Made by a program: the position numbers and the translations under genes. DNA of 64,000 bases from Streptomyces sp. NBC_00820 (GTDB taxonomy: Bacteria; Actinomycetota; Actinomycetes; Streptomycetales; Streptomycetaceae): positions 3,856,501 to 3,920,500 of the forward strand of contig NZ_CP108882.1 in the NCBI RefSeq assembly GCF_036347055.1. The letters are read 5' to 3'. Below, piece by piece: positions 1-64,000 of the stretch. How positions within the stretch are numbered: position 1 is the stretch's first letter; each line of letters begins with the position of its first letter. The notes below the pieces were generated by a model. The model was given only the letters and a program-made list of their open reading frames with translations. It searched no databases and had not been told where the DNA came from.

Positions 1-1163
1 CGCGGCACGTAGTCCAGGTCGCACTCGGGATCGGGAACCTCGTAGTTCGCGGTCGGCGGTATCGCCTGCTTGGCCATCGCCAGCACGCACGCCACCACCT
101 CGATCGCCCCGATCGCCCCCAGCGAATGCCCCACCATCGACTTGATGGAGCTCATCGGGGTGTCGTACGCGTGGCTCCCCAGCGCCCGCTTCACCGCCGC
201 CGTCTCATGGCGGTCGTTCTGCCGGGTGCCCGAGCCGTGCGCGTTCACGTAGTCGATCGCCGTCGGGTCCAGCCGGGCCTGGTCCAGCGCCGTCTCGATC
301 GCCCGCGCCATCTCCAGGCCCTCACTGGTCAGACCCGTCATGTGGTACGCGTTGCCGAACGTGGCGTAACCGCTCAGCTCGCAGTACACATGAGCACCAC
401 GGGCCCGCGCGTGCTCCAGCTCCTCCAGCACCAGCACTGCGCCGCCCTCACCCATGACGAACCCGTCACGGTTGTTGTCGAAGGGCCGCGAGGCGTGCGC
501 CGGATCGTCGTTGTTCGGGGACGTCGCCTTGATCGCGTCGAAGCACGCCATCGTGATCGGCGAGATCGGCGAGTCGGAGGCACCCGCCAGGCATATGTCC
601 GCCCGGCCCTCCTGCACCGTGTGGAAGGCGTACCCCACCGCGTCCAGACCCGACGTGCAGCCCGTCGACACCGTCTGCACCGGACCGCGCGCACCGAACC
701 GCTCCGCCACCGACGACGCCACCGTGCTGGGCGAGAACGCCCGGTGCAGCTGCGGCTGCGCCTGCCCGTGATCCACGTCCCAGCGCTCACCACCATGGCT
801 GACCAGCACGTAGTCGTGCTCCAGCCGGGTGGTGCCGCCGACCGCGGTGCCCACCGACACCGCGATCCGCCACGGATTCTCCTCGGCCAGATCCAGCCCC
901 GAGTCCAGCACCGCCTCGTCGCCGGCGACCAGGGCGAACTGGATGTACCGGTCCGCCCGTTCCACCTGCTCCGCGTTGAGCCCGTACGCCGCCGGATCGA
1001 AATCACACTCGGCCGCGATCCTCGACCGCAGACCGGACGGGTCGAAGAAGGTGATGCCCCGCGTCGCCGTACGACCGCCCGAAAGCAGGTCCCAGAACGC
1101 CGGGACGCCGATGCCGCCCGGGGCGACGATGCCTATGCCGGTGACCGCCACCCGCCGGCTCAT
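1..1163 (-). CDS. whiE-ORFIII: Type II PKS ketosynthase alpha subunit (spore pigment), 3' end outside window
   Basis: KS-alpha of a minimal type II polyketide synthase. With its chain-length-factor partner (beyond the left edge) it condenses malonyl-ACP units into the poly-beta-ketone backbone. About 387 residues from ATG 1163 are present and the C-terminus is cut off by the window edge. Catalytic Cys169 lies in [14 protein letters not shown], and the thiolase-fold histidines are seen in NAHGSGT and VGHSLGA. The start overlaps the stop of the upstream cupin gene (ATGA), so translation is probably coupled. The order SchA/CurD protein, cupin, KS-alpha with a divergent FAD monooxygenase is that of the whiE grey spore-pigment locus. 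The exact polyketide cannot be read from this fragment. Confidence 0.95.
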
Positions 1164-1633
1164 GACGGCACCTGGTCCCCGGCGGCCGACGCGCAGCACG
1201 CACCCGCCTGCCCCGGCTCGGTCATCACGGCCGCCGCCCCGATGACCTCCGTCTCCTCGGTGTCCACGTGACCCAGCTGCGGACGCGGAGCCAGCGGACC
1301 GAGGTGGAAGACGATCCGCGCCTCCTCGTCACCGACATTGCGGAACCGGTGCCGCATGTGCGCCGGGATCATCAGACCCTGCTCCGGCCGCAGCTCCTGA
1401 GGCTCACCGTCCAGGTCGACCTCCAGCCGGCCGGAGACGACGTACACGAACTCCTCGGAGTAGGGGTGGTAGTGCTCACCGATACGGTCACCGGGCTGGA
1501 TGAGGGCCACACCCATGAAACCGCTGGTGGCACCCACCGTCGCCGGCGTCAGCATGGCGCGCAGATCGCCGCCACGCCGCGTGTTCGGCTCGGTCTCGCT
1601 GAGGTTCACGATCTTCGGACGGGGCTTGACCAC
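1160..1633 (-). CDS. whiE-ORFII: Cupin-domain polyketide protein (WhiE ORFII type)
   Basis: Small single-domain cupin of 157 aa. Cupin motif 1 is visible around residues 48-68 (His54, His56, Glu60/61) and motif 2 around 86-97 (His92, His95), so a metal site is plausible. GTG at 1633 is chosen because GGAGG lies 5 nt upstream; an open frame continues further 5' but without a ribosome site. The family accompanies spore-pigment and other aromatic type II PKS clusters and is thought to assist cyclisation or oxidation; its exact reaction is not settled. It sits between the SchA/CurD gene (73-nt gap) and KS-alpha (ATGA overlap), so it belongs to the same operon. Confidence 0.88.
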
Positions 1634-1706
1634 AACTTCCTCCGTTGGTTGTGCCACCGCCGGCTCTGCCGCGCCGGCGCTTGCGGGAAGGGACGGACCC
1701 ACCGGC

Positions 1707-2789
1707 TCAGGCCTCCGGCGAACGGCGGTCGGTGACGAGATCCATCCGGGCGGCCGCACCCGCGAGCAGCTTCTTCGCCTCGGCCGCAGCACGCGCGTCC
1801 CGCGGCAGCGCCTCGACGTCCTTGCCGCGCACGTCGACCAGCCGCACCACCACGTCGTCCCGCTGGAACACCGTGCTGCGCAGCACCTCGCTCGACGGGT
1901 CCTCCGACGCCGCCTGGTCGCAGCTCGCCAGCAGCTCCGCCAGCCGCATCCCCTGGTCCTGGCGCGCCGGGTAGAACAGCGCCAGCCGCGTCTCCTCCGG
2001 CCGCTCCGACGCGCTCACGTGATGCACCGCCGGCAGCGCCGCCCGGGTGAAGAACATCCGGGCCGACTCCTGGTCGTCCAGATCCCGGTCCTGCTCCAGA
2101 TACGGGTTGATCGCCTCCTCCACCGCCCGCACCTCGGGCTGCTGCGCCACGTGCCGCAGCGCGGCCAGCAGGTCACCACGCACCTCGATGGCCCGCACCA
2201 CCCGGTTGCCCTGCATGAACAGCGACGTACGGCACAGCCGCGTCGTCTCGTCCACCTGGGCCTCGGGCGAGTCGTAGTCCGCGAGGAGCTTCGCGACCTT
2301 CTCCTCGCTGCCCGGCTTCACCGTGAACGTCAGCGCGTGCCGGATCACACCGTCACCGATCCGCGGGTGCGTCTGCAGCCGGCGGTTGCCGGACTTCTCG
2401 GCGGCCGACGCGCCACCCGTCTCGCGGACGATGTGGAAGCGCAGCGAACGGGTGTCACGCACGCAGCTGTGCAGCGGCTCCACCATCCGCACGTGCTCCT
2501 CACTGTTCACCCACGTGAGGAACGGCGGAGCACTCTCCCACTCACTCGTGATGAGCCACTGGGACGGGTTCTCGATCGACTGGCACAGCTGGTCGCTCAC
2601 GTGCCCCGGCACCGACGCGACCTGCGCGCACAGCTGCTCGTACGCCTCCAGGAACTGCTGCTGCGCGCCGTCGTAGACATCGACCAGAAGAACGACCCGC
2701 AGCGGCGAGCCGTCGAACACGGACTGCGAGACACGCTTCGACACCTCACGGGTCAGCGTTTCTGAAAGTCGTTCAGACGTGGTGGTCAT
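1707..2789 (-). CDS. whiE-ORFI: SchA/CurD-like polyketide protein (WhiE ORFI type)
   Basis: First gene of the minus-strand pigment operon, 360 aa. The N-terminal third looks like an antibiotic-biosynthesis-monooxygenase (dimeric alpha+beta barrel) unit, beginning near [11 protein letters not shown]. Two further related half-repeats follow (near [13 protein letters not shown] and [13 protein letters not shown]), which matches SchA/CurD family architecture. Start ATG 2789 has GGAG 9 nt upstream; the nearer in-frame ATG would sit on top of that site. Known homologues are encoded at the head of spore-pigment clusters (whiE ORFI, curD, schA); their biochemical role is not firmly established. No catalytic residue can be assigned from sequence. 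Confidence 0.88.
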
Positions 2790-2987
2790 CCTGCACATCT
2801 CCTTCGGGGGGCAGATCCGACGCCCGCCGCGGGGAAAGCGACGGCAGCGTGCCTTGATCCTGTGCCGGACCCCAGACGCCCGCGACTCGTATGAACCACG
2901 TGGGTGATTGGGCACGCGGAGCAGGCACCACCGGGCATGAGAAGTCACAGGCGCTCCATACACGCACCCCTGCCACTGGAGGCTTCG
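2790..2987. promoter_or_regulatory. Divergent promoter region of the pigment cluster
   Basis: 198 bp between the two divergent transcription units. In S. coelicolor the equivalent interval carries whiEP1 and whiEP2, the latter sigma-F dependent. I cannot place a convincing -10/-35 pair. The only clear symmetry is the 8-bp palindrome CCACGTGG at 2896-2903, followed directly by GGTGATT. Confidence 0.5.
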
Positions 2988-4646
2988 ATGCATCAGAAAG
3001 CCGACCACCGAGTTCCCGTCCTCATCGTGGGCGGCTCACTGGTGGGCCTGTCCACGTCCGTGTTCCTGGGCCGTCTCGGCGTGCGGCACATGCTCGTCGA
3101 ACGGCACTCCGGGACCTCGCACCACCCCCGCGGACGCGGCAACAACGTCCGGACCATGGAGCTCTTCCGCGTCGCCGACCTCGAACCCGACATCAAGGCA
3201 GCCGCGTCGCTCCTCGCCGACAACCACGGCATCCTCCAGACGCCCACCCTTGTGGGTGACGCCGGGGAATGGCTCTTCAAGCACATCGACCCGGGCGGCG
3301 GCCTCGCCGGACTCAGCCCCACCAACTGGTGCCTGTGCAGCCAGAACGACCTCGAACCCGTCCTCGTCGACCACGCCCGCGAACTCGGCGGCGACCTGCG
3401 CTACTTCCACCAGATGGAGTCCTTCGAGCAGGACGCCGACGGAGTGACGGCAATCGTCCGCGACCGCAGGACCGAGGAGACCCTCACCGTCCGCGCCGAC
3501 TACCTCGTCGCCGCCGACGGCCCCCGCAGCCCCGTCCGAAGCGCCCTCGGCATCACCCGGAGCGGACCCGGCGAACTCTTCGCCAACGTCAGCGTCACCT
3601 TCCGCTCCGCCGCCCTCGCCGACGTCGTCGGCGACCGCCGCTTCATCTGCTGCTACCTCACCCACCCCGACGCCGACGGCGCCCTCCTGCCCGTCGACAA
3701 CAAGGAGCACTGGGTCTTCCACGCCCCCTGGCACCCCGAGCGCGGCGAATCCCTCGAGGAGTTCACCGAGGAACGTCTCCAGCGGCACATCCGCGCCGCC
3801 GTCGGCGTCGACGACCTCGACGTCAGAATCACCGGCATGGCCTCCTGGCGCGCCGCCGAACGGGTCGCCGACCACTACGGCACCGGACGCGTCTTCCTCG
3901 CCGGCGACTCCGCCCACGAGATGTCCCCCACCGGCGCCTTCGGCTCCAACACCGGTATCCAGGACGCCCACAACCTCGCCTGGAAAATCGCCGCCGTCCT
4001 GGACGGCTGGGCCGGCCCCGGCCTCCTGTCCACCTACGACACCGAACGCCGCCCCGTCGCCCTCGCCACCAGCGCCCGCGCCTCCGCTCGCTCCGTCGAA
4101 CACAGCCACCCCGGCTTCGCCCCGGCCCCCGGTGTGGGGGGCGCCAAGCGCGGCGGCATCCTCAACGTCGTCCTCGGCTACCACTACCCCCACGGCGCCG
4201 CCCTCGGCACCGACCCCGACCACCCGGTCGTCCCCGACACCCTCACCCGCGGCGGCGCCCCCGGCACCCGGGCCCCCCACCTCTGGCTCCGCCGCGCCGG
4301 CAAGCGCCTGTCCACCCTCGACCTGTACGAACGCTCCCTCGTCCTGCTCACCGACTCCCCCGACGACGCCGGCTGGCACGAGGCGGCCCGCCGCGTCGCC
4401 GCCACGGACGGCATCCCCCTGGACGCCTACCGCATCGGCCCGAGCGCCGACGCCGACCTGACGTACGACACGGAGGGCACGGAAAACTCCCCAGCCCCGG
4501 ACTGGGCCGAACTGCACGGCACGACCGCCGACGGCGCGGTCCTGATCCGCCCGGACGGCTTCGTGGCCTGGCGCGCGACGGAAGCGGTGCCGGACCCGGA
4601 AGGCACCCTCCGACAGGTCCTGAAGGAGCTGCTCAGCACCGGCTGA
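2988..4646 (+). CDS. whiE-ORFVIII: FAD-dependent aromatic hydroxylase (WhiE ORFVIII type)
   Basis: Flavoprotein monooxygenase of 552 aa, class A aromatic hydroxylase family, expected to use NAD(P)H and O2 to tailor the aromatic pigment. The N-terminal dinucleotide-binding motif is VLIVGGSLVG (third glycine replaced by Ser). The DG motif is in VAADGPRSPVR near residue 180, and the FAD-ribityl GD motif is FLAGDSAHEMSP near 305. A thioredoxin-like C-terminal domain without catalytic Cys follows, as in the family. ATG 2988 is preceded by GGAGG. It is divergent from the rest of the cluster, as whiE ORFVIII is, and a long hairpin follows 13 nt after the stop. Confidence 0.92.
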   Translation: MHQKADHRVPVLIVGGSLVGLSTSVFLGRLGVRHMLVERHSGTSHHPRGRGNNVRTMELFRVADLEPDIKAAASLLADNHGILQTPTLVGDAGEWLFKHIDPGGGLAGLSPTNWCLCSQNDLEPVLVDHARELGGDLRYFHQMESFEQDADGVTAIVRDRRTEETLTVRADYLVAADGPRSPVRSALGITRSGPGELFANVSVTFRSAALADVVGDRRFICCYLTHPDADGALLPVDNKEHWVFHAPWHPERGESLEEFTEERLQRHIRAAVGVDDLDVRITGMASWRAAERVADHYGTGRVFLAGDSAHEMSPTGAFGSNTGIQDAHNLAWKIAAVLDGWAGPGLLSTYDTERRPVALATSARASARSVEHSHPGFAPAPGVGGAKRGGILNVVLGYHYPHGAALGTDPDHPVVPDTLTRGGAPGTRAPHLWLRRAGKRLSTLDLYERSLVLLTDSPDDAGWHEAARRVAATDGIPLDAYRIGPSADADLTYDTEGTENSPAPDWAELHGTTADGAVLIRPDGFVAWRATEAVPDPEGTLRQVLKELLSTG

Positions 4647-4659
4647 CCTGCGAAGACGA

Positions 4660-4697
4660 CGAAGGCCACCCGCACTGGGAAGTGCGGGTGGCCTTCG
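4660..4697. terminator. Bidirectional intrinsic terminator
   Basis: Perfect 16-bp stem (4660-4675 with 4682-4697) and 6-nt loop TGGGAA. It lies just after the hydroxylase stop on the plus strand and 9 nt past the 3' end of the tRNA on the minus strand, so it can serve both. No U-tract, which is normal in Streptomyces. Confidence 0.85.
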
Positions 4698-4705
4698 GTG
4701 TTCGG

Positions 4706-4779
4706 AGCCCCCTGTCGGATTCGAACCGACGACCTACGCATTACAAGTGCGTTGCTCTGGCCAACTGAGCTAAGGAGGC
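4706..4779 (-). tRNA. tRNA-Thr(TGT)
   Basis: 74-nt cloverleaf read on the minus strand: acceptor GCCTCCT pairs with AGGGGGC, D-stem GCTC/GAGC, anticodon stem ACGCA/TGCGT with loop CTTGTAA (anticodon TGT, reads ACA), T-arm GTCGG-TTCGAAT-CCGAC, discriminator T. CCA is not encoded. The 3' end faces the pigment cluster. Confidence 0.97.
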
Positions 4780-4913
4780 ACCCACGGGCGCCGCAGCGCT
4801 CGTGCCTGTGAAGTGTACCCACGTGCCGGTGTGGACCCGTCGGGAATTCCACCGCAGATCGCGGCCTCCCAGGTACTGACAGACCGAGTGGCCCCCAGGT
4901 ACCGTCCTGACCC

Positions 4914-4931
4914 AGTCCACCCGTGTGGACT
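4914..4931. promoter_or_regulatory. Inverted repeat upstream of msiK (candidate operator)
   Basis: AGTCCAC-CCGT-GTGGACT, 7-bp perfect arms, 68 bp before the msiK start. msiK is sugar-regulated in Streptomyces, so a repressor site is reasonable, but the sequence is not the DasR consensus and the protein that would bind it is unknown. Confidence 0.4.
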
Positions 4932-4998
4932 ACACCAACCACCTTCCTACAACGGATCGTCCGGCACGTTCCTGCCGGTAGAAGGGGGCCCGTTCGTT

Positions 4999-6138
<1,140 letters not shown>

Positions 6139-6164
6139 CGGAGCGTTCCCACCCGGGCCGACGA

Positions 6165-6201
6165 GAAGGGGCCCCGCGGCCAGCCGCCGCGGGGCCCCTT
6201 C
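6165..6201 (+). terminator. Intrinsic terminator after msiK
   Basis: 16-bp perfect GC-rich stem (6165-6180 with 6186-6201), loop CAGCC, 26 nt after the msiK stop. Confidence 0.88.
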
Positions 6202-6302
6202 GGCTCTCCGGTCAACCCCTTACCCAGAAAGAGACGCCGCCTCATCCCCCATTAGGGTGACTAAATGTCGCCAAATCATTACCGGGCGCTACTCTCACAC
6301 GC

Positions 6303-6764
6303 GTGACGCACTCCCACACCCCTCAGACGCGACGCAGCCACCGGAGCGGCCCCGCCCGCCGGATCGGCCGCTCTCTCGCCCTCGTCCTGCCCGTCGTCCT
6401 GGTGCTCTCCGGAACCCTCGCGGTCACCCGGGTCAACTGGACGGGGAGCCCCGCCGGCTCGGTGCTCACCGCCTCGGACGTCTCCTCGGCGGAGGTCCCG
6501 TCCCGGACGGCCTCCCACGCCCCGCAGGACGTGCTCCGCGACCATCTGATGGCGGAGCTGCAGGACAGGAACCCGGCGGTGGTCCTGACCCACCTCCAGC
6601 AGGCCGTGAACGGGCGTCCCTCGCTCGCCCGGCACTGCACGTCCATCGCCCGGGCCCTGGGCCGGGCCGCGGTACGCATCTACGGCGCCTCGCGCGCGCA
6701 GTCGTACGCCCGCCCGGTCTGTGACACGTCCTTCGCCACCGGGGTGCTGGCCGCGCGCGGCTGA
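6303..6764 (+). CDS. Small membrane-anchored or secreted protein of unknown function
   Basis: 153 aa. An Arg-rich N-terminus is followed by one hydrophobic segment (about residues 25-42, LALVLPVVLVLSGTLAV), then an exported soluble part with two Cys (near 113 and 143) that could form a disulphide. I do not recognise the family. GTG 6303 has no obvious ribosome site. A -10-like TAGGGT at 6253-6258 lies 45 nt upstream but without a good -35. It runs in the same direction as the nucleotidyltransferase that follows after 84 nt. Start uncertain; the coding call rests on GC3 bias and the clear export signal. Confidence 0.7.
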   Translation: MTHSHTPQTRRSHRSGPARRIGRSLALVLPVVLVLSGTLAVTRVNWTGSPAGSVLTASDVSSAEVPSRTASHAPQDVLRDHLMAELQDRNPAVVLTHLQQAVNGRPSLARHCTSIARALGRAAVRIYGASRAQSYARPVCDTSFATGVLAARG

Positions 6765-6848
6765 CCGGGGTGAGGAGCCGGCAACGGCTCCTCGAGGGAG
6801 CCTGTCGTGGCCGGAACGCCGGCCGGGGCGCCACGTACAGTTCGGGGC

Positions 6849-7580
6849 ATGACCCATCCGAGCGCCGCGTTGCGCCCCACTCAAGCCGTGATCCTTGCCG
6901 GTGGCCAGGGCTCACGGCTGCGTCCGTACACCGACGACCGGCCCAAGCCGATGGTCGAGATCCCGGGCACGGGAACTCCCATCATCGGTCACCAGCTGAC
7001 GTGGCTCGCCGAAGAGGGCGTGACGGACGTGGTGATCTCCTGCGGCCACCTCGCCGAGGTCCTGCAGAAGTGGCTGGACTCGGCCGACCTGCCGGTGTCC
7101 GTGACCACCGTCGTGGAGACGGAGCCCCTCGGCCGTGGCGGTGGCCTCAAGTACGCCGCCGCGCACCTTCGCCGTCCGGACCGGCCCTGGTACGCCACCA
7201 ACGGCGACATCTGGACCCGCTTCTCCCTGCGGGACATGGCCGACTTCCACACCGAGCGGGACGCCGTCGCGACGCTGGCGCTGGCCCGGCCGCGTCTTCC
7301 GTGGGGTGCGGTGCAGACCGACGGGTTCGGGCACATCACGGACTTCATCGAGGCGCCGCCGTCGCCGTTCGAGATCAACGCGGGTGTGTACGTGTTCTCG
7401 CCCGGGTTCACTTCGCTGCTTCCCGAGCGGGGCGACCACGAGCGGACGACGTTCCCGCGGCTGGCCCGGGAGCACAAGCTGGCCGGGTTCCCCATTCCTC
7501 AGGGTGCCTACTGGCGTGCCATCGACACGGCCAAGGACCTGACGGAGGCGGCCAGGGAGCTGGCTTCCCTGGGGCGGTAG
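6849..7580 (+). CDS. Sugar-1-phosphate nucleotidyltransferase family protein
   Basis: GT-A fold NTP_transferase of 243 aa, expected to join a sugar-1-phosphate to an NTP to give an NDP-sugar. The nucleotide-binding signature AVILAGGQGSRLRPYT spans residues 13-28, with PKPMVEI after it. A metal-binding Asp is in YATNGDIW, where GD precedes Ile. It is shorter than GlmU or full ManC enzymes and has no C-terminal beta-helix, so it is a stand-alone catalytic domain. ATG 6849 is chosen over an upstream in-frame start because the family N-terminus begins there. Substrate specificity (Glc, Man or heptose) cannot be fixed from sequence. Confidence 0.85.
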   Translation: MTHPSAALRPTQAVILAGGQGSRLRPYTDDRPKPMVEIPGTGTPIIGHQLTWLAEEGVTDVVISCGHLAEVLQKWLDSADLPVSVTTVVETEPLGRGGGLKYAAAHLRRPDRPWYATNGDIWTRFSLRDMADFHTERDAVATLALARPRLPWGAVQTDGFGHITDFIEAPPSPFEINAGVYVFSPGFTSLLPERGDHERTTFPRLAREHKLAGFPIPQGAYWRAIDTAKDLTEAARELASLGR

Positions 7581-7688
7581 CCGGACACGCGCGACGGGCG
7601 CGGCCGGTCGCACTGTTCCCCCGCCGCCCTGAGCGGGTCGGCCGTTCCAGGCACGGCGCCTGAGCGGGTCGGCCGTTCCCAGCACGGC

Positions 7689-7724
7689 AGAGGGCCCCGT
7701 ACCTTCCCTGGTACGGGGCCCTCT
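7689..7724. terminator. Bidirectional terminator between convergent genes
   Basis: 15-bp perfect stem (7689-7703 with 7710-7724), loop TTCCCT. It lies between the plus-strand nucleotidyltransferase and the minus-strand DoxX gene that ends at 7739. A 20-bp direct repeat containing GAGCGGGTCGGCCGTTCC precedes it (near 7630 and 7661). Confidence 0.85.
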
Positions 7725-7738
7725 CGCGTCCGGGTCGC

Positions 7739-9436
7739 TCAGCCCAGCAGGCCGCCCACCAGGCCCGGTTGGCCCGTGGAGGAGCTGCTGCCGCCGGTGC
7801 CGGTGCTGCTGCCGCCGGTGGACGTGGCGCCGCCGGTGGAGGTGCCGCCGGTGCTGGTCGGGCCCGCCGTGGTGCTGGGGGCACCGGGGGCGGGGGCGGA
7901 CTGGCGGGGCGGGGCCTGGCCGGTGCTGCCCTGGGTCTGGCTGGGGGGCGTGGTGGTGGTGCCGCCGGCGCTGTGCGCGGCGCCCGGGGTCGTGGCCGTC
8001 CCCGTGGGACTCGTACCGGCGGTGGCGCCTCCGGTGGGCGAGTCGGGGGCGGACGGGGTCCGCTGGTGCCGCCGGCCCGGTTCCTGCGGGAGCGGGGAGC
8101 CGGGGAGGTTGTTGCGGGGGGCCTCGCCGGGGCCGGGGACGACCACCCGGCTGGAGTCGCGTACGGCGCCGCCGAGGAGGGAGCCGACGAGGAGGGTGAG
8201 GCCGACGGTGACGGCGGTGATGAGGGCGCCCCGGCGCAGGACGTAGCGGCGCAGGTCCCAGATGTCGGCGCGGGGGCCGAGGGTGCGCCAGGCGCTGCCC
8301 GCGAGGCGGCCGTCGACGGAGTAGACGGGGGCGCCGGCGATGACCAGCGGGGACCAGGCGGCGAGGTAGATGATGTCGGGCGCGTCGTAGGCCGGGACGG
8401 TCTTCCAGCTGACGGTGACGATCAGGGCCGCGGAGAGCAGGGCGCCGAGGACGGCGGCGACGCGCTGCCAGCAGCCGAGGACGGTCAGGACGCCGACGAC
8501 GACCTGGAGGAAGGCGATGACCAGGCCAGAACCGATGGGGTGGTGGAGGGCGAACTGGCGCAGGGGCTCGGCGACTTCCCAGGGGTGCAGGGTGTTGAGC
8601 CACTTGACCATGGAGCCGCGCTTGCCGCCGTCGAAGTAGACGGGGTCGCAGAGTTTGCCCATGCCGGCGTAGATGGAGATGAAGCCGAGGAAGATGCGCA
8701 GGGGCAGCAGGACGACGCCGAGGTTGAGACGGCGCCCGGGGTAGTAGGCGTGCCGGGCCGGGTCGTCACTGCCTCGCCGGGCGGACCGTGTGCCACGGGC
8801 CCGGGCGGGTTCCTCGTAGTGGTCGAACTCGTCGTCGCCGTACGGCGGTTCGTCGTAGGCACTGCCGACCGTGCGCATGTGGGGCAGGAGGCGGGTGCCT
8901 CCGTCGGGGCCGGTGCGCTGGTGGCCTACGACGGGGGTCTCGACGGTCTGGTCGAGCTGGTCGTAGGTGTCGTCGTAGCCGGGGCCGCCGTATCCGGTGC
9001 CGGGGTGGCCGGTGTCCGCGTAGGTGGTGCCGACGCGCGGGATGACCTGGGTGGCACCGGCCTCGGTGGCGGGTTCGTCGGCGTGGCGGACACTGCCCCG
9101 CACCGCCTGGAGCAGCCGGTGCGCGCCGGTGTCGTCGGGGTCGGACTTGCCGCTCCAGACGACGGGCCGGCGGCGTCCGGCGGCTGCTCCGGCCCGGCCC
9201 GCGGTGCCGACGACCGGCGTGCGGGGGGTGTCCTGGGTGGCGCTCAGATGCCGGGCGATCCGCGGGGATGAGGTGCGCGTGCCCGTCGTGCCCAGCTGTA
9301 CGCGGAAGCTGGCGTGATTGACGATGACCTGCGCCGGATCGCTCGGCACCTTCACCATGCTCAGCGCGGGAGCGTCGTCGAATCCCGACGAGCGGTCCCC
9401 CGTGGGTGTGCGGGGTGTTCTGGTGTCCACACTCAT
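7739..9436 (-). CDS. DoxX-family membrane protein with long disordered tails
   Basis: 565 aa in three parts. Residues 1-235 are a hydrophilic, low-complexity cytoplasmic region with Tyr/Gly/Asp repeats. Residues about 238-390 are a four-helix DoxX membrane domain (LGVVLLPLRIFLGFISIYAG onward). One further TM helix follows (ALITAVTVGLTLLVGSLLGG, about 430-450), then an extracytoplasmic tail of about 110 residues made almost only of Ser, Thr, Gly, Pro and Gln. DoxX proteins are linked to quinone or thiosulphate redox and thiol stress, but the physiological substrate here is unknown. The tail encodes many STGG-type repeats. It is the last gene of the minus-strand carD-ispDF-cysS block; the gap to the methylase gene is 128 bp. 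Confidence 0.85.
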   Translation of the reverse strand: MSVDTRTPRTPTGDRSSGFDDAPALSMVKVPSDPAQVIVNHASFRVQLGTTGTRTSSPRIARHLSATQDTPRTPVVGTAGRAGAAAGRRRPVVWSGKSDPDDTGAHRLLQAVRGSVRHADEPATEAGATQVIPRVGTTYADTGHPGTGYGGPGYDDTYDQLDQTVETPVVGHQRTGPDGGTRLLPHMRTVGSAYDEPPYGDDEFDHYEEPARARGTRSARRGSDDPARHAYYPGRRLNLGVVLLPLRIFLGFISIYAGMGKLCDPVYFDGGKRGSMVKWLNTLHPWEVAEPLRQFALHHPIGSGLVIAFLQVVVGVLTVLGCWQRVAAVLGALLSAALIVTVSWKTVPAYDAPDIIYLAAWSPLVIAGAPVYSVDGRLAGSAWRTLGPRADIWDLRRYVLRRGALITAVTVGLTLLVGSLLGGAVRDSSRVVVPGPGEAPRNNLPGSPLPQEPGRRHQRTPSAPDSPTGGATAGTSPTGTATTPGAAHSAGGTTTTPPSQTQGSTGQAPPRQSAPAPGAPSTTAGPTSTGGTSTGGATSTGGSSTGTGGSSSSTGQPGLVGGLLG

Positions 9437-9564
9437 CTAACCGAGTGACATGGTGTTTGGACACTGTCTCGGGCCGCCGGATGTGTCCGGACCGCGTCAA
9501 AGCGGTCCGGACGGCCGGGCGAACACCGTGGTTACCCCGTACGGGTGAGGTTACGTACGGGTGT

Positions 9565-10506
9565 TCAGGAGCGTCGGCGCGCCGCCTCGTACAGCACGAT
9601 GCCCGCCGCCACACCGGCGTTGAGCGACTCGGTGCCACCCGGCATCGGGATGCGGACCCGGTAGTCGCAGGTCTCACCGACGAGGCGGGACAGGCCCTTG
9701 CCCTCGCTGCCGATGACGATGACCACGGGGCCGCCGAGGGCCGGAAGGTCGCCGATCTCGACGTCGCCGTCGGCGGCCAGGCCGACGATCGCGATGCCGG
9801 CCTTCTTGTACGCCTCCAGGGCGCGGGTCAGGTTGGTGGCGCGGGCGACCGGGGTGCGGGCGGCCGCACCGGCGGAGGTCTTCCACGCGCCGGCGCTCAT
9901 GCCGGCCGCGCGCCGCTCGGGCACGACGACGCCGTGACCGCCGAAGGCGGAGACGGAGCGGACGACGGCGCCGAGGTTGCGCGGGTCGGTGATGCCGTCG
10001 AGGGCGACGATCAGCGGGTCCTCGCCGTCGTCGTACGCGGCGGCGGGGAGGTCCTCGGAGTGCGCGTACTCGTACGGCGGGACCTGGAGGACCAGGCCCT
10101 GGTGGTTGAGCCCGTTGGTCATGCGGTCGAGCTCGGGGCGCGGGGCCTCCATGAGGTTGATGCCGCCGCGCTCGGCGACGAGCTGCAGCGCCTCGCGCAC
10201 CCGCTCGTCGTTGTCGATGAACTGCTGGACGTACAGCGTGGAGGCGGGCACGCCCTCGCGCAGTGCCTCGACGACGGAGTTGCGGCCGACGACCAGCTCG
10301 GACGTCGACTTGCCGGCCCGGCCGCGCGGCGTGGGCCGGCGCTGCGCCTGCTTGGCCTTGGAGACGGCGATGCGGTTCTTCTTGTGTCCCTTGCGCATCT
10401 CGGCGGGCGGGGTCGGACCCTTGCCCTCCAGGCCGCGGCGTCGCTGGCCGCCGCTTCCGACCTGCGCACCCTTCTTACCGGACATGCGGCGGTTGTTCGC
10501 GGCCAT
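9565..10506 (-). CDS. rlmB: SPOUT-family 23S rRNA 2'-O-methyltransferase (RlmB/TrmH type)
   Basis: 313 aa. The N-terminal ~70 residues are basic and disordered, followed by the substrate-binding domain ([12 protein letters not shown]) and the SPOUT knot. Diagnostic motifs are present: [15 protein letters not shown] (motif 1 Asn/Arg), GSEGKGLS (motif 2) and [15 protein letters not shown] (motif 3). RlmB methylates the 2'-O of a conserved G in 23S rRNA domain V; resistance methylases of the same fold are also possible. ATG 10506 is used, with GAGGGA upstream; MSGKKG seven codons later is an alternative. It follows cysS after an 86-nt gap containing a hairpin. Confidence 0.9.
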
Positions 10507-10548
10507 GAGATACCCGTCCCTCTGAGCGTTTGTTCGTATGTATGCAGT

Positions 10549-10574
10549 GTGCCGCCCGGAGAGCCGGGCGGCAC
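10549..10574 (-). terminator. Hairpin between cysS and rlmB
   Basis: 11-bp perfect stem (10549-10559 with 10564-10574), loop AGAG, 18 nt after the cysS stop. It probably terminates or attenuates cysS transcription before rlmB. Confidence 0.75.
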
Positions 10575-10592
10575 AGTCGATCTTGATGCGGG

Positions 10593-11993
10593 CTAGCGCC
10601 GGCCCAGGCTCCAGCGCGGGCCCTGGGGGCTGTCCTCGATGACCAGCCCGGCCTGTGCGAGCTGGTCGCGGACGGCGTCGGCGGTGGCCCAGTCCTTGCG
10701 GGCGCGGGCGGACTCGCGCTGGTCGAGGACGAAGCGTACGAGGTTGTCGACCACGCCGTGCAGGTCGTCGCCGCCACCGGTCTCCTCGGCCCAGTGGGGG
10801 TCGAGCGGGTCCAGGCCGAGGACGCCGAGCATGGCGCGCACCTCGGCGAGGCGGGCGACGGCGGCTTCCTTGTCGTCGGCGGCGAGCGCGCTGTTGCCCT
10901 GGCGGACGGTGGTGTGCACGATGGCGAGCGCCCCCGGTACGCCCAGGTCGTCGTCCATGGCCTCGGCGAAGGCGGGCGGGACCTCGGCGGCCGGCTCGAC
11001 GACGCGGCCGGCCATCTCCGTCACGCGCTGGACGAAGCCCTCGATCCGCGTGAACGCGGCGTCGGCCTCGTGCAGCGCCTCCTCGCTGTACTCGATCATC
11101 GAGCGGTAGTGCGGGGTGCCGAGGTAGTAGCGCAGGACGATCGGGCGCCACTGCTTGACCATCTCGGAGACCAGGACGCTGTTGCCGAGCGACTTGGACA
11201 TCTTGTCGCCGGCCATGGTGACCCAGGCGTTGTGCACCCAGTACCGGGCGAACTCGTCGCCGTAGGCCTTGGCCTGGGCGATCTCGTTCTCGTGGTGCGG
11301 GAAGATCAGGTCGAGGCCGCCGCCGTGGATGTCGAAGACGGGGCCGAGGTACTTGTGCGCCATGGCCGAGCACTCCAGGTGCCAGCCGGGGCGGCCCGGT
11401 CCCCAGGGGGTGGGCCAGCTCGGCTCGCCGGGCTTGGCCGCCTTCCACATGGCGAAGTCACGCGGGTCCCGCTTGCCGGTCTCGCCGTCGCCGGACGGCT
11501 GGAGCAGGTTGTCCAGCTCCTGCCGGGACAGCTCCAGGTAGCCGGGGAAGGACCGCACGTCGAAGTAGACGTTGCCGTCGGACGCGTAGGCGTGGCCGCG
11601 CTCGATGAGGCCCTGCATCATCTCGATCATCTCGGTGATGTGGCCGGTGGCGCGGGGCTCGTAGGTGGGCGGGAGGCAGCCGAGGGCGGCGTAGCCGTCG
11701 TTGAAGGCGCGCTCGTTCTCGTAGCCGATCGACCACCAGGGGCGGCCCTGCTCGGCCGCCTTGGTGATGATCTTGTCGTCGATGTCGGTGACGTTCCTGA
11801 TGAAGGTCACGTCGTAGCCGCGGTACTCGAACCAGCGGCGCATGATGTCGAAGTTCAGGCCCGAACGAATGTGCCCGATGTGCGGGGCCGCCTGCACGGT
11901 GGCACCACACAGGTAGATCGAGACACAGCCCGGCTTGGCCGGGGTGAAGTCGCGAATCTGCCGGGCGCTGGTGTCGTACAGGCGAATAGTCAC
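10593..11993 (-). CDS. cysS: Cysteinyl-tRNA synthetase
   Basis: Class I aminoacyl-tRNA synthetase of 466 aa, charging tRNA-Cys. HIGH is at residues 38-41 ([10 protein letters not shown]) and KMSKSLGN near 265. The zinc ligands are visible as Cys29, the Cys of WHLECS and the His/Glu of FPHHENE. The C-terminal DALR-type helical domain is complete. GTG 11993 agrees with the family N-terminus ([13 protein letters not shown]). It is the canonical CysRS and not MshC, which lacks the tRNA-binding C-terminus. It stands downstream of ispDF in the same direction, separated from the PPOX gene by 57 nt. Confidence 0.97.
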
Positions 11994-12050
11994 GACACCA
12001 GGGTAGTGGGCGCCGGGGAGTGCCTCACGCCCCTTCCCGGAGAAGGGCTC

Positions 12051-12455
12051 TCACAGCATCCCGACCACCTTGCGCGGCGTGATCCGCACGACCACCCGCT
12101 CGGCGTCGTGCACCGACGCCGGGTTGAACTCGGCGTACTTCTTGCCGGTGTACTTCAGCGAGAGCTCGTCGATCAGCTCCTGGCCGCCGTCGGTGGTCAG
12201 CTCGGCGGCGCCGCGGATCTCGGCGTACTCGTAGGGCATCTCGGGGTTGAGGACGACGACCGTGACCCGGGGGTCGGCGTCCAGGTTCTTCTTCTTGCGG
12301 CGGTCGACCGTCGTGGAGAAGAGGATCTGGTCGCCGTCCCGTTTCACCCACACCGGGGACATCTGCGGGCTGCCGTCGGGCTGGACGGTGCCGACGACGA
12401 TGAAGACCGGGCCGTCGAGCAGGGACTTGACCCGGTCGGACAGGGCGGCGGACAT
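12051..12455 (-). CDS. PPOX-class (F420/FMN-binding) small oxidoreductase
   Basis: 134-aa split beta-barrel flavin/deazaflavin-binding protein. Visible family features are FIVVGTVQPDGSPQMSPVW, the basic stretch DRRKKKNL contacting the cofactor phosphates, and the dimer-interface region AEIRGAAEL. Actinobacterial members of this length bind F420 and reduce small acceptors or biliverdin; the substrate here is not predictable. ATG 12455 is preceded by a strong GAGGAGG. It is encoded in the run ispD-ispF-this gene-cysS with 52- and 57-nt gaps. Confidence 0.85.
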   Translation of the reverse strand: MSAALSDRVKSLLDGPVFIVVGTVQPDGSPQMSPVWVKRDGDQILFSTTVDRRKKKNLDADPRVTVVVLNPEMPYEYAEIRGAAELTTDGGQELIDELSLKYTGKKYAEFNPASVHDAERVVVRITPRKVVGML

Positions 12456-12507
12456 GGGGTACCTCCTCAGGCGTCAGCGCTGACTCTGCGGGTACCCTCG
12501 CACGCCC

Positions 12508-13050
12508 TCAGCCCACCCGCACCACGAGCGCCGTCGCCACGGCCATGAGCCCCTCGTCGCGGCCCGGGAAGCCGAGCCCGTCCGTGGTCGCGCCGGACAC
12601 CGACACCGGGGCGCCGGCCGCCTCGGAGAGGATCTTCTGCGCCTCGTCACGGCGCTTGCCGATCTTGGGACGGGGTCCGACGACCTGTACGGCGACGTTG
12701 CCGACGGCGAATCCGGCCGCGCGGACGATGCGGGCCGCCTCCGTCAGCAGCGTGACGCCGGAGGCGCCGGACCACTCGGGGCGCCCGGTGCCGAAGTGCT
12801 GCCCGAGGTCACCGAGGCCGGCCGCCGAGAAGAGCGCGTTGCAGGCGGCGTGGGCGACGACGTCGGCGTCGGAGTGCCCCGCCAGGCCGGGGCCCTCGCC
12901 CTCCCACTTCAGGCCGGCGCACCACAGCTCGCGGCCCTCCTCGAAGGCGTGGATGTCGGTGCCGATGCCGACCCGGGGAAGGACGGGGAGGGCAGGGACG
13001 GAGGGGACCGCGGGGACGGAGGGGACGGCGGGCGGCTGCTCAGAAGCCAT
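12508..13050 (-). CDS. ispF: 2-C-methyl-D-erythritol 2,4-cyclodiphosphate synthase
   Basis: Fifth enzyme of the MEP isoprenoid pathway: converts CDP-methylerythritol 2-phosphate into MEcPP with release of CMP. 180 aa. Metal ligands are in GTDIHAF (Asp-x-His) and [10 protein letters not shown], with the CMP-binding region [14 protein letters not shown]. The first ~25 residues are a Pro-Ala-Val-Ser repeat extension ([17 protein letters not shown]) that other IspF proteins lack. The start overlaps the ispD stop by 11 nt, so the two are translationally coupled. Confidence 0.95.
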
Positions 13051-13828
13051 CGTTGAGCCTCCTGCGGGTCAGGACCGCCTCGGCGAGGACGAGGTCGAGG
13101 GGGCGGGTGACCTTGAAGGCCTCCTCGTGACCGGGGACGGTGACGACCCTCAGGCCCAGCTGTTCGACCATGCTCGCGTCGTCGGTGACGTTCTCGGTGA
13201 CGGTGGCGTGCGCGCGGACCAGGGTGTCGCGGTCGAAGCCCTGGGGGGTCTGCACGGCGCGCAGCCGGGCCCGCTCGGGCGTGGCCAGGACCGGCTCGGG
13301 CGTGCCCGGGACGGCCGCGGGCTCGACCTCCTTGACGGTGTCGGCGAGCGGGAGCGCGGGCACCACGGCCGGGGCGCCGTCGCGTACGGCCTCGATGACG
13401 GCGTCGACGGTGTCGACCGGAACGAGCGGGCGGGCCGCGTCGTGGACGAGGACGACGTCGTACTCGGGCGGCAGCGCGTCGAGGCCGAGCCGGACCGACT
13501 CCTGGCGGCTGTCCCCGCCGGGGACGACCAGGAAGTCGGTCCTCCCCCAGCTACCGCCGGGGGTATCCCCAGGCAAGGCGTGCGCGTCGAGCAGGGACTT
13601 GACCTCGGCGGCGCCGTCGGGCGGGGCGACGACGATCACCAGGGAGACGTGGCGGGAGGCGGCCAGGGCGCGGACCGCGTGGATCAGCATGGGCGTGCCA
13701 CTCAGGGTGCGCAACGCCTTGGGAGCGCCCGGACCGAGGCGTACGCCCCGGCCGGCGGCCGGGATGACTGCTGCGACACGGCTTTCCGTACGGGCCTCGG
13801 CGGGTGAAGGACGCGAATCGTCAGACAT
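13040..13828 (-). CDS. ispD: 2-C-methyl-D-erythritol 4-phosphate cytidylyltransferase
   Basis: Third MEP-pathway enzyme, makes CDP-methylerythritol from MEP and CTP; 262 aa. The CTP-binding Gly-rich loop is [12 protein letters not shown] and VHDAARPL carries the catalytic region. A roughly ten-residue insertion ([10 protein letters not shown], near residues 85-95) interrupts the usual run before [12 protein letters not shown]; at DNA level it is a small palindromic repeat (13541-13573). It lies in a surface-loop position, so the enzyme is probably active. It sits downstream of carD in the same direction, as is usual in actinobacteria, but with a 386-bp gap, so a separate promoter is likely. 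Confidence 0.95.
13541..13573. repeat. Palindromic mini-repeat inside ispD
   Basis: CTCCCCCAG-loop-CGGGGG followed by TATCCCCAG: two short inverted arms of C5/G5 with a CCCC tail. The same style of element occurs at 27342-27388. Here it is read in frame. Confidence 0.6.
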
Positions 13829-14214
13829 CGGTTCCTGTCAGGTTTGTGTGCTCGGCCTGGGTGGGTATGGCCTGGAGGAGTGCCGGGCGCGACGCCTTGA
13901 CCGGACCCTTTCCGTGACCCTGGTCGAGCCATCCGCCCGGGCCCGGCACCTCAGTATCGGGGGGCTTCCTCCGACATGTTCGGCAGGCGTGGCGGCGGTC
14001 GTCACGGCGCGCCGGAGCCGGCGGGTCGCGACCTGGGACCGCTGCCGGGGTGTACCGGAGGGGATGCCCGAAGGGGTGCGCCCGAGGGGTGCGGGGGCCG
14101 GTGGGTACGAACATGCCGCAGCGCCCGGCGACAGGATCAGTGTCATCGGGCACCGCGGCATTGCACTGTGCTCGGCGTGCTCCACAGCAAGCAGGGGATG
14201 CTGCCTGCGAGGCG
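13829..14214. other. Intergenic region between carD and ispD
   Basis: 386 bp. No ORF with coding bias and no clear terminator. It contains purine-rich GAGGGGTGCG-like repeats (14055-14100) of unknown meaning. It probably holds the ispD promoter. Confidence 0.4.
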
Positions 14215-14697
14215 TCAGGAGGCGAGAACCTCGTCGAGCAGGGCCTCGGCCTTGTCCTCGTTCGTGTTCTCCGCGAGAGCGAGTTCGCTCACCAGAATCT
14301 GGCGAGCCTTGGCGAGCATGCGCTTCTCACCGGCGGAGAGTCCGCGCTCACGCTCACGACGCCACAGGTCACGGACGACTTCCGCGACCTTGATGACATC
14401 GCCGGAGGCGAGCTTCTCCAGGTTTGCCTTATAGCGACGCGACCAGTTCGTGGGCTCCTCGGCATACGGCGCGCGCAGCACCTCGAAGACCCGGTCCAGC
14501 CCGTCCTGACCGACCACATCACGCACGCCGACGAACTCCGCATTGTCCGCTGGCACACGTACCGTCAGGTCGCCCTGGGCGACCTTCAGCACCAAGTAGG
14601 TCTTGTCCACGCCTTTGATCTGGCGAGTTTCGATAGCCTCGATCAGCGCGGCCCCGTGATGGGGATAGACCACGGTGTCGCCAACCTTGAACGTCAT
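14215..14697 (-). CDS. carD: CarD-family RNA polymerase-binding transcription factor
   Basis: 160 aa. The N-terminal Tudor-like RNAP-interaction domain ([13 protein letters not shown] to about residue 55) contacts the beta subunit. A C-terminal helical DNA-binding domain includes [17 protein letters not shown] with the Trp that wedges the -10 upstream edge. CarD/CdnL stabilises open complexes at rRNA and many housekeeping promoters. The length equals that of other actinobacterial CarD proteins. ATG 14697 lies 12 nt after AGGGG. The conserved neighbourhood carD-ispD-ispF supports the call. Confidence 0.95.
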
Positions 14698-15118
14698 GTG
14701 ACAGGTACCCCTTCCGTGGCTATCAAGGGTAACACGGATACGGCGTCTTCTGAATGGCGTTTTCGCAGGTCAGGGCATATCTCGGGGCTTGACAACAGCG
14801 ACACGGACGTGCTGCGAGCGGCCTGCGGAAGCGGGAATTCGCAGGTCGGAGCGGCTCTACGGGCAGGGAGAAACGCGTACGTTACACACTTCGGAGACCG
14901 CTTCCAAGTGGCCGAACGTCCAGATTTGTCCACTTCCAAGTGTACGACTTCCGCTACTCCGTTCGGTGCCCGGAGCCGGGTGCGGGGCGAATCCGGAATT
15001 GATCACAGGGCCCCGGATCAGGAGTGGTTGATGCGACGGATGATGCCCCTGATGATCCTGTGACTGATCAATATCCGAGGTGGCCATGCATTTCCCGCAC
15101 GGAAAATCTGCACCGGGT
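14698..15118. other. Upstream region between carD and the lipoprotein gene, left part
   Basis: No coding sequence with convincing bias. Notable structure: an imperfect inverted repeat, ATTGATCACAGG (14998-15009) against CCTGTGACTGATCAAT (15057-15072), enclosing further GAT/ATC palindromes. It could form a cruciform or an operator; no transcript can be assigned. Confidence 0.4.
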
Positions 15119-15166
15119 GTTACACGGCGTGTTACGTGGCGTGTAACGCGGAGCGTTACGGGGACG
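15119..15166. repeat. Four tandem 12-bp GTTAC repeats
   Basis: GTTACACGGCGT, GTTACGTGGCGT, GTAACGCGGAGC, GTTACGGGGACG, directly adjacent (15119, 15131, 15143, 15155). They lie 242 bp upstream of the lipoprotein start and 422 bp upstream of carD. The regular GTTAC heads look like protein-binding half sites. The 12-bp period and sequence differ from the 11-bp PHO box. Confidence 0.75.
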
Positions 15167-15212
15167 CGGTCGGCGGTTCGGCGGTACCGGAAGCGCGTTA
15201 TGCGAATGGCGG

Positions 15213-15249
15213 ACAAGTGCTCCGGCAAGGTGACTCACGGGTCACTTGT
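15213..15249. repeat. Nested inverted repeats
   Basis: ACAAGTG (15213-15219) pairs with CACTTGT (15243-15249), and inside lies GTGAC-TCACGG-GTCAC (15230-15245), which partly competes with the outer pairing. Possible operator or structured leader. Confidence 0.4.
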
Positions 15250-15355
15250 GGAAGGTGGTGTACCCCCGCCCGGTGGGACGCGCGACGCCAGGGGGAGGGT
15301 CGGGTGCGGCGACGCGGGCGCGGCTCGGTAGCCTAAGCCCGCTGACAGACACTTA

Positions 15356-15382
15356 GGGCGGCTTTATCAAAGGGAGCCGCCC
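15356..15382 (+). promoter_or_regulatory. 5' UTR hairpin before the lipoprotein gene
   Basis: GGGCGGCT (15356-15363) pairs with AGCCGCCC (15375-15382); the A/T-rich loop TTATCAAAGGG is unusual for this genome. It ends 8 nt before the AAGGAG ribosome site (15391-15396). Confidence 0.5.
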
Positions 15383-15407
15383 GTGCGTTCAAGGAGTAGC
15401 CGCCGCC

Positions 15408-16088
15408 GTGAGCAGCAGCCTTCGACGCGGCGCCCTCGCCGCGTCCGCCATCGCCTTCTCGATCGCGTCGCTCGCCGCCTGTGGCGCCGGCAACAACGCC
15501 CAGACCCTGGAGATCAGGCCGGACAACGCGGCGACCAGCGTCGGAACCATCAAGATCCAGAACGCCCTGGTCATCACCCAGCCCGACCTGAAGTCCACGG
15601 GTCCGGCGGCGATCTCCGCGACGCTCTTCAACAGCGGCCCGCACGCCCAGACCCTCCAGGCGGTCACCGTCGCGGGCGCCGGCGAGAAGGCCGAGCTGAA
15701 GCCCGCCAAGGGCAAGAGCCTGACCGTCCCGGCGCACGGCTCCCTGGTCATCGGCGGCAAGGACAACGCCTCCGCGATGCTCGCCAGCGGCCGCACCGCG
15801 GTCAAGGACGGCAACGCCCAGAAGATCACCTTCACCCTCAGCGAGACCGGCCAGGTGAGCCTCGCCGCCTTCGTGGTGCCGGCCACCAGCTACTTCAGCG
15901 AGTGGGGCCCGAGCGAGATCCCGTCCGCCCCGGCCACCACGGCCGCCGCGGCGACCTCCGCTGCCGCGGGCGCCACCGCCACCACCAGCGGCAAGCCGGC
16001 CGCGGACGGCAAGGCCAGCAGCTCCGCGTCGGCCCCCGCCGGCGGCACCCCGAGCGACTCGGCCTCGCAGTCGGCCGCCGGTCACTGA
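15408..16088 (+). CDS. Secreted lipoprotein, DUF461-like
   Basis: 226 aa with a textbook lipoprotein signal: basic start, hydrophobic core and lipobox SLAACGAG near residue 25. The mature part (about 30-165) is a predicted beta-sandwich (IKIQNALVITQPDL, AISATLFNSGPHAQTLQAV) of the kind called DUF461, distantly resembling the PCuAC copper-chaperone fold. I see no Met/His copper motif. The last ~55 residues are Ala/Ser/Thr-rich and disordered. GTG 15408 has AAGGAG 11 nt upstream. It converges on phoP, with a shared terminator between. Confidence 0.8.
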   Translation: MSSSLRRGALAASAIAFSIASLAACGAGNNAQTLEIRPDNAATSVGTIKIQNALVITQPDLKSTGPAAISATLFNSGPHAQTLQAVTVAGAGEKAELKPAKGKSLTVPAHGSLVIGGKDNASAMLASGRTAVKDGNAQKITFTLSETGQVSLAAFVVPATSYFSEWGPSEIPSAPATTAAAATSAAAGATATTSGKPAADGKASSSASAPAGGTPSDSASQSAAGH

Positions 16089-16094
16089 GCGGTC

Positions 16095-16150
16095 GTACGA
16101 CGCCACGAAGGGCGGCACCCCCTCGCCGGGGATGCCGCCCTTCGTCGTAC
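16095..16150. terminator. Bidirectional terminator between lipoprotein gene and phoP
   Basis: 13-bp perfect stem (16105-16117 with 16133-16145), extended by GTACG/CGTAC outside. Convergent genes on both sides. Confidence 0.85.
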
Positions 16151-16164
16151 GGGGCCTCAGCGGC

Positions 16165-16845
16165 CTACGGCTCGAACTTGTAACCCAGACCGCGCACCGT
16201 CACCAGGTAGCGCGGCGCCCCCGGGTCCGGCTCGATCTTCGCCCGCAGGCGCTTGACGTGGACGTCGAGGGTCTTGGTGTCACCGACGTAGTCGGCGCCC
16301 CAGACACGGTCGATGAGCTGCATACGGGTCAGGACGCGGCCCGCGTTGCGCAGGAGCATCTCCAGGAGGTCGAACTCCTTCAGCGGCAGGTCGACCTTCG
16401 CACCGGCGACCGTGACCACGTGACGGTCGACGTCCATACGGACCGGGCCCGCCTCCAGGGCGGCCGGGGTGACCTCCTCCGGCTCGCCGCGGCGGCGCAG
16501 GACGGCCCGGATGCGGGCGACCAGCTCGCGCGAGGAGAACGGCTTGGTGACGTAGTCGTCGGCTCCTATCTCGAGGCCCACGACCTTGTCGATCTCGCTG
16601 TCCTTGGCCGTCACCATGATCACGGGGACGTTGGAGCGGCCGCGCAGCTGACGGCACACCTCCGTGCCGGGCAGCCCCGGCAGCATCAGGTCGAGGAGAA
16701 CGAGGTCGGCGCCGTTGCGCTCGAACTCGTCGAGGCCGTCGGGGCCGGTCGCCGCCACGGCGACCTCGAAGCCCTCCTTGCGGAGCATGTACGACAGGGC
16801 GTCGGAGAAGGACTCCTCGTCCTCGACGACGAGCACTCGGGTCAC
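16165..16845 (-). CDS. phoP: Phosphate response regulator PhoP
   Basis: OmpR-class response regulator, 226 aa. The receiver domain has the acidic pair in VVEDEES, the phosphoacceptor Asp in LVLLDLMLPG (about residue 51), the Thr of VTAKD and the Lys of TKPFSS. The C-terminal winged helix (about 130-226) carries the recognition helix near DTKTLDVHVKRLRAKIE. In Streptomyces PhoP binds 11-bp PHO boxes and controls phosphate scavenging and antibiotic production. GTG 16845 overlaps the phoR stop by 4 nt (GTGA). Order and overlap are the standard phoR-phoP operon, and phoU is divergent upstream. Confidence 0.96.
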   Translation of the reverse strand: MTRVLVVEDEESFSDALSYMLRKEGFEVAVAATGPDGLDEFERNGADLVLLDLMLPGLPGTEVCRQLRGRSNVPVIMVTAKDSEIDKVVGLEIGADDYVTKPFSSRELVARIRAVLRRRGEPEEVTPAALEAGPVRMDVDRHVVTVAGAKVDLPLKEFDLLEMLLRNAGRVLTRMQLIDRVWGADYVGDTKTLDVHVKRLRAKIEPDPGAPRYLVTVRGLGYKFEP

Positions 16846-18089
16846 GGAAGGACCTCCGGGGAGGGGAGCGGTTCGTACGGGGATGGTTCGGCGCCGGCCT
16901 CGTCGTCGAGGTCCGGGTGCTGCTGTGCGCGGTCGCGGGCCCTGCCCGCCTCCGGCAGTCTGAGGGTGAAGGTGGAGCCCTGGCCTTCGGCGCTCCAGAC
17001 CGTGACCTCCCCGCCGTGCGAGGCGGCCACGTGCTTCACGATGGCGAGACCCAGACCGGTGCCCCCGGTGGCCCGCGAGCGGGCCGGGTCGACGCGGTAG
17101 AAGCGCTCGAAGACGCGCTCCTTGTCCTTCTCGGAGATGCCGATGCCCTGGTCCGTGACGGCGAGTTCGATCAGGTCACCGCCCGGCGCGGCCACCCGTC
17201 GGGCGGCTATGCCGACGCGGGTGCGGGCCGGGGAGTAGTTGACGGCGTTCTCGACGAGGTTGCCGAGGGCCGCCGCGAGCTGGCCGCGGTTGCCCCAGAC
17301 GTGCAGGTCGGCGGTGCCGCCCGCGGCCATCGTGATCTGCTTCGTCCCGGCCTGGTGCCGGCAGCGGTCCACTGCCTCGGCGACCAGCTCGTCCACCCGG
17401 ACGGGCTCGGCGTCCTCCAGCGGGTCGTCGTTCTGCACCCGGGAGAGGTCGATCAGCTCCTGGACCAGGTTGGTCAGCCGGGTCGCCTCGATCTGCATCC
17501 GGCCGGCGAAGCGCTCGACCGCCTCGGGATCGTCGGAAGCGTCCATGACAGCCTCGGAGAGCAGCGAGAGCGCGCCGACGGGTGTCTTCAGCTCATGACT
17601 CACGTTCGCCACGAAGTCACGGCGTACGGCCTCGATCCGGCGGGCCTCGGTGAGGTCCTCGACCAGCAGCAGGACCAGGCGGGAGCCGAGCGGGGCCACA
17701 CGCGCGGAGACGGCCAGCGCCTCGCCGCGCCCGGTACCGCGCCGGGGCAGGTCCAGCTCGACCTGGCGTATCTCGCCGTCCCGCCGGGTGTCCCGGGCCA
17801 TCTGGAGCATCGGCTCGACGGAGAGCTTGCCGCCGCGGACCAGCCCGAGGGCGTAGGCGGCGGAGCTGGCCTTCACGACGGCGTCCGCCTCGTCGAGGAC
17901 CACGGCCGAGGAGCGGAGCACCGAGAGCACGGTGTCCACGCCGGGCGGGAGTACGGCATCGGTGTGCAGAGAGGTCCTGGTGGGCCGCTTCTGGTCGCGT
18001 TCGCTCCAGCGGAACGCCAGCATGGCGATGACGCCGGTCAGCACCCCGGCGATCGCTGCAGCTGCGGCGACCGCCGCGTTCACGTCCAT
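16842..18089 (-). CDS. phoR: Phosphate-sensing histidine kinase PhoR
   Basis: 415 aa. One N-terminal TM segment (about residues 5-27, AAAAIAGVLTGVIAMLAF), no extracellular sensor loop, then a PAS-like region and the HisKA/HATPase core. The H-box is FVANVSHELKTPVGAL, the N-box NLVENAVNYSP, the G1 box VTDQGIGISEKD and the G2 box GGTGLGLAIVKH. It autophosphorylates and passes phosphate to PhoP under low phosphate. It is the first gene of the operon; the promoter faces phoU across 233 bp that contain PHO-box-like repeats. The C-terminal ~40 residues are acidic and disordered. Confidence 0.95.
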   Translation of the reverse strand: MDVNAAVAAAAAIAGVLTGVIAMLAFRWSERDQKRPTRTSLHTDAVLPPGVDTVLSVLRSSAVVLDEADAVVKASSAAYALGLVRGGKLSVEPMLQMARDTRRDGEIRQVELDLPRRGTGRGEALAVSARVAPLGSRLVLLLVEDLTEARRIEAVRRDFVANVSHELKTPVGALSLLSEAVMDASDDPEAVERFAGRMQIEATRLTNLVQELIDLSRVQNDDPLEDAEPVRVDELVAEAVDRCRHQAGTKQITMAAGGTADLHVWGNRGQLAAALGNLVENAVNYSPARTRVGIAARRVAAPGGDLIELAVTDQGIGISEKDKERVFERFYRVDPARSRATGGTGLGLAIVKHVAASHGGEVTVWSAEGQGSTFTLRLPEAGRARDRAQQHPDLDDEAGAEPSPYEPLPSPEVLP

Positions 18090-18162
18090 GTCTCCAGGTT
18101 AGGCATGCCGTACGACATGGCCACACCCACGGCGGTACGAGCTCGAACACTCGTCGCCCAGA

Positions 18163-18195
18163 GTTCACCTGGAGGCCAGTGGTGGTTCATTCGGG
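18163..18195 (+). promoter_or_regulatory. PHO-box-like repeats between phoR and phoU
   Basis: GTTCACCTGGA (18163-18173) and GTTCATTCGGG (18185-18195) are both close to the PhoP direct-repeat unit GTTCACCCGNC. They are spaced exactly 22 nt, two 11-bp units apart; the middle unit GGCCAGTGGTG is degenerate. The location matches the known bidirectional phoU/phoRP control region. Confidence 0.75.
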
Positions 18196-18322
18196 ATGGC
18201 CGAAACGGACGCGTACGAGGCAGAACGTGGCAGCGTGGGGTTCGCACCGCTGGTCACACCAGGGGGCGTGTGCGGTCACGGCCCCCGGAACCCCGAAGCA
18301 GACGTACGAGTAGGGAGCCCTG

Positions 18323-19012
18323 ATGCGGGACGCGTACCACGAGGAACTGGACTCGATCGGCGACGGTCTGGTGGAGATGGCCCGGCTGGTCGGGTCGGCG
18401 ATCGGGCGGGCCACGACCGCCATCCTCGACGCCGACCTCAAGCTGGCCGAGAGCGTGATCGAGTCCGACCAGAAGGTCGACGAGCTCCAGCACGACCTGG
18501 AGGCGCGCGCGATAGCGCTGCTGGCCCGGCAGCAGCCGGTCGCGACGGACCTGCGCATCGTCGTCACGTCGCTGCGGATGTCCGCCGACCTGGAGCGCTC
18601 CGGCGACCTGGCCCAGCACGTGGCGAAGCTGACCCGGCTGCGCTTCCCCGCGCGCGCGGTCCCGCAGGACCTGCACGCCACCATCCTGGAGATGGGCCAG
18701 CTCGCGCAGCGCCTGATGGCCAAGGCCGCCGAGGTCATCATCACCAAGGACGTCGACCTCGCCATGCAGCTGGAGCAGGACGACGACGAGATGGACCTCC
18801 TGCACCGCCACCTCTTCCAGCACCTGATCGACGAGCGCTGGAAGCACGGCATCGAGACGGCCGTCGACGTCACGCTGCTCGGCCGCTACTACGAGCGCTA
18901 CGCCGACCACGCGGTCGCCGTCGCCAAGCGCGTCGTCTACCTGGTCACCGGCGAGCACGCGGACGAACTCCAGGCGGACATCCAGCCGGTGACGGGGGTC
19001 GAGGGAGCCTGA
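18323..19012 (+). CDS. phoU: Phosphate signalling/transport regulator PhoU
   Basis: All-helical PhoU of 229 aa, two three-helix PhoU domains (about 1-110 and 115-220) with the metal-binding E/D-x3-D signature regions ADLERSGDLAQHV and YYERYADHAVAV. It modulates PhoR signalling and phosphate transport. ATG 18323 is preceded by AGGGAG. It is divergent from phoRP and expected to be PhoP-dependent through the upstream repeats. After the stop the sequence becomes repetitive until the Cys-rich peptide gene. Confidence 0.95.
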   Translation: MRDAYHEELDSIGDGLVEMARLVGSAIGRATTAILDADLKLAESVIESDQKVDELQHDLEARAIALLARQQPVATDLRIVVTSLRMSADLERSGDLAQHVAKLTRLRFPARAVPQDLHATILEMGQLAQRLMAKAAEVIITKDVDLAMQLEQDDDEMDLLHRHLFQHLIDERWKHGIETAVDVTLLGRYYERYADHAVAVAKRVVYLVTGEHADELQADIQPVTGVEGA

Positions 19013-19069
19013 GGATGCCTGAGGAGGCTTCGGGGGACTTGAGGGACTTGAGGGAGCCCGGGCCGGCGT

Positions 19070-19119
19070 GAGTCCGGGCGGGCCTGAGTCCGGGCGGGCG
19101 TGAGGGAGTCCGGGCGGGC
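19070..19119. repeat. Three copies of a 14-bp GC-rich direct repeat
   Basis: GAGTCCGGGCGGGC at 19070, 19086 and 19106, in a longer run of GAGG/CGGG slippage-type sequence (19013-19130). No gene is evident between phoU and 19353. Confidence 0.65.
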
Positions 19120-19352
19120 GGCGCCTGACCCGGCGGCCCCGGCCGGGGCGCTGCCGGACCGGTGTCCGAGCCCCCGCGCGGGCGCCCCCTGGGCCGTCGC
19201 GCGCCGGCCGAGGGGGCTCGAAAGCCCGCGACCAGAGTGTGCGGGCGCCTCCGTGCGCCGTTGATGCGCCCGGATAAGTGGGCATGAAATGAGCGAGGGC
19301 ACCACGCCCGGCGTCGATGCCCCGTGTCGAGGCCCAGTGTCGAGGAGGACCC

Positions 19353-19508
19353 ATGGCCGAATCCCCCAGCACCACGCCCGACCCCACCCAGGACCGCGAG
19401 ACCGACCAGCCCGCGAACATCAGAAGCCTGCCGCTGGCCGCCGCGTGCGGCTGCGGTTCGGGCTGCGGGTGCGGGTGCCAGTCGGGCGCTCCCTGCCAGT
19501 GCGGCTGA
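19353..19508 (+). CDS. 51-aa Cys/Gly-rich peptide (metallothionein-like)
   Basis: A polar, acidic N-terminal half (residues 1-25, many Asp/Glu/Thr/Pro) is followed by LPLAAA and a tail of seven Cys in 19 residues (32, 34, 38, 40, 42, 48, 50), arranged C-x-C-x3-C-x-C-x-C-x5-C-x-C with Gly, Ser and Gln between. The ribosome site GAGGAGG ends a few bases before ATG 19353, the best in the neighbourhood. No signal peptide. Such Cys-x-Cys density is typical of metallothioneins. It does not match the mycobacterial MymT or cyanobacterial SmtA patterns I know. A RiPP precursor with a Cys/Gly core is the alternative, but no modifying enzyme lies nearby. A hairpin terminator follows 21 nt later. Confidence 0.8.
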   Translation: MAESPSTTPDPTQDRETDQPANIRSLPLAAACGCGSGCGCGCQSGAPCQCG

Positions 19509-19529
19509 CGGCGAACGACGAACGACCCG

Positions 19530-19561
19530 CGAGGGGCCCCGGACGACTCCGGGGCCCCTCG
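19530..19561. terminator. Terminator after the Cys-rich peptide gene
   Basis: 14-bp perfect stem (19530-19543 with 19548-19561), loop CGAC. Convergent with the secreted-protein gene ending at 19592. Confidence 0.88.
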
Positions 19562-19591
19562 TCGTGGTGAAGGCGGACGAGACGGTGCGGG

Positions 19592-20200
19592 CTACGCCGG
19601 CTTGCCCGGGGTGCCGTTCTGCGGCCAGTACTCGAAGCCGTTGCCGTCGTACCAGTCGAGCCTGGTCTTGCCGCAGACGCCGCTGTGGAAGTCGAGGAAG
19701 TCCGGGTAGACGGCCTTGACCGACTTCTTGGCGAAGGTCACGGAGATCTCGGTGGTGACGGTGCCCCGCGCGGGAATCGTGCCCAGGGACACGGACGCCG
19801 AATTCCACAGCGGCAGCGAGCCGTTGGTCTTCTCGTTCCAGTGCAGGCTCATCTTGTGCCAGTGGCCCTTGCCGACGCGCCATTGCACGGCGGGGGCCGG
19901 CCCGCGGTTCTTCATGAGATCGCCTATGGCGAAGACGTACGTGGCCTTGGACAGCGCCACGCCCTCGGTGTTGTGCACACGCAGGCGCGCGTGGAGCGGC
20001 ACGCCGGAACGCCGCGCCGTGGGTACCGCGGACCCGGCTGCGTCGGACACCGTCACCGCCCCGTCCCGGCACTTGTACGCCCCGGCCGGCGCGGCGGCCC
20101 TCGGCTGGGCGGCCTCGGCCACGACGGTGTTGGCCAGAGCGCCGACGACGGCGACGACCGTCACCCCCAGGACCGCTCTACGGCGAACGCCGATCTTCAA
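19592..20200 (-). CDS. Secreted protein of unknown function
   Basis: About 202 aa from TTG 20200, chosen because GAGGGGG stands just upstream and the protein then begins with a textbook signal peptide (KIGVRRRAVLGVTVVAVVGA, cleavage near AEAA). ATG 20221 in the same frame is the alternative. The mature domain looks all-beta (LHARLRVHNTEGV, VSLGTIPARGTVTTEISVTF), with two Cys (in YKCRDG and GVCGKTR) likely disulphide-bonded. No catalytic motif seen and family not recognised. It is followed by the terminator at 19530-19561. Confidence 0.75.
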   Translation of the reverse strand: MKIGVRRRAVLGVTVVAVVGALANTVVAEAAQPRAAAPAGAYKCRDGAVTVSDAAGSAVPTARRSGVPLHARLRVHNTEGVALSKATYVFAIGDLMKNRGPAPAVQWRVGKGHWHKMSLHWNEKTNGSLPLWNSASVSLGTIPARGTVTTEISVTFAKKSVKAVYPDFLDFHSGVCGKTRLDWYDGNGFEYWPQNGTPGKPA

Positions 20201-20333
20201 TGTGTCCCCCTCATCTCTCATCCCCGAACTCTCATCTCCCCGATGAGAGACCGGCATCGTAGCGACGGCGATCTACGACGATTGCCTGCCTTCTCCCAAA
20301 GCCCGGCCAAGGAAAGGTCATGGCGGACGGTAA

Positions 20334-20416
20334 AAGCCCCCCGCCGCGAAGAACCCGCGGGCGGGGGCTTGAGAGGCGGTGCCTACTTCTTCTTGCCTTG
20401 GGTCTTGTCGGGGTCT
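20334..20416 (-). repeat. Displaced copy of the gpmA 3' end and its terminator
   Basis: On the minus strand this reads DKTQGKKK-stop followed by a hairpin (AAGCCCCC-type arms 20334-20344 and 20361-20370). It is about 75% identical over 80 bp to the true gpmA end at 21169-21250, which reads KNQGKKK-stop plus hairpin. The longest identical core is TACTTCTTCTTGCC. No full gene belongs to this copy. Upstream in frame it has only about 20 codons without similarity to gpmA. Confidence 0.7.
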
Positions 20417-20538
20417 CGGTGACCTGCGTTTCCCCTGCTCTGGGGCAGTGGGCACGTGAGCCCGCTGGTCGTCGTTGGCCATCATCGAGCGACCTCGGAC
20501 GGCCCAGGGACGGCCCAGCGTGGATCACAGGAGCAGCA

Positions 20539-21027
20539 TCAACTGACGGACGCGGCTCGCCACTGCGCAGTGATGCAGCCCTCTTCCATGTCCCACCACT
20601 CTTTGGCTACACCGTGGTTGAGGAGCTTTTGCACCTTGGCGAGATCGGCGGTGGGCGGGACGTCCAGGGCAACCATGCCGAACCGCTCTATGCCCTCGCC
20701 GTCGACTCCGAGTTCCTGAAACGCGTTGATCACGCTCTGCCGTGCGGCACCCGACCCGCCGTCACGGAACACGATGAGGCGGATGGTGCAGTTCTCCGAG
20801 CGGCGAACCACGTCGCCGGCCCATCGCACGCCTTCCTCGTCGGGCTCGGTTACCAGGATGTCCCCGCAAGCGATGCCACGGGCGAACCACGGGATGTTGT
20901 CGAGCCGTACGGTGCCGTCCCCCTGATCGACGGCCCACAGGCTCTCCACCGAGGCTGGGGGCCAGTTGTCTTCGACCTCAAGCCGGAAGTGCACCTTCAC
21001 GTACGGGACGCCGTCGGAAATCGTCAT
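20539..21027 (-). CDS. DUF4265-like protein of unknown function
   Basis: 162 aa from ATG 21027 (a longer frame starts at 21075 without better support). The region WAVDQGDGTVRLDNIPWFARGIACGDIL resembles the DUF4265 core, a small family of unknown role. No TM segment or signal. It lies alone between the two gpmA 3' ends and its third-position GC is lower than that of its neighbours, which suggests acquired DNA. The upstream gene on the same strand is gpmA, but the gpmA hairpin separates them. Confidence 0.7.
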   Translation of the reverse strand: MTISDGVPYVKVHFRLEVEDNWPPASVESLWAVDQGDGTVRLDNIPWFARGIACGDILVTEPDEEGVRWAGDVVRRSENCTIRLIVFRDGGSGAARQSVINAFQELGVDGEGIERFGMVALDVPPTADLAKVQKLLNHGVAKEWWDMEEGCITAQWRAASVS

Positions 21028-21168
21028 GCCGCCAAGGATGCCCAGCCCGGCAACGCCGGCCGCGGGCGGGTGCACAGGCGTATCGGCGCAGAGCGGAAGA
21101 CGGGGTCGCCTGCGCCTCGACCGGCGACAGCCAGCAAGCCATGACGGCGACGGCCCAGGCCCACGAGA

Positions 21169-21207
21169 AAGCCCCCTACCGGCGGAGAACCCGCAGGCAG
21201 GGGGCTT
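21169..21207 (-). terminator. gpmA terminator
   Basis: AAGCCCCCT (21169-21177) pairs with AGGGGGCTT (21199-21207), with a 21-nt loop that holds a weaker inner stem. Lies 13 nt after the gpmA stop. Confidence 0.8.
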
Positions 21208-21219
21208 GATCAGCAGGGC

Positions 21220-21981
21220 TTACTTCTTCTTGCCCTGGTTCTTGACCGCTTCGATGGCGGCCGCGGCCGCGTCGGGGTCGAGGTACTTGCCGCCGGGGGT
21301 CAGCGGCTTGAAGTCGGCGTCGAGCTCGTAGTAGAGCGGGATGCCGGTGGGGATGTTGAGGCCGGCGATGTCCTCGTCGGAGATGCCGTCCAGGTGCTTG
21401 ACCAGGGCGCGCAGGCTGTTGCCGTGGGCGGCGACGAGGACCGTGCGGCCGTCGAGGAGGTCCGGGACGATGTTGTCGTACCAGTAGGGCAGCATGCGGC
21501 CCACGACGTCCTTGAGGCACTCCGTCTGCGGGCGCAGCTCCGGCGGGAGCGAGGCGTAGCGGGCGTCGTCGAACTGGGAGTACTCGGCGTCGCGCGGGAG
21601 CGGGGGCGGCGGGGTGTCGTAGGAGCGGCGCCAGAGCATGAACTGCTCCTCGCCGTACTGGGCCAGCGTCTCCGCCTTGTCCTTGCCCTGGAGGGCGCCG
21701 TAGTGGCGCTCGTTCAGGCGCCAGCTGCGGTTGACCGGGATCCAGTGGCGGTCCGCGGCCTCCAGCGACAGCTGGGCCGTGCGGATCGCGCGCTTCTGGA
21801 GCGACGTGTGGACCACGTCGGGCAGCAGGCCGGCGTCCTTGAGCAGCTCACCGCCGCGGACCGCCTCCTTCTCGCCCTTCTCGTTGAGGTTGACGTCCAC
21901 CCAGCCGGTGAACAGGTTCTTCGCGTTCCACTCGCTCTCGCCGTGGCGGAGGAGGATCAGCTTGTACGGTGCGTCGGCCAT
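21220..21981 (-). CDS. gpmA: 2,3-bisphosphoglycerate-dependent phosphoglycerate mutase
   Basis: Glycolytic/gluconeogenic enzyme interconverting 3- and 2-phosphoglycerate, 253 aa. The phosphohistidine is in the signature [12 protein letters not shown] (residues 8-19), the second catalytic His is in [11 protein letters not shown], and the Glu is in [10 protein letters not shown]. Length is normal for the dPGM family. ATG 21981 is the family start. The very 3' end (QGKKK) is duplicated about 0.83 kb downstream. It is divergent from the MFS gene across 183 bp. Confidence 0.96.
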
Positions 21982-22164
21982 GACTGAGAGCGTAATCGAC
22001 GCTTTCGGCCCGCTGTCCGGGGCGCCCGGCGGACGGACGTTTGACGCCATCTGTTAATCCGGTGGCCCCGGACGGACCTGGACGAGTAAGTTGCGCATGC
22101 CGCTTGAGACACTTACCGCGCGCCGTGTGACGACGGTGCCGTGCACCCGTGGGGGGTCCCGTCC

Positions 22165-23541
22165 ATGCCCGTCGAGTCCGTTGCGTCCGTCGCGCCCGTC
22201 GAACGCTTTCGCAGAGCCGCCCGGGACAGCGTCTCGGGACTGCCCCGCGCGTTCTGGTGGCTGTGGGCCAGCACCCTCGTCAACCGGCTCGGCGCCTTCG
22301 TCGCCACCTTCATGGCGCTGTACCTGACCATGGACCGCGGCTACAGCGCGTCGTACGCCGGTCTCGTCGCCTCCCTGCACGGGCTCGGCGGGGTCGTCTC
22401 CGCGCTGGGTTCCGGGGTCATGGCGGACCGGCTCGGGCGGCGGCCGACCATGCTCATCGCGCAGACCTCCACCGCCGGGGCCGTCGCGCTGCTCGGCTTC
22501 ATGCACGACCCCGTCGCCATCGCCGCCGTCGCCTTCCTGGTCGGCCTGGCCTCCAACGCCTCGCGGCCCGCCGTGCAGGCGATGATGGCCGACATCGTCC
22601 GGCCCGAGGACCGGGTGCGGGCGTTCTCGCTGAACTACTGGGCGATCAACCTCGGCTTCGCCGTCTCCTCCATGGGCGCCGGGTTCATCGCGGAGTTCAG
22701 CTATCTCGCCGGGTTCCTCATCGAGGCCGGGATGACGCTGGTCTGCGCGATCGTCGTCTTCCTCAAGCTGCCCGAGTCGCGGCCCGCCCCGGCGGCCAAG
22801 GACGCGGACGGCGCGAGCGTCGGGCTCGGGACCGTGCTGCGCGACGGGCGGTACATGGCCGTCGTCGGACTGTCCTTCCTCGTCGCCCTCGTCTTCCAGC
22901 AGGGCTCGGTCGGACTGCCGGTGGCCATGGGCCGCGCCGGGTTCTCGGCCGCCGACTACGGCCTGGCCATCGGCGTCAACGGTGTTCTGATCGTCGCCCT
23001 GCAGATCCCGGTCACCCGCTTCATCGAGCACCGCGACCCGCGCAGGCTGCTGGTCATCTCCTCGGTTCTCGCGGGCTACGGCTTCGGGCTCACCGCCTTC
23101 GCCGGGTCGGTCGGCGTCTTCGCCCTCACCGTGTGCGTGTGGACCCTCGCCGAGATCGTCAACGCGCCGACCCAGACCGGGCTCGTCGTACGGCTGTCGC
23201 CGGTGCACGGCCGCGGGCGCTACCAGGGCATGTACAGCCTGTCCTGGTCGGCCGCCGCCCTCGTCGCCCCCCTCATGTCCGGCGCCGTCATCGACCACCT
23301 CGGGGCGGCGTGGCTGTGGGGGATGTGCGCGGCCGTGGGGACGGCGGCGGGGCTCGGCTACGCGGTGCTCATGCGGGGGCTGCCGCAGGAGGGGCCGGCG
23401 AGGAGCGGGGGCGCGGAGAGCGGCCCGGCGTCGGAGGCCGAATCCGGGGCCGGTTCCGGGGCCAGTTCCGGGGCCGAGGCCGGTTCCGGGACCAGGACCG
23501 GGGCCGAGGCCGGTTCCGGGGCCGAGGTGCTGGCGGGCTGA
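22165..23541 (+). CDS. MFS transporter
   Basis: 458 aa with about 12 predicted TM helices, beginning with WLWASTLVNRLGAFVATFMA. The MFS motif A-like loop GVMADRLGRRPTM lies between TM2 and TM3. The last ~40 residues are a Gly/Ser/Glu/Ala repeat (SGAGSG, EAGSG) from a DNA tandem repeat, and the stop codon itself lies inside a 16-bp duplication (GAGGTGCTGGCGGGCT twice, 23525-23556). ATG 22165 has GGGGGG upstream. The drug or metabolite carried is unknown. It is divergent from gpmA. Confidence 0.85.
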   Translation: MPVESVASVAPVERFRRAARDSVSGLPRAFWWLWASTLVNRLGAFVATFMALYLTMDRGYSASYAGLVASLHGLGGVVSALGSGVMADRLGRRPTMLIAQTSTAGAVALLGFMHDPVAIAAVAFLVGLASNASRPAVQAMMADIVRPEDRVRAFSLNYWAINLGFAVSSMGAGFIAEFSYLAGFLIEAGMTLVCAIVVFLKLPESRPAPAAKDADGASVGLGTVLRDGRYMAVVGLSFLVALVFQQGSVGLPVAMGRAGFSAADYGLAIGVNGVLIVALQIPVTRFIEHRDPRRLLVISSVLAGYGFGLTAFAGSVGVFALTVCVWTLAEIVNAPTQTGLVVRLSPVHGRGRYQGMYSLSWSAAALVAPLMSGAVIDHLGAAWLWGMCAAVGTAAGLGYAVLMRGLPQEGPARSGGAESGPASEAESGAGSGASSGAEAGSGTRTGAEAGSGAEVLAG

Positions 23542-23587
23542 GGTGCTGGCGGGCTGAGGGCGCTTCACAGGCTTCCCTCCCGCTTCC

Positions 23588-24013
23588 TCACGGGTGCATC
23601 CGCGCCCCCTTGAGCACCTTGTCCACCCCGTTGCGCGGTCCGTACACCGCCAGCCCCACGACGTCGAGGTCCGCCGTCGGCACGGCCCGCACCGCCGCGC
23701 GGTTGTCGCGGTCGTTGCCCGTGGCGAAGAGGTCGGCGGTGAAGACCGCGCGGGGCAGCTCGCGGGACAGGGCCCGGCCGTGGGCCGCCTTCAGGGTCTC
23801 CTTCGTGCCCTCGAAGACCAGCACCGGCTGGCGGAACATCGGCAGGTAGGGGACGCCGTCCGCGTCCTCGTACGGCTCGCCGACCACCTCGGGCACCTGG
23901 CTGCCCAGGCCGCTGACCAGGAAGGCGGTGACGTTCAGGCGCTGCCAGGGTTCGAGGTCCTCGCGGAGCAGGACGACGATCTTCGTGTCGAAACGCGGGG
24001 GCTGTTCGTTCAT
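23588..24013 (-). CDS. DUF2000-family protein
   Basis: 141 aa. The sequence FDTKIVVLLREDLEPWQRLNVTAF and GVPYLPMFRQPVLVFEG match the small DUF2000 family, alpha/beta proteins of unknown function. No membrane segment. ATG 24013 is the natural start; an open frame continues into the divergent gene but without coding character. It is divergently transcribed from the AraC regulator with only 49 bp between them, so it is a likely target of that regulator. Confidence 0.8.
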   Translation of the reverse strand: MNEQPPRFDTKIVVLLREDLEPWQRLNVTAFLVSGLGSQVPEVVGEPYEDADGVPYLPMFRQPVLVFEGTKETLKAAHGRALSRELPRAVFTADLFATGNDRDNRAAVRAVPTADLDVVGLAVYGPRNGVDKVLKGARMHP

Positions 24014-24062
24014 GCACCGAGACTGCCGACCACCGGCCGCCACGGTCTTGTACGTTCTTTGC

Positions 24063-24887
24063 GTGGCCGCCGAACAGCCCGAAGTGTCCGCCTGGCGCCC
24101 GCGCGTCCCGGGTGTCGTGGAGGTCTTCCACGCCCACTTCACCGAGTACGCCTACCCGATGCACGTCCACGACGCCTGGACGCTGCTGATCGTCGACGAC
24201 GGCGCCGTACGGTACGACCTGGACCGGCACGAGCACGGCACCCCGCACGACACCGTCTCCCTGCTGCCGCCGCACGTGCCGCACAACGGCTCCCCCGCCA
24301 CCGAGCACGGTTTCCGCAAGCGCGTCGTCTATCTCGACGCCACCCGCCTCAGCCACGACCTCATCGGGCGTGCCGTCGACGGCCCCGATCTGCGCGACCC
24401 CGTACTGCGGCTGCGCGTCGGGCAGTTGCACCGTGTGCTCGCGCTCCCGGGCGAGGAACTGGAAGCCGAGAGCAGGCTGACGCTCGTCGGGGAGCGACTG
24501 CGCGGGCACCTCCGGGGCCGGGTGGGCGGCGGGGAGGGCCGGCGCGATCCCGGCCTCGCGCACTCCCTGCGCGAACTCCTCGACGACCGTGTCTCCGAGG
24601 GGCTCACGCTGGACGAGGCCGCGCGGCTGCTGAACGCCCATCCCGCCCATCTGGTACGGGCGTTCAGCACCGCCTACGGCATCGCCCCGCACCAGTACCT
24701 GACGTCACGCCGGATCGGCCGGGCGCGCCGGCTGCTGCTGGACGGGCTGGCTCCCGGCGAGGTGGCGGCGGTGGCCGGGTTCTACGACCAGGCGCATCTC
24801 ACGCGGCACTTCAAGAAGCTGGTGGGCGTGACGCCGGGGCGTTACCGGGGGGCCGGCCCGCGGGGAGAGCGGCGCCGCGTCACTTGA
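24063..24887 (+). CDS. AraC-family transcriptional regulator
   Basis: 274 aa. An N-terminal cupin-like effector domain (about 10-150, YPMHVHDAWTLLIVDDG with its His pair) is followed by two HTH motifs typical of AraC (LTLDEAARLLNAHPAHLVRAF and GEVAAVAGFYDQAHLTRHFK, near 185 and 235). GTG 24063 is used; it is close to the divergent DUF2000 start. The 3' end overlaps the opposing truncated gene by 8 bp. Likely to regulate itself and the DUF2000 gene. Confidence 0.87.
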   Translation: MAAEQPEVSAWRPRVPGVVEVFHAHFTEYAYPMHVHDAWTLLIVDDGAVRYDLDRHEHGTPHDTVSLLPPHVPHNGSPATEHGFRKRVVYLDATRLSHDLIGRAVDGPDLRDPVLRLRVGQLHRVLALPGEELEAESRLTLVGERLRGHLRGRVGGGEGRRDPGLAHSLRELLDDRVSEGLTLDEAARLLNAHPAHLVRAFSTAYGIAPHQYLTSRRIGRARRLLLDGLAPGEVAAVAGFYDQAHLTRHFKKLVGVTPGRYRGAGPRGERRRVT

Positions 24888-25239
24888 CGTCGACGTAGTC
24901 GCCGGCGGCGGTCGCGCCGCCCGTCGTGGAGGTCTCGCCGAAGGTCCAGCGCAAGTAGCCGTCGGCGGCGGCGGTGACCGTGGTCTTCAGGGAGCCCGCG
25001 GAGTCGGCGCTCACGGTCTTGACGGTCGAGCAGGTGCTCGTACCCGCCTTGCGGAACTGGAGCTTGGCCGCCTTGCCGCCGAAGCCGGTGTACGTGTGCC
25101 GCACCCAGTCGGCGCGGGTGATCCTGCCGGTCACGGCGAGCCTCTTGCCCTTGACGACGGGCTCCGGCGAGGCGTTGACCGTCACCTTCGCCGCGCGCTT
25201 GACCTGCGCGGTGCCGAGTCCGGGCCACCAGCGGCCCAC
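24880..25239 (-). pseudogene. Truncated secreted-protein gene (C-terminal part only)
   Basis: About 119 codons in a frame with good bias: the beta-rich stretch VTVNASPEPVVKGKRLAVTG, a conserved-looking WVRHTYTGFGGKAA, two short strands and the end GDYVDVK. It resembles the C-terminal domain of Streptomyces secreted calcium-binding-type proteins. There is no signal peptide, no ribosome site at the only candidate start (GTG 25239), and the frame runs into the 3' flank of the ybjN-like gene. I read it as a remnant that lost its 5' half; a very short functional protein is less likely. Confidence 0.6.
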
Positions 25240-25262
25240 TGCCAGGGGAGAACGCGGGCCGG

Positions 25263-25763
25263 TCAGTCCGCCGGACGCTGGATCAGGTGGCTGAAGGCGT
25301 CGAGGTTGCGGGTGGACTCGCCGCGGGAGACCCGCCACGCGTACTCCTTGCGGATCGCGGAGGCGAAGCCCAGCTCCAGGAGGGTGTTGAAGGCGCCGTC
25401 GGCGGCCTCCAGGACCTGGCCGAGGAGGCGGTCGATCTCCTCGGCGGTGACGGCGGCCAGGGGCAGGCGCGCGGTGACGTAGATGTCGCCGAGGCTGTCG
25501 ACGGCGTAACTGATGCCGTACAGCTTGAGGTTGCGCTCCAGCAGCCAGCGGTGGACGGCGGCCTCGTTCTCGTCGGGGTGGCGGACGACGAAGGCGTTGA
25601 GGGAGAGGGTGTGGCGGCCCACGAGGAGCGAGACGGTCGTGGAGAGCTTGTGGGTGCCGGGGAGCTTGACGACGTACGTGCCGGGCCGCGGGCTCTCCCA
25701 CTCCAGTTCGGCGTCCTTCAGCGCGTCCTCGACGACCTGCGCGGTCTTCTCGACATCACCCAT
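25263..25763 (-). CDS. YbjN-domain protein
   Basis: 166 aa, single YbjN domain (type III secretion chaperone-like fold), with the motif [25 protein letters not shown] and [16 protein letters not shown]. Many actinobacteria encode it next to mshA; the function is not known. ATG 25763 overlaps the mshA stop by 8 nt, so it is co-translated with it. Confidence 0.88.
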
Positions 25764-27132
25764 GCTGGGAGCGTACGCGACGGCGGTGGGCCTGGGTCGC
25801 GGCGGTGTAGACGTCGGCGGTGGCGGCCGCCGAGGCGTCCCAGCCGAAGGCCCGCGCGTGCGCGGCGGCGGCCGCGCCCATGGTCGTCGCGAGGGACGGG
25901 TCGTCGGCGAAGCGGCGCAGCACGCGCGCGTAGTCGGCGGGGTCGTGGCCCTGGACGAGGAAGCCGGTGACGCCGTCGCGCACGGCCACCGGGAGACCGC
26001 CGACCGAGGCGGCGAGCACCGGCGTGCCGGCCGCCTGGGCCTCTATGGCGACCAGGCCGAAGGACTCGCTGTAGGAGGGCATGACCAGTACGGACGCGGC
26101 ACGGAACCAGTCGGCGAGCTGCTCCTGCCCGACCGGCGGCCGGAACCGTACGACGTCGGCGATGCCGAGCCGCGCGGCGAGCTTCTGCAGCCCTTCCGGC
26201 TTGGCCAGACCGCTGCCGCTGGGTCCGCCGACGACCGGTACGACGATCCGGGAGCGCAGTTCCGGGCGCTCGTCCAGCAGAACGGCGACCGCCCGCAGCA
26301 GGAGGTCGGGCGCCTTGAGGGGCTGTATGCGGCCGGCGAAGAGCGGGATCAGGGCGTCCTGGGGCAGGCCGAGGCGGGCCCGGGCTGCGGCCCGGGCGTC
26401 CGCGGACGTGGCCGCCACGAGCGAGCCCGAGCCCTGGGGGACGGGGCGGAAGCGGTCGAGGTTCACGCCGGGATGGACCACCGCGACCCGGGAGCGGTCG
26501 GCCGTGTAGTGCCGGACCAGCTCGTCGGCCTCCTCGGCGGTGTTGGCGATGAGCCGGTCGGCCGCGGCGACGATCTGGGTCTCGCCGATGACGCGGGCGG
26601 CGGGCTCGGGGGTGTCGCCGTCGGCCAGGCTGGCGTTCTTGACCTTGGCCATGGTGTGCATGGCGTGCACCAGGGGCACGCCCCAGCGCTGAGCGGCGAG
26701 CCAGCCGACGTGGCCGGAGAGCCAGTAGTGCGAGTGGACGAGGTCGTAGTAGCCGGGGCGGTGGCCGGCCCAGGCCTGCATCACGCCGTGCGTGAAGGCG
26801 CACAGCTGGGCGGGCAGGTCCTCCTTGGCCAGGCCCTCGTAGGGGCCGGCGTCGACGTGCCGGACGAGGACACCGGGGGCGAGCGGGACCGTGGGCGGCA
26901 GGTCGCCTGCCGTGGCCCGGGTGAAGATCTCGACCTCGATGTTGATCGCGGCCAGCCGCTGGGCCAGCTCCACGATGTAGACGTTCATGCCGCCCGCGTC
27001 GCCGGTGCCGGGCTGGTGGAGCGGTGAGGTGTGCACGGAGAGCATGGCGACCCGGCGGGGCCGGCGGAGCAGTCGCAGCCGTGCGGGGGCCGCGGGGGAG
27101 CGACGCCCGAGCCTGCTGACGTACTGGCTCAC
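25756..27132 (-). CDS. mshA: D-inositol-3-phosphate glycosyltransferase MshA
   Basis: First enzyme of mycothiol synthesis: transfers GlcNAc from UDP-GlcNAc to 1L-myo-inositol 1-phosphate. 458 aa, GT-B fold, family GT4. The acceptor-binding GGMNVYI loop is near residue 50, and the donor-site E-x7-E is in [16 protein letters not shown] near 350. GTG 27132 has AAGGAGG upstream. It forms an operon with the ybjN-like gene. The pathway partner mshD is in this window at 62422; mshB and mshC are not. Confidence 0.95.
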
Positions 27133-27320
27133 GTGGCGTCCTCCTTGCTGCGGGCATGCCTGCCGGAGGGTCGTCCGTGCCCTCCAAGGGGGTGCAACAG
27201 CGGATGGGGGCCCTGCCATTTCCCGATCAAGCGGCTTTACCGAATCATGACCGTTTCTCGCTCAACCGTTCGATCCGGTCGCGCGTGGGGGCGCCCCCGC
27301 TCCCGCTTACCCTCGAAGGC

Positions 27321-28172
27321 ATGGCAGCCCGCGCGACGTCCCTCCCCCACTCTCGGCTCCGCAAGGCCGGGGGGACCCCCGTAGTGGGAACGGTGACGCG
27401 CGGGACCACCAACCCCAACCGGCTCCGCCGCATGGACCGCTGGATCGCCGCCACGCACGGCGCCGAACTGCGGCGCGCGGCCGACCCGGTGGCCGTGGAC
27501 CTCGGGTACGGCGCCGCACCCTGGACCGCCGTCGAACTGCTCGCCCGGCTGCGCACGGTGGCCCCTCACGCGCGCGTGGTCGGCGTGGAGATCGAACCGG
27601 AACGGGTCGCCGCGGCCCGGCCGTACGAGCGCGAGGGGCTGACCTTCCGGCACGGCGGCTTCGAGGTCCCCGTCCCCGGACGCCCGGCGCTCATCCGGGC
27701 CGCCAACGTGCTGCGCCAGTACGACGAGGAGCAGGTCGCCGCCGTGTGGGAGCGGCTGTGCGCGCGGCTCACCCCGGCCGGCGGCGGCTCACGCGGCGGG
27801 CTGTTGGTCGAGGGGACGTGCGACGAGATCGGGCGGCGGCACGTGTGGGTGGCGCTCGGCCCGGAGGGTCCGCGCACGGTGACCTTCGCGACCCGGCTGG
27901 GCTCGCTGGAACGGCCGTCCGACCTGGCCGAACGGCTGCCGAAGGCGCTCATCCACCGCAATGTGCCCGGCGAGGCGGTGCACGCCTTCCTGCGCGACTT
28001 CGACCGCGCCTGGGCGGCCGCCGCGCCCTACGCCTCCTACGGCGCCCGCCAGCGCTGGATCCGCGCGGTCCGCGACCTGCGGGCCGACTGGCCGGTGACG
28101 GACGGGCCGTCCCGCTGGCGGCAGGGCGAAGTCACGGTGACGTGGGAGGCGTTGGCGCCGGGCACCCGCTGA
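27321..28172 (+). CDS. Class I SAM-dependent methyltransferase-like protein
   Basis: 283 aa from ATG 27321. The SAM-binding motif I is VAVDLGYGAAPWTAVEL and the following acidic strand end is VVGVEIEPERV. No substrate-specific motif recognised. The first ~24 codons are made of a palindromic mini-repeat (27342-27388), so the true start may be GTG 27393, which begins right before the conserved domain and has GGGAAC upstream. It is divergent from mshA across 188 bp. A 9-bp tandem repeat begins 17 nt after the stop. Confidence 0.8.
   Translation: MAARATSLPHSRLRKAGGTPVVGTVTRGTTNPNRLRRMDRWIAATHGAELRRAADPVAVDLGYGAAPWTAVELLARLRTVAPHARVVGVEIEPERVAAARPYEREGLTFRHGGFEVPVPGRPALIRAANVLRQYDEEQVAAVWERLCARLTPAGGGSRGGLLVEGTCDEIGRRHVWVALGPEGPRTVTFATRLGSLERPSDLAERLPKALIHRNVPGEAVHAFLRDFDRAWAAAAPYASYGARQRWIRAVRDLRADWPVTDGPSRWRQGEVTVTWEALAPGTR
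27342..27388. repeat. Palindromic mini-repeat at the 5' end of the methyltransferase gene
   Basis: CTCCCCCACT and AGTGGG at the ends, with CTCGGCT/AGGCCGGG inside and GGGGGGACCCCC near the right side. This is the common Streptomyces intergenic C/G mini-element, here within or just before a coding region. Confidence 0.65.
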
Positions 28173-28188
28173 GCCCGCCGGCCCGCCC

Positions 28189-28302
28189 AGTCCGCCCAGT
28201 CCGCCCAGTCCGCCCAGTCCGCCCAGTCCGCCCAGTCCGCCCAGTCCGCCCAGTCCGCCCAGTCCGCCCAGTCCGCCCAGTCCGCCCAGTCCGCCCAGTC
28301 CG
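28189..28302. repeat. 9-bp tandem repeat, twelve complete copies
   Basis: AGTCCGCCC repeated perfectly twelve times from 28189, plus a partial thirteenth (AGTCCG). 9 bp keeps every frame open, which explains the artificial VRP and GLG repeat proteins read through it. Non-coding, downstream of the methyltransferase. Confidence 0.95.
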
Positions 28303-28515
28303 GGAACGATCTCCGTGCGTCGTTCGTCACATCGGCGGGAGATCGTCGTATCCGCAGGGGCGAGGGGGAATTGCGTGAGGGGAGGGGCCATTCGGCGCCG
28401 ACATCCGACACGTAAATCCGACTTGTCGCAACCTCTGTCGTTTTGTGCCCGTTCGTGACACGATCCCCCGGACGCCCGTACGTTACTGACGGTAAATCAA
28501 CCTGGGGGCACAGCA
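28303..28515. other. Promoter/leader region of the NlpC/P60 gene
   Basis: 213 bp, more AT-rich than average towards the gene (TACGTTACTGACGGTAAATC around 28480-28499). I looked for a c-di-AMP (ydaO) riboswitch, common before Streptomyces cell-wall hydrolases, and do not see its conserved core. Confidence 0.4.
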
Positions 28516-29613
28516 ATGGGAATGGGCAAGCGCGGCCTGCTCGCCGCCGCCGTGACCGTGGTCTGCGCGATCACCGTGCTGGCGGCACCCGGTACGGCGT
28601 TCGCCTCCATGGTTCGCACACCGGACCCCACGCCGAGCACGAGCGCGACCTCGAACGCTCTGCCGGCTCCCCCGCCCAGCAGGGACCTCGAACAGGTCCG
28701 CGAGAAGCTCGACGGGCTCTACCACGACGCGGCCGTGGCCACCGACGCCTACAACGCGGCCGAGGAGCAGACGAAGGCTCAGTCCGCGCAGATCGCCGAG
28801 CTGACGAAGCGGATCGCCGAGGGCCGGCAGAAGCTGAAGACGCTGAAGGACCAGGCCGGCGCGTCCGCGCGGGCCCAGTACCGCAACGGCGGGATGCCGC
28901 CCACGGCCCAGTTCCTGCTCAGCGGCGACCCGCAGCAGGTCGTCGACGGCGCCGGCACGGTGCTGAACGGCCAGCGGGCCACCAGCAAGCTGATCACCGA
29001 AATGAGCCGCACCCAGCGCCAGTTGCGGCAGTACGCCGACGAGGCGTCCGCGCAGTGGCAGAAGCTGGAGGCCAACCGCAAGGCCAAGGCCGCCGCCAAG
29101 AAGGAGATCAAGCAGCGGATCGCCGGCGCCGAGAAGCTCCAGTCCCAGCTGGAGAAGAAGGAGCGGGAGCGGCTCGCACGCCTGGAACGGCAGGCCGCCC
29201 AGCGGGCGCAGACCGCCTGGCTGGGCAGCGGCGTCCTCAAGGAGGTCAGCGGCAAGGCTTCCGCACAGGACAGGAAGGCGGTCGCGTTCGCCACCGCCCA
29301 GCTCGGCAAGCCCTACATCTGGGGCGCCGAGGGTCCCGACTCCTTCGACTGCTCCGGGCTGACCTCCCAGGCGTGGGCGAAGGCCGGCCACCCCATCCCG
29401 CGCACCTCGCAGGAGCAGTGGAAACAGCTCCCGCACGTCCCCGTCGAGGACATGCGCCCCGGCGACCTCATCATCTACTTCGCCGACGCGACCCACGTCG
29501 CGATGTACATCGGCGACGGCAGGATCATCCACGCGCCGCGCCCCGGGCGGACGGTGACGGTCGCGGGCGCGGGCACGATGCCGATCCTGGGCGTCGTACG
29601 ACCGGACGCGTGA
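28516..29613 (+). CDS. Secreted NlpC/P60 peptidoglycan endopeptidase
   Basis: 365 aa. Signal peptide (GLLAAAVTVVCAITVLA, cleavage near AFA) followed by a long coiled coil (about 55-235, rich in Lys, Glu, Ala, Gln) and a C-terminal NlpC/P60 domain (about 250-365). Catalytic triad: Cys279 in DSFDCSGL, His327 in DATHVAMYIG, His339 in IIHAPRPG. Cleaves gamma-D-Glu to diamino-acid bonds in stem peptides; RipA-like architecture suggests a role in septum or spore-wall remodelling. The ribosome site GGGGG precedes ATG 28516. Its stop lies in the first unit of a 32-bp tandem repeat. Confidence 0.93.
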   Translation: MGMGKRGLLAAAVTVVCAITVLAAPGTAFASMVRTPDPTPSTSATSNALPAPPPSRDLEQVREKLDGLYHDAAVATDAYNAAEEQTKAQSAQIAELTKRIAEGRQKLKTLKDQAGASARAQYRNGGMPPTAQFLLSGDPQQVVDGAGTVLNGQRATSKLITEMSRTQRQLRQYADEASAQWQKLEANRKAKAAAKKEIKQRIAGAEKLQSQLEKKERERLARLERQAAQRAQTAWLGSGVLKEVSGKASAQDRKAVAFATAQLGKPYIWGAEGPDSFDCSGLTSQAWAKAGHPIPRTSQEQWKQLPHVPVEDMRPGDLIIYFADATHVAMYIGDGRIIHAPRPGRTVTVAGAGTMPILGVVRPDA

Positions 29614-29715
29614 CCCATGACGCACCGCACGGCCCGCACGCGTGACCCACGACGCGCCCTACGGCCCACACACGTGACCCGCGACGCACCACACGGTCCG
29701 CACGCGTGACCCGCG
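29608..29715. repeat. 32-bp tandem repeat, three copies plus part of a fourth
   Basis: Units start at 29608, 29640 and 29672, with a partial one at 29704. Each begins GCGTGACCC or ACGTGACCC and ends CCGCAC or CCACAC; units 1-3 are about 80-85% identical. The first unit includes the TGA stop of the NlpC/P60 gene. Followed by the palindrome GTCACGTGAC at 29715-29724. Confidence 0.85.
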
Positions 29716-29730
29716 TCACGTGACGGCCCC

Positions 29731-29756
29731 CACCCCGGGCGCCCCTTTCCGGGGTG
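29731..29756 (+). terminator. Terminator-like hairpin after the repeat array
   Basis: CACCCCGG (29731-29738) pairs with CCGGGGTG (29749-29756). An alternative stem GGGCGCCCC/GGGGCGCCC overlaps it. From 29757 to 30019 I see no gene; this interval should hold the promoter of the next gene. Confidence 0.6.
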
Positions 29757-30019
29757 CGGGGCGCCCGCGCGGCCCCGTGTGACCCACCGCACGGCCAACC
29801 CCCGTCCGCCCGGGGGCCGTACGTGAGCTTCGTCATCCCCGTTCCCGCGCCGTCCTGTCCAACTGCGTTACGGATCGCGGCATATGACAGTGGCCTGGGC
29901 CGGAGCGACGCGGCTCACACCATTCCATCGGAGCGGCCTGTACCGCTATGGTCCCCGTCGGTGGGTCGAGGTCCCTCGAGCCCGCCGTGCCCTCGGGGGG
30001 AGGGAAGGAACCCAGGACC

Positions 30020-31324
30020 ATGCCCGTACCCATACCGCGGCAGAGAGCGATCCCGGCCGTGGAAAGTGGTCAGGCGCAGGACGCCACCGCTGTCGGCGGC
30101 TCCCTCAAGGAAGAGGTTCAGCGAACCGCCACGGCCCACGGCTCCACCAGCGCCACGCTCACCCTGCTGCTGATCGAGGACGACCCGGCGGGCGCGATCG
30201 TGCCCGACCTGCTGGACTCCGCAGGCAAGCCCATCCGCGTCCGCACCGCCCGCAACCTCACCGAGGCCGAGCGGCTGCTCACCGACGACGTGCACTGCAT
30301 CCTGCTCGACCTCGCGCTCCCGGCCCCCGGCCGCGCCGACGGCGACGACGCCGACGAGCTGGCCGTACTGCGGCACGTGCTCGCGCTCGCGCCCCGGCAC
30401 GCGGTGCTCGCCCTGACCGCCTCCACAGACGCCGAGCGCGGCGCCGAGGCCGTGCGCGTGGGCGCCCAGGACTACCTGTTCCGCGACGAGCTGGACGGCC
30501 GCCTGCTCAGCCGCGCCATCCGCTACGCGGTCGAGCGCAAGCGGTCCGACACCGCCGAGCGGCGCCTGGCCGAGGGCCGGCTGCGCGCGCAGGAGAACCG
30601 GCGCCTGGAGCGCGGCCTGCTGCCCACACCCCTGCTCGAAGGCTCCTCGCTGCGCTTCGCGGCCCGCTACCGCCCCGGCCGCTCGCGCGCCCTGCTCGGC
30701 GGTGACTTCTACGACGCCGTCCGCACCCCGGACGGCACCGTGCACGCGATGATCGGCGACGTCTGCGGCCACGGCCCGGACGAGGCCGCGCTCGGCGTGG
30801 AGCTGCGTATCGCCTGGCGGGCGCTGACGCTGGCCGGGCTGAGCGGCGACGCGCTGCTGGGCACGCTCCAGGAGGTGCTGGAGCACGAGCGCTCGGACGA
30901 GGAGATCTTCGCGACGCTGTGCACGGTGGACATCGCCCCGGACGGCCGCAGCGCCGGCCTGTGCCTGGCCGGCCACCCTTCCCCGCTGCTCGCCGCCCCC
31001 GGCCGGGCCCCGTACCTGCTGCCGTACGACGACAACGGCCCCGCCCTCGGCATGCTGCCCGGCGCCCGCTGGCCGCGGACGCAGGTGGAGCTGGGGACCG
31101 AGTGGAGCCTGATGCTCTACACCGACGGCCTGATCGAGGGCCGGGTCGGCACGGACGGGGAACGGCTCGGCCAGGACGGCATGCTGGACATGATCAGCCG
31201 CCAGCTGGCCGGGGGCCTGCGCGGCGAGGAGCTGCTGCGCACCGCCGTGAGCGAGGTCCGCGACCTCAACGGCGGCGAGCTGACGGACGACGTGGCGGTG
31301 GTCCTGCTGGACAGCACGCCGTAG
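30020..31324 (+). CDS. Response-regulator/PP2C fusion (RsbU-like phosphatase)
   Basis: 434 aa. Residues about 45-175 form a receiver domain (LLLIEDDPAG; candidate Asp in CILLDLALPAPG; Lys position replaced, since the usual KP loop reads FRDEL). A short coiled linker (RRLAEGRLRAQENRRLERGLLP) leads into a PPM/SpoIIE phosphatase domain (about 205-434) with metal Asp residues in GGDFYDAV, IGDVCGHG and ELTDDVAVVLLD. Such proteins dephosphorylate anti-anti-sigma factors and so control stress or developmental sigma factors. ATG 30020 has AGGAAC/AGGA upstream. No sigma or anti-sigma gene lies beside it. Confidence 0.9.
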   Translation: MPVPIPRQRAIPAVESGQAQDATAVGGSLKEEVQRTATAHGSTSATLTLLLIEDDPAGAIVPDLLDSAGKPIRVRTARNLTEAERLLTDDVHCILLDLALPAPGRADGDDADELAVLRHVLALAPRHAVLALTASTDAERGAEAVRVGAQDYLFRDELDGRLLSRAIRYAVERKRSDTAERRLAEGRLRAQENRRLERGLLPTPLLEGSSLRFAARYRPGRSRALLGGDFYDAVRTPDGTVHAMIGDVCGHGPDEAALGVELRIAWRALTLAGLSGDALLGTLQEVLEHERSDEEIFATLCTVDIAPDGRSAGLCLAGHPSPLLAAPGRAPYLLPYDDNGPALGMLPGARWPRTQVELGTEWSLMLYTDGLIEGRVGTDGERLGQDGMLDMISRQLAGGLRGEELLRTAVSEVRDLNGGELTDDVAVVLLDSTP

Positions 31325-31335
31325 AGCCGGACGCC

Positions 31336-31402
31336 GTCACCGGCCGCGTAGGGCCGGGGCAGCGTCACCGGCCGCGTAGGGCCGGGGCAGCGTCACCGGC
31401 CG
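31336..31402. repeat. 28-bp tandem repeat, two copies plus part of a third
   Basis: Identical 28-bp units at 31336-31363 and 31364-31391, each starting GTCACCGGCCGCGTAGGG, with a third beginning at 31392 (GTCACCGGCCG). Situated between convergent genes. Confidence 0.85.
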
Positions 31403-31418
31403 ACGTGACCGGACGACG

Positions 31419-31775
31419 TCACCGGCCGCCGTTGTAGGGGCCGTACGGGCCGTCGCTGCTGCTTCCGCCGCGGCGGCGGCCCCAGCCGCCACGACCGCCG
31501 CCGCCGGAGACCTGCCTGAGCGCGGGGCGTACGTCCACGATGTAGACGATGCTCGCGACGAGGCCGGCGATCGGCAGGATGGACAGGATCGAGAACAGCA
31601 GGCTGACCACGAGGGCGATGCCCAGGATGATCAGCCAGAAGACCTTGTTCTGCTTGTCGGCCGCGCGGAAGGCGTCCTCGCGCCGGAACACGGCGTCGAA
31701 GAGGCCGAACGCGGCCAGGGCCACGAGGACGATCTTCAAGATCCCCATGAACCCGTCGAAGCCCAGCATCAGCAT
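31419..31775 (-). CDS. DUF2516-family membrane protein
   Basis: 118 aa. Three hydrophobic stretches (IVLVALAAFGLFDAVF, VFWLIILGIALVVSLLF, ILPIAGLVASIVYIV), then a basic Gly/Arg/Tyr-rich tail (GGRGGWGRRRGG). The pattern AFRAADKQNKVFWL is characteristic of DUF2516. Function unknown. ATG 31775 is taken; a second ATG lies two codons later. Last gene of a minus-strand group with the HbhA-like and XRE genes, though a hairpin lies between it and the HbhA-like gene. Confidence 0.85.
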   Translation of the reverse strand: MLMLGFDGFMGILKIVLVALAAFGLFDAVFRREDAFRAADKQNKVFWLIILGIALVVSLLFSILSILPIAGLVASIVYIVDVRPALRQVSGGGGRGGWGRRRGGSSSDGPYGPYNGGR

Positions 31776-31828
31776 GCCGTCCACCGCCTGTCGTCTCCCG
31801 GCCCGTACGCCGTCACCGTACCCGCAGA

Positions 31829-31861
31829 ACGGGCCGGACACCCCAAGGGTGCCCGGCCCGT
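31829..31861 (-). terminator. Hairpin after the HbhA-like gene
   Basis: ACGGGCCGG (31829-31837) pairs with CCGGCCCGT (31853-31861), with an inner CACCC/GGGTG. 23 nt beyond the stop at 31885. Confidence 0.75.
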
Positions 31862-31884
31862 CCACGCCCGGTCGGCCCCGGTCG

Positions 31885-32484
31885 TCACTTGGCCGGCGGG
31901 GTCGTCTTCTTCGCGGGGGCGGTCCGGCGGGCGGCCGGGGACTTCTTCGCCGCGGGCTTCTTCGCCGCGGCGCTCTCCTCGTCCCGGGCCTCGGCCGGCT
32001 TCGACTCCTCCTGGCCCGCGACGGGCCCGGGGTTGCCCTCGACGGCGATGGCCAGGTCCTCGATCTCCTCGGCGGCCTCGCCGCGCCAGGTCCGCACCGT
32101 CTGCTCGCCGTGCTCGGCGACCTTCTCGTAGGCCTCACGGGCCTTGACGGCGTACTCGGCGGCGACGCCGACACCGCGCAGGGCGAGGTCCTGGGCGTTC
32201 TCACCGAGCTTCTTCAGGTCGACGTCGAGGGTGCCGATGAACTCGTTGAGCTTGGTCTGGAGGTTCTCCTGCGCCTCCTTGGCGCGGGCGGTGGCCCGCT
32301 CCTGCACGGCCTTCGGGTCGGTGCCGCGCACCTTCTCGATGCGGGCGGGGGCCTCGGCGCGCAGCTGCTCGACCAGGGCGGGCACCTTCCTGGCCTGCTG
32401 GAGGGCGAGGTCGGCGGTACCGGCGGCGAAGTAGAACGGGGTCGGGTCGCTGAAGGTCTTGCGCAGGTCGTCGCTGATGGCCAT
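31885..32484 (-). CDS. HbhA-like helical Lys/Ala-rich protein
   Basis: 199 aa. Residues about 1-140 are almost entirely helical and coiled-coil-prone (ARAKEAQENLQTKLNEFIG), and the last ~50 are a Lys/Pro/Ala tail (KKPAAKKSPAARRTAPAKK), the same build as mycobacterial heparin-binding haemagglutinin. There that tail binds sulphated glycans; in Streptomyces the role is unknown and could be membrane or DNA association. ATG 32484 has GGGAGGA upstream. It follows the XRE regulator after 85 nt and is probably controlled by it. Confidence 0.82.
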   Translation of the reverse strand: MAISDDLRKTFSDPTPFYFAAGTADLALQQARKVPALVEQLRAEAPARIEKVRGTDPKAVQERATARAKEAQENLQTKLNEFIGTLDVDLKKLGENAQDLALRGVGVAAEYAVKAREAYEKVAEHGEQTVRTWRGEAAEEIEDLAIAVEGNPGPVAGQEESKPAEARDEESAAAKKPAAKKSPAARRTAPAKKTTPPAK

Positions 32485-32569
32485 GGTGGTGGTCCTCCCG
32501 GATTCGCGTTCGGCTGAGGGTTGTTGTGTCCGCGGTGCGCGGCCGTGGGCTGACTTGTGGAGGTCCCGC

Positions 32570-33106
32570 CTATCCGGCCGCCCGCCGCGGACCGGCATCA
32601 CTGCCGCCGGCCTGCCCGTCACCGCGTACGGCGGTGCCGCTCGGGCCGGAGGTGTCGTTCGGTACGCCGGTGTCACCGGGCCGGTCCTGCGTGTCCCCCT
32701 CCGCGTCCCCCGCCTCGCCGGCCGCCTTCTCCGCCTCGCCGACCCCGAATCCGTTCTCCTTGCGGAACGACTCGTAGATCTGGAGCAGCGCCTGCTTCTG
32801 CCGCTCGTGGAGCGAGGGATCGGCGAGGATGACGGCACGCGTCGCGCCCTCCCTGAGGCGCTCCTCCCCGTCCCGCTCGGCGTCGAGGATGCCGGCGCGG
32901 ACGTAGAGCGTCTCGGCGGAGATGCGCAGCGCCTTGGCGACCTGCTGGAGCACCTCCGCGCTGGGCTTGCGCAGCCCGCGCTCGATCTGGCTCAGGTACG
33001 GATTGGACACCCCGGCGGCGTCGGCGAGCTGCCGCAGCGACAGTTGGGCGTTGCGCCGCTGCTCGCGCAGGTACTCACCGAGATTGCCGACGTTGAGCGA
33101 TGCCAT
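32570..33106 (-). CDS. XRE-family regulator
   Basis: 178 aa. HTH_3 domain at about residues 7-65 (LREQRRNAQLSLRQLADAAG with the recognition region VSNPYLSQIERG), a helical middle part with LHERQKQALLQIYESF, and an acidic, disordered C-terminal ~55 residues. ATG 33106 has GGTGGAG upstream. The promoter region holds repeated CTTGCAA half sites (33126-33156), consistent with autoregulation. Next genes on the strand are the HbhA-like and DUF2516 genes. Confidence 0.88.
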   Translation of the reverse strand: MASLNVGNLGEYLREQRRNAQLSLRQLADAAGVSNPYLSQIERGLRKPSAEVLQQVAKALRISAETLYVRAGILDAERDGEERLREGATRAVILADPSLHERQKQALLQIYESFRKENGFGVGEAEKAAGEAGDAEGDTQDRPGDTGVPNDTSGPSGTAVRGDGQAGGSDAGPRRAAG

Positions 33107-33125
33107 GTCTCCACCTTGCCCCACC

Positions 33126-33156
33126 CTTGCTAACAATTGCAAGCACCTGCTTGCAA
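33126..33156. promoter_or_regulatory. Operator of the XRE gene (inverted repeat plus extra half site)
   Basis: TTGCAAG (33137-33143), 6-nt spacer CACCTG, CTTGCAA (33150-33156), with another CTTGC at 33126-33130 forming a second dyad with the left arm. Lies 20-50 bp before the start codon, where a repressor would block transcription. Confidence 0.7.
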
Positions 33157-33204
33157 AAGTGTGCCGTACGGCGGGGGGCTTCACCCGGGCAGACCGCTCC
33201 CGGA

Positions 33205-33236
33205 GCCGGCCACCCCCTGATCGGCGGGGTGCCGGC
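33205..33236 (-). terminator. Hairpin after the seven-repeat protein gene
   Basis: GCCGGC-C-ACCCC (33205-33216) pairs with GGGGT-GCCGGC (33226-33236) with one bulged base. 48 nt beyond the stop at 33285. Confidence 0.7.
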
Positions 33237-33284
33237 CCCTCCCCGAGGAAGTGCCGGCACCCGTAGAGCGGGAGTGGCCACGCG

Positions 33285-34178
33285 TCAGGAGAGGGCGATC
33301 TCGGTGACGTGGTCGGACTCGCGGGTCCACTGGGTGTTGTTCACGGCGCCCTGCTTGGCGAACGCGACGCCGGTGTCCTCGAGGTAGGCGACGCGGGTGC
33401 CGGAGAGGGCGAACTGGATGGCGTGGGTGGACTGCTGGTGCCACAGGGCGCTGAGCGCGCCCTGCTTGACGTGAAGGACGCCGTCGTCCTTCAGCACACC
33501 GATGCGGCTGCCCGAGAGCTCCAGCTGCAAAACATGGTCGGCCTGCCACCTCCACCCGGCGTCGAGGGCGCCTTCCTTGACGTAGGCGTTGCCGTCGCCC
33601 TTCAGGACGCCGATGCGGTTGCCGCTCAGGTCGATGTCGACGGCCTCGCCGGTCTGGAGCTGCCACGGGGCGTCGAGGGCGCCTTCCTTGGCGTACGCGA
33701 CACCGTTGCCCTTGACGATGCCGATCCGGTTCCTGTAGAGCTCCAGCGTCTTGACGTTGATCGCCTCGCCCTTCCACGGGGCGCTCAGGGGGCCCACCTT
33801 GACGTAGGCGGTACCGGTGCCCTTGACGATCCCGACCCGGTCGGCGGAGAGGGCGATCTGCTTGACGTGGTCGGCCTGCCACTTCCACTGGGCGTCCAGG
33901 CCGCCGTCCTTCACATAGGCGTTGCCGTCGGCCCTCAGCACGCCGATGCGCCGCCCCGACAGCACGATCTGCTTGATGTCGTCGGCCTCGGTCGTCCACA
34001 GCGCGTTGAGGGGGCCCGCCTTGGCGTAGGCGGTACCGGTGCCCTTGACGATGCCGATCCGGTCGCCGCCGTCGCCGGAGACCGTGGAGGGAACCGCGGC
34101 GACACCCGTCGCCGCCGTCCCGGCCACCGCGGCACCCGCCGCCACAACGGCGAGGAGCATCAAAACCCTTTTTTTCAC
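33285..34178 (-). CDS. Secreted protein made of seven ~37-residue repeats (propeller-like)
   Basis: 297 aa: signal peptide (LMLLAVVAAGAAVAGTAATG, cleavage near VAA) and then seven consecutive repeats of 36-38 residues, each of the form R-I/V-G-I/V-L/V-K-x2-G-x-A-Y-V/A-K-x-G-x-L-x-A-x-W, ending in Q-I/L-x-L-S-G. The regular aromatic/Gly pattern and repeat number suggest a closed beta-propeller or tectonin-like lectin. No enzyme motif. GTG 34178 has GGAGAAGAAGA just upstream and begins with an A-rich run (AAAAAAAGG) rare in this genome. It stands alone. Confidence 0.82.
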   Translation of the reverse strand: MKKRVLMLLAVVAAGAAVAGTAATGVAAVPSTVSGDGGDRIGIVKGTGTAYAKAGPLNALWTTEADDIKQIVLSGRRIGVLRADGNAYVKDGGLDAQWKWQADHVKQIALSADRVGIVKGTGTAYVKVGPLSAPWKGEAINVKTLELYRNRIGIVKGNGVAYAKEGALDAPWQLQTGEAVDIDLSGNRIGVLKGDGNAYVKEGALDAGWRWQADHVLQLELSGSRIGVLKDDGVLHVKQGALSALWHQQSTHAIQFALSGTRVAYLEDTGVAFAKQGAVNNTQWTRESDHVTEIALS

Positions 34179-34549
34179 TCTTCTTCTCCCGTACGCAGAA
34201 GGTGCGCCGCATGCCCTTTCCGTGCTCTGCCGCCGGCGTGCGGGCAGGGCGCCCCGGAGACTGACGACGCCAGTCGACCTCGTTCCGCCCCTCCCGCGTG
34301 TCTCCTGCGGCGCGTCCCGGTGCGGATCACCGCGATGGCCGATGCCGCACCGCCATCAGGGGGACCCGGGCGGACGGCCCGGATGTCACAGACGGACGGG
34401 CCGTCTCGTCACAGGTGGCGAGAGGCGGTTCGGGCATCGGGAGGGTGACGGTGCCGCGCGAGGTCTTCGGTTTCGGCTTCCCGCAGATCGCGTCGGCCGG
34501 GCACCGTCCGACGCGGGCACCGTCCCGTGCGGGCTCCCGCCGCGCCGCC
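34179..34549. other. Intergenic region without recognisable gene
   Basis: 371 bp upstream of the seven-repeat gene and downstream of the HAD gene. No ORF with consistent GC3 bias and no strong hairpin. It presumably carries the promoter of the seven-repeat gene close to 34200. Confidence 0.4.
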
Positions 34550-35044
34550 TCACCTGCCGTCGTACGACGCCAGCCACTCGCGCAACACCGTGAAGTCCGC
34601 CTCCGCCAGGCCGTAGCGGTGGTCGACGCGGTGCAGCAGGGCCGGTTCCTCGTGGTGGACGGCGACCCAGGCGCGGTCGGCCTCGGTGATCTCGTCGTCG
34701 ATCCAGATGAAGGGGCACCCCGCAGCCCAGGCCACCAGCGGGCGGGTCTTCCAGTGCAGCAGGCCCGGCGGCTCCTCCTCGTCCGGCCACTCCACGACCG
34801 GCAGCGGGGGCAGCCCCAGCCAGGGAGCCAGGCAGTCGTTGGCGTCCTCCATCCACGTGGTGGCCCACACCAGTTCGCACCCCAGCGCCTCGAGCCGGCG
34901 CCCCAGCGCCGGGTCGACGCGGTGCAGCAGCGGAGGGGCGGCACAGTTCCGCACCACGGCGACACCGTGGTCGTACGCCTGATACGCGCGGTCCGCCCCG
35001 AAGGGGATGAGCGGGCCGTCGACGTCGAGGAAGAGCAGCCTCAC
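34550..35044 (-). CDS. HAD-like protein (SAK-type HAD domain)
   Basis: 164 aa. HAD motif I is LLFLDVDGPL with Asp7 and Asp9. The acidic IDDEITEADR late in the chain is motif IV-like, and WATTWMEDAN is the conserved segment seen in HAD domains of Swiss-army-knife RNA-repair proteins. No cap domain. GTG 35044 is preceded by GTGAGG. It lies 50 nt downstream of the double phosphotransferase gene and could remove phosphate that the kinase adds. Substrate unknown. Confidence 0.8.
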   Translation of the reverse strand: MRLLFLDVDGPLIPFGADRAYQAYDHGVAVVRNCAAPPLLHRVDPALGRRLEALGCELVWATTWMEDANDCLAPWLGLPPLPVVEWPDEEEPPGLLHWKTRPLVAWAAGCPFIWIDDEITEADRAWVAVHHEEPALLHRVDHRYGLAEADFTVLREWLASYDGR

Positions 35045-35094
35045 CTCACAGGATCCGTCATCGCGGCCGTCCGGGAGGCCGGGAGAACGGGAGC

Positions 35095-37383
35095 CTACGC
35101 GGCACCGCCCGAACGGATCAGGGAGGCCAGCGCCCGCGCCAGATACGGGTTCGCCCGGCGCGGCGCCGAGAGGCCGAGCGAGCCTGTGGCGGCGGCGAGG
35201 GTCATGGCGTACGAGTCCAGCGCCCGGCGCACGTTGGGGGCGTCCAGGCTCGCCCCGGTGACCAGCCGGTCGAGGTCGACGTACGCCGACCTGACGATCT
35301 CGATCCACCGGTACACGCGCCAGTCCTGCCGCCAGTTCCGCGTGTACCGCTCGGCCAGCCGGCCCTCCCAGCGGCGGAACATGCGGTCCCGGATCTCCGG
35401 CCGGGTCGGGGTGAGGTGCATGTGCCGGACCAGGTCGTGGAGGGGATCGCCGACCAGGGCCATCTCCCAGTCGATCAGGGTCAGCGCCCGGACGTCGTCG
35501 CGGCGCACCAGGTTCCAGGGGTTGAGGTCGCCGTGCAGCAGGGCCTCGGTGCGGGCGGTGACCCGGTGCCGGGCGAGGATCTCGCGCAGCCGGGGGGCGT
35601 CGGGCAGACCGAGGAAGCGGGCCATTCGCCGGGATTCCCCGGGCAGGCCGTCGACCAGCGCCACCAGTTGCTCGCTGAGCCAGCCGTAGAACTCGGGCCG
35701 GTCCGTGAGCGGGTCGACCCGGAAGCAGTCGACCCGGGTGAGCGCGGCCAGCTGGTCGACGAGGCCGTCCGCCTCGTGCGGGCGCAGGCCGTCGACCGGG
35801 TGGCCGGGCCTGCGGCCGGGGTCGTCCGGCCCCTCGTAGGTGTGGACGGCGAAGTCGTCCCCGGAGTACGTACGGATGCCGGACAGGCCCCGCGCGCGGC
35901 TGTGCCCGAGAGCCAGGACCCGGGGTGCGGCCACCGCCGCGCCGGACAGCTCGATCTCCGTGAGCACGGCGTGCTCGCTGAGGAAGCTGCGCTCGCGCCG
36001 GGTGACGTCCGCGGCCTTGCGGCGGATCATCACGGGGAAGGGGACGCCGGGCACCCGCAGCACGGAGTTGAGGTGCGCCGTGCCCTTGAACACCCGGTCG
36101 GCCGGGGCCGCGCCCTCCAGGAGCAGGGCGTCCCCGACGGCCGTGTGCGGGAAGTCGGGGTGTTCCGGGACGCGCGGGTCCGGCTTCCAGTCGATCGCCC
36201 GCGCGGCCGGCCCGCCCCGTCCCGCGCTGCCGTGCCGGGCGCCGTCGCCGCGCCAGACGGGGGCGCCGGGGCGCGCGGAGGCCCAGCGGTACAGGATCCG
36301 CTCGATCTCCCGCTCCCTCGGCACATGCGGCAGCCGCAGCGGTTCCGCGCCCGCCTCCAGGGCGCCGCGCACCCGGGCCGTCGCCGCCCGCAGGCTCTTC
36401 TGGTCGAAGGACTCCTCCAGGCTCGTCGCGGCCCGCATCACGTCGGGGTACACCGACTGGGCCCGCTCGAAGGCGACGTAGTGCCGCAGATCCCTGGCCA
36501 CGCCGTTGACTGCCGCGGGACGCACCTCGCGCATGGCGCACGCCCACGCCTCCACGACCGTGTCCCGCTGACGGGCGGGGTAGCGCATGCGGACCAGGTG
36601 GGTGGCGAGGTCGTGCAGCGGGTCGCCGTAGCCGGCCAGCTCCCAGTCGACGCGGACCAGCGGCGGATCACCGGCGGTCGACATGATCAGGTTGCCGCGG
36701 TGCAGGTCGGTGTGGAGCAGGACGTAGGGCCGCCGGGACATCGCGGGCACCCGTTCGGCCAGCCGGACCAGGGCGTCCTCGGGGACACCGAGCGCGGCGA
36801 ACAGGCCGCCGAAGCAGGACCGGTTGGGCTGCCGGATCCGCGTGTCGGCCAGGCCGGCCAGAACCCGGAGGAAGCCCTGGCTGTCGGTGTGGTTCCGGGG
36901 CCACGGCGCCGGCAGGGGCGGCAGGGCCGCGCCGCGCACCTGGGCGTTCTGCGCGAACAGGCCCGCCAGTTCCCGGATCAGCGGCTCGTCCACGGGCTCG
37001 CCGTCACCGCAGACGCCGGCGAACGGAACTCCTTCCACATGGCTGTGGATGGCGAAGTCGTCCCCCTCCACCAGGCACTCGGGCACATGTGGCAGGACGC
37101 CCTTGAGGGACCGCAGGATCTCGGCCTCGTTCGGCCAGGTCCGGATCACCACGGGCAGCACGTCCCGCCGGCGCACCCGCACGGTCACGGCGGTACCCGG
37201 CTCCCGGCCGATGAGCCGTGCCACCGGCTCGGTCAGCGGCATGACGTGGTTGTGGTGGTGGAAGCCCCCGATCGCCTCGCCCTGCCGGACGGCCAGGTCC
37301 GCGAACGCGCGGTAGACGGCGTGCGGCCGGGCGCTGCCGGCGCGCCCCCCGAAAGTGCCGTGGGGGACGGATGGTGCGCCCAC
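35095..37383 (-). CDS. Tandem double aminoglycoside-phosphotransferase-like kinase
   Basis: 762 aa, twice the usual length of an APH-family kinase, because two complete APH folds are joined. The first domain has HTDLHRGN (catalytic Asp226) and RVDWELAGYGDPLHD. The second has HGDLNPWN (Asp619) and LIDWEMALVGDPLHD. Both retain the catalytic Asp, the Asn and the metal-binding Asp, so both may be active. The nucleotide-binding N-lobes differ. GTG 37383 has GGAG 6 nt upstream. The neighbours on the same strand are two HAD-type phosphatases and two GntR regulators, suggesting a phosphorylation-based small-molecule pathway. The substrate (sugar, choline-like or antibiotic) is not predictable. Confidence 0.88.
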   Translation of the reverse strand: MGAPSVPHGTFGGRAGSARPHAVYRAFADLAVRQGEAIGGFHHHNHVMPLTEPVARLIGREPGTAVTVRVRRRDVLPVVIRTWPNEAEILRSLKGVLPHVPECLVEGDDFAIHSHVEGVPFAGVCGDGEPVDEPLIRELAGLFAQNAQVRGAALPPLPAPWPRNHTDSQGFLRVLAGLADTRIRQPNRSCFGGLFAALGVPEDALVRLAERVPAMSRRPYVLLHTDLHRGNLIMSTAGDPPLVRVDWELAGYGDPLHDLATHLVRMRYPARQRDTVVEAWACAMREVRPAAVNGVARDLRHYVAFERAQSVYPDVMRAATSLEESFDQKSLRAATARVRGALEAGAEPLRLPHVPREREIERILYRWASARPGAPVWRGDGARHGSAGRGGPAARAIDWKPDPRVPEHPDFPHTAVGDALLLEGAAPADRVFKGTAHLNSVLRVPGVPFPVMIRRKAADVTRRERSFLSEHAVLTEIELSGAAVAAPRVLALGHSRARGLSGIRTYSGDDFAVHTYEGPDDPGRRPGHPVDGLRPHEADGLVDQLAALTRVDCFRVDPLTDRPEFYGWLSEQLVALVDGLPGESRRMARFLGLPDAPRLREILARHRVTARTEALLHGDLNPWNLVRRDDVRALTLIDWEMALVGDPLHDLVRHMHLTPTRPEIRDRMFRRWEGRLAERYTRNWRQDWRVYRWIEIVRSAYVDLDRLVTGASLDAPNVRRALDSYAMTLAAATGSLGLSAPRRANPYLARALASLIRSGGAA

Positions 37384-37817
37384 TGGCCGCTCCGGGGCTC
37401 GATCGCGCGGCGAACGCGCGGTTGGGGACGGTGGGAGGGAAGTGATGCCCGGGCGGTGGACGACATCAGGGGGAGCCGGCCCCGGCGGATGGCAGGTCGT
37501 ACGTCATGTGCCGGTCGGCCGGGACGGCTCGTTCGTCCACCTTGCGCGCGGATCGGGTACGGATCGCGCGCGGATCCGGGCGGTGGCCCGAGGGGGGTAC
37601 GGCTCCGGGCGGTGGCCCGGTCGATGGCGCGGATGCTATCGCACGGGGATGCCCCTCGAACGTAGGCGACGCCCGAGCCGCCCCGTCACACCCTCCCCCC
37701 GTCACGACACCCGGGAGACCCTCCCCGGTCACGGCCCCCGGCAGGGCCGCCCTCCCCCGTCACGACCTCCGGGAGGCCCTCCCCTCTCACGACCCCGGCA
37801 TGCCCCCGCCTCGCGGG
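37384..37817. other. Intergenic region with degenerate repeats
   Basis: 434 bp between the HAD hydrolase stop and the double kinase start. Two degenerate repeat blocks are visible: CCGGGCGGTGGCCCG twice near 37575-37620, and a CCCGTCACGAC-type block repeated around 37700-37795. No coding bias. The kinase promoter should be here. Confidence 0.45.
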
Positions 37818-38564
37818 TCACCGGCCGCGCAGGGTCCGCAGCAACGGCTCCAGTGACCCGACGACCTCGGCGGCTCCGGCCGCGAGCAGCAGCTTGGCCT
37901 TCCCTTCGTTGCGCGCGTAGCCGAGGAAGGGCACGCCGGCCCGGCGGGCGGCCGCGAAGTCCGACGGGGTGTCACCGATCATCAGGGCGGCCTCGGGTGC
38001 GGCCCCCATGGCCTGCAGCGCCCGGTTGAGGCAGTGCGGGTCCGGCTTGAGCCGGTGCAGGTCCTGGGTGCGGCCGTAGATGTGGGGCGCGAAGCAGCCG
38101 GTCAGGTCCCGGTGGTCCAGGTAGGCGCGCACCACCCGGGGCGAGTTGTTCGTCGTGATGGCGAGCCGGGCGCCCACCGCCCGCCAGGTGCGGATCAGGG
38201 GGTCGGCCCAGGCGGTGGGCATCGCGGAGGCCGCCGCCAGCAGCTCCTCCTGGGTGAGACGTTCCTCGAGTTCGGCCACCAGATCGCTGCCCTGATGGCG
38301 GCGGTCGACCGCGCGCAGCACGACCTGCGGGTCGAGGGTCTCCCGCTCCTCCTCGGTGAGCAGGCCGTGCAGGCCCCGCCCCTCCAGCCAGTCCACCAGC
38401 CGGGCCGCCACCCGTTCCGCCGAGTGCCCGGCGAACAGACGGCAGATCGGCCCGTCGAAGTCCCAGAGGACCACCCGGGTGCCCCTGATCACTTCCCGGA
38501 GTCGCTCGCTCTCGTCCGCGCTGTCGGCGGCGGCCGGTCCGCTCTTCGTCGTCTCAGAAGTCAC
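37818..38564 (-). CDS. HAD-superfamily hydrolase
   Basis: 248 aa, phosphoglycolate-phosphatase-like. Motif I VVLWDFDGPI (Asp35, Asp37), helical cap in the middle, motif II in AITTNNSPRV, motif III Lys in RLKPDPHCL, motif IV IGDTPSDFAAA. All catalytic residues present, so an active phosphatase is expected. GTG 38564 overlaps the stop of the first GntR gene by one base (TAGTG), indicating translational coupling. Substrate unknown; the context suggests it acts with the double kinase. Confidence 0.88.
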   Translation of the reverse strand: MTSETTKSGPAAADSADESERLREVIRGTRVVLWDFDGPICRLFAGHSAERVAARLVDWLEGRGLHGLLTEEERETLDPQVVLRAVDRRHQGSDLVAELEERLTQEELLAAASAMPTAWADPLIRTWRAVGARLAITTNNSPRVVRAYLDHRDLTGCFAPHIYGRTQDLHRLKPDPHCLNRALQAMGAAPEAALMIGDTPSDFAAARRAGVPFLGYARNEGKAKLLLAAGAAEVVGSLEPLLRTLRGR

Positions 38565-39415
38565 TAGGAGAGTGTCAGGTCCGTGGAGATGGTTTCCCAG
38601 AGGGCGTCGAACCACTTCTGGGACTGCTCCACGAACGCGGAGTCCCGCCGTCCGGCTCTCGTCTCGAAGGAGAAGAGGAGGGACTCGGAGCCCAGGGTGT
38701 CGTACATCTCCAGCGTGCCGCTGTCCGTCGGCTCCTCGCGGCGCGTGACCATGTAGTACGCGTAGAGCGCCTCCACGCCGTTGAGCAGGTACAGCTTGAC
38801 CGGCGGGGTGAAGGGCAGGGCGCGGAAGGTGACGTGCACGTCGATGTCGTGGGTGGCGCGCAGGGCCTGGAGGTTGTACTGCAGGACCTGGCCCTGGGCG
38901 TTGCGCATCGCCAGCCAGCGCCGGCGCACCTGGTCGTCGTCCTCGGGGCGGGCGTCGACAGACACGGGGAAGGCGAGGTTGATGTCCCGGGAGGGCAGCA
39001 GCAGCCGTACGTCGATCCGCTCGGGGCGGATGCGGCCCTCGTGGATCAGGCGCAGCGGCTCGCCGAGGGCGGGGATCAGGCTCTGCGCGGTCAGGCACAC
39101 CGCGTCGATGCCGACCCGCGGCGCGGAGAACGCCTCCGTCAGCCGGGGAGCGAGGGCCACCATGGTCGGCTGGGGTTCGTCCGACACCGGAGCGGGCTCG
39201 GCTATGCGCGGCGGGCTGCCCTTGCTGACGTGGCTGAGCAGGCCGTCGTCCTGAAGTGACCGCAGGGCCTGGCGTACGGCGCCGCGCTCGACGCCGAACT
39301 GGCCGGCCAGCTCGGCCTGGGTGGGCAGGCGTTCGCCCGGCTTGAGGTCCCCGGATCGGATCCGCTCCCGCAGGGTGTCGGCGATCTCCCGCGACGTGAG
39401 CCTTCTGCCGTTCAC
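38564..39415 (-). CDS. GntR-type regulator 1 with novel C-terminal domain
   Basis: About 283 aa. Winged helix at residues 1-70 (SREIADTLRERIRSGDLKPG, GVERGAVRQALRSLQDDGLL). The C-terminal ~200 residues are shared with the neighbouring paralogue: VRLLLPSRDINLAFP, FRALPFTPPVKLYLLNG and WFDALWETIS. This is not a FadR, HutC/UTRA or MocR domain. The strand pattern recalls PLD-like or DUF5919 sensor domains without catalytic HKD residues. GTG 39415 is chosen for its spacing to AGGAG; GTG 39421 and 39436 are alternatives. Translationally coupled to the downstream HAD gene. Confidence 0.82.
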   Translation of the reverse strand: MNGRRLTSREIADTLRERIRSGDLKPGERLPTQAELAGQFGVERGAVRQALRSLQDDGLLSHVSKGSPPRIAEPAPVSDEPQPTMVALAPRLTEAFSAPRVGIDAVCLTAQSLIPALGEPLRLIHEGRIRPERIDVRLLLPSRDINLAFPVSVDARPEDDDQVRRRWLAMRNAQGQVLQYNLQALRATHDIDVHVTFRALPFTPPVKLYLLNGVEALYAYYMVTRREEPTDSGTLEMYDTLGSESLLFSFETRAGRRDSAFVEQSQKWFDALWETISTDLTLS

Positions 39416-39480
39416 TGCCACGCTCTCCTGGGTCACAACCAAGACGCTACAACCCCGGTCCAGCACAGGTGAGTTGTTCC

Positions 39481-39495
39481 AAGTTGTTGGCAAGT
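39481..39495. promoter_or_regulatory. Putative operator upstream of GntR-type regulator 1
   Basis: AAGTTGTTGGCAAGT, with another GAGTTGTTCC just before it (39471-39480). Similar to the perfect dyad AAGTTGG-TAG-CCAACTT in front of the paralogous gene. Confidence 0.5.
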
Positions 39496-39534
39496 CGGGC
39501 CTACTCGGCCGAGTTGGCAGACCAGCGGGCCGGT

Positions 39535-40443
39535 CTACGGCGTCAGCAGCAGCTCCGAGCTGATCGTCTCCCACAGCGCGTCGAACCACAGGCGCGACTG
39601 CTCCACGAACGCGGTGTCGCGCGGGCCCGCGCCCCGGTCGAAGGCGAACAGCATCGAGCGCGTGCCGTCGGAGTCGTACAGCGTCAGATGCTCGTGCTCG
39701 ATCTCCCGCTCGCGCCGGGTCAGCGTGTAGTACGCGAACAGCGCCTCGGCCCCGTTGAGCAGGTACAGCTTGACCGGCGGGGTGAAGGGCAGGGCGCGGA
39801 AGGAGACCCGCACGTCGATGCCGTGCGTGGTGCGCAGTGCCTGCAGGTTGTTGCGCAGCACCTGCCCCTGGGCGTTGCGCTGGGCCAGCCAGCGGCGGTG
39901 CAGCAGACCTCCGTCGGAGGCGTCGACCGGGGCCGGGAAGGCGAGGTCGATGTCCCGGCTGGGCAGCAGCAGCCGTACGTCGATCTTGGCCGGTTTCAGC
40001 TGTCCCGTGTGGATCTGGCGGAGCGGCTCGCCGATCGCCAGGGTGAGCGAGACCGAGGTCAGGCAGAGGGCGTCGATCTCGACGTGGGGTGCGGCGAAGG
40101 CGGCGGCGACCCGCGGCGCGAGGCCCGCCGTGGTCGGCTGCGGCGGCGCGGCGGGGCCGGCCGCGAACCGGGTGAGGCCCGGCCGGGGCGCCACGGTGGC
40201 GGGGCTGCCCCTGGACACGTCGGCGAGCAGGTGCTCCGACTGCAGAACGCGCAGCGCCTGACGTACGGCGCCGCGCTCGACGCCGAACTCGTCGGCCAGC
40301 TCGGCCTGGGTGGGCAGGCGCTGGCCCGGCCGCAGCACGCCGGAGGTGATCCGGGTGCGCAGGGCGTCGGCCACCTCACGGTGTGACGTGCGTGACCGCT
40401 GTGAGCTCTTCCGCCCACTGGCGGAGGTGTGTTCCGGGTCCAC
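39535..40443 (-). CDS. GntR-type regulator 2, paralogue of the adjacent gene
   Basis: About 302 aa from GTG 40443 (TTG 40458 also possible; neither has a strong ribosome site). Winged helix HREVADALRTRITSGVLRPG and GVERGAVRQALRVLQSEHLL. The same C-terminal domain as regulator 1, with long identical stretches (FRALPFTPPVKLYLLNG), about 55% identity overall by eye. The pair are evidently a tandem duplication; they run head to tail with 119 bp between. An operator-like dyad and triple repeats lie upstream. Confidence 0.83.
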   Translation of the reverse strand: MDPEHTSASGRKSSQRSRTSHREVADALRTRITSGVLRPGQRLPTQAELADEFGVERGAVRQALRVLQSEHLLADVSRGSPATVAPRPGLTRFAAGPAAPPQPTTAGLAPRVAAAFAAPHVEIDALCLTSVSLTLAIGEPLRQIHTGQLKPAKIDVRLLLPSRDIDLAFPAPVDASDGGLLHRRWLAQRNAQGQVLRNNLQALRTTHGIDVRVSFRALPFTPPVKLYLLNGAEALFAYYTLTRREREIEHEHLTLYDSDGTRSMLFAFDRGAGPRDTAFVEQSRLWFDALWETISSELLLTP

Positions 40444-40529
40444 ACTCAAACGGTACAACTTCCCGCCATCTTGGGGCAGTTCATGGAAAGGTGGTTATTA
40501 GCCGCTTCCAAGCGGAGATAACCAAAGAG

Positions 40530-40546
40530 AAGTTGGTAGCCAACTT
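40530..40546. promoter_or_regulatory. Perfect dyad upstream of GntR-type regulator 2
   Basis: AAGTTGG-TAG-CCAACTT, 7-bp arms, 3-bp spacer, in a locally AT-rich stretch 87 bp before the start. Size and symmetry fit a GntR dimer. Confidence 0.6.
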
Positions 40547-40638
40547 GCACAACATGGTCGAGCTTCCCAGCGGTTGGCCGATCGGGCTCCCTTCCGGAGG
40601 GGAGCCGGGAGCCCGGGCAGGGGACGGCCGCCGGCAGC

Positions 40639-40707
40639 GCACAGCCACAACTGAACAGCCCGCACAGCCACAACCGAACATCGTCAGAGCACAGCCACAA
40701 CTGAACA
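40639..40707. repeat. Three direct repeats of 19 bp
   Basis: GCACAGCCACAACTGAACA at 40639-40657 and 40689-40707, with one-base variant GCACAGCCACAACCGAACA at 40662-40680, and a shorter relative at 40712-40725 (AGAACAACCGAACA). Situated between the acetyltransferase stop and regulator 2, where no gene lies (40459-40773). Confidence 0.85.
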
Positions 40708-40773
40708 CGGCAGAACAACCGAACAGCACGCTACGGATGCACAGTTCAGCGAAGACGGGAGAACAGGGGGCGG

Positions 40774-42012
40774 TCAGAAGACGTCGGGGCACCACGGTCG
40801 CCCGGACGTACGGAGCAGGGCGTCGGTCCTACGGGCGGCGCCCTCGCGCCCTTCCCGGACCCGGCCGAGTGCGACGCCGCGCACCAGGGACCCGTCCCCG
40901 AGCCAGACCTCGGCCAACTGGCCCACCGGCAGCGTGAGATCGGCTTCCGCACCGCCCGCCGGCGTACAGGACGCGCCCTCGGAGGACACCTCGAGACGGT
41001 ACCGGCCCCCGGCGAGCCCGGCCTCGTCCACGACCTCCAGCACCACCGAACCCGCACCCTCGTACGTCCGCGCCTCCAGGGCCCGTGCGACGTCCAGGAT
41101 CCGCACCCACAGCCAGTCGGCCTGCTCGGTGACGCGGGCCGCGCGCAGGTCGGGCAGGAAGAACGGCAGCAGGTCGTCGGGGCGGCGCCTGCCGCTCCTG
41201 ACCTTCGTGATCCAGTCGATCGAGCACAAAAACCGCCACAGCGCGTCCTCCGCCGCCGGGACGGCGGCGAGCAGCCACTTGACGTTCGCGGTGTCACAGG
41301 GCTGCTTGCCCTGCCAGTCACTGTCCACCTCGTACGACACCAGGCCCTCGGCCTCGCCCGAGGCGGAGCGGTAGAGGGCGTAGAACGGCTCGGCCCACTT
41401 GTCGTGGAAGCGCACGGTGCCGGTCTCCGTCTGCCACCACAGCTCGTCGCGGCCGACCATGCCGGGCTGGGCGCGCCGGACCCGCTCGTGCAGCTCAGGG
41501 CCGATCTTGCGGACATCCGCGGCGTCCACGAGGTCGATCCGGGCCCCGTCCGACGGGCCGGACCAGCGCGGGTCGAGGCCGGCGCGGGGGACCTCGACGG
41601 TCCACTCGGTCGTCCAGGTCGCCGGACCGAAGCCGTAGCGGCCGTAGATCGGGTACTCGGCGGCGATCAGCGTGGCGACGACGTCACCGCGCTCCTTCGC
41701 CGCCGCCAGGTCCCGGCCCATCATGCGGGTCAGCAGGCCGCGGCGGCGGTGGGTGGGCGAGACGGTGACGTTGGAGACGGCGTCCGCGGGCAGGGGCGCG
41801 CCGCCCACCGCGGTGAGCTCCTGGGCGAAGGAGCGGAAGGTCGCCACGCAGCGGCCGCCGTCGAAGGCGCCGAGCAGCCGACCGGGCACGAACTGCCTTC
41901 GTCTGGCTTCGAGTTGCGCGGCCGCCAGCACCGGATTCTGCAGGAATCCGGTCTGCAGCGCACGCTGCCAGTCCGCGAACTCGTCCTCTGTGACAGCGCG
42001 CACGTCGGTCAT
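40774..42012 (-). CDS. Eis-like GNAT acetyltransferase
   Basis: 412 aa, three-part Eis architecture: N-terminal GNAT domain with acetyl-CoA motif [15 protein letters not shown], a second GNAT-like domain, and a C-terminal SCP2-like sterol-carrier domain (about 300-412) ending in the free C-terminus PDVF that family members use in catalysis. Mycobacterial Eis acetylates aminoglycosides at several amines; Streptomyces homologues have uncertain natural substrates. ATG 42012 is the family start. It is next to the double APH-like kinase cluster but not obviously in one operon with it. Confidence 0.88.
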
Positions 42013-42073
42013 GGGGCCACGGTAGAGGGGCGCCCGCCGCCTGTCGCGCACTTTTCCCCGGCCCCCGTGCCCC

Positions 42074-42703
42074 TCAGATCAGCAGATCGTCCACCTGCGC
42101 CTCGCCCACCCGGTACCGCCGGGTGATCTCCCCGCTGCAGTCGTCGGCGGTGCGCTGCAGGCGCTGCCTGCGCCCGGAGATCTCCTGCTCGTAGCGGACC
42201 AGACGCCCCATGGCGTCGGTGAGTTCGAGGTCGGTGCGCGCCTGCAGGTCCGACAGCTCGACCTCGGCGAGCATCTCCGCGGCCAGCCGCCCGTACTCCT
42301 CGTTGTGCGGGGTGCCCAGCGTGACGTGGCGGGCCGAGGAGCGGTGCCGGGCGGGGCCGTCGGTCAGGATCTCCGGGAGCCGCGCCACCACGGAGGCGTC
42401 CGCGGGTGCCGGCGCCGGCACGGCCGCCCGCCCGCGCCGGGCCAGTTCCGCGCGCAGGATGTCGATCCGCCCCTGCAGCAGCCGCCGCACATAGCTGAGA
42501 TCCGCCTCGTCGCGCTGCGCGTCCCGGCGCAGGGCGCGCAGTTCGGGCAGGCTCAGCGGGGCCAGATCGGGCGGCCGGGAACACCCCCCGCCCGACGGGC
42601 TCGGGGCAGGTTCCACGGGCGACGCCGGACCGGAAGGACCCTCGACGCGCTGTGCGGGCGGCCGGTACGTTTCCAGCCGCCCGCTGGTACTCGGTGTGCT
42701 CAT
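42074..42703 (-). CDS. rsiG: RsiG, c-di-GMP-dependent anti-sigma factor of WhiG
   Basis: 209 aa. Two copies of the c-di-GMP-binding motif E-x3-S-x2-R-x3-Q-x3-D are complete: E66-S70-R73-Q77-D81 ([16 protein letters not shown]) and E172-S176-R179-Q183-D187 ([16 protein letters not shown]), each in a long antiparallel helix. This is the published signature of RsiG, which sequesters the sporulation sigma factor WhiG when c-di-GMP is bound. The N-terminal ~45 residues are disordered and Pro-rich. ATG 42703 has a weak AAGAG upstream. It stands alone here; whiG is not in the window. Confidence 0.93.
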
Positions 42704-42861
42704 CTGCTCTTGACCGTCCCCTCGACCGGCATGTGGGAAGCATCGTGCCACCCCAAGTGGCCGCTATGTGACCGAGTGCCCCCGAACGGCCCAGATGGGG
42801 GCTTAAGGATCATTAATGGGCCCGCCACGAGAACACGCGGGCCGCCCGGCATGATGGGTCC

Positions 42862-43287
42862 ATGCGAGCTGTGGTGCAGAGGGTCGACGGCGCGAGCGTC
42901 GTCGTGGACGGCGAGACGGTCGGCGCGATCGAGGGCGAAGGTCTGTGCGTCCTGGTCGGGGTGACCCATGAGGACACCAAGGAGAAGGCGGCCCAACTGG
43001 CCCGCAAACTCTGGTCGGTACGGATGCTGCACGACGAGAGGTCGTGCAGCGATCTCGACGCGCCCCTGCTCGTCATCAGCCAGTTCACCCTGTACGGCGA
43101 CGCCCGCAAGGGGCGCCGTCCGACCTGGAACGCGGCCGCGCCCGGCGATGTCGCCGAGCCGCTGGTGGACGAGGTGGTCGCCCAGCTGCGCGCGCTGGGC
43201 GCGACGGTGGCGACGGGCCGGTTCGGCGCGCGGATGCGGGTGTCCCTGACGAACGACGGCCCGTTCACGGTACTGCTGGAGATCTAG
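42862..43287 (+). CDS. dtd: D-aminoacyl-tRNA deacylase
   Basis: 141 aa, full length for DTD. Removes D-amino acids from mischarged tRNA. The two active-site signatures are SQFTLYGD (residues 73-80) and the cross-subunit Gly-cisPro-type segment, read here as TNDGPFT near the C-terminus. N-terminus [15 protein letters not shown] is diagnostic. ATG 42862. Converges on the ygfZ gene, with a hairpin between. Confidence 0.95.
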
Positions 43288-43292
43288 GCCCT

Positions 43293-43317
43293 GTCCGGCC
43301 GGAGAACCGGCCGGGAC
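43293..43317. terminator. Terminator between dtd and ygfZ
   Basis: GTCCGGCCGG (43293-43302), loop AGAA, then CCGGCCGGGAC (43307-43317) with one extra G. Followed by a 15-bp direct repeat GCCCCGCAGAGCTGC at 43332 and 43348. Confidence 0.8.
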
Positions 43318-43364
43318 CCCACGGCGCCCCCGCCCCGCAGAGCTGCCGCCCCGCAGAGCTGCGG

Positions 43365-44330
43365 CTACGGCTCGACCACGACCTCCTGCGCGGCGGCCGT
43401 GTCTCCGGCCAGGAGCCTCGCGGAGACCGGTACGTTCCGCTTCACCAGGGCGAGGGCGATGGGGCCCAGCTCGTGGTGGCGTACGGACGTCGTCACGAAG
43501 CCGATCTTGCGGCCCTCGGGGCCGTCGTCGGCGAGCCGGATCTCGGTGCCGCGCTCCGGCAGGTGGACGTCGCTGCCGTCCAGGTGCAGGAAGACCAGCC
43601 GGCGCGGCGGCTTGCCGAGGTTCTGCACGCGGGCGACCGTCTCCTGGCCGCGGTAGCAGCCCTTCTGGAGGTGCACGGCGCTGCCGATCCAGCCCAGCTC
43701 GTGCGGGATGGTGCGGTGGTCGGTCTCGAAGCCGAGGCGCGGCTGGTGGTGCTCGACGCGCAGCGCCTCGTGGGCCAGCAGACCGGCCGCCGGACCGTGC
43801 GTGGCGGCGAAGCCCTCCAGGTCCGCGCGCGGCAGGAACAGATCACGGCCGTACGCCGTCTCGCGTACGACGACGCCCTCGGGGACCTCGGCGATCGAGC
43901 CGGCCGGCAGGTGCACCACGGCGAAGTCGTCCGTGCGGTCGGTGACCTCGACGCGGTAGAAGAACTTCATCGACTCCAGGTACGCGAGCAGCGCCTCACG
44001 GGTGCCGGGCTCCACGTGGGCCCAGACGGTCGTGCCGTCGTCGACCAGGTACAGGGCGTGCTCGATGTGTCCGTTCGCGGAGAGGATCAGCGCCTCGGTC
44101 GCCTCGCCGACGGGCAGTTCGCTGACGTGCTGGGTGAGCAGCAGGTGCAGCCAGCTCAGCCGGTCCGCTCCGGTGACGGCGAGGACGCCGCGGTGGGAGA
44201 GGTCGACGAATCCGGTGCCGGCGGCGAGGGCGCGCTGCTCGCGGAACAGATCGCCGTAGTGGGCGGCGACGCCTTCGTCCACGCCCTCGGCGGGGACGGC
44301 GCCGGGCAGGGACAGCAGGGGGCTCTTCAT
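43365..44330 (-). CDS. ygfZ: Folate-binding Fe-S maturation protein YgfZ
   Basis: 321 aa, aminomethyltransferase (GcvT) fold. The family signature KGCYRGQE with its conserved Cys is at about residue 230, and DLSHRGVLAVTGADRLSWLH is in the N-terminal region. YgfZ uses tetrahydrofolate to help repair or assemble certain Fe-S enzymes. ATG 44330. It shares the direction of nur, whose stop at 44341 lies 10 nt upstream, so the two may be co-transcribed. Confidence 0.92.
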   Translation of the reverse strand: MKSPLLSLPGAVPAEGVDEGVAAHYGDLFREQRALAAGTGFVDLSHRGVLAVTGADRLSWLHLLLTQHVSELPVGEATEALILSANGHIEHALYLVDDGTTVWAHVEPGTREALLAYLESMKFFYRVEVTDRTDDFAVVHLPAGSIAEVPEGVVVRETAYGRDLFLPRADLEGFAATHGPAAGLLAHEALRVEHHQPRLGFETDHRTIPHELGWIGSAVHLQKGCYRGQETVARVQNLGKPPRRLVFLHLDGSDVHLPERGTEIRLADDGPEGRKIGFVTTSVRHHELGPIALALVKRNVPVSARLLAGDTAAAQEVVVEP

Positions 44331-44340
44331 ACGCGCAAGC

Positions 44341-44778
44341 CTACGACGTGGTAGTTGAACTCTTCAGGGAGCAGTCCTGACAGCGGCCGAAGATCGCGAA
44401 ATGCTTCATGTCGGTGTCGAACCCGAACTGCCCGCGCAGCTTGGCCGTGAAGTCGGCGGCGACGGCGACGTCCGCCTCGATGACGTTCTCGCAGTCGCGG
44501 CACACCAGGTGCAGATGGTGATGGCGGTCGGCGAGGTGGTAGGTGGGCGCGCCGTGCCCGAGGTGGGCATGGCTGACCAGGCCCAGCTCCTCCAGCAGCT
44601 CCAGCGTCCGGTAGACGGTGGAGATGTTGACCCCCGACGCGGTCCTGCGTACTTCACCGAGGATGTCGTCGGGGGTCGCGTGCTCCAGGGCGTCCACGGC
44701 TTCGAGCACGAGTTGCCGCTGCGGCGTCAGCCGGTAGCCGCGCTGCCTGAGGTCGCTCTTCCAGTCGGTGCTCACCAC
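44341..44778 (-). CDS. nur: Nickel-responsive Fur-family regulator Nur
   Basis: 145 aa, same length as S. coelicolor Nur and nearly identical to it from memory. N-terminal winged helix with recognition region GVNISTVYRTLELL, C-terminal dimerisation/metal domain. The metal-site ligands His33, His86, His88 and His90 and the Nur-specific nickel-site His70 and His72 (SHAHLGHG) are all present. Nur with nickel represses nickel uptake and sodF and indirectly favours sodN. Start GTG 44778 (or the next codon). Only 9 bp separate the start from a 168-bp palindromic MITE, so promoter and ribosome site lie in or beyond that element. Confidence 0.95.
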   Translation of the reverse strand: MVSTDWKSDLRQRGYRLTPQRQLVLEAVDALEHATPDDILGEVRRTASGVNISTVYRTLELLEELGLVSHAHLGHGAPTYHLADRHHHLHLVCRDCENVIEADVAVAADFTAKLRGQFGFDTDMKHFAIFGRCQDCSLKSSTTTS

Positions 44779-44787
44779 ACTGGAAGT

Positions 44788-44955
44788 CTAGGGGGTGTCG
44801 TTCGGATCAGGTCGGATCAGGCCGCGGCGTCCGGTGCGGTGCCTCGCAAGGCGGAGGATCTGCCGCGTACCGGACGTACTCGGCTGATCCGACAACGCGG
44901 CGAGGTGCCGTGCCGGGCGTCGCGGACCCGAACTGATCCAAACGACACCCCCTAG
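44788..44955. mobile_element. 168-bp palindromic MITE-like element in the nur upstream region
   Basis: Terminal inverted repeats start CTAGGGGGTGTCGTT on the left (44788) and end AACGACACCCCCTAG on the right (44955); the first 23 bp match with one mismatch. Most of the interior is also self-complementary (for example GCCGCGGCGTCCGG against the segment near 44915-44925). No coding capacity. This is a common class of Streptomyces dispersed repeat. It ends 9 bp from the nur start codon. Confidence 0.88.
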
Positions 44956-44988
44956 AGCCACCGGGCGCCGGGCTCCCTGGGCACAGGC

Positions 44989-45564
44989 CTACTTGAAGAA
45001 GGCGATGCCGTCGTCGGGCATGTCGTCCGGGAGGGCCTTGGCCCAGCGCTCGACGTCCTCCGGGGTGACGACCTTCTTCAGCTGGGCCGACATGTAGGGG
45101 CGCAGCTCGACCTCGGGGGTCTGCTTCTCGCCGACCCACATCAGGTCGCTCTTGACGTAGCCGTACAGGCGCTTGCCGCCGGTGTAGGGCGGGGCCTCGG
45201 GGGTGCGCGCCACCGCGTCCGTGACCAGGTCGATCTGCGGCTTCTTGTCGGCCATCTCGCCGTACCAGATCTCGACCACGCCGTCGTCGCGGGTCATCGT
45301 GACCGTCACCTTGCGGTCGGAGTCGATCCGCCAGAAGCCGGCTTCCGACTCCAGCGGGCGCACCTTGTTGCCGTCCTTGTCCAGGACCCAGGTCTGGGAG
45401 TCGTACTGGAGGAAGTCACGGCCGTCGTGGCTGAAGGAGACTTCCTGGCCGAAGTTGCACTTCTCCGAGCCGGGGAAGTCGTGGACGCCCGCGCCCGCCC
45501 AGTTGCCCAGCAGAAAGGCGAGGGGGACGAGGTCCTTGTGCAGGTCTGAAGGGATCTCGATCAT
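44989..45564 (-). CDS. Nitrobindin-like (FABP/THAP4) heme-binding beta-barrel protein
   Basis: 191 aa, single ten-stranded barrel. The family motif G-x-W-x-G-x-G is present as LLGNWAGAGVHDFPG (about residue 20), and GEKQTPEVELRPYMSAQLKKV lies in the second half. Plant and human nitrobindins bind ferric heme through a C-terminal His and process NO or peroxynitrite. I do not see an obvious conserved His at the usual end position, so heme binding is uncertain. ATG 45564. It shares the strand of nur; the MITE separates them. Confidence 0.87.
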   Translation of the reverse strand: MIEIPSDLHKDLVPLAFLLGNWAGAGVHDFPGSEKCNFGQEVSFSHDGRDFLQYDSQTWVLDKDGNKVRPLESEAGFWRIDSDRKVTVTMTRDDGVVEIWYGEMADKKPQIDLVTDAVARTPEAPPYTGGKRLYGYVKSDLMWVGEKQTPEVELRPYMSAQLKKVVTPEDVERWAKALPDDMPDDGIAFFK

Positions 45565-45598
45565 GAGCGGCCGTTCCTGGTCGGTTCTTGGGGAGAGC

Positions 45599-45697
45599 TC
45601 AGCGCTGGCCCTGGTACAGCTTCTTCACGGTCAGTCCCGCGAAGGCGAGGACGCCGACGCAGACCAGGACCAGCAGGGTTTCGAAGAAGATCTCCAC
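45599..45697 (-). CDS. 32-aa single-span membrane peptide
   Basis: Reads MEIFFETLLVLVCVGVLAFA followed by GLTVKKLYQGQR. One TM helix (about residues 6-21) with a short basic cytoplasmic tail. GTG 45697 has a strong AAGGAG 7 nt upstream, which is what supports it. It lies 34 nt before the nitrobindin-like gene, on the same strand, so the two are probably co-transcribed. Function unknown. Confidence 0.72.
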   Translation of the reverse strand: MEIFFETLLVLVCVGVLAFAGLTVKKLYQGQR

Positions 45698-45822
45698 GGG
45701 TGCTCCTTGAGCGGAAGTGGGCGTACGACAGAGCCGGGCCCCAGCTTACGCGGCCCGGGCCCGGCTCTCCTGGCGAGGTAGGTCTCAGTCGATCAGCGGC
45801 TCGACGGCCGTACGATGCGGCC

Positions 45823-46185
45823 ATGGCGAAGAAGCTCGTGATCAAGGTGACGGCCGGGGCGGACGCCCCCGAGCGCTGCTCCCAGGCCTTCACGGTGGCG
45901 GCGGTGGCCGTCGCCAGCGGGGTCGAGGTGTCGCTGTGGCTGACCGGGGAGTCGTCGTGGTTCGCGCTGCCGGGGCGGGCCGCGGAGTTCGAACTGCCGC
46001 ACGCCGCGCCGCTGCCGGACCTGATCGACTCGGTCCTCGCGGCCGGCAGCGTCACCCTGTGCACGCAGTGCGCCGCCCGGCGCGAGATCACCGAGAAGGA
46101 CGTCCTTAAGGGCGTACGGATCGCGGGCGCGCAGCTCTTCGTCCAGGAGGCCATGGCGGACGGGACGCAGGCGCTCGTCTACTGA
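45823..46185 (+). CDS. DsrE-family protein
   Basis: 120 aa DsrE/TusD-like alpha/beta fold. LVIKVTAGADAPERCSQAFTVA opens the domain, and the Cys pair in VTLCTQCAARREI lies where sulfur-relay members carry their persulphide Cys. Probable role in sulfur trafficking, not proven. ATG 45823. Converges on the DUF3099 gene with 9 bp between stops. Confidence 0.85.
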   Translation: MAKKLVIKVTAGADAPERCSQAFTVAAVAVASGVEVSLWLTGESSWFALPGRAAEFELPHAAPLPDLIDSVLAAGSVTLCTQCAARREITEKDVLKGVRIAGAQLFVQEAMADGTQALVY

Positions 46186-46194
46186 GCCGTACGG

Positions 46195-46458
46195 CTACTT
46201 CCGCGGGCGCTTCTTGCCGTCCAGCTCGTCCCACCACTCGTCGGACTTCGGATCGCCGGAGGGAGCGTCCCACCAGCGGTCGTCGGGGCCGCGGCGGTTG
46301 GCCACCATCGCGGCCGCGGGCGGGATGAGCATCGCCACCACGCACAGCGCGACCGCCGCCGGGACCGACCACAGGCGCACGACGGCCCAGGCCAGGACGA
46401 AGAGCACGACGCACGTGCCCATCATGGCGAAGTACCAGCGGCGCCGCCGGGCGTACAT
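46195..46458 (-). CDS. DUF3099-family membrane protein
   Basis: 87 aa with two TM helices (FAMMGTCVVLFVLAWAVV and AVALCVVAMLIPPAAAMVA) and a Trp/Asp-rich cytoplasmic tail (PDDRWWDAPSGDPKSDEWWDELD) typical of DUF3099. Function unknown. ATG 46458 has GGAGAC directly upstream. Confidence 0.85.
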   Translation of the reverse strand: MYARRRRWYFAMMGTCVVLFVLAWAVVRLWSVPAAVALCVVAMLIPPAAAMVANRRGPDDRWWDAPSGDPKSDEWWDELDGKKRPRK

Positions 46459-46485
46459 GTCTCCAGAGTAGGTCCGCGCACGCCG

Positions 46486-46528
46486 AAGGGCCGCACCCCA
46501 GGCGTCCAACCCGGGGGGTGCGGCCCTT
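46486..46528 (-). terminator. Terminator of the sulfurtransferase-sseC operon
   Basis: 14-bp perfect stem (46486-46499 with 46515-46528) and 15-nt loop, 18 nt after the sseC stop on the minus strand. Confidence 0.88.
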
Positions 46529-46546
46529 GTAGCGGTACCGAGTCCC

Positions 46547-46834
46547 TCAGACCGCGATCGCGACCTCCGCGAGACCGCCCGTCTGTGCGACGACCGTGCG
46601 GTCGGCGGTGGCGCCGGGGACGAGGGCGCGGACGGTCCAGGTGCCCTCGGCCGCGTAGAAGCGGAACTGGCCCGTGGCGGAGGTGGGGACCTCCGCGGTG
46701 AACTCGCCGGTCGAGTCCAGCAGCCGGACGTAGCCCGTCACCGGCTCGCCGTCACGGGTCACCTGCCCCTGGATGGTGGTCTCTCCGGGCTTGATCGTCG
46801 AGGCGTCGGGGCCGCCGGCCTTCGCTCCACACAT
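46547..46834 (-). CDS. sseC: DUF1416 protein SseC
   Basis: 95 aa, small Ig-like/carboxypeptidase-regulatory beta fold: TTIQGQVTRDGEPVTGYVRLLDSTGEF and FRFYAAEGTWTVRAL. N-terminal MCGAKAGG carries the only Cys. In actinobacteria it is always paired with a CysA-type sulfurtransferase and is taken as part of thiosulphate metabolism; the biochemical role is unknown. 44 nt after the sulfurtransferase gene, same operon. Confidence 0.9.
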   Translation of the reverse strand: MCGAKAGGPDASTIKPGETTIQGQVTRDGEPVTGYVRLLDSTGEFTAEVPTSATGQFRFYAAEGTWTVRALVPGATADRTVVAQTGGLAEVAIAV

Positions 46835-46878
46835 GGCTTTCTCCGTAAGGGGTCTGACCAGAAGGTCGGTCGGATGGA

Positions 46879-47724
46879 CTACTTGCCGGCGCCGAGCTCG
46901 ATCGGCACGCCGACCAGGGAGCCGTACTCGGTCCAGGAGCCGTCGTAGTTCTTGACGTTCTCCACGCCCAGCAGCTCGTGCAGCACGAACCAGGTCAGGG
47001 CCGAGCGCTCACCGATACGGCAGTAGGCGATCGTGTCCTTGGCGAGGTCCACGTTCTCCTCGGCGTACAGCTCCTTCAGTTCGTCGTCCGACTTGAAGGT
47101 GCCGTCGTCGTTGGCGTTCTTCGACCACGGGATGTTGCGGGCGCTCGGGACGTGGCCCGGCCGCTGCGACTGCTCCTGCGGGAGGTGGGCCGGGGCGAGC
47201 AGCTTGCCGCTGAACTCGTCGGGCGAGCGGACGTCGACCAGGTTGTGCGAGTCGATCGCGGCGACCACCTCGTCGCGGAACGCGCGGATGGACGCGTTCT
47301 GCGGCTTGGCCTTGTAGTCGGTCGCCGCGCGCTCGGGCACCTCGGTGCCGTCGACCAGCTCGCGGGCGTCCAGCTCCCACTTCTTGCGGCCGCCGTCGAG
47401 GAGCTTGACGTTGTCGTGGCCGTACAGCTTGAAGTACCAGTAGGCGTACGACGCGAACCAGTTGTTGTTGCCGCCGTAGAGGATCACCAGGGTGTCGTTG
47501 GCGATGCCCTTCTTCGACAGGAGCTTCTCGAAGCCCTCCTGGTCGACGAAGTCACGGCGGACCGGGTCCTGGAGGTCCTTGGTCCAGTCGATGCGGATCG
47601 CGTTCTTGATGTGGTTCTTCTCGTAGGCGGACGTGTCCTCGTCCACCTCGACGATGGCGATACTCGGGTCGTCCAGGCGGCCCTGCAGCCAGTCGGCGTC
47701 GACCAGGACGTCGCTGCGGCTCAT
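46879..47724 (-). CDS. sseA: Thiosulfate sulfurtransferase (rhodanese)
   Basis: 281 aa, two rhodanese domains. The N-terminal one is inactive; the C-terminal one carries the active Cys in AYCRIGERSALTW (loop C-R-I-G-E-R, typical of thiosulfate specificity). Transfers sulfane sulfur from thiosulfate to cyanide or cellular thiols. ATG 47724 has GGAGAAAGC upstream. Operon order: leader peptide (47853-47960), this gene, sseC. Confidence 0.93.
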   Translation of the reverse strand: MSRSDVLVDADWLQGRLDDPSIAIVEVDEDTSAYEKNHIKNAIRIDWTKDLQDPVRRDFVDQEGFEKLLSKKGIANDTLVILYGGNNNWFASYAYWYFKLYGHDNVKLLDGGRKKWELDARELVDGTEVPERAATDYKAKPQNASIRAFRDEVVAAIDSHNLVDVRSPDEFSGKLLAPAHLPQEQSQRPGHVPSARNIPWSKNANDDGTFKSDDELKELYAEENVDLAKDTIAYCRIGERSALTWFVLHELLGVENVKNYDGSWTEYGSLVGVPIELGAGK

Positions 47725-47852
47725 GCGCTTTCTCCTCCGGGGCAGTTACGGCGGGGCGTGCGAGTCAGAGGGTGCGCGCCCGGGATGCGGGCAACGCACG
47801 GGTGCCCTTCCAGCAGGGCGGCACAGAGATGCGGAAATGCGTGGACTTCCGC

Positions 47853-47960
47853 TCAGAAGGGGCGACAGAGCATGGCGGCGACGCGGCACAGGTCGACTGC
47901 CCGCCGCTTCGTGAGATCCGCCTGTCCCCGCGACCGGAGGACACCTGTCGAGCACTGCAT
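47853..47960 (-). CDS. Putative Cys-rich leader peptide of the sulfurtransferase operon
   Basis: 35 codons: MQCSTGVLRSRGQ, then ADLTKRRAVDLCRVAAMLC and RPF-stop. The VDLCRVAAMLCRP end is the conserved signature of the Streptomyces leader peptides found before sulfur-assimilation genes, thought to sense Cys supply by ribosome stalling at the Cys codons. No ribosome site precedes ATG 47960, but the promoter described below places the transcript start at or within a base of the ATG, so it is likely a leaderless mRNA. 128 nt separate it from the sulfurtransferase start; that interval can form several stems (around 47780-47830). Confidence 0.82.
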   Translation of the reverse strand: MQCSTGVLRSRGQADLTKRRAVDLCRVAAMLCRPF

Positions 47961-47967
47961 GGGGTCG

Positions 47968-47997
47968 ATCGTAGGGACGGACGGACGGCCGTGTCAC
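47968..47997 (-). promoter_or_regulatory. Promoter of the leader peptide and sulfurtransferase operon
   Basis: -35 GTGACA (47992-47997), 18-bp spacer, -10 TACGAT (47968-47973). The distance of 7 nt from the -10 to the ATG implies a leaderless start. Confidence 0.75.
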
Positions 47998-48057
47998 CGG
48001 TGTGTCGCATGATGAGACGCGATCGTCCACATCGCGGAAACATCGCGGGAAAAGGAA

Positions 48058-48092
48058 AGCGCCCGGGGCCCTGTGCGGGGCCTCCGGGCGCT
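48058..48092 (-). terminator. Terminator after the DUF2993 gene
   Basis: AGCGCCCGG (48058-48066) with CCGGGCGCT (48084-48092), inner GGCC pairing with one bulge. It lies 167 nt past the stop at 48259; the interval 48093-48258 shows nothing else. Confidence 0.75.
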
Positions 48093-48258
48093 CGCCTCGG
48101 TCGGCATATCTGCGGTGCGGACGCCGGCGTCTCGCCTGCCGGACGCCGACGGACACCAGGCTGACGCCGGTGGACCGCCTATCGGTGCTTACGGGTACCT
48201 ATGGGCGCTGTCAGGTGCCGGCGGGAGCCGCCGGGCCGCTCGCGCGACGCCGGTAGTC

Positions 48259-48996
48259 CTACCCGGCCAGCCGGACGTCCGAACCCGCCACGCCGATCTC
48301 CAGGCCGCCCTGGGTCGCCGTCACCTCGTCGATCTTGATGCCGCCGGGCAGCTGGTCGACGACCTGCTGGAAGTCGGTGATGCGGCGGACGCGACTCTCG
48401 GCCACGTCGGCGCCGCCGAGCGCGGGAAGGCTGTCCGCGTGCACCTGGACCTTGCCGTCGCGGACGGTGACCGAGCTGAGGACCTGCACCGTCTGCTTCA
48501 CGTCGAGCGCCGGGACGGACACCTGGAGCGCGACCTTGATCTTGTCGTTGCCGCCGTAGGTGAGGCCGACGACGCGGGCCGAGACGCCGGGGCCCATCGA
48601 GGCCGGCTCGGACTGGGTGGTCTTCAGCAGCTGGTCGTACGCGATCGTCGCGGTGCCGGTGGCGGAGGCGGCGGTGGCGGAGCTGTAGTCGCCGGAGAAC
48701 GCGACGCCCTTCATGTCGGCCTTCAGGTCGTCGATGCGGACCGTCTTGCCCGAGGTGCCGGCGGCCGCCTCGTAGTTCTTGATGCCGACCTCGACGTCGT
48801 CCAGGGAGCCGCCGGCGACCTGGGTGAGGAACGGGAAGCCCTTGATGCTGACGTCGGGGGTCGAGGCGAGGTTCTGCCGCGCCTTCAGCTTGTCCGCGAC
48901 CTGGCCCTCCGCGAGGTTCACGGCGAGCCGGTCCGCGACCACGAAGAGGCCGCCCAGGATCACGACGAGGATCAGAAGTATTCGCAGGGCGCGCAT
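48259..48996 (-). CDS. DUF2993 (LmeA-like) exported lipid-binding protein
   Basis: 245 aa. N-terminal signal anchor (ILLILVVILGGLFVVAD), then the DUF2993 domain: GGSLDDVEVGIKNYEA, VRIDDLKADMKGVAFS and QLPGGIKIDEVTATQGGLEIG. The mycobacterial member LmeA binds phosphatidylinositol and supports lipomannan chain length. In Streptomyces, which makes related lipoglycans, a lipid role is plausible but unproven. ATG 48996. Confidence 0.88.
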   Translation of the reverse strand: MRALRILLILVVILGGLFVVADRLAVNLAEGQVADKLKARQNLASTPDVSIKGFPFLTQVAGGSLDDVEVGIKNYEAAAGTSGKTVRIDDLKADMKGVAFSGDYSSATAASATGTATIAYDQLLKTTQSEPASMGPGVSARVVGLTYGGNDKIKVALQVSVPALDVKQTVQVLSSVTVRDGKVQVHADSLPALGGADVAESRVRRITDFQQVVDQLPGGIKIDEVTATQGGLEIGVAGSDVRLAG

Positions 48997-49177
48997 GTGG
49001 GGTTCCCCCGGGTCGGCGGTGGTGGCTGGAGAGCGCCAACGGTAACCCTGCGAGGCACGGCCGAGGGGAAATTGTGGATCACTTGTGACAGGGGTGGGGC
49101 GGACGGCGACCGGCCACGGACGAGCCGTGGCCGGAGACCGTACATGCCGGGGCGCGGCCCCGGTCGGGAGGCGGGAC

Positions 49178-49267
49178 CTAGGGGGTGTCTTCCGGATCTT
49201 GCCGGGGTCGCGTCGGCCAGAAGGCGCCGCAGACCGGAGCCGGCCTGATCCGGAAGAAAGGCCCTAG
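49178..49267. mobile_element. 90-bp MITE-like element overlapping a stop codon
   Basis: Ends CTAGGGGGTGTCTTCCGG (49178) and, on the other strand, CTAGGGCCTTTCTTCCGG; 17 of the first 21 bp match. Interior carries a smaller dyad (GCCGGGGTC, GACCGGAGCC). Same CTAGGG family as the nur element but shorter. The right-hand CTAG contains the stop of the next gene. The 180 bp to its left (48997-49177) contain no gene. Confidence 0.8.
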
Positions 49268-50508
49268 CCCAGGGCGCGTCCCAGTACCCAGACCACCGGG
49301 GCCGCGGCCGCCAGGGGGAGGGCAACGCCCGCGGTGAAGTGGACGAAGCGGGAGGGGTAGTCGTAGCTGGCGACGCGGTGGCCGATGAGGGCGCAGACCG
49401 CGGCGGCCGCTCCGAGGGCGGCGCCCTTCGCTCCGAGGTCTGTCATGCCGCCGACCGCGATCCCCGCGCCCGCCGCGGCGAGGAGGGAGACCACGACGGA
49501 GACCGGCGTCGGCAGGGGGAGCGCGCGGGCCAGGACGGCCACGGCGACCGCCGCCGCGCCCACGGACACCGCGTCGGCGCCGGCGCCGAGGTAGCCGGTC
49601 GCGAGGACCGTGAGCGCCGAGGAGGTGACCGTGGCCATCAGGCCGTACATCCGCTCGTCGGGCGAGGCGTGCGAGCGCAGCTGGAGCACCAGGGACAGCA
49701 GGACCCAGACGCCCAGGGGGCCGAGGATCGCGGCCGGCGCGTGGTCGCGGCCGGCGATCAGCACCGCCGCGTCCGCGGTGATGCCGCCCAGGAAGGCCAG
49801 CGCGATGCCCTGCCGGGCGGGCCACATGCCGTTCAGCCGGAACCAGCCCGCGGCCGTCACGGCCTGGAGCAGCACCAGCGGCACGACCAGGGCGTAGGAG
49901 CCGATGGGCGCCGTCACGGCGAGCAGCAGGCCCAGCACGGCGGTGAGCGCCGCCGGCTGCATGCCGGGCTCGATGATCGGGGACCGGCCCTCCAGCCGCG
50001 CCCGCTGGGCGTCGGTGATCCGGGCGTTGCCGGCGAGCGTGGCCTGCCCGTAGCCGGAGCCGGAGCCGTCCTCGCCGCCGGGGACCGGCTCGTACACCGG
50101 CGCGGAGACCTGCTGAGACGCCGGCTCGGACAGCGGCGACGCGTACGGCTGCGGCTGCTGGGCCTGCGCGGCGTGGGGCGTGCCGGGCGCCGGCGGCTGG
50201 GCCTGTCCCGGGTACGGCGTGCCCGGCGCCGGCTGCTGCGGGTAGGGGTCGTGCGCCGGCAGGTACGCCGTCTCCCCGGCCGGTACGGCCGCGGGCGCCT
50301 GGGTCTCCCAGGTGTGGCCCTGCCACTGCTGGGCGGGCTGCTGGTCGTACCCGGACGGGGCGCTCGGCCCGGCGTACGGGTTCGCGCCCGCCCCGGGCTG
50401 CCCGGGCCACGCCTGCTGCGCCTGCTGCCGCGGATCCTGCTGCTGGTTCTGCTGCTGATAGGAGTCGTAGCCCTCGTAAGGGCCGCCCTCGTACGGCTGG
50501 TTACTCAA
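49264..50508 (-). CDS. Multi-TM membrane protein with Gln/Pro-rich N-terminus
   Basis: 414 aa. The first ~170 residues are a disordered Gln/Pro/Gly/Tyr-rich region (YQQQNQQQDPRQQAQQAW). A basic segment (ITDAQRARLEGRSPIIEPG) leads into about seven TM helices (ALTAVLGLLLAVTAPIGSYA onward). Family not recognised; many Streptomyces carry one. TTG 50508 is used, with AGGAGGG a few bases upstream. The TAG stop is supplied by the end of a MITE (49264-49267). It follows the MoaD-like gene by only 4 nt, so it is co-transcribed with it. Confidence 0.82.
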   Translation of the reverse strand: MSNQPYEGGPYEGYDSYQQQNQQQDPRQQAQQAWPGQPGAGANPYAGPSAPSGYDQQPAQQWQGHTWETQAPAAVPAGETAYLPAHDPYPQQPAPGTPYPGQAQPPAPGTPHAAQAQQPQPYASPLSEPASQQVSAPVYEPVPGGEDGSGSGYGQATLAGNARITDAQRARLEGRSPIIEPGMQPAALTAVLGLLLAVTAPIGSYALVVPLVLLQAVTAAGWFRLNGMWPARQGIALAFLGGITADAAVLIAGRDHAPAAILGPLGVWVLLSLVLQLRSHASPDERMYGLMATVTSSALTVLATGYLGAGADAVSVGAAAVAVAVLARALPLPTPVSVVVSLLAAAGAGIAVGGMTDLGAKGAALGAAAAVCALIGHRVASYDYPSRFVHFTAGVALPLAAAAPVVWVLGRALG

Positions 50509-50512
50509 CGCC

Positions 50513-50767
50513 TCACCCTCCTGCGAACGGCGGGAGCACCTCGACCGTGCCGCCCTCGGCCAGCCGTACCGTCTCATGCGCGCGGGTCCCGACGGGATCA
50601 CCGTCGATGAGGAAGGCGCATCGCTGCAGCACGCGGGTGAGCTCGCCGGGGTGGCGCTCCCGTACGGCGGACAGCGCCTCGGCGAGCGTGTCCGCGTCGT
50701 ACGGTTCGTCGGCGACCCCGGCCGCGGCCTTGGCGGCGGCCCAGTAGCGCACCGTGACCTTGGGCAT
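50513..50767 (-). CDS. MoaD/ThiS-family sulfur-carrier protein
   Basis: 84 aa beta-grasp protein ending in PPFAGG; the exposed Gly-Gly tail is the site for adenylation and thiocarboxylation. N-terminal [14 protein letters not shown] is MoaD-like, pointing to molybdopterin synthesis or another sulfur-transfer step. Partner genes are not next to it. ATG 50767. Confidence 0.88.
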
Positions 50768-50820
50768 CTGGTTCCTCGATCGACTGCAGGAAAGGAAAAG
50801 AGAAGGACGACGCTCTCAGG

Positions 50821-51681
50821 CTAGTCCGTCCGGGACAGGGCCCAGTCCCCGATCCGGGCCAGCAGCTCCTCGTCCGCGGCGTTCTCGGCGTGGCCCATGC
50901 CCGGCTCCAGCCAGAGTTCGCCGTGCTCACCGGCCGCTTCGGCGAGCATCCGGGGGTGGTCGAGCGGGAAGTAGGGGTCGCTGTCGCCGTGCACGACGAG
51001 CAGCGGGGTGGGCGCGATGCGCGGCACCGCCTCGACCGGGGAGAGCGGCACCGGGTCCCAGTCGCGGTGGTGGATGCGGGTGCGGAATCCGTAGCGGCCG
51101 ACCAGGCGCCCGGCGGGGCGGGTGACCATCCAGTGCAGACGGCGCATGGGGGCGGTGCCCCGGTAGTACCAGCGGGCCGGGCCGCTCACCGAGACGACCG
51201 CGTCGACCGTGCCGGGGTGCAGGGCCGCGTGCCGCAGCACCACGGAGCCGCCCATGGAGAAGCCGACGGTCACCACGCGCGCGTGCCCGAAGCCGCGCGC
51301 CCACCGCACCGCGGCCGCCAGGTCCAGCACCTCCCGGTCGCCGACCGTGGAGCGGCCGCCGGAGACGCCGTGCCCGCGGAAGGAGAAGGTGACCACCGCG
51401 CCGTAACGGGCCAGCACTCCCGCCACCCTTCGTACGTGCGGGCGGTCCACGTCCCCGGTGAAGCCGTGGGCGATCACGAACACCACGTCGCGGGAGGCCG
51501 CGTCCAGGGCGTCGGAGGCATCGGATGCCGTTTTGTATACGGTCGCGCCCGGGTCGTATACGGAATCGACCGGAATTCCGTCGGCCGTGTGCAGAAACGT
51601 CCGGATAGAGGCCCGTCCGCCCGTCTCGGAATTCGGACGAACGGTGGAACGCGCCACATGACCTGCCGGACGATTGCTCAT
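50821..51681 (-). CDS. Alpha/beta-hydrolase
   Basis: 286 aa. Nucleophile elbow [13 protein letters not shown] (Ser in GFSMGG), oxyanion His-Gly in IAHGFTGDV, acid Asp in [11 protein letters not shown] and catalytic His in GMGHAENA: a complete triad for an esterase/lipase-type enzyme. The N-terminal ~50 residues are less conserved and locally AT-richer, with two GTATAC sites inside (51535, 51556). ATG 51681. It is divergent from glnR across 177 bp. Confidence 0.85.
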
Positions 51682-51858
51682 GTGGGCTATTCTGCTGGGC
51701 AGAGGACTCGGGCAGCGAAGCCCCCGGGTCCTTTTGTGCTTTCGGAAGCGTTGTATACGACGCGGGAGACCGCAGGCGTGTTGTGTACGGGGCCGCCGGG
51801 AACGCAGAGCAGTTCCGCACCGCACACGTCCTCGCAGGACCGAGGAGGAACCAGACAT

Positions 51859-52638
51859 ATGAGTTCTCTGCTGCTCCTGACCAACGCCCTCCAGCCGTCG
51901 GCGGAGGTGCTCCCCGCGCTCGGCCTGCTGCTGCACAACGTGCGGGTCGCCCCCGCCGAGGGTCCCGCCCTGGTCGACACGCCGGGCGCCGACGTCATCC
52001 TCATCGACGGCCGCCGCGACCTGCCGCAGGTCCGCAGCCTGTGCCAGCTACTGCGCTCCACCGGCCCCGGCTGTCCGCTGCTCCTCGTCGTCACCGAGGG
52101 CGGCCTCGCCGCCGTCACCGCCGACTGGGGCATCGACGACGTCCTGCTCGACACGGCGGGTCCGGCCGAGGTGGAGGCCCGGATCCGGCTCGCCCTGGGG
52201 CGCCGGCAGCTCGTCAACGACGACTCCCCCATGGAGATCCGCAACGGCGACCTCTCCGTGGACGAGGCGACCTACTCCGCCAAGCTCAAGGGCCGGGTCC
52301 TGGACCTGACCTTCAAGGAGTTCGAGCTGCTGAAGTACCTCGCCCAGCACCCCGGCCGCGTCTTCACCCGCGCCCAGCTGCTGCAGGAGGTGTGGGGCTA
52401 CGACTACTTCGGCGGCACCCGGACCGTGGACGTGCACGTACGGCGGCTGCGCGCCAAGCTCGGCCCGGAGCACGAATCGCTGATCGGAACCGTCCGCAAC
52501 GTCGGTTATCGATTCGTGACCCCCGAGAAGCCGGACCGGAGCGCGGAGGGCGCGAAGGCCAAGGCGAGCCGGGCAAAGGCGGAAGATGCGGACGCATCCG
52601 CCGTCCGGGACGGCGCCGAGGTCGCGGCGGACGCCTGA
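51859..52638 (+). CDS. glnR: Nitrogen master regulator GlnR
   Basis: 259 aa, OmpR-type winged-helix regulator. The receiver-like domain is atypical: it keeps one Asp (Asp50 in ILIDGRRD) but lacks the acidic pocket, as known for GlnR, which works without a partner kinase. The DNA-binding domain is nearly invariant ([37 protein letters not shown]). GlnR controls glnA, amtB, nir and other nitrogen genes. The C-terminal ~30 residues are a Lys/Ala/Asp-rich disordered tail. ATG 51859 has AGGAGGAA upstream. Confidence 0.97.
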
Positions 52639-52710
52639 GCCCGCCCGCGCGCGGCGGCGTCCCCGCAGATCCGCGCCCGATTCGCCCTGCCCGGAGCGGG
52701 TCCATCCGCG

Positions 52711-52722
52711 TAGACTCCGCGC
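52711..52722 (+). promoter_or_regulatory. -10 element of the LacI gene, leaderless start
   Basis: TAGACT at 52711-52716, 6 nt before the GTG start at 52723, so transcription should begin at the start codon. The -35 region is poor. No ribosome site is present, in agreement. Confidence 0.6.
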
Positions 52723-53748
52723 GTGGCCAAGGTGACTCGGGATGACGTGGCACGGCTGGCTGGAACCTCCACAGCCGTCGTCAGTTATGTCATCAACAAC
52801 GGACCCCGGCCGGTCGCCCCGGCCACGCGCGAGCGTGTACTCGCCGCGATCAAGGAGCTGGGGTACCGCCCGGACCGGGTCGCCCAGGCGATGGCCTCCC
52901 GGCGCACCGACCTCATAGGCCTCATCATCCCCGACGCCCGCCAGCCCTTCTTCGGGGAGATGGCGCACGCGGTCGAACAGGCCGCGTCCGAGCGCGGAAA
53001 GATGGTGCTGGTCGGCAACACCGACTACATCGCCGAGCGCGAGGTCCACTATCTGCGCGCGTTCCTCGGCATGCGGGTCTCCGGCCTCATCCTGGTCTCG
53101 CACGCGCTGAACGACCAGGCCGCCGCCGAGATCGACGCCTGGGACGCCCGCGTGGTGCTGCTGCACGAGCGCCCGGAGGCCATCGACGACGTCGCCGTGG
53201 TCACCGACGACCTCGGCGGCGCCCAGCTCGCCGTGCGCCACCTGCTGGAGCACGGCAACGAGTACGTGGCCTGCGTGGGCGGTACGGCCATGACGCCGGC
53301 CATCGGGGACCCGGTCTCCGACCACGTCGAGGGCTGGCGGCGGGCCATGGCCGAGGCGGGCCTGTCCACCGAGGGGCGCCTGTTCGAGGCACCGTACAAC
53401 CGCTACGACGCCTACCTCGTGGCCCTGGAACTGCTGGCCGGGCCGGACAGGCCGCCGGCCATCTTCTGCTCCACCGACGACCAGGCGATCGGCGTGCTGC
53501 GGGCCGCGCGCGAGCTGCGCATCGACGTGCCGGGCGAGCTGGCGGTGGCCGGGTTCGACGACATCAAGGAGGCGGGGCTCGCCGACCCGCCGCTGACCAC
53601 GGTCGCCTCGGACCGGCCGGCGATGGCCCGCTCGGCGGTCGACCTCGTCCTGGACGACGGGCTGCGTGTGGTCGGGTCCCGGCGCGAGCGGCTGAAGACG
53701 TTCCCGTCCCGGCTGGTCGTCCGCAAGAGCTGCGGCTGCGGAGCCTGA
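52723..53748 (+). CDS. LacI-family transcriptional regulator
   Basis: 341 aa. Classic LacI HTH ([23 protein letters not shown]) with hinge helix [11 protein letters not shown], then the periplasmic-binding-protein-type effector domain (about 62-335; [19 protein letters not shown]). Ends with KSCGCGA as many Streptomyces LacI repressors do. Effector and target genes unknown; no sugar-use genes lie beside it. Leaderless GTG 52723. Confidence 0.92.
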
Positions 53749-53981
53749 GGGACGCGGCGCGGGCCGCCGGGAGCGTGCGACCGGGCCGCCGGGAGCGCGT
53801 CGGCCCCCACCGGCCCCACCGACCGGTCCCACCGGCCTCACCGCCCTCACCGCCCTCACCGGCGCCCGAAAGGCGTCCTGACCAGCGGATCAAGGGCGTT
53901 TCGGGCAAAACCTGAGAAGCGTCTTTATATCGGGCGAACAAGGTTCTGCCGGGCTTCTCAGCGTGCACTCAGGAAGCTCTC
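53749..53981. promoter_or_regulatory. Upstream region of the HtrA-like protease gene
   Basis: Left part: degenerate repeats (GGGCCGCCGGGAGCG twice near 53763-53795, CACCGCCCT copies near 53830-53860). Right part: 9-bp inverted repeat CTGAGAAGC (53912-53920) and GCTTCTCAG (53953-53961) framing the only AT-rich stretch, TTTATAT at 53924-53930, a likely -10. A stress regulator such as the adjacent response regulator could bind here. Confidence 0.5.
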
Positions 53982-54953
53982 ATGGTCACGGGAAAAGCTT
54001 TCTACATGACCGCACCCGTGAACCCCGCGCACCCCGAGTGGCCGCCCCCGCCGCCGTACGGCCCCGCGGCTGCCACGGACAAGCGCCCCCGGCGCCCGAT
54101 CGCCCTCCTCACCGCGGTCGCCATCGTGGCGGCGGCGGTCGGCGGCGGCACCGCCTACGCCTTCGAGGAGCTGGCCGGCAAGGACACGACCACGGTCGGC
54201 GCCGGCACCCACCTGGTGCTGCCCTCCGGCCGCAAGGGCGACGTGGCGGCGATCGCGGCCGCGGTCAGCCCGAGCGTGGTCGAGGTGACCGCCGCCCTCG
54301 GCAACGGCACCTCCACCGGCTCCGGCGTGATCGTCACCGGCAACGGCGAGATCGTCACCAACAACCACGTCGTCTCCGGCGCGGACGCGGTCAAGGTCCG
54401 CACCAGCGACGGCCGGAGCTACACCGCCGACGTCCTCGGCACCGACAGCTCCAAGGACCTGGCGCTGATCAGACTCAAGGGCGCCTCCGGCCTGAAGGCC
54501 GCCTCGCTCGGCGACTCCTCGGGCGTCCAGGTCGGCGACTCGGTCGTCGCCATCGGCTCCCCCGAGGGGCTGACCGGCACCGTGACCAGCGGCATCGTCT
54601 CCGCGCTCAACCGGGACGTGACCGTCTCCACGGACGAGAACCAGCAGCAGGAACCGGGTGGCGACGGAGGGTGGCCGTTCCAGTTCGGCGGCCACCAGTT
54701 CAACGGCGACACCGGCTCCTCCACGACGACGTACAAGGCGATCCAGACCGACGCCTCACTCAACCCCGGCAACTCCGGCGGCGCGCTGATCGACGCGGCC
54801 GGCAACGTCATCGGCATCAACTCCGCGATGTACTCGTCGAGTTCGCAGGCGTCCTCGTCCTCGGGCGCGGGCAGCATCGGCCTCGGCTTCGCGATCCCCG
54901 CCGACACCGTCAAGTCCGACCTGGCCAAGCTCCGGGCGGGCTCCACCGGCTAA
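53982..54953 (+). CDS. Membrane-anchored trypsin-like protease (HtrA/PepD type, no PDZ)
   Basis: 323 aa: cytoplasmic Pro-rich N-terminus, one TM helix (about 40-60, ALLTAVAIVAAAVGGG), then an extracellular S1C protease domain. Triad: His129 (TNNHVV), Asp159 (SSKDLALI), Ser265 (PGNSGGAL). The chain ends right after the protease domain, so the PDZ domain usual in HtrA is absent. Probably degrades misfolded envelope proteins. ATG 53982 (AGGA upstream) or 54006. It sits before a two-component pair of MprAB type, and in mycobacteria MprAB controls the homologous pepD. Confidence 0.9.
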   Translation: MVTGKAFYMTAPVNPAHPEWPPPPPYGPAAATDKRPRRPIALLTAVAIVAAAVGGGTAYAFEELAGKDTTTVGAGTHLVLPSGRKGDVAAIAAAVSPSVVEVTAALGNGTSTGSGVIVTGNGEIVTNNHVVSGADAVKVRTSDGRSYTADVLGTDSSKDLALIRLKGASGLKAASLGDSSGVQVGDSVVAIGSPEGLTGTVTSGIVSALNRDVTVSTDENQQQEPGGDGGWPFQFGGHQFNGDTGSSTTTYKAIQTDASLNPGNSGGALIDAAGNVIGINSAMYSSSSQASSSSGAGSIGLGFAIPADTVKSDLAKLRAGSTG

Positions 54954-55044
54954 CGGGCAAGCACCGCACGGCACAGAGCAGCACCACCAGGCACAGCGCA
55001 GCACCGAGCACCACAGCGCAGCACAGAGCAGCAGGGAGAACGCC

Positions 55045-55281
55045 ATGATCAAGAAGGTCGCTCACCAGCACTCCGTCATCCGTCCGGCGGGCATCGTCCT
55101 GGCCCTGGAGGTGGCGCACGAGCTGCACTCCCCCGCCTCCTCCCCGCGCCTTCCGGAGCTGCCGGCCCCGGCGGCCCCCCACCTGATGGGCCTGCGCACC
55201 TCCGCCGACCGGCCGCACCGCCGCAAGGTGCCGCTGAACCGCCTCACCGCCCTGAACCGGCTCGCCACGATCGGGGTCTGA
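55045..55281 (+). CDS. Small 78-aa protein of unknown function
   Basis: MIKKVAHQHSVIRPAGIVLALEV opens it; it is rich in Pro, Leu, Arg and ends LNRLATIGV. No signal peptide or TM. Support: a good ribosome site (GGGAGAACGCC before the ATG) and tight placement between the protease and the response regulator. Against: no recognised family and a repeat-rich 5' flank (GCACAGAGCAGCA-type repeats, 54958-55032). Confidence 0.5.
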   Translation: MIKKVAHQHSVIRPAGIVLALEVAHELHSPASSPRLPELPAPAAPHLMGLRTSADRPHRRKVPLNRLTALNRLATIGV

Positions 55282-55373
55282 CCCCGGCCGCACACCTCCA
55301 GCGGCACCGAAACGTGCGACGCTGAGAGACGCCCCGTCCACGACCCACCGCACCCCCGAGGAAATCGCGAGCG

Positions 55374-56108
55374 ATGAGCCCCGCCGAAGGCGACCGTGAC
55401 CCCCAGCGCATCCTGATCGTCGACGACGAGCCGGCTGTACGCGAGGCCCTCCAGCGCAGCCTCGCCTTCGAGGGGTACGACACCCAGGTCGCCGTCGACG
55501 GCGCGGACGCCCTGCAGAAGGCCACCGCCTACCGGCCCGACCTCCTCGTCCTGGACATCCAGATGCCCCGCATGGACGGCCTGACCGCGGCCCGCCGCAT
55601 CCGCGGGACCGGCGACACCACGCCGATACTGATGCTGACGGCCCGCGACACGGTCGGCGACCGGGTGACGGGGCTGGACGCCGGCGCCGACGACTACCTC
55701 GTCAAGCCCTTCGAGCTGGACGAGCTCTTCGCCCGGATCCGCGCCCTGCTGCGCCGCAGCTCCTACGCCGGGACCCTGTCGGCCGAGGGCGAGGAGGACG
55801 AGGCACTGACCTTCGGCGACCTGCGCATGGACCTCGCCACCCGGGAGGTCACCCGGGGCGGCCGGCCGGTGGAACTGACCCGCACGGAGTTCACCCTCCT
55901 GGAGATGTTCATGGCCCACCCCCGCCAGGTGCTCACCCGCGAGCAGATCCTGAAGGCCGTGTGGGGCTTCGACTTCGAGCCGTCGTCCAACTCCCTGGAC
56001 GTCTACGTCATGTACCTGCGCCGCAAGACGGAGGCCGGCGGCGAGAGCCGCCTGGTGCACACGGTCCGGGGCGTCGGGTACGTGCTGCGCCAGGGCGGCG
56101 CCGAGTGA
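55374..56108 (+). CDS. OmpR-family response regulator (MprA-like)
   Basis: 244 aa. Receiver with acidic pair in LIVDDEPAV, phosphoacceptor Asp in [13 protein letters not shown], Thr of LTARD and Lys of LVKPFE; winged helix with [13 protein letters not shown] and [19 protein letters not shown] 55374, GAGGAAA upstream. The stop overlaps the kinase start by 4 nt (GTGA). Likely controls the neighbouring protease gene. Confidence 0.93.
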
Positions 56109-57550
56109 GGGGGCCGGCGCGCCGCTACCGGGCGCTCCCCCTGCGGGCCCGGCTGGCGATGCTGGTCGCGGCGGCGGTCGCCTTCGCGGTGGCCGCGGTG
56201 TCGGTCACCTGCTGGTTCATCGTGCAGGAGAAGTCGTACGGCGAGATCAACGACCGCCTGGCGTCCATGGGCCGGCCCCTGGACAGCGACAAGGTCACCA
56301 CGCTGCTGCTCACCTGCCCGCAGATCCCGGACACCACCGACGACCGGCCGACCTACTACTACCTCCAGGTCGTCACGGCGGCCGGCCGGGCCTGCGTGAT
56401 GCCGTACGCGCAGGGCGTGGTGAAGGTGACGGACCTCGACCGGGCCGCGGCCCAGAACCCCACGCTGCGCACGCGCACCTTCCACAACAGCACCGACAGC
56501 CAGGGCAACGACGTCCGGGTGATGACCGTGGCCGTCCCGGTGGGGGGCGGACCCGACATCCAGCCGTACCCCCAGGTGGCCGTCATGGTGGCCGTCTCCC
56601 TGAAGGACACCCAGCGGACGCTGAGCGACCTCGCCCTCATCCTCCTGCTCGTCTCCGGCGTCGGAGTGGTCGGCGCGGGCGCCACCGGTCTCGCCGTGGC
56701 CCGCGCGGGCCTGCGGCCCGTCGACAAGCTGACCGAGGCGGTGGAGCACATCGCCCGCACCGAGGACCTGGCCATCCGCATCCCCGTGGAGAACGACAGC
56801 GACGACGAGGTGGCCCGCCTGTCCCGCTCCTTCAACTCCATGACCACCGCCCTGGCCGGCTCCCGCGACCTCCAGCAGCAGCTGATCGCGGACGCCGGCC
56901 ACGAACTGCGCACGCCCCTCACCTCGCTGCGCACGAACATCGAACTCCTCACCCGCAGCGAGGAGACCGGCCGCCCGCTGCCGCCGGAGGACCGCAAGGC
57001 GCTGCTCGCCTCGGTGACGGCGCAGATGACGGAGCTGGCGTCGCTCATCGGCGCCCTCCAGGAACTGTCCCGTTCGGAGGGGCAGCGCGGTGAACGCGTG
57101 CAGGTGGTGTCCTTCCAGGACACCGTCGAGGCCGCGCTGCGCCGGGCCCGGCTACGCGGTCCGGAGCTGACGATCACGGCCGACCTGGAGCCCTGGTTCG
57201 TGCGCGCGGAGCCCACCGCGCTGGAGCGCGCGATCGTCAACATCCTCGACAACGCGGTCAAGTTCAGCCCGGAGGGCGGCACGATAGAGGTGCGGCTGGC
57301 CGACGGGGTCCTGGCCGTCCGCGATCACGGCCCCGGCATCCCCGCCGACGAACTCCCGCACGTCTTCGACCGCTTCTGGCGCTCCCCCAGCGCCCGCGCC
57401 CTGCCCGGATCGGGCCTCGGCCTGTCCATCGTGGCCCGCACGATCCAGCAGGCGGGCGGCCGGGTCACCCTGTCCCCCGCCCACGGCGGCGGCACGGTGG
57501 CCACTGTACGGCTGCCGGGAGCACCGACGGCTCCACCGGAAGCCGGCTAG
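56105..57550 (+). CDS. Sensor histidine kinase (MprB-like)
   Basis: 481 aa. TM1 at about 15-38 ([18 protein letters not shown]), extracellular sensor of about 125 residues with two Cys (TCPQ, RACVMP), TM2 near 180-200, HAMP ([19 protein letters not shown]), then H-box [17 protein letters not shown]-box [15 protein letters not shown] boxes DHGPGIP and [12 protein letters not shown]. It probably senses envelope or redox stress, given the protease neighbour and the Cys pair. GTG 56105 overlaps the regulator stop. Confidence 0.92.
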
Positions 57551-57638
57551 GCCCGAGCCGCGGCACCTGCTCTACGATCTGCTCGCACTGGCGTCTGTGA
57601 GGGGGGTGCCTCTATGTCCTTCGTCAAGCCCGGGCTGG

Positions 57639-58847
57639 TCATGCGATGGCTGTTTCGGGGACGCGTGGTTCGTAGAAGGTGCCGTCGCGGAGCATGGCGA
57701 ACAGGACGCTGATGCGGTGTCGGGCGAGACGGAGGAGGGCCTGGGTGTGGGTCTTGCCTCGGGCTCGGCAGCGGTCGTAGTAGGTGCGGGAGGCGGGGTC
57801 GTGGAGGGCGGCGAACGCGGAGAGGAACATGGCGCGTTTGAGCTGCCGGTTTCCGCCTCTGGGGGCGTGCTCGCCGTGGATCGAGGTTCCGGACTGCTTG
57901 GTCGTGGGTGCAAGTCCTGCGTAGGAGGCGAGGTGGGCGGCGCTCGGGAACGAGCTGCCGTCGCCGACGGTGGTCAGGAGGACTGCGGCGGTCCTGACGC
58001 CGATGCCGGGCATCGAGGTCAGGACCTCGGCAAGAGGGTGGGCCTCCAGCAGGGCGGCGATCTGGGCTTCGAGGGCTCGGCGTTGTTCGTGGACGGCGGC
58101 CAGCGATCTGGCCAGCGAGGGCACGATCACGTCGAGGGTGCCGGTGCCGGGGACGACGACGGTTTGTTCGTCGAGGGCGTCGAAGACGTCGTCGACGAGC
58201 CGCTGGGCCATGCGCGGTGCTCTGGGGCGGATGACCTCGATGAGCTTGCGCCGGCCGGCTTTCCGCAGAGCCTGCGGGGATCCGTAGCGTTCGAGGAGCC
58301 AGGTGACGGCCGTGTGGTCCAGGCGTGGGCCAAGGACGCGTTCCAGGCTGGGGTGGAACTGGGTGAGCAGGCCGCGGATGCGGTTGGACGTGCGGGTCGC
58401 TTCGGCGGCGAGGTCCTGGTCGAACCCGACGAGCATGGTGAGTTCGGCGGTGGTCTCGTCGGTCAGTTCCAAAGAGCGCAGGGTGTGGGGCATGGCGCGG
58501 GCTGCGTCCGCGATGACGGCCGCGTCCTTGGCGTCGGTTTTGGCCTCGCCGGGATAGAGGTCTGCGATCCGCCGCATCGCGAGTCCGGGCAGGTAGGCGA
58601 CCTGGCAGCCTGTCTCGCGGGCGACGGTCAGGGGCAGGGCGCCGATGGATGCGGGCTGGTCCACGATCACCAGCACGGTGCCGAACTTGTCCCGGAGCTT
58701 GTCGAAGACGGCCCGCAGCTTCGGTTCGCTGTTGGGCAGCGGCTTGTCGAGGACCTTCTTGCCGGCCGGGGTCAGGCCGTGGCCGTGATGCGTGCTCTTG
58801 CCGACGTCCAGGCCGAGGAAGACGCCCACCTGGTCGATATCGATCAC
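57639..58847 (-). CDS. IS110-family transposase (DEDD recombinase)
   Basis: 402 aa, full length. N-terminal RuvC-like DEDD domain: FLGLDVGKSTHHG (Asp14), IVDQPAS, then TDAKDAAVIADAAR with two Asp. Coiled-coil middle, C-terminal Transposase_20 domain with helix-hairpin-helix MPGIGVRTAAVLL and the serine segment TKQSGTSIHGEHAPRGGNRQLKRA. All domains are present, so it may be active. GTG 58847 is used; upstream is structured non-coding DNA. IS110 enzymes act with a bridge RNA made from the element's own end. Confidence 0.93.
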   Translation of the reverse strand: MIDIDQVGVFLGLDVGKSTHHGHGLTPAGKKVLDKPLPNSEPKLRAVFDKLRDKFGTVLVIVDQPASIGALPLTVARETGCQVAYLPGLAMRRIADLYPGEAKTDAKDAAVIADAARAMPHTLRSLELTDETTAELTMLVGFDQDLAAEATRTSNRIRGLLTQFHPSLERVLGPRLDHTAVTWLLERYGSPQALRKAGRRKLIEVIRPRAPRMAQRLVDDVFDALDEQTVVVPGTGTLDVIVPSLARSLAAVHEQRRALEAQIAALLEAHPLAEVLTSMPGIGVRTAAVLLTTVGDGSSFPSAAHLASYAGLAPTTKQSGTSIHGEHAPRGGNRQLKRAMFLSAFAALHDPASRTYYDRCRARGKTHTQALLRLARHRISVLFAMLRDGTFYEPRVPETAIA

Positions 58848-59040
58848 CGTGCCCCCACATGGTTCGATCCGATGCCGGCCTTGGCGGTGGGTCCGTTCGC
58901 GCGCATCCACGTTATGCAGACCTGCCGCCCGCAGGATGCCGGGCATTGCGCCCGGCCGGGCGGTGGTCGGGCCTCTGATCAGCGTCTCCGACGGCACCCC
59001 TCGGACCCGGTGACACCACCCCCCAGGTCATCCGTTCGAC
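58848..59040 (-). ncRNA. Candidate bridge RNA region of the IS110 element
   Basis: About 190 bp of non-coding DNA upstream of the transposase with several potential stems (for example GCCCGGC/GCCGGGC around 58937-58957 and CCTGCGGGCGGCAGG near 58920-58935, minus strand). In IS110-type elements this end encodes the bridge RNA that specifies target and donor. Loops were not matched to the flanks here. Confidence 0.35.
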
Positions 59041-59117
59041 AGGGGGCAACAGTCATGCCGGGCCCGGAGGCCAGCGGCCCTCTTGCAGGACCGCGAAAAA
59101 GATAACGGGGCGGGGGC

Positions 59118-59561
59118 ATGAACGGGGCTTCACTGACCGGCGGGACCGAGCGCGCGTACCAGGTGCGGCGCAAGTGGCTCAACCGGGCGACCGGCGGCCT
59201 GCTGTGGATCGTGATCGTGGTCTGCGCGTACGCGGAGGTGCAGGGCGTCAAGCCGCTCTGACTTTAGGGCGTCCTGGGCGCGCTCCAGGTCGCGGCGAGC
59301 GGCTGGGGGCTGCTCTTCGTGCTGCGGGCCGGCACGTTCGTACGGGCCGACGGGATCACGGTGAGCGGTGCTCTGAAGGCACGGACCTGGGGCTGGCAGA
59401 ACATCCACGACCTGCGGATCGAGGCCGTCCGAAACACCCGGTCGTCCGGCCCCCGCAACATCGCCTGCCTGTACGACGCCGACGGCCGCCGGACCGAACT
59501 GCCGTGCGTCAACGACCGCCTCCTGCCGGATCTGGCCACCGAGGTGGAGTCCCTGCGCTGA
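59118..59561 (+). pseudogene. PH-like membrane protein gene broken by two in-frame stops
   Basis: From ATG 59118 the frame gives a membrane protein with W-L-N-R-A-T then LLWIVIVVCAYAEV (TM1), then TGA at 59259 and TAG at 59265, then continues in the same frame ([53 protein letters not shown]) to 59561. The second part matches bacterial PH-like (DUF) domains and the next gene. Both stops are substitutions, not frameshifts. The adjacent IS110 copy may have cut its promoter. Confidence 0.7.
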
Positions 59562-59577
59562 CATAAGGCATGCCCCT

Positions 59578-59605
59578 GATAGGGGCGCTCGGGGGCGCCC
59601 CTATC
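59578..59605 (+). terminator. Terminator between the two PH-like genes
   Basis: 11-bp stem GATAGGGGCGC (59578-59588) with GCGCCCCTATC (59595-59605), 6-nt loop. Confidence 0.85.
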
Positions 59606-59655
59606 CTCTCCCCAGTCGCGCACGTGTTCGTGCGCCCCGGGTGGGGAGAACAGCG

Positions 59656-60393
59656 GTGGACAAGGACGGCACGCCGTCGGTCGGCGGCGGCATCGAGTGG
59701 GAGTACCGCAAGTACCGGAAGACACCCCTGGGGAAGATCCTGGGGCCGCTCGCCTTCCCGGTCATCGCTGCCTCCCGGGCCATGACACACGACAGCGTGC
59801 TCCGGTGGGCCTGGTTCCTCTTCGTCGTCTTCTTCGCGCTGGCCCTCGCACGGACGGCGCTCTTCATGTGGCGCGGGCGCACGCTGGTCGGGCCGCACGG
59901 CATCACGGCCCGGCGGGCACTGACCGAACGCACCCATGCCTGGCCCGCCATCTACGACATCCGCGCCGAGCCCATCCCGAACGCCTCGCGTTACGCCCGC
60001 CGCTGGCTCACCTACCTGTACGACACCGAAGGCCGGCGCTTCCTCCTGCCGCACCTGGACGACTGGCAGCTGGACAACCCGCCGGCAGAGGCCGCGGGCC
60101 TGCTGGCGGCCGGTGCCCAGTACCGCGGCACGGCGTGGGCGCGCCGGCCGGAGGTCGAGGCGCTGATCCAGCGGCGGGCCGCGCACCGCAGGGCCTGGCG
60201 CTGGGCGGTCGTGGCGACGCTCATCGTCTTCGGGTGCATGTCCGTACTGTCGATCGGGCTGCTCATGACCACGGACGGCTCGCCCGTGGTCCTACTGACG
60301 CTGCTGATTCCGCTGGGCGCCTTCGCCCTGTTCTCCGCCCTCTTCCACGCGTGCTGGAAGCTCTTGGTCCCCCGCGACCGGCAAAACGCGTGA
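59656..60393 (+). CDS. PH-like-domain membrane protein
   Basis: 245 aa. TM pair in the N-terminal half (LAFPVIAASRA, WFLFVVFFALALARTALF), then a PH-like domain (GPHGITARRALTERTHAWPAIYDIRAEP, YDTEGRRFLLPHLDDWQLD), then two TM helices near the C-terminus (VVATLIVFGCMSVLSIGLLM, LLTLLIPLGAFALFSALF). Function unknown. GTG 59656 has GGGGAG 8 nt upstream. Paralogous to the broken gene just upstream (YD-x-GRR motif shared). Confidence 0.82.
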   Translation: MDKDGTPSVGGGIEWEYRKYRKTPLGKILGPLAFPVIAASRAMTHDSVLRWAWFLFVVFFALALARTALFMWRGRTLVGPHGITARRALTERTHAWPAIYDIRAEPIPNASRYARRWLTYLYDTEGRRFLLPHLDDWQLDNPPAEAAGLLAAGAQYRGTAWARRPEVEALIQRRAAHRRAWRWAVVATLIVFGCMSVLSIGLLMTTDGSPVVLLTLLIPLGAFALFSALFHACWKLLVPRDRQNA

Positions 60394-60396
60394 CAC

Positions 60397-60431
60397 ACGT
60401 CGGGGGCGGCCGGTCCGGCCGCCCCCGACGT
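60397..60431. terminator. Bidirectional terminator between convergent genes
   Basis: 17-bp perfect stem (60397-60413 with 60415-60431), GC-rich, 3 nt after the PH-like gene stop and 19 nt after the nucleotidase stop. Confidence 0.88.
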
Positions 60432-60450
60432 CACTTCCGGCGCACCGCGC

Positions 60451-62253
60451 CTACTGCACGACCGTGATCCGGTCCGCCGCCGGCGGCGCGAGCGGGCTGG
60501 TCGCGGACGAGTGGGCCGTCAGGTACGTGCCCAGTGCGGCCAGGTCGTCCTCGCCCACCAGGTCGTTCGTGCCCTGGGCCAGCGTCGGGAAGCCGTCGCC
60601 GCCGCCTGCCAGGAAGCTGTTGGTAGCGACGCGGTAGGTGGCGGCCGGGTCGACCGGGTGGCCGTCGAGGCGGACGGAGTCGGTGACCACGCGGTCCGCG
60701 CCGGACCGGGTGAGGTCCAGGGTGTAGGTCAGGCCGGCCGACGGCTGGAGGATCTTCGGAGCGGCCGCGTTGGCCCCGCTCACCTGCTCCTTGAGGACCT
60801 GCACCAGCTGGGCGCCGGTGAAGTCCTGGAGGTTGACGGTGTTGGCGAAGGGCTGGACGGTGAAGCCCTCGGCGTAGGTGACGACCCCGTCGCCCTCGGC
60901 GCCCTTCGCCCGGTAGGTCAGGCCGGACCGCACCCCGCCCGGGTTCATCAGGGCCAGACTCGTCCTCGGGTCCAGCTCCTTGCCGTGGGCGAGCTGCGCG
61001 TCGGCGATCAGGTCGCCCATCGGGGACTCGTCACCGGTGTTGTCGATGTCCGCGGAGATGTAGCCGATGGGGCGGTTGCCGATCGGGGCCGCCAGGGCGT
61101 TCCAGCGGGAGATCAGGTCGGTCATGTCCGCGGCTTTGGGCACGTCCCGGGTCACCACGTGGTTGGCGGACCGCACCGCCGTACGGGCGATGTCGCCGGT
61201 ACGGCGGTCGTAGGTGAGCGTCGTGTCCGTGTACAGGCGGCCGAAGGAGGCCGCCGAGGTGACCATGCGGGGCCGGCCCGCGGGGTCGGGGACCGTGCAG
61301 ACGTACGCGGCGTGGGTGTGGCCGGTGACCAGGGCGTCGACCGCCGGCGTGACGTTCTTCGCGATGTCCACGATCGGGCCGGAGATGCCGGCGCCGGCAC
61401 CAGGGGAGTCGCAGTCGTAGTTGTAGGCGCCGGAGGCCGGGAAGCCGCCCTCGTGGATGAGCGCCACGATCGACCGCACGCCCTGGCGCTGGAGCACCTT
61501 GGCGTACTTGTTGATCGTCTCGACCTCGTCCTTGAAGGCGACGCCCTTGACCCCGTCCGCCGAGACGATGTCCGGCGTGCCCTCCAGGGTGACGCCGATG
61601 AAGCCGATCCTGACGTCCTTCTTCTTCCAGACCCAGTACGGCTTGAGGATCGGCTTGCCGGTCTTCTCGTCCTGCACGTTGGCCGCGAGGTAGGGGAAGC
61701 CGGCGCCCTTGAACCGCTTGCCGGTGTAGCAGCCGTCGGTGGGGTGGCAGCCGCCGTTCTGCAGGCGGGCCAGCTCCCGGGCGCCCTCGTCGAACTCGTG
61801 GTTGCCGACGGTGGTGACGTCCAGCTTCAGCTTGCCGAGCGCCTCGATCGTGGGCTCGTCGTGGAAGAGGCCCGACAGCAGCGGGGAGGCGCCGACCATG
61901 TCGCCGCCGGCCGCCGTCACCGAGTACGGGTGGCCCGCGCGGGCCTGGCGCAGGTGGGTGGCCAGGTACTCGGCGCCGCCCGCGTCGACGGTCCGCGTCG
62001 TGCCGTCCGGCTGCAGCTCGGTGATCCGGCCGGACGAGCCGGACGGGGACTCCAGATTGCCGTGCAGGTCGTTGAAGGACAGGAGCTGGACGTCCTGGTA
62101 GCGGCCCGGCCGGTGGCCGTGTCCGCCGCCGTCGTGCGCGTCGGCCGGGAGCGCTGCGGTCAGCGCGGCCGCCGTGGCCAGACCCTCCGCGGCGGCGAGC
62201 AGGCCGTGGGTACGGCGTCCGGTGCGGTGGCGCGAAGCGGGTGCGGGCGGCAT
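60451..62253 (-). CDS. Secreted 5'-nucleotidase / metallophosphatase
   Basis: 600 aa. N-terminal signal region (THGLLAAAEGLATAAALTAALPADAHDGG; twin-Arg at the front, so Tat is possible). Metallophosphatase domain about 75-350: metal ligands in SFNDLHGNL, GGDMVGASPLLSG, GNHEFDEG and GHTHAAYVC. Then the 5'-nucleotidase C-terminal domain (about 380-560; IADAQLAHGKELD, MNPGGVRSGLTY, PFANTVNLQDFTG). Releases phosphate from extracellular nucleotides. ATG 62253 has AGGGGACGC upstream. A single PHO-box-like unit (62331) lies in the promoter region. Confidence 0.92.
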   Translation of the reverse strand: MPPAPASRHRTGRRTHGLLAAAEGLATAAALTAALPADAHDGGGHGHRPGRYQDVQLLSFNDLHGNLESPSGSSGRITELQPDGTTRTVDAGGAEYLATHLRQARAGHPYSVTAAGGDMVGASPLLSGLFHDEPTIEALGKLKLDVTTVGNHEFDEGARELARLQNGGCHPTDGCYTGKRFKGAGFPYLAANVQDEKTGKPILKPYWVWKKKDVRIGFIGVTLEGTPDIVSADGVKGVAFKDEVETINKYAKVLQRQGVRSIVALIHEGGFPASGAYNYDCDSPGAGAGISGPIVDIAKNVTPAVDALVTGHTHAAYVCTVPDPAGRPRMVTSAASFGRLYTDTTLTYDRRTGDIARTAVRSANHVVTRDVPKAADMTDLISRWNALAAPIGNRPIGYISADIDNTGDESPMGDLIADAQLAHGKELDPRTSLALMNPGGVRSGLTYRAKGAEGDGVVTYAEGFTVQPFANTVNLQDFTGAQLVQVLKEQVSGANAAAPKILQPSAGLTYTLDLTRSGADRVVTDSVRLDGHPVDPAATYRVATNSFLAGGGDGFPTLAQGTNDLVGEDDLAALGTYLTAHSSATSPLAPPAADRITVVQ

Positions 62254-62330
62254 GCGTCCCCTGGGTGTCCGCTGTGTCGATGGTTCCGTCGCGGCGCAGC
62301 CTACGGTCAACGCGCGTAGGGCCACAGGGG

Positions 62331-62341
62331 GTTCACCGTCA
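62331..62341 (+). promoter_or_regulatory. Single PHO-box-like unit
   Basis: GTTCACCGTCA, 78 bp upstream of the nucleotidase start and 81 bp upstream of mshD. Adjacent 11-bp units do not match, so PhoP binding is only a possibility. Confidence 0.3.
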
Positions 62342-62421
62342 CGTGCCGGTTTTGCCCCGCCGGTCCCTTCACCCGCTGCGGTGCGGGCGCTTCGCCCCGG
62401 CCTCCCCGTACCCTCGTACGC

Positions 62422-63348
62422 ATGAGCAGCGACGACACCCTACGGCCCTTCCCCTCCCGTTCCATCGGAACGCACTCCGAACTCGCCCCGGACCAGGCCG
62501 AGGAGGTACTCGGACTGCTCGCCGATGCCGCCCGGGTCGACGGACAGCAGCCGGTGTCCGAGCAGGGGCGGCTGCAGCTGCGCGGGGGAACCCGCGCGGG
62601 CGTCTCCCATCTGCTGCTGCACGTCGGCGACGAACTCGTCGGATACGCGCAGCTCGAGGACACCGACCCGGTGGAGGCGCCGGCCGCCGAACTCGTCGTC
62701 CACCCGGCACACCGGGGGCGCGGCCACGGGCGGGCGCTGGGCTCGGCGCTGCTCGCCGCCTCCGGCAAGCGGCTGCGGGTCTGGGCGCACGGCGGCCACC
62801 CGGCCGCCCGGCACCTCGCCCAGGTGCTGGGACTGACCCTGTTCCGCGAACTGCGCCAGATGCGGCGGTCGTTGGACGACCTGGAGCTGCCCGAGCCGGT
62901 GCTGCCGGAGGGGGTGACGGTGCGCACCTTCGTCCCCGGCAAGGACGACACGGCGTGGCTCGCGGTCAACGCGGCCGCCTTCGCCCACCACCCCGAACAG
63001 GGCTCGCTGACCCAGCGCGACCTGGACGACCGCAAGGCCGAGCCGTGGTTCGACCCGGCGGGCTTCTTCCTCGCCGAGCGGGGCGGGGAGCTGATCGGCT
63101 TCCACTGGACCAAGGAGCACGCCGAGGAGGGACTCGGCGAGGTCTACGTGCTCGGCGTGCGCCCCGGCCACCAGGGCGGCGGCCTCGGCAAGGCCCTGAC
63201 CGCGATCGGCCTGCGCCACCTGGCCGGGCAGCGCCTGCCGACCGCGATGCTCTACGTCGACGCGGACAACAAGGCGGCGGTGTCGGTCTACGAACGGCTG
63301 GGCTTCACCACGCACGAGACCGACCTGATGTACCGCAGCGAGACGTGA
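62422..63348 (+). CDS. mshD: Mycothiol synthase MshD
   Basis: 308 aa, tandem GNAT protein. Acetylates Cys-GlcN-Ins to mycothiol. First GNAT AELVVHPAHRGRGHGRALGSA (about 95-115), second GNAT LGVRPGHQGGGLGKALT (about 245-262) with YVDADNKAAVSVYERLGF. Length and domain order match MshD. ATG 62422. Pathway companion of mshA at 25756. Divergent from the nucleotidase. Confidence 0.95.
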   Translation: MSSDDTLRPFPSRSIGTHSELAPDQAEEVLGLLADAARVDGQQPVSEQGRLQLRGGTRAGVSHLLLHVGDELVGYAQLEDTDPVEAPAAELVVHPAHRGRGHGRALGSALLAASGKRLRVWAHGGHPAARHLAQVLGLTLFRELRQMRRSLDDLELPEPVLPEGVTVRTFVPGKDDTAWLAVNAAAFAHHPEQGSLTQRDLDDRKAEPWFDPAGFFLAERGGELIGFHWTKEHAEEGLGEVYVLGVRPGHQGGGLGKALTAIGLRHLAGQRLPTAMLYVDADNKAAVSVYERLGFTTHETDLMYRSET

Positions 63349-63414
63349 GGCTGACCGGCGGCTGACCTGCGGCTGATCAGTGGCTGATCGGCGACCGACC
63401 GGTGGCTGACCGGG
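63349..63414. repeat. Six tandem 11-bp repeats after mshD
   Basis: GGCTGACCGGC, GGCTGACCTGC, GGCTGATCAGT, GGCTGATCGGC, GACCGACCGGT, GGCTGACCGGG, exactly adjacent. The first unit begins just after the mshD stop. The 11-bp period equals that of PHO boxes but the sequence differs. 63415-63600 shows no gene and should hold the ppk promoter. Confidence 0.85.
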
Positions 63415-63600
63415 GTCCCGTGGGTGCCCTCCGTCGGGGAGCGCCGTACGGGACCGCCGTTTCCGGGCGCGCCGAGGACGGGTTTCCCCGGTCCGCCGCG
63501 GGCTCCTCTGCGGCCCGTGATCCCCGTGGGTCGCCCCGCGCTATCCCGTACGTCATGTCTTCGTAACCGTCGATTCAGACGAACTTGCGACGCTCAGCCA

Positions 63601-64000
63601 ATGAAGCCCGCCGTGCCAGAGCCTTCGCCGCCCCCCGAGGGGCCCGCGGGGAACGGGGCCCTGACGCTCCCGCCCGCACGTTCCGACGCGCCCGTGACGC
63701 CCCTGGCGCGGAAGAATGGGTTCATGAGTCAGCGAGAAGCCCAGGCAGAGGTCCAGCACGTCCAGCCCCCCGTGGGCTCCATAGCGGCCCACCGCCCGCA
63801 CACGGTGGCGGCGGCCGTCTCCGATCTGGAACCCGACCTCGACGCGGACCTGGACTCCTACGAGGAGTCCGAGGGTGAGGACGCCTCGCTGCCGCAGGGG
63901 CGTTTCCTGGACCGGGAGCGCAGCTGGCTCGCCTTCAACGAGCGCGTCCTGGAGCTGGCCGAGGACCCGAACACCCCCCTGCTGGAGCGCGCCAACTTCC
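63601..64000 (+). CDS. ppk: Polyphosphate kinase Ppk, 3' end outside window
   Basis: First ~133 residues. N-terminal extension ([14 protein letters not shown]), then [15 protein letters not shown], an acidic Asp/Glu-rich stretch and the start of the PPK N-terminal domain with the invariant [21 protein letters not shown]. Makes polyphosphate from ATP reversibly; PhoP-regulated in Streptomyces. Start unclear: ATG 63601 begins the longest frame with coding GC3 bias; ATG 63724 has the better ribosome site (GGAAG). Confidence 0.9.

Follow-up and report, generated by a model that had tools for sequence, protein, structure and literature searches.

A conserved seven-cysteine peptide gene beside phoU in Streptomyces, matching mtpA, and its probable role in soft-metal buffering

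The window, the whole 64,000-nucleotide stretch of Streptomyces sp. NBC_00820 DNA that was analysed, carries a real gene for a small peptide with a constrained cysteine core, linked to phoU and preceded by a conserved promoter-like block. Its position beside phoU and its description match those of the already known mtpA (SCO4227 of S. coelicolor), and it is by these two features that we identify it with that gene; the loci compared came from species other than S. coelicolor and S. lividans. Taken as a whole, our best explanation is that the mtpA product is a cytosolic soft-metal thiolate buffer tied to the phosphate state of the cell, a reading that we consider probable. The features of the locus are the following.

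16165..16845, minus strand: phoP, divergent from phoU; 97–100% identical matches in 49/49 loci; name taken from the published phoU-phoR-phoP layout
16842..18089, minus strand: phoR, divergent from phoU; 86–97% identical matches at the same position in 49/49 loci; name from the same layout
18323..19012, plus strand: phoU, upstream neighbour of mtpA (TIGR02135, E = 1.9e-56); upstream in 49/49 loci
19254..19270, plus strand: TGCGCCGTTGATGCGCC, near-invariant in 48/50 intergenic regions; direct repeat TGCGCC (11-bp step) overlapping a −35-like TTGATG (19261–19266)
19285..19290, plus strand: −10-like TGAAAT, 18 nt past TTGATG; T, A, A, and T (nearly) invariant in 48 regions; putative promoter element
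19343..19348, plus strand: ribosome-binding site AGGAGG, assigned by sequence; recurs in relatives
19353..19508, plus strand: mtpA, 51-aa seven-Cys peptide; homologues, invariant Cys, and purifying selection
19446..19505, plus strand: conserved core CGCGSGCGCGCQSGAPCQCG (residues 32–51); nearly invariant in 51 sequences and recognisable in relatives outside the genus
19529..19562, plus strand: 15-bp stem-loop, likely terminator, between mtpA and a convergent ORF; z = −4.7, without a T-run

The mtpA gene, its conservation, and its locus

The reading frame runs from the ATG at 19353 to the TGA at 19508 and encodes MAESPSTTPDPTQDRETDQPANIRSLPLAAACGCGSGCGCGCQSGAPCQCG (51 aa). Seven cysteines fall within 19 residues (32–50) in the exact pattern CxC-x3-CxCxC-x5-CxC, in agreement with the coordinates and spacing given in a preliminary description of this DNA. 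The good ribosome site that it claimed is also present: AGGAGG stands four bases 5′ of the ATG. The same hexamer precedes the start codon in 49 of 51 aligned sequences, L045 and L046 having GGGAGG (counted by eye). The leader, described there as acidic, is mildly so (five Asp/Glu and two Arg in residues 2–31, by eye), and this half of the peptide proved to be its variable part. As for the gene's own terminator, the stem-loop exists, and the 71-nt stretch containing it has a folding energy of −42.4 kcal/mol (z = −4.7), but it lacks a T-run and does not appear in the list of a consensus terminator scan.

A protein search with the window peptide returned 352 homologues at E ≤ 0.01. Among the query and the best 120 of these, the exact seven-Cys spacing was kept in 116 of 121 rows, the exceptions being P0043, P0092, P0093, P0095, and P0103. 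At least 51 public contig loci matched, 50 titled Streptomyces and one titled “Actinobacteria bacterium OK074”; the codon set (n = 51) comprised the gene in the window (L052) and 50 public loci, L047 being dropped as truncated at its start. Each of the seven cysteines is conserved in all 51 sequences of this set, and Leu-26 and Leu-28 ahead of the core are kept in 51 and 50 of them, respectively. The dN/dS ratio (NG86) was 0.27 overall, 0.12 for residues 26–51, and 0.55 for residues 2–25; these figures are rough, NG86 taking no account of the strong codon bias in these genomes. The preliminary description had proposed Cys conservation as a check and had named unconserved cysteines or a ratio near 1 as arguments against the gene, and we found neither. 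The 352 homologues, the invariant cysteines, and the purifying selection thus establish that the mtpA ORF is a real gene.

Across the genus, 272 of 295 sampled genomes gave a match at E ≤ 1e-3 and 23 did not, some of the weak matches being probably spurious. The window genome (one contig, 8.1 Mb) holds a single copy, together with a chance-level match (E = 0.04) that contains a stop; the plasmids searched gave no match to the peptide.

The preliminary description was silent on the phosphate-regulation setting of the gene. In all 49 public loci with upstream sequence (L047 and L049, which end short upstream, were left out of the 51) and in the window, the peptide gene follows phoU on the same strand, at a distance of 99–580 nt, and phoR-phoP are divergent. 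MtpA/SCO4227 of S. lividans and S. coelicolor is likewise a small protein, whose gene comes directly after phoU and is divergent from phoRP; it has been termed a metallothionein, a metalloprotein, or a small metal-binding protein, and we know of no difference from the window gene. SCO4227 is tabulated as “Metallothionein protein (mtpA)” (PMC2267785, 2008), a review refers to the mtpA-encoded metalloprotein, its gene adjacent to phoU (PMC7866108, 2021), and a 2024 paper calls MtpA a small metal-binding protein. Some UniRef homologues are named “Metallothionein”, by annotation only. The earlier proposal of a candidate new metallothionein therefore keeps its second half, metallothionein-like being the best reading, and loses its first, the gene having been described as mtpA.

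Several departures from the common arrangement were seen. Among 20 weak or extra genus matches, phoU was within the stretch examined in 16 and found in none of L113, L114, L116, and L166. L116 and L166 retain the promoter-like block within two mismatches. In L168, the peptide gene lies on the opposite strand from phoU and still carries the block without a mismatch, an arrangement that a local inversion would account for. Genome G354 has three copies (L112, L113, and L114), one phoU-linked with the block and two elsewhere without it. One of the two unlinked copies sits between an integrase gene and a DUF1775 gene, the latter adjoining L113; we take DUF1775 to be a copper-related family (YcnI), here a single case.

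On the other side of mtpA, the window has a convergent 221-aa ORF (19592–20257, minus strand). It matched no Pfam family over the cut-off and nothing in the stretches examined around the 51 public loci, and may be a clade-specific insertion next to the conserved locus. Genes for a DUF4265 protein (20539–21075, minus strand; match in 2 of 51 public loci) and a DUF2000 protein (23588–24142, minus strand; 7 of 51) lie near the locus. The nickel partner SCO4226 (PF14026) had no match in the window genome, but it had none in any of 14 control genomes either, so that the result is not evidence of absence.

The promoter-like block between phoU and mtpA

The stretch TGCGCCGTTGATGCG is common, almost unchanged, to 48 of 50 phoU-mtpA regions anchored on TTGATG, and GGGC and TnnAATGGG occur at fixed distances in the same 48; the remaining two, L039 and L043, are without the exact hexamer. 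TTGATG lies 57–101 nt 5′ of the mtpA ATG in the 48 regions. In 67 further close-relative rows (L054–L104 and L125–L140, some genomes being counted twice), the 17-mer TGCGCCGTTGATGCGCC was matched with at most two mismatches in every case, the best match lying 154–223 nt 5′ of the first Cys codon, compared with best matches of 3–6 mismatches in a shuffled control (20 shuffles per row). Among 18 diverged genus loci (L112, L115–L124, L160, L161, and L164–L168), 11 matched with 0–3 mismatches, and L115, L121–L124, L160, and L161 showed no clear site (4–6 mismatches). No site was found in the extra copies L113 and L114 (5 and 6 mismatches), in seven order-mates from outside the genus (6–8), or in 20 loci of a second family, f19 (5–8). 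The 8.1-Mb genome holds a single exact copy of the 17-mer. A wider regulon was considered and rejected, as one exact and two 2-mismatch matches compared with four for the reversed control pattern.

The block is predicted to be a sigma-70-like promoter (TTGATG, 18 nt, TGnAAT); a consensus promoter scan did not list it. The direct repeat over the −35, with its 11-bp step, is a possible operator and could be a site for some OmpR-type regulator. A 2006 paper with mtpA in its title (Ghorbel 2006) may contain a mapping of this promoter.

GTTCACC-like heptamers, the motif units of the PHO box, were used to scan both intergenic regions. Between phoR and phoU, a heptamer pair with 3 mismatches was found in 50 of 50 loci, compared with 5.26 in shuffled sequence; in the phoU-mtpA region, pairs 11 nt apart had at best 5.18 mismatches on average over 50 loci against 5.47 when shuffled, and a tandem box was rejected there, the test being crude and a degenerate site staying compatible with it. 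The conserved promoter-like block and the lack of a clear tandem PHO box in the phoU-mtpA region fit what has been published on mtpA transcription, and we count this agreement in favour of our best explanation. A 5′ leader hairpin (AGGC/GCCT or GGGC/GCCC) that appeared by eye to covary was likewise discarded: stems averaged 4.58 pairs compared with 4.57 in shuffles, and the energies were at chance overall, with a mean z of +0.25 and values below −1 in 4 of 48 regions, including the one from the window.

Published reports on mtpA expression disagree over PhoP control. In one strain mtpA is reported to have its own promoter and read-through from phoU, and low-phosphate induction is reported in others. 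It is described as metallothionein-encoding and up-regulated under Pi limitation independently of PhoP (PMC3282765, 2012), whereas PhoRP is said to regulate SCO4227 in PMC4991794. The latter source, where the protein is hypothetical, gives a fall to 0.14 in the wild type under oxidative stress, a poor fit to a simple antioxidant. In the 2024 paper, an mtpA promoter reporter rose with Mg and not with Mn or Zn, and a four-gene deletion is described as showing that the Mg effect on antibiotic output is independent of mtpA.

Relatives outside the genus

Relatives share the core CxCGxGCxCGCQ[S/N]GxxCxC, from which a few members depart slightly. Outside the genus, they usually have an extra C-terminal Cys and a shrunken or changed N-terminal half. 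With a deeper profile (E ≤ 1e-4), a sample of 394 genomes from the class gave 59 with a match: 38 of the genus, 20 of family f19 (spanning 8 genera), and one of family f21, whose stretch contained no motif of this type. Ten order-mates of one further genus (f3/g3) matched at E ≤ 0.01, and the core was present in 7 of 7 examined; these seven have a thiolase gene as neighbour (one cluster in 7/7, of which one was scanned).

In f19 (L141–L159 and L162), the peptide gene is downstream of cydA and cydB, all on one strand, in 14 of 20 loci, which cover 6 of the 8 genera; among the other loci, L148 retains a fragment of cydB alone, and five show neither gene. One f19 representative of each was scanned, giving CydA as PF01654 and CydB as PF02322. 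A small conserved protein follows the peptide in 17 of 20 loci, and the one representative scanned had no Pfam match.

The window peptide matched 0 Pfam families at E ≤ 1 and no NCBIfam model. Metallothio_5 was weakly matched by relatives (best E = 0.002, 10 of 45 members; E = 0.0015, 2 of 14 in a second set), and the Pfam models of SmtA/BmtA-type metallothioneins were matched neither by the window peptide nor by the 45 relatives. Sequence searches of solved structures returned nothing for the window peptide (E ≤ 10) or profile A2 (E ≤ 1) and one chance match for profile A3 (E = 8.4).

Function, metal choice, and competing explanations

Small size, high Cys content, and conserved CxC pairs, features of metallothioneins in the general sense, are all present in MtpA; binding of several metal ions in thiolate clusters would be the further hallmark. 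Judged from sequence, the most likely function is soft-metal buffering by the seven thiolates. MtpA is probably cytosolic, no signal peptide being apparent by eye; its C-terminal 20 residues would provide a CxC-rich, Gly-rich, His-free frame of seven thiolates wrapping soft metal ions, and the N-terminal half would be a variable tail. The gene would be transcribed from a separate promoter, with some read-through from phoU, and MtpA may buffer a thiophilic metal when phosphate supply alters the cell's metal speciation, and perhaps the thiol redox state too. Metal binding, the identity of the metal, the location, and the physiological role are what we infer from these features, with Cu(I) and Zn(II) as the candidate metals.

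Known metallothioneins offer partial parallels. MymT, the copper metallothionein of Mycobacterium tuberculosis, is also actinobacterial, tiny, and Cys-rich, and its Cys spacing differs from that of MtpA. Fungal Cu(I) metallothioneins of the Neurospora type are CxC-rich and Gly/Ser-rich with seven Cys and no His, as in MtpA, and the order of their Cys spacings differs. MymT is reported to be needed for copper resistance, and a capacity of up to six Cu(I) has been predicted for it. The cyanobacterial SmtA/BmtA type is likewise a small bacterial thiolate peptide, with a phosphate-zinc connection reported for BmtA, but MtpA matches no Pfam family of this type and has no His in its core.

Cu(I) is favoured by the CxC-rich, His-free core, the promoter without Zn response, the cydAB link, and the DUF1775 neighbour, and Zn(II) by the phosphate link and the BmtA precedent. 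We regard it as possible, but doubtful, that MtpA supplies or stores Zn(II) for use in phosphate starvation, for example by Zn alkaline phosphatases, and is not a Cu(I) buffer. SmtA-type zinc sites use His, which the window core lacks. The linkage to phoU would suit such a store, as would the report that BmtA abundance tracked a putative alkaline phosphatase, from which zinc supply to the enzyme was suggested; against it, the mtpA promoter was unresponsive to Zn in one reporter test (2024 paper).

An accessory role, in which the peptide delivers metal to PhoU or senses redox for it, appears improbable. It draws on the adjacency in 49 of 49 public loci and on the proposal in the review (PMC7866108) that PhoU and the mtpA product might serve oxidative-stress sensing or resistance. 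However, mtpA appears to have a separate promoter, relatives outside the genus have no match to the window PhoU within the 4–6 kb examined, and L116 and L166 keep the promoter block without a PhoU match. In one strain, moreover, phoU-phoRP without mtpA is reported to have restored the wild-type antibiotic pattern (2024 paper).

A RiPP precursor, whose leader would guide enzymes making azoles, thioethers, or another product from a Cys/Gly core, is very improbable, because the leader is variable and the core fixed (dN/dS 0.55 and 0.12) and because of how YcaO is distributed, despite the leader-plus-core appearance and the conserved hydrophobic Leu-26 and Leu-28 before the core. An azole-type precursor would have a conserved leader, a variable core, and YcaO nearby or co-occurring, and MtpA does not fit this pattern. 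The leader is short or dissimilar in diverged relatives, as in the 27-aa predicted member in L160. The enzyme search covered the YcaO class: the window genome has one YcaO gene, which lies 3.1 Mb from mtpA, in line with the earlier judgement that this rival was weak with no cyclodehydratase near. YcaO was found in 201 of 295 genus genomes; among the 20 genomes listed of the 94 without it, 19 carry the peptide (E ≤ 1e-3).

Returning to the soft-metal buffer, we tentatively propose an actinobacterial family of Cu(I)-buffering thiolate peptides, defined by the shared core, in which MtpA would form one branch and whose members would be attached to different systems: phosphate signalling with a gene-specific promoter in Streptomyces and cytochrome bd oxidase, which contains no copper, in f19. 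A limited literature search returned nothing on actinobacterial metallothioneins by that name or on a metallothionein with cytochrome bd in Actinobacteria, though papers mentioning metallothionein together with cydAB exist; this is thin ground for calling the wider family or the promoter block unpublished. It is in these two that the interest lies, the remainder being mostly ordinary and the gene known before. mtpA is present in most sampled genomes of an antibiotic-producing genus whose output depends on phosphate, and concrete handles for mutants and constructs come from the unvarying Cys core, from the promoter block specific to this gene, and from the relatives linked to cydAB. If the family proposal is true, the shared job of these peptides would be to hold soft metal when the respiratory or phosphate state shifts its availability.
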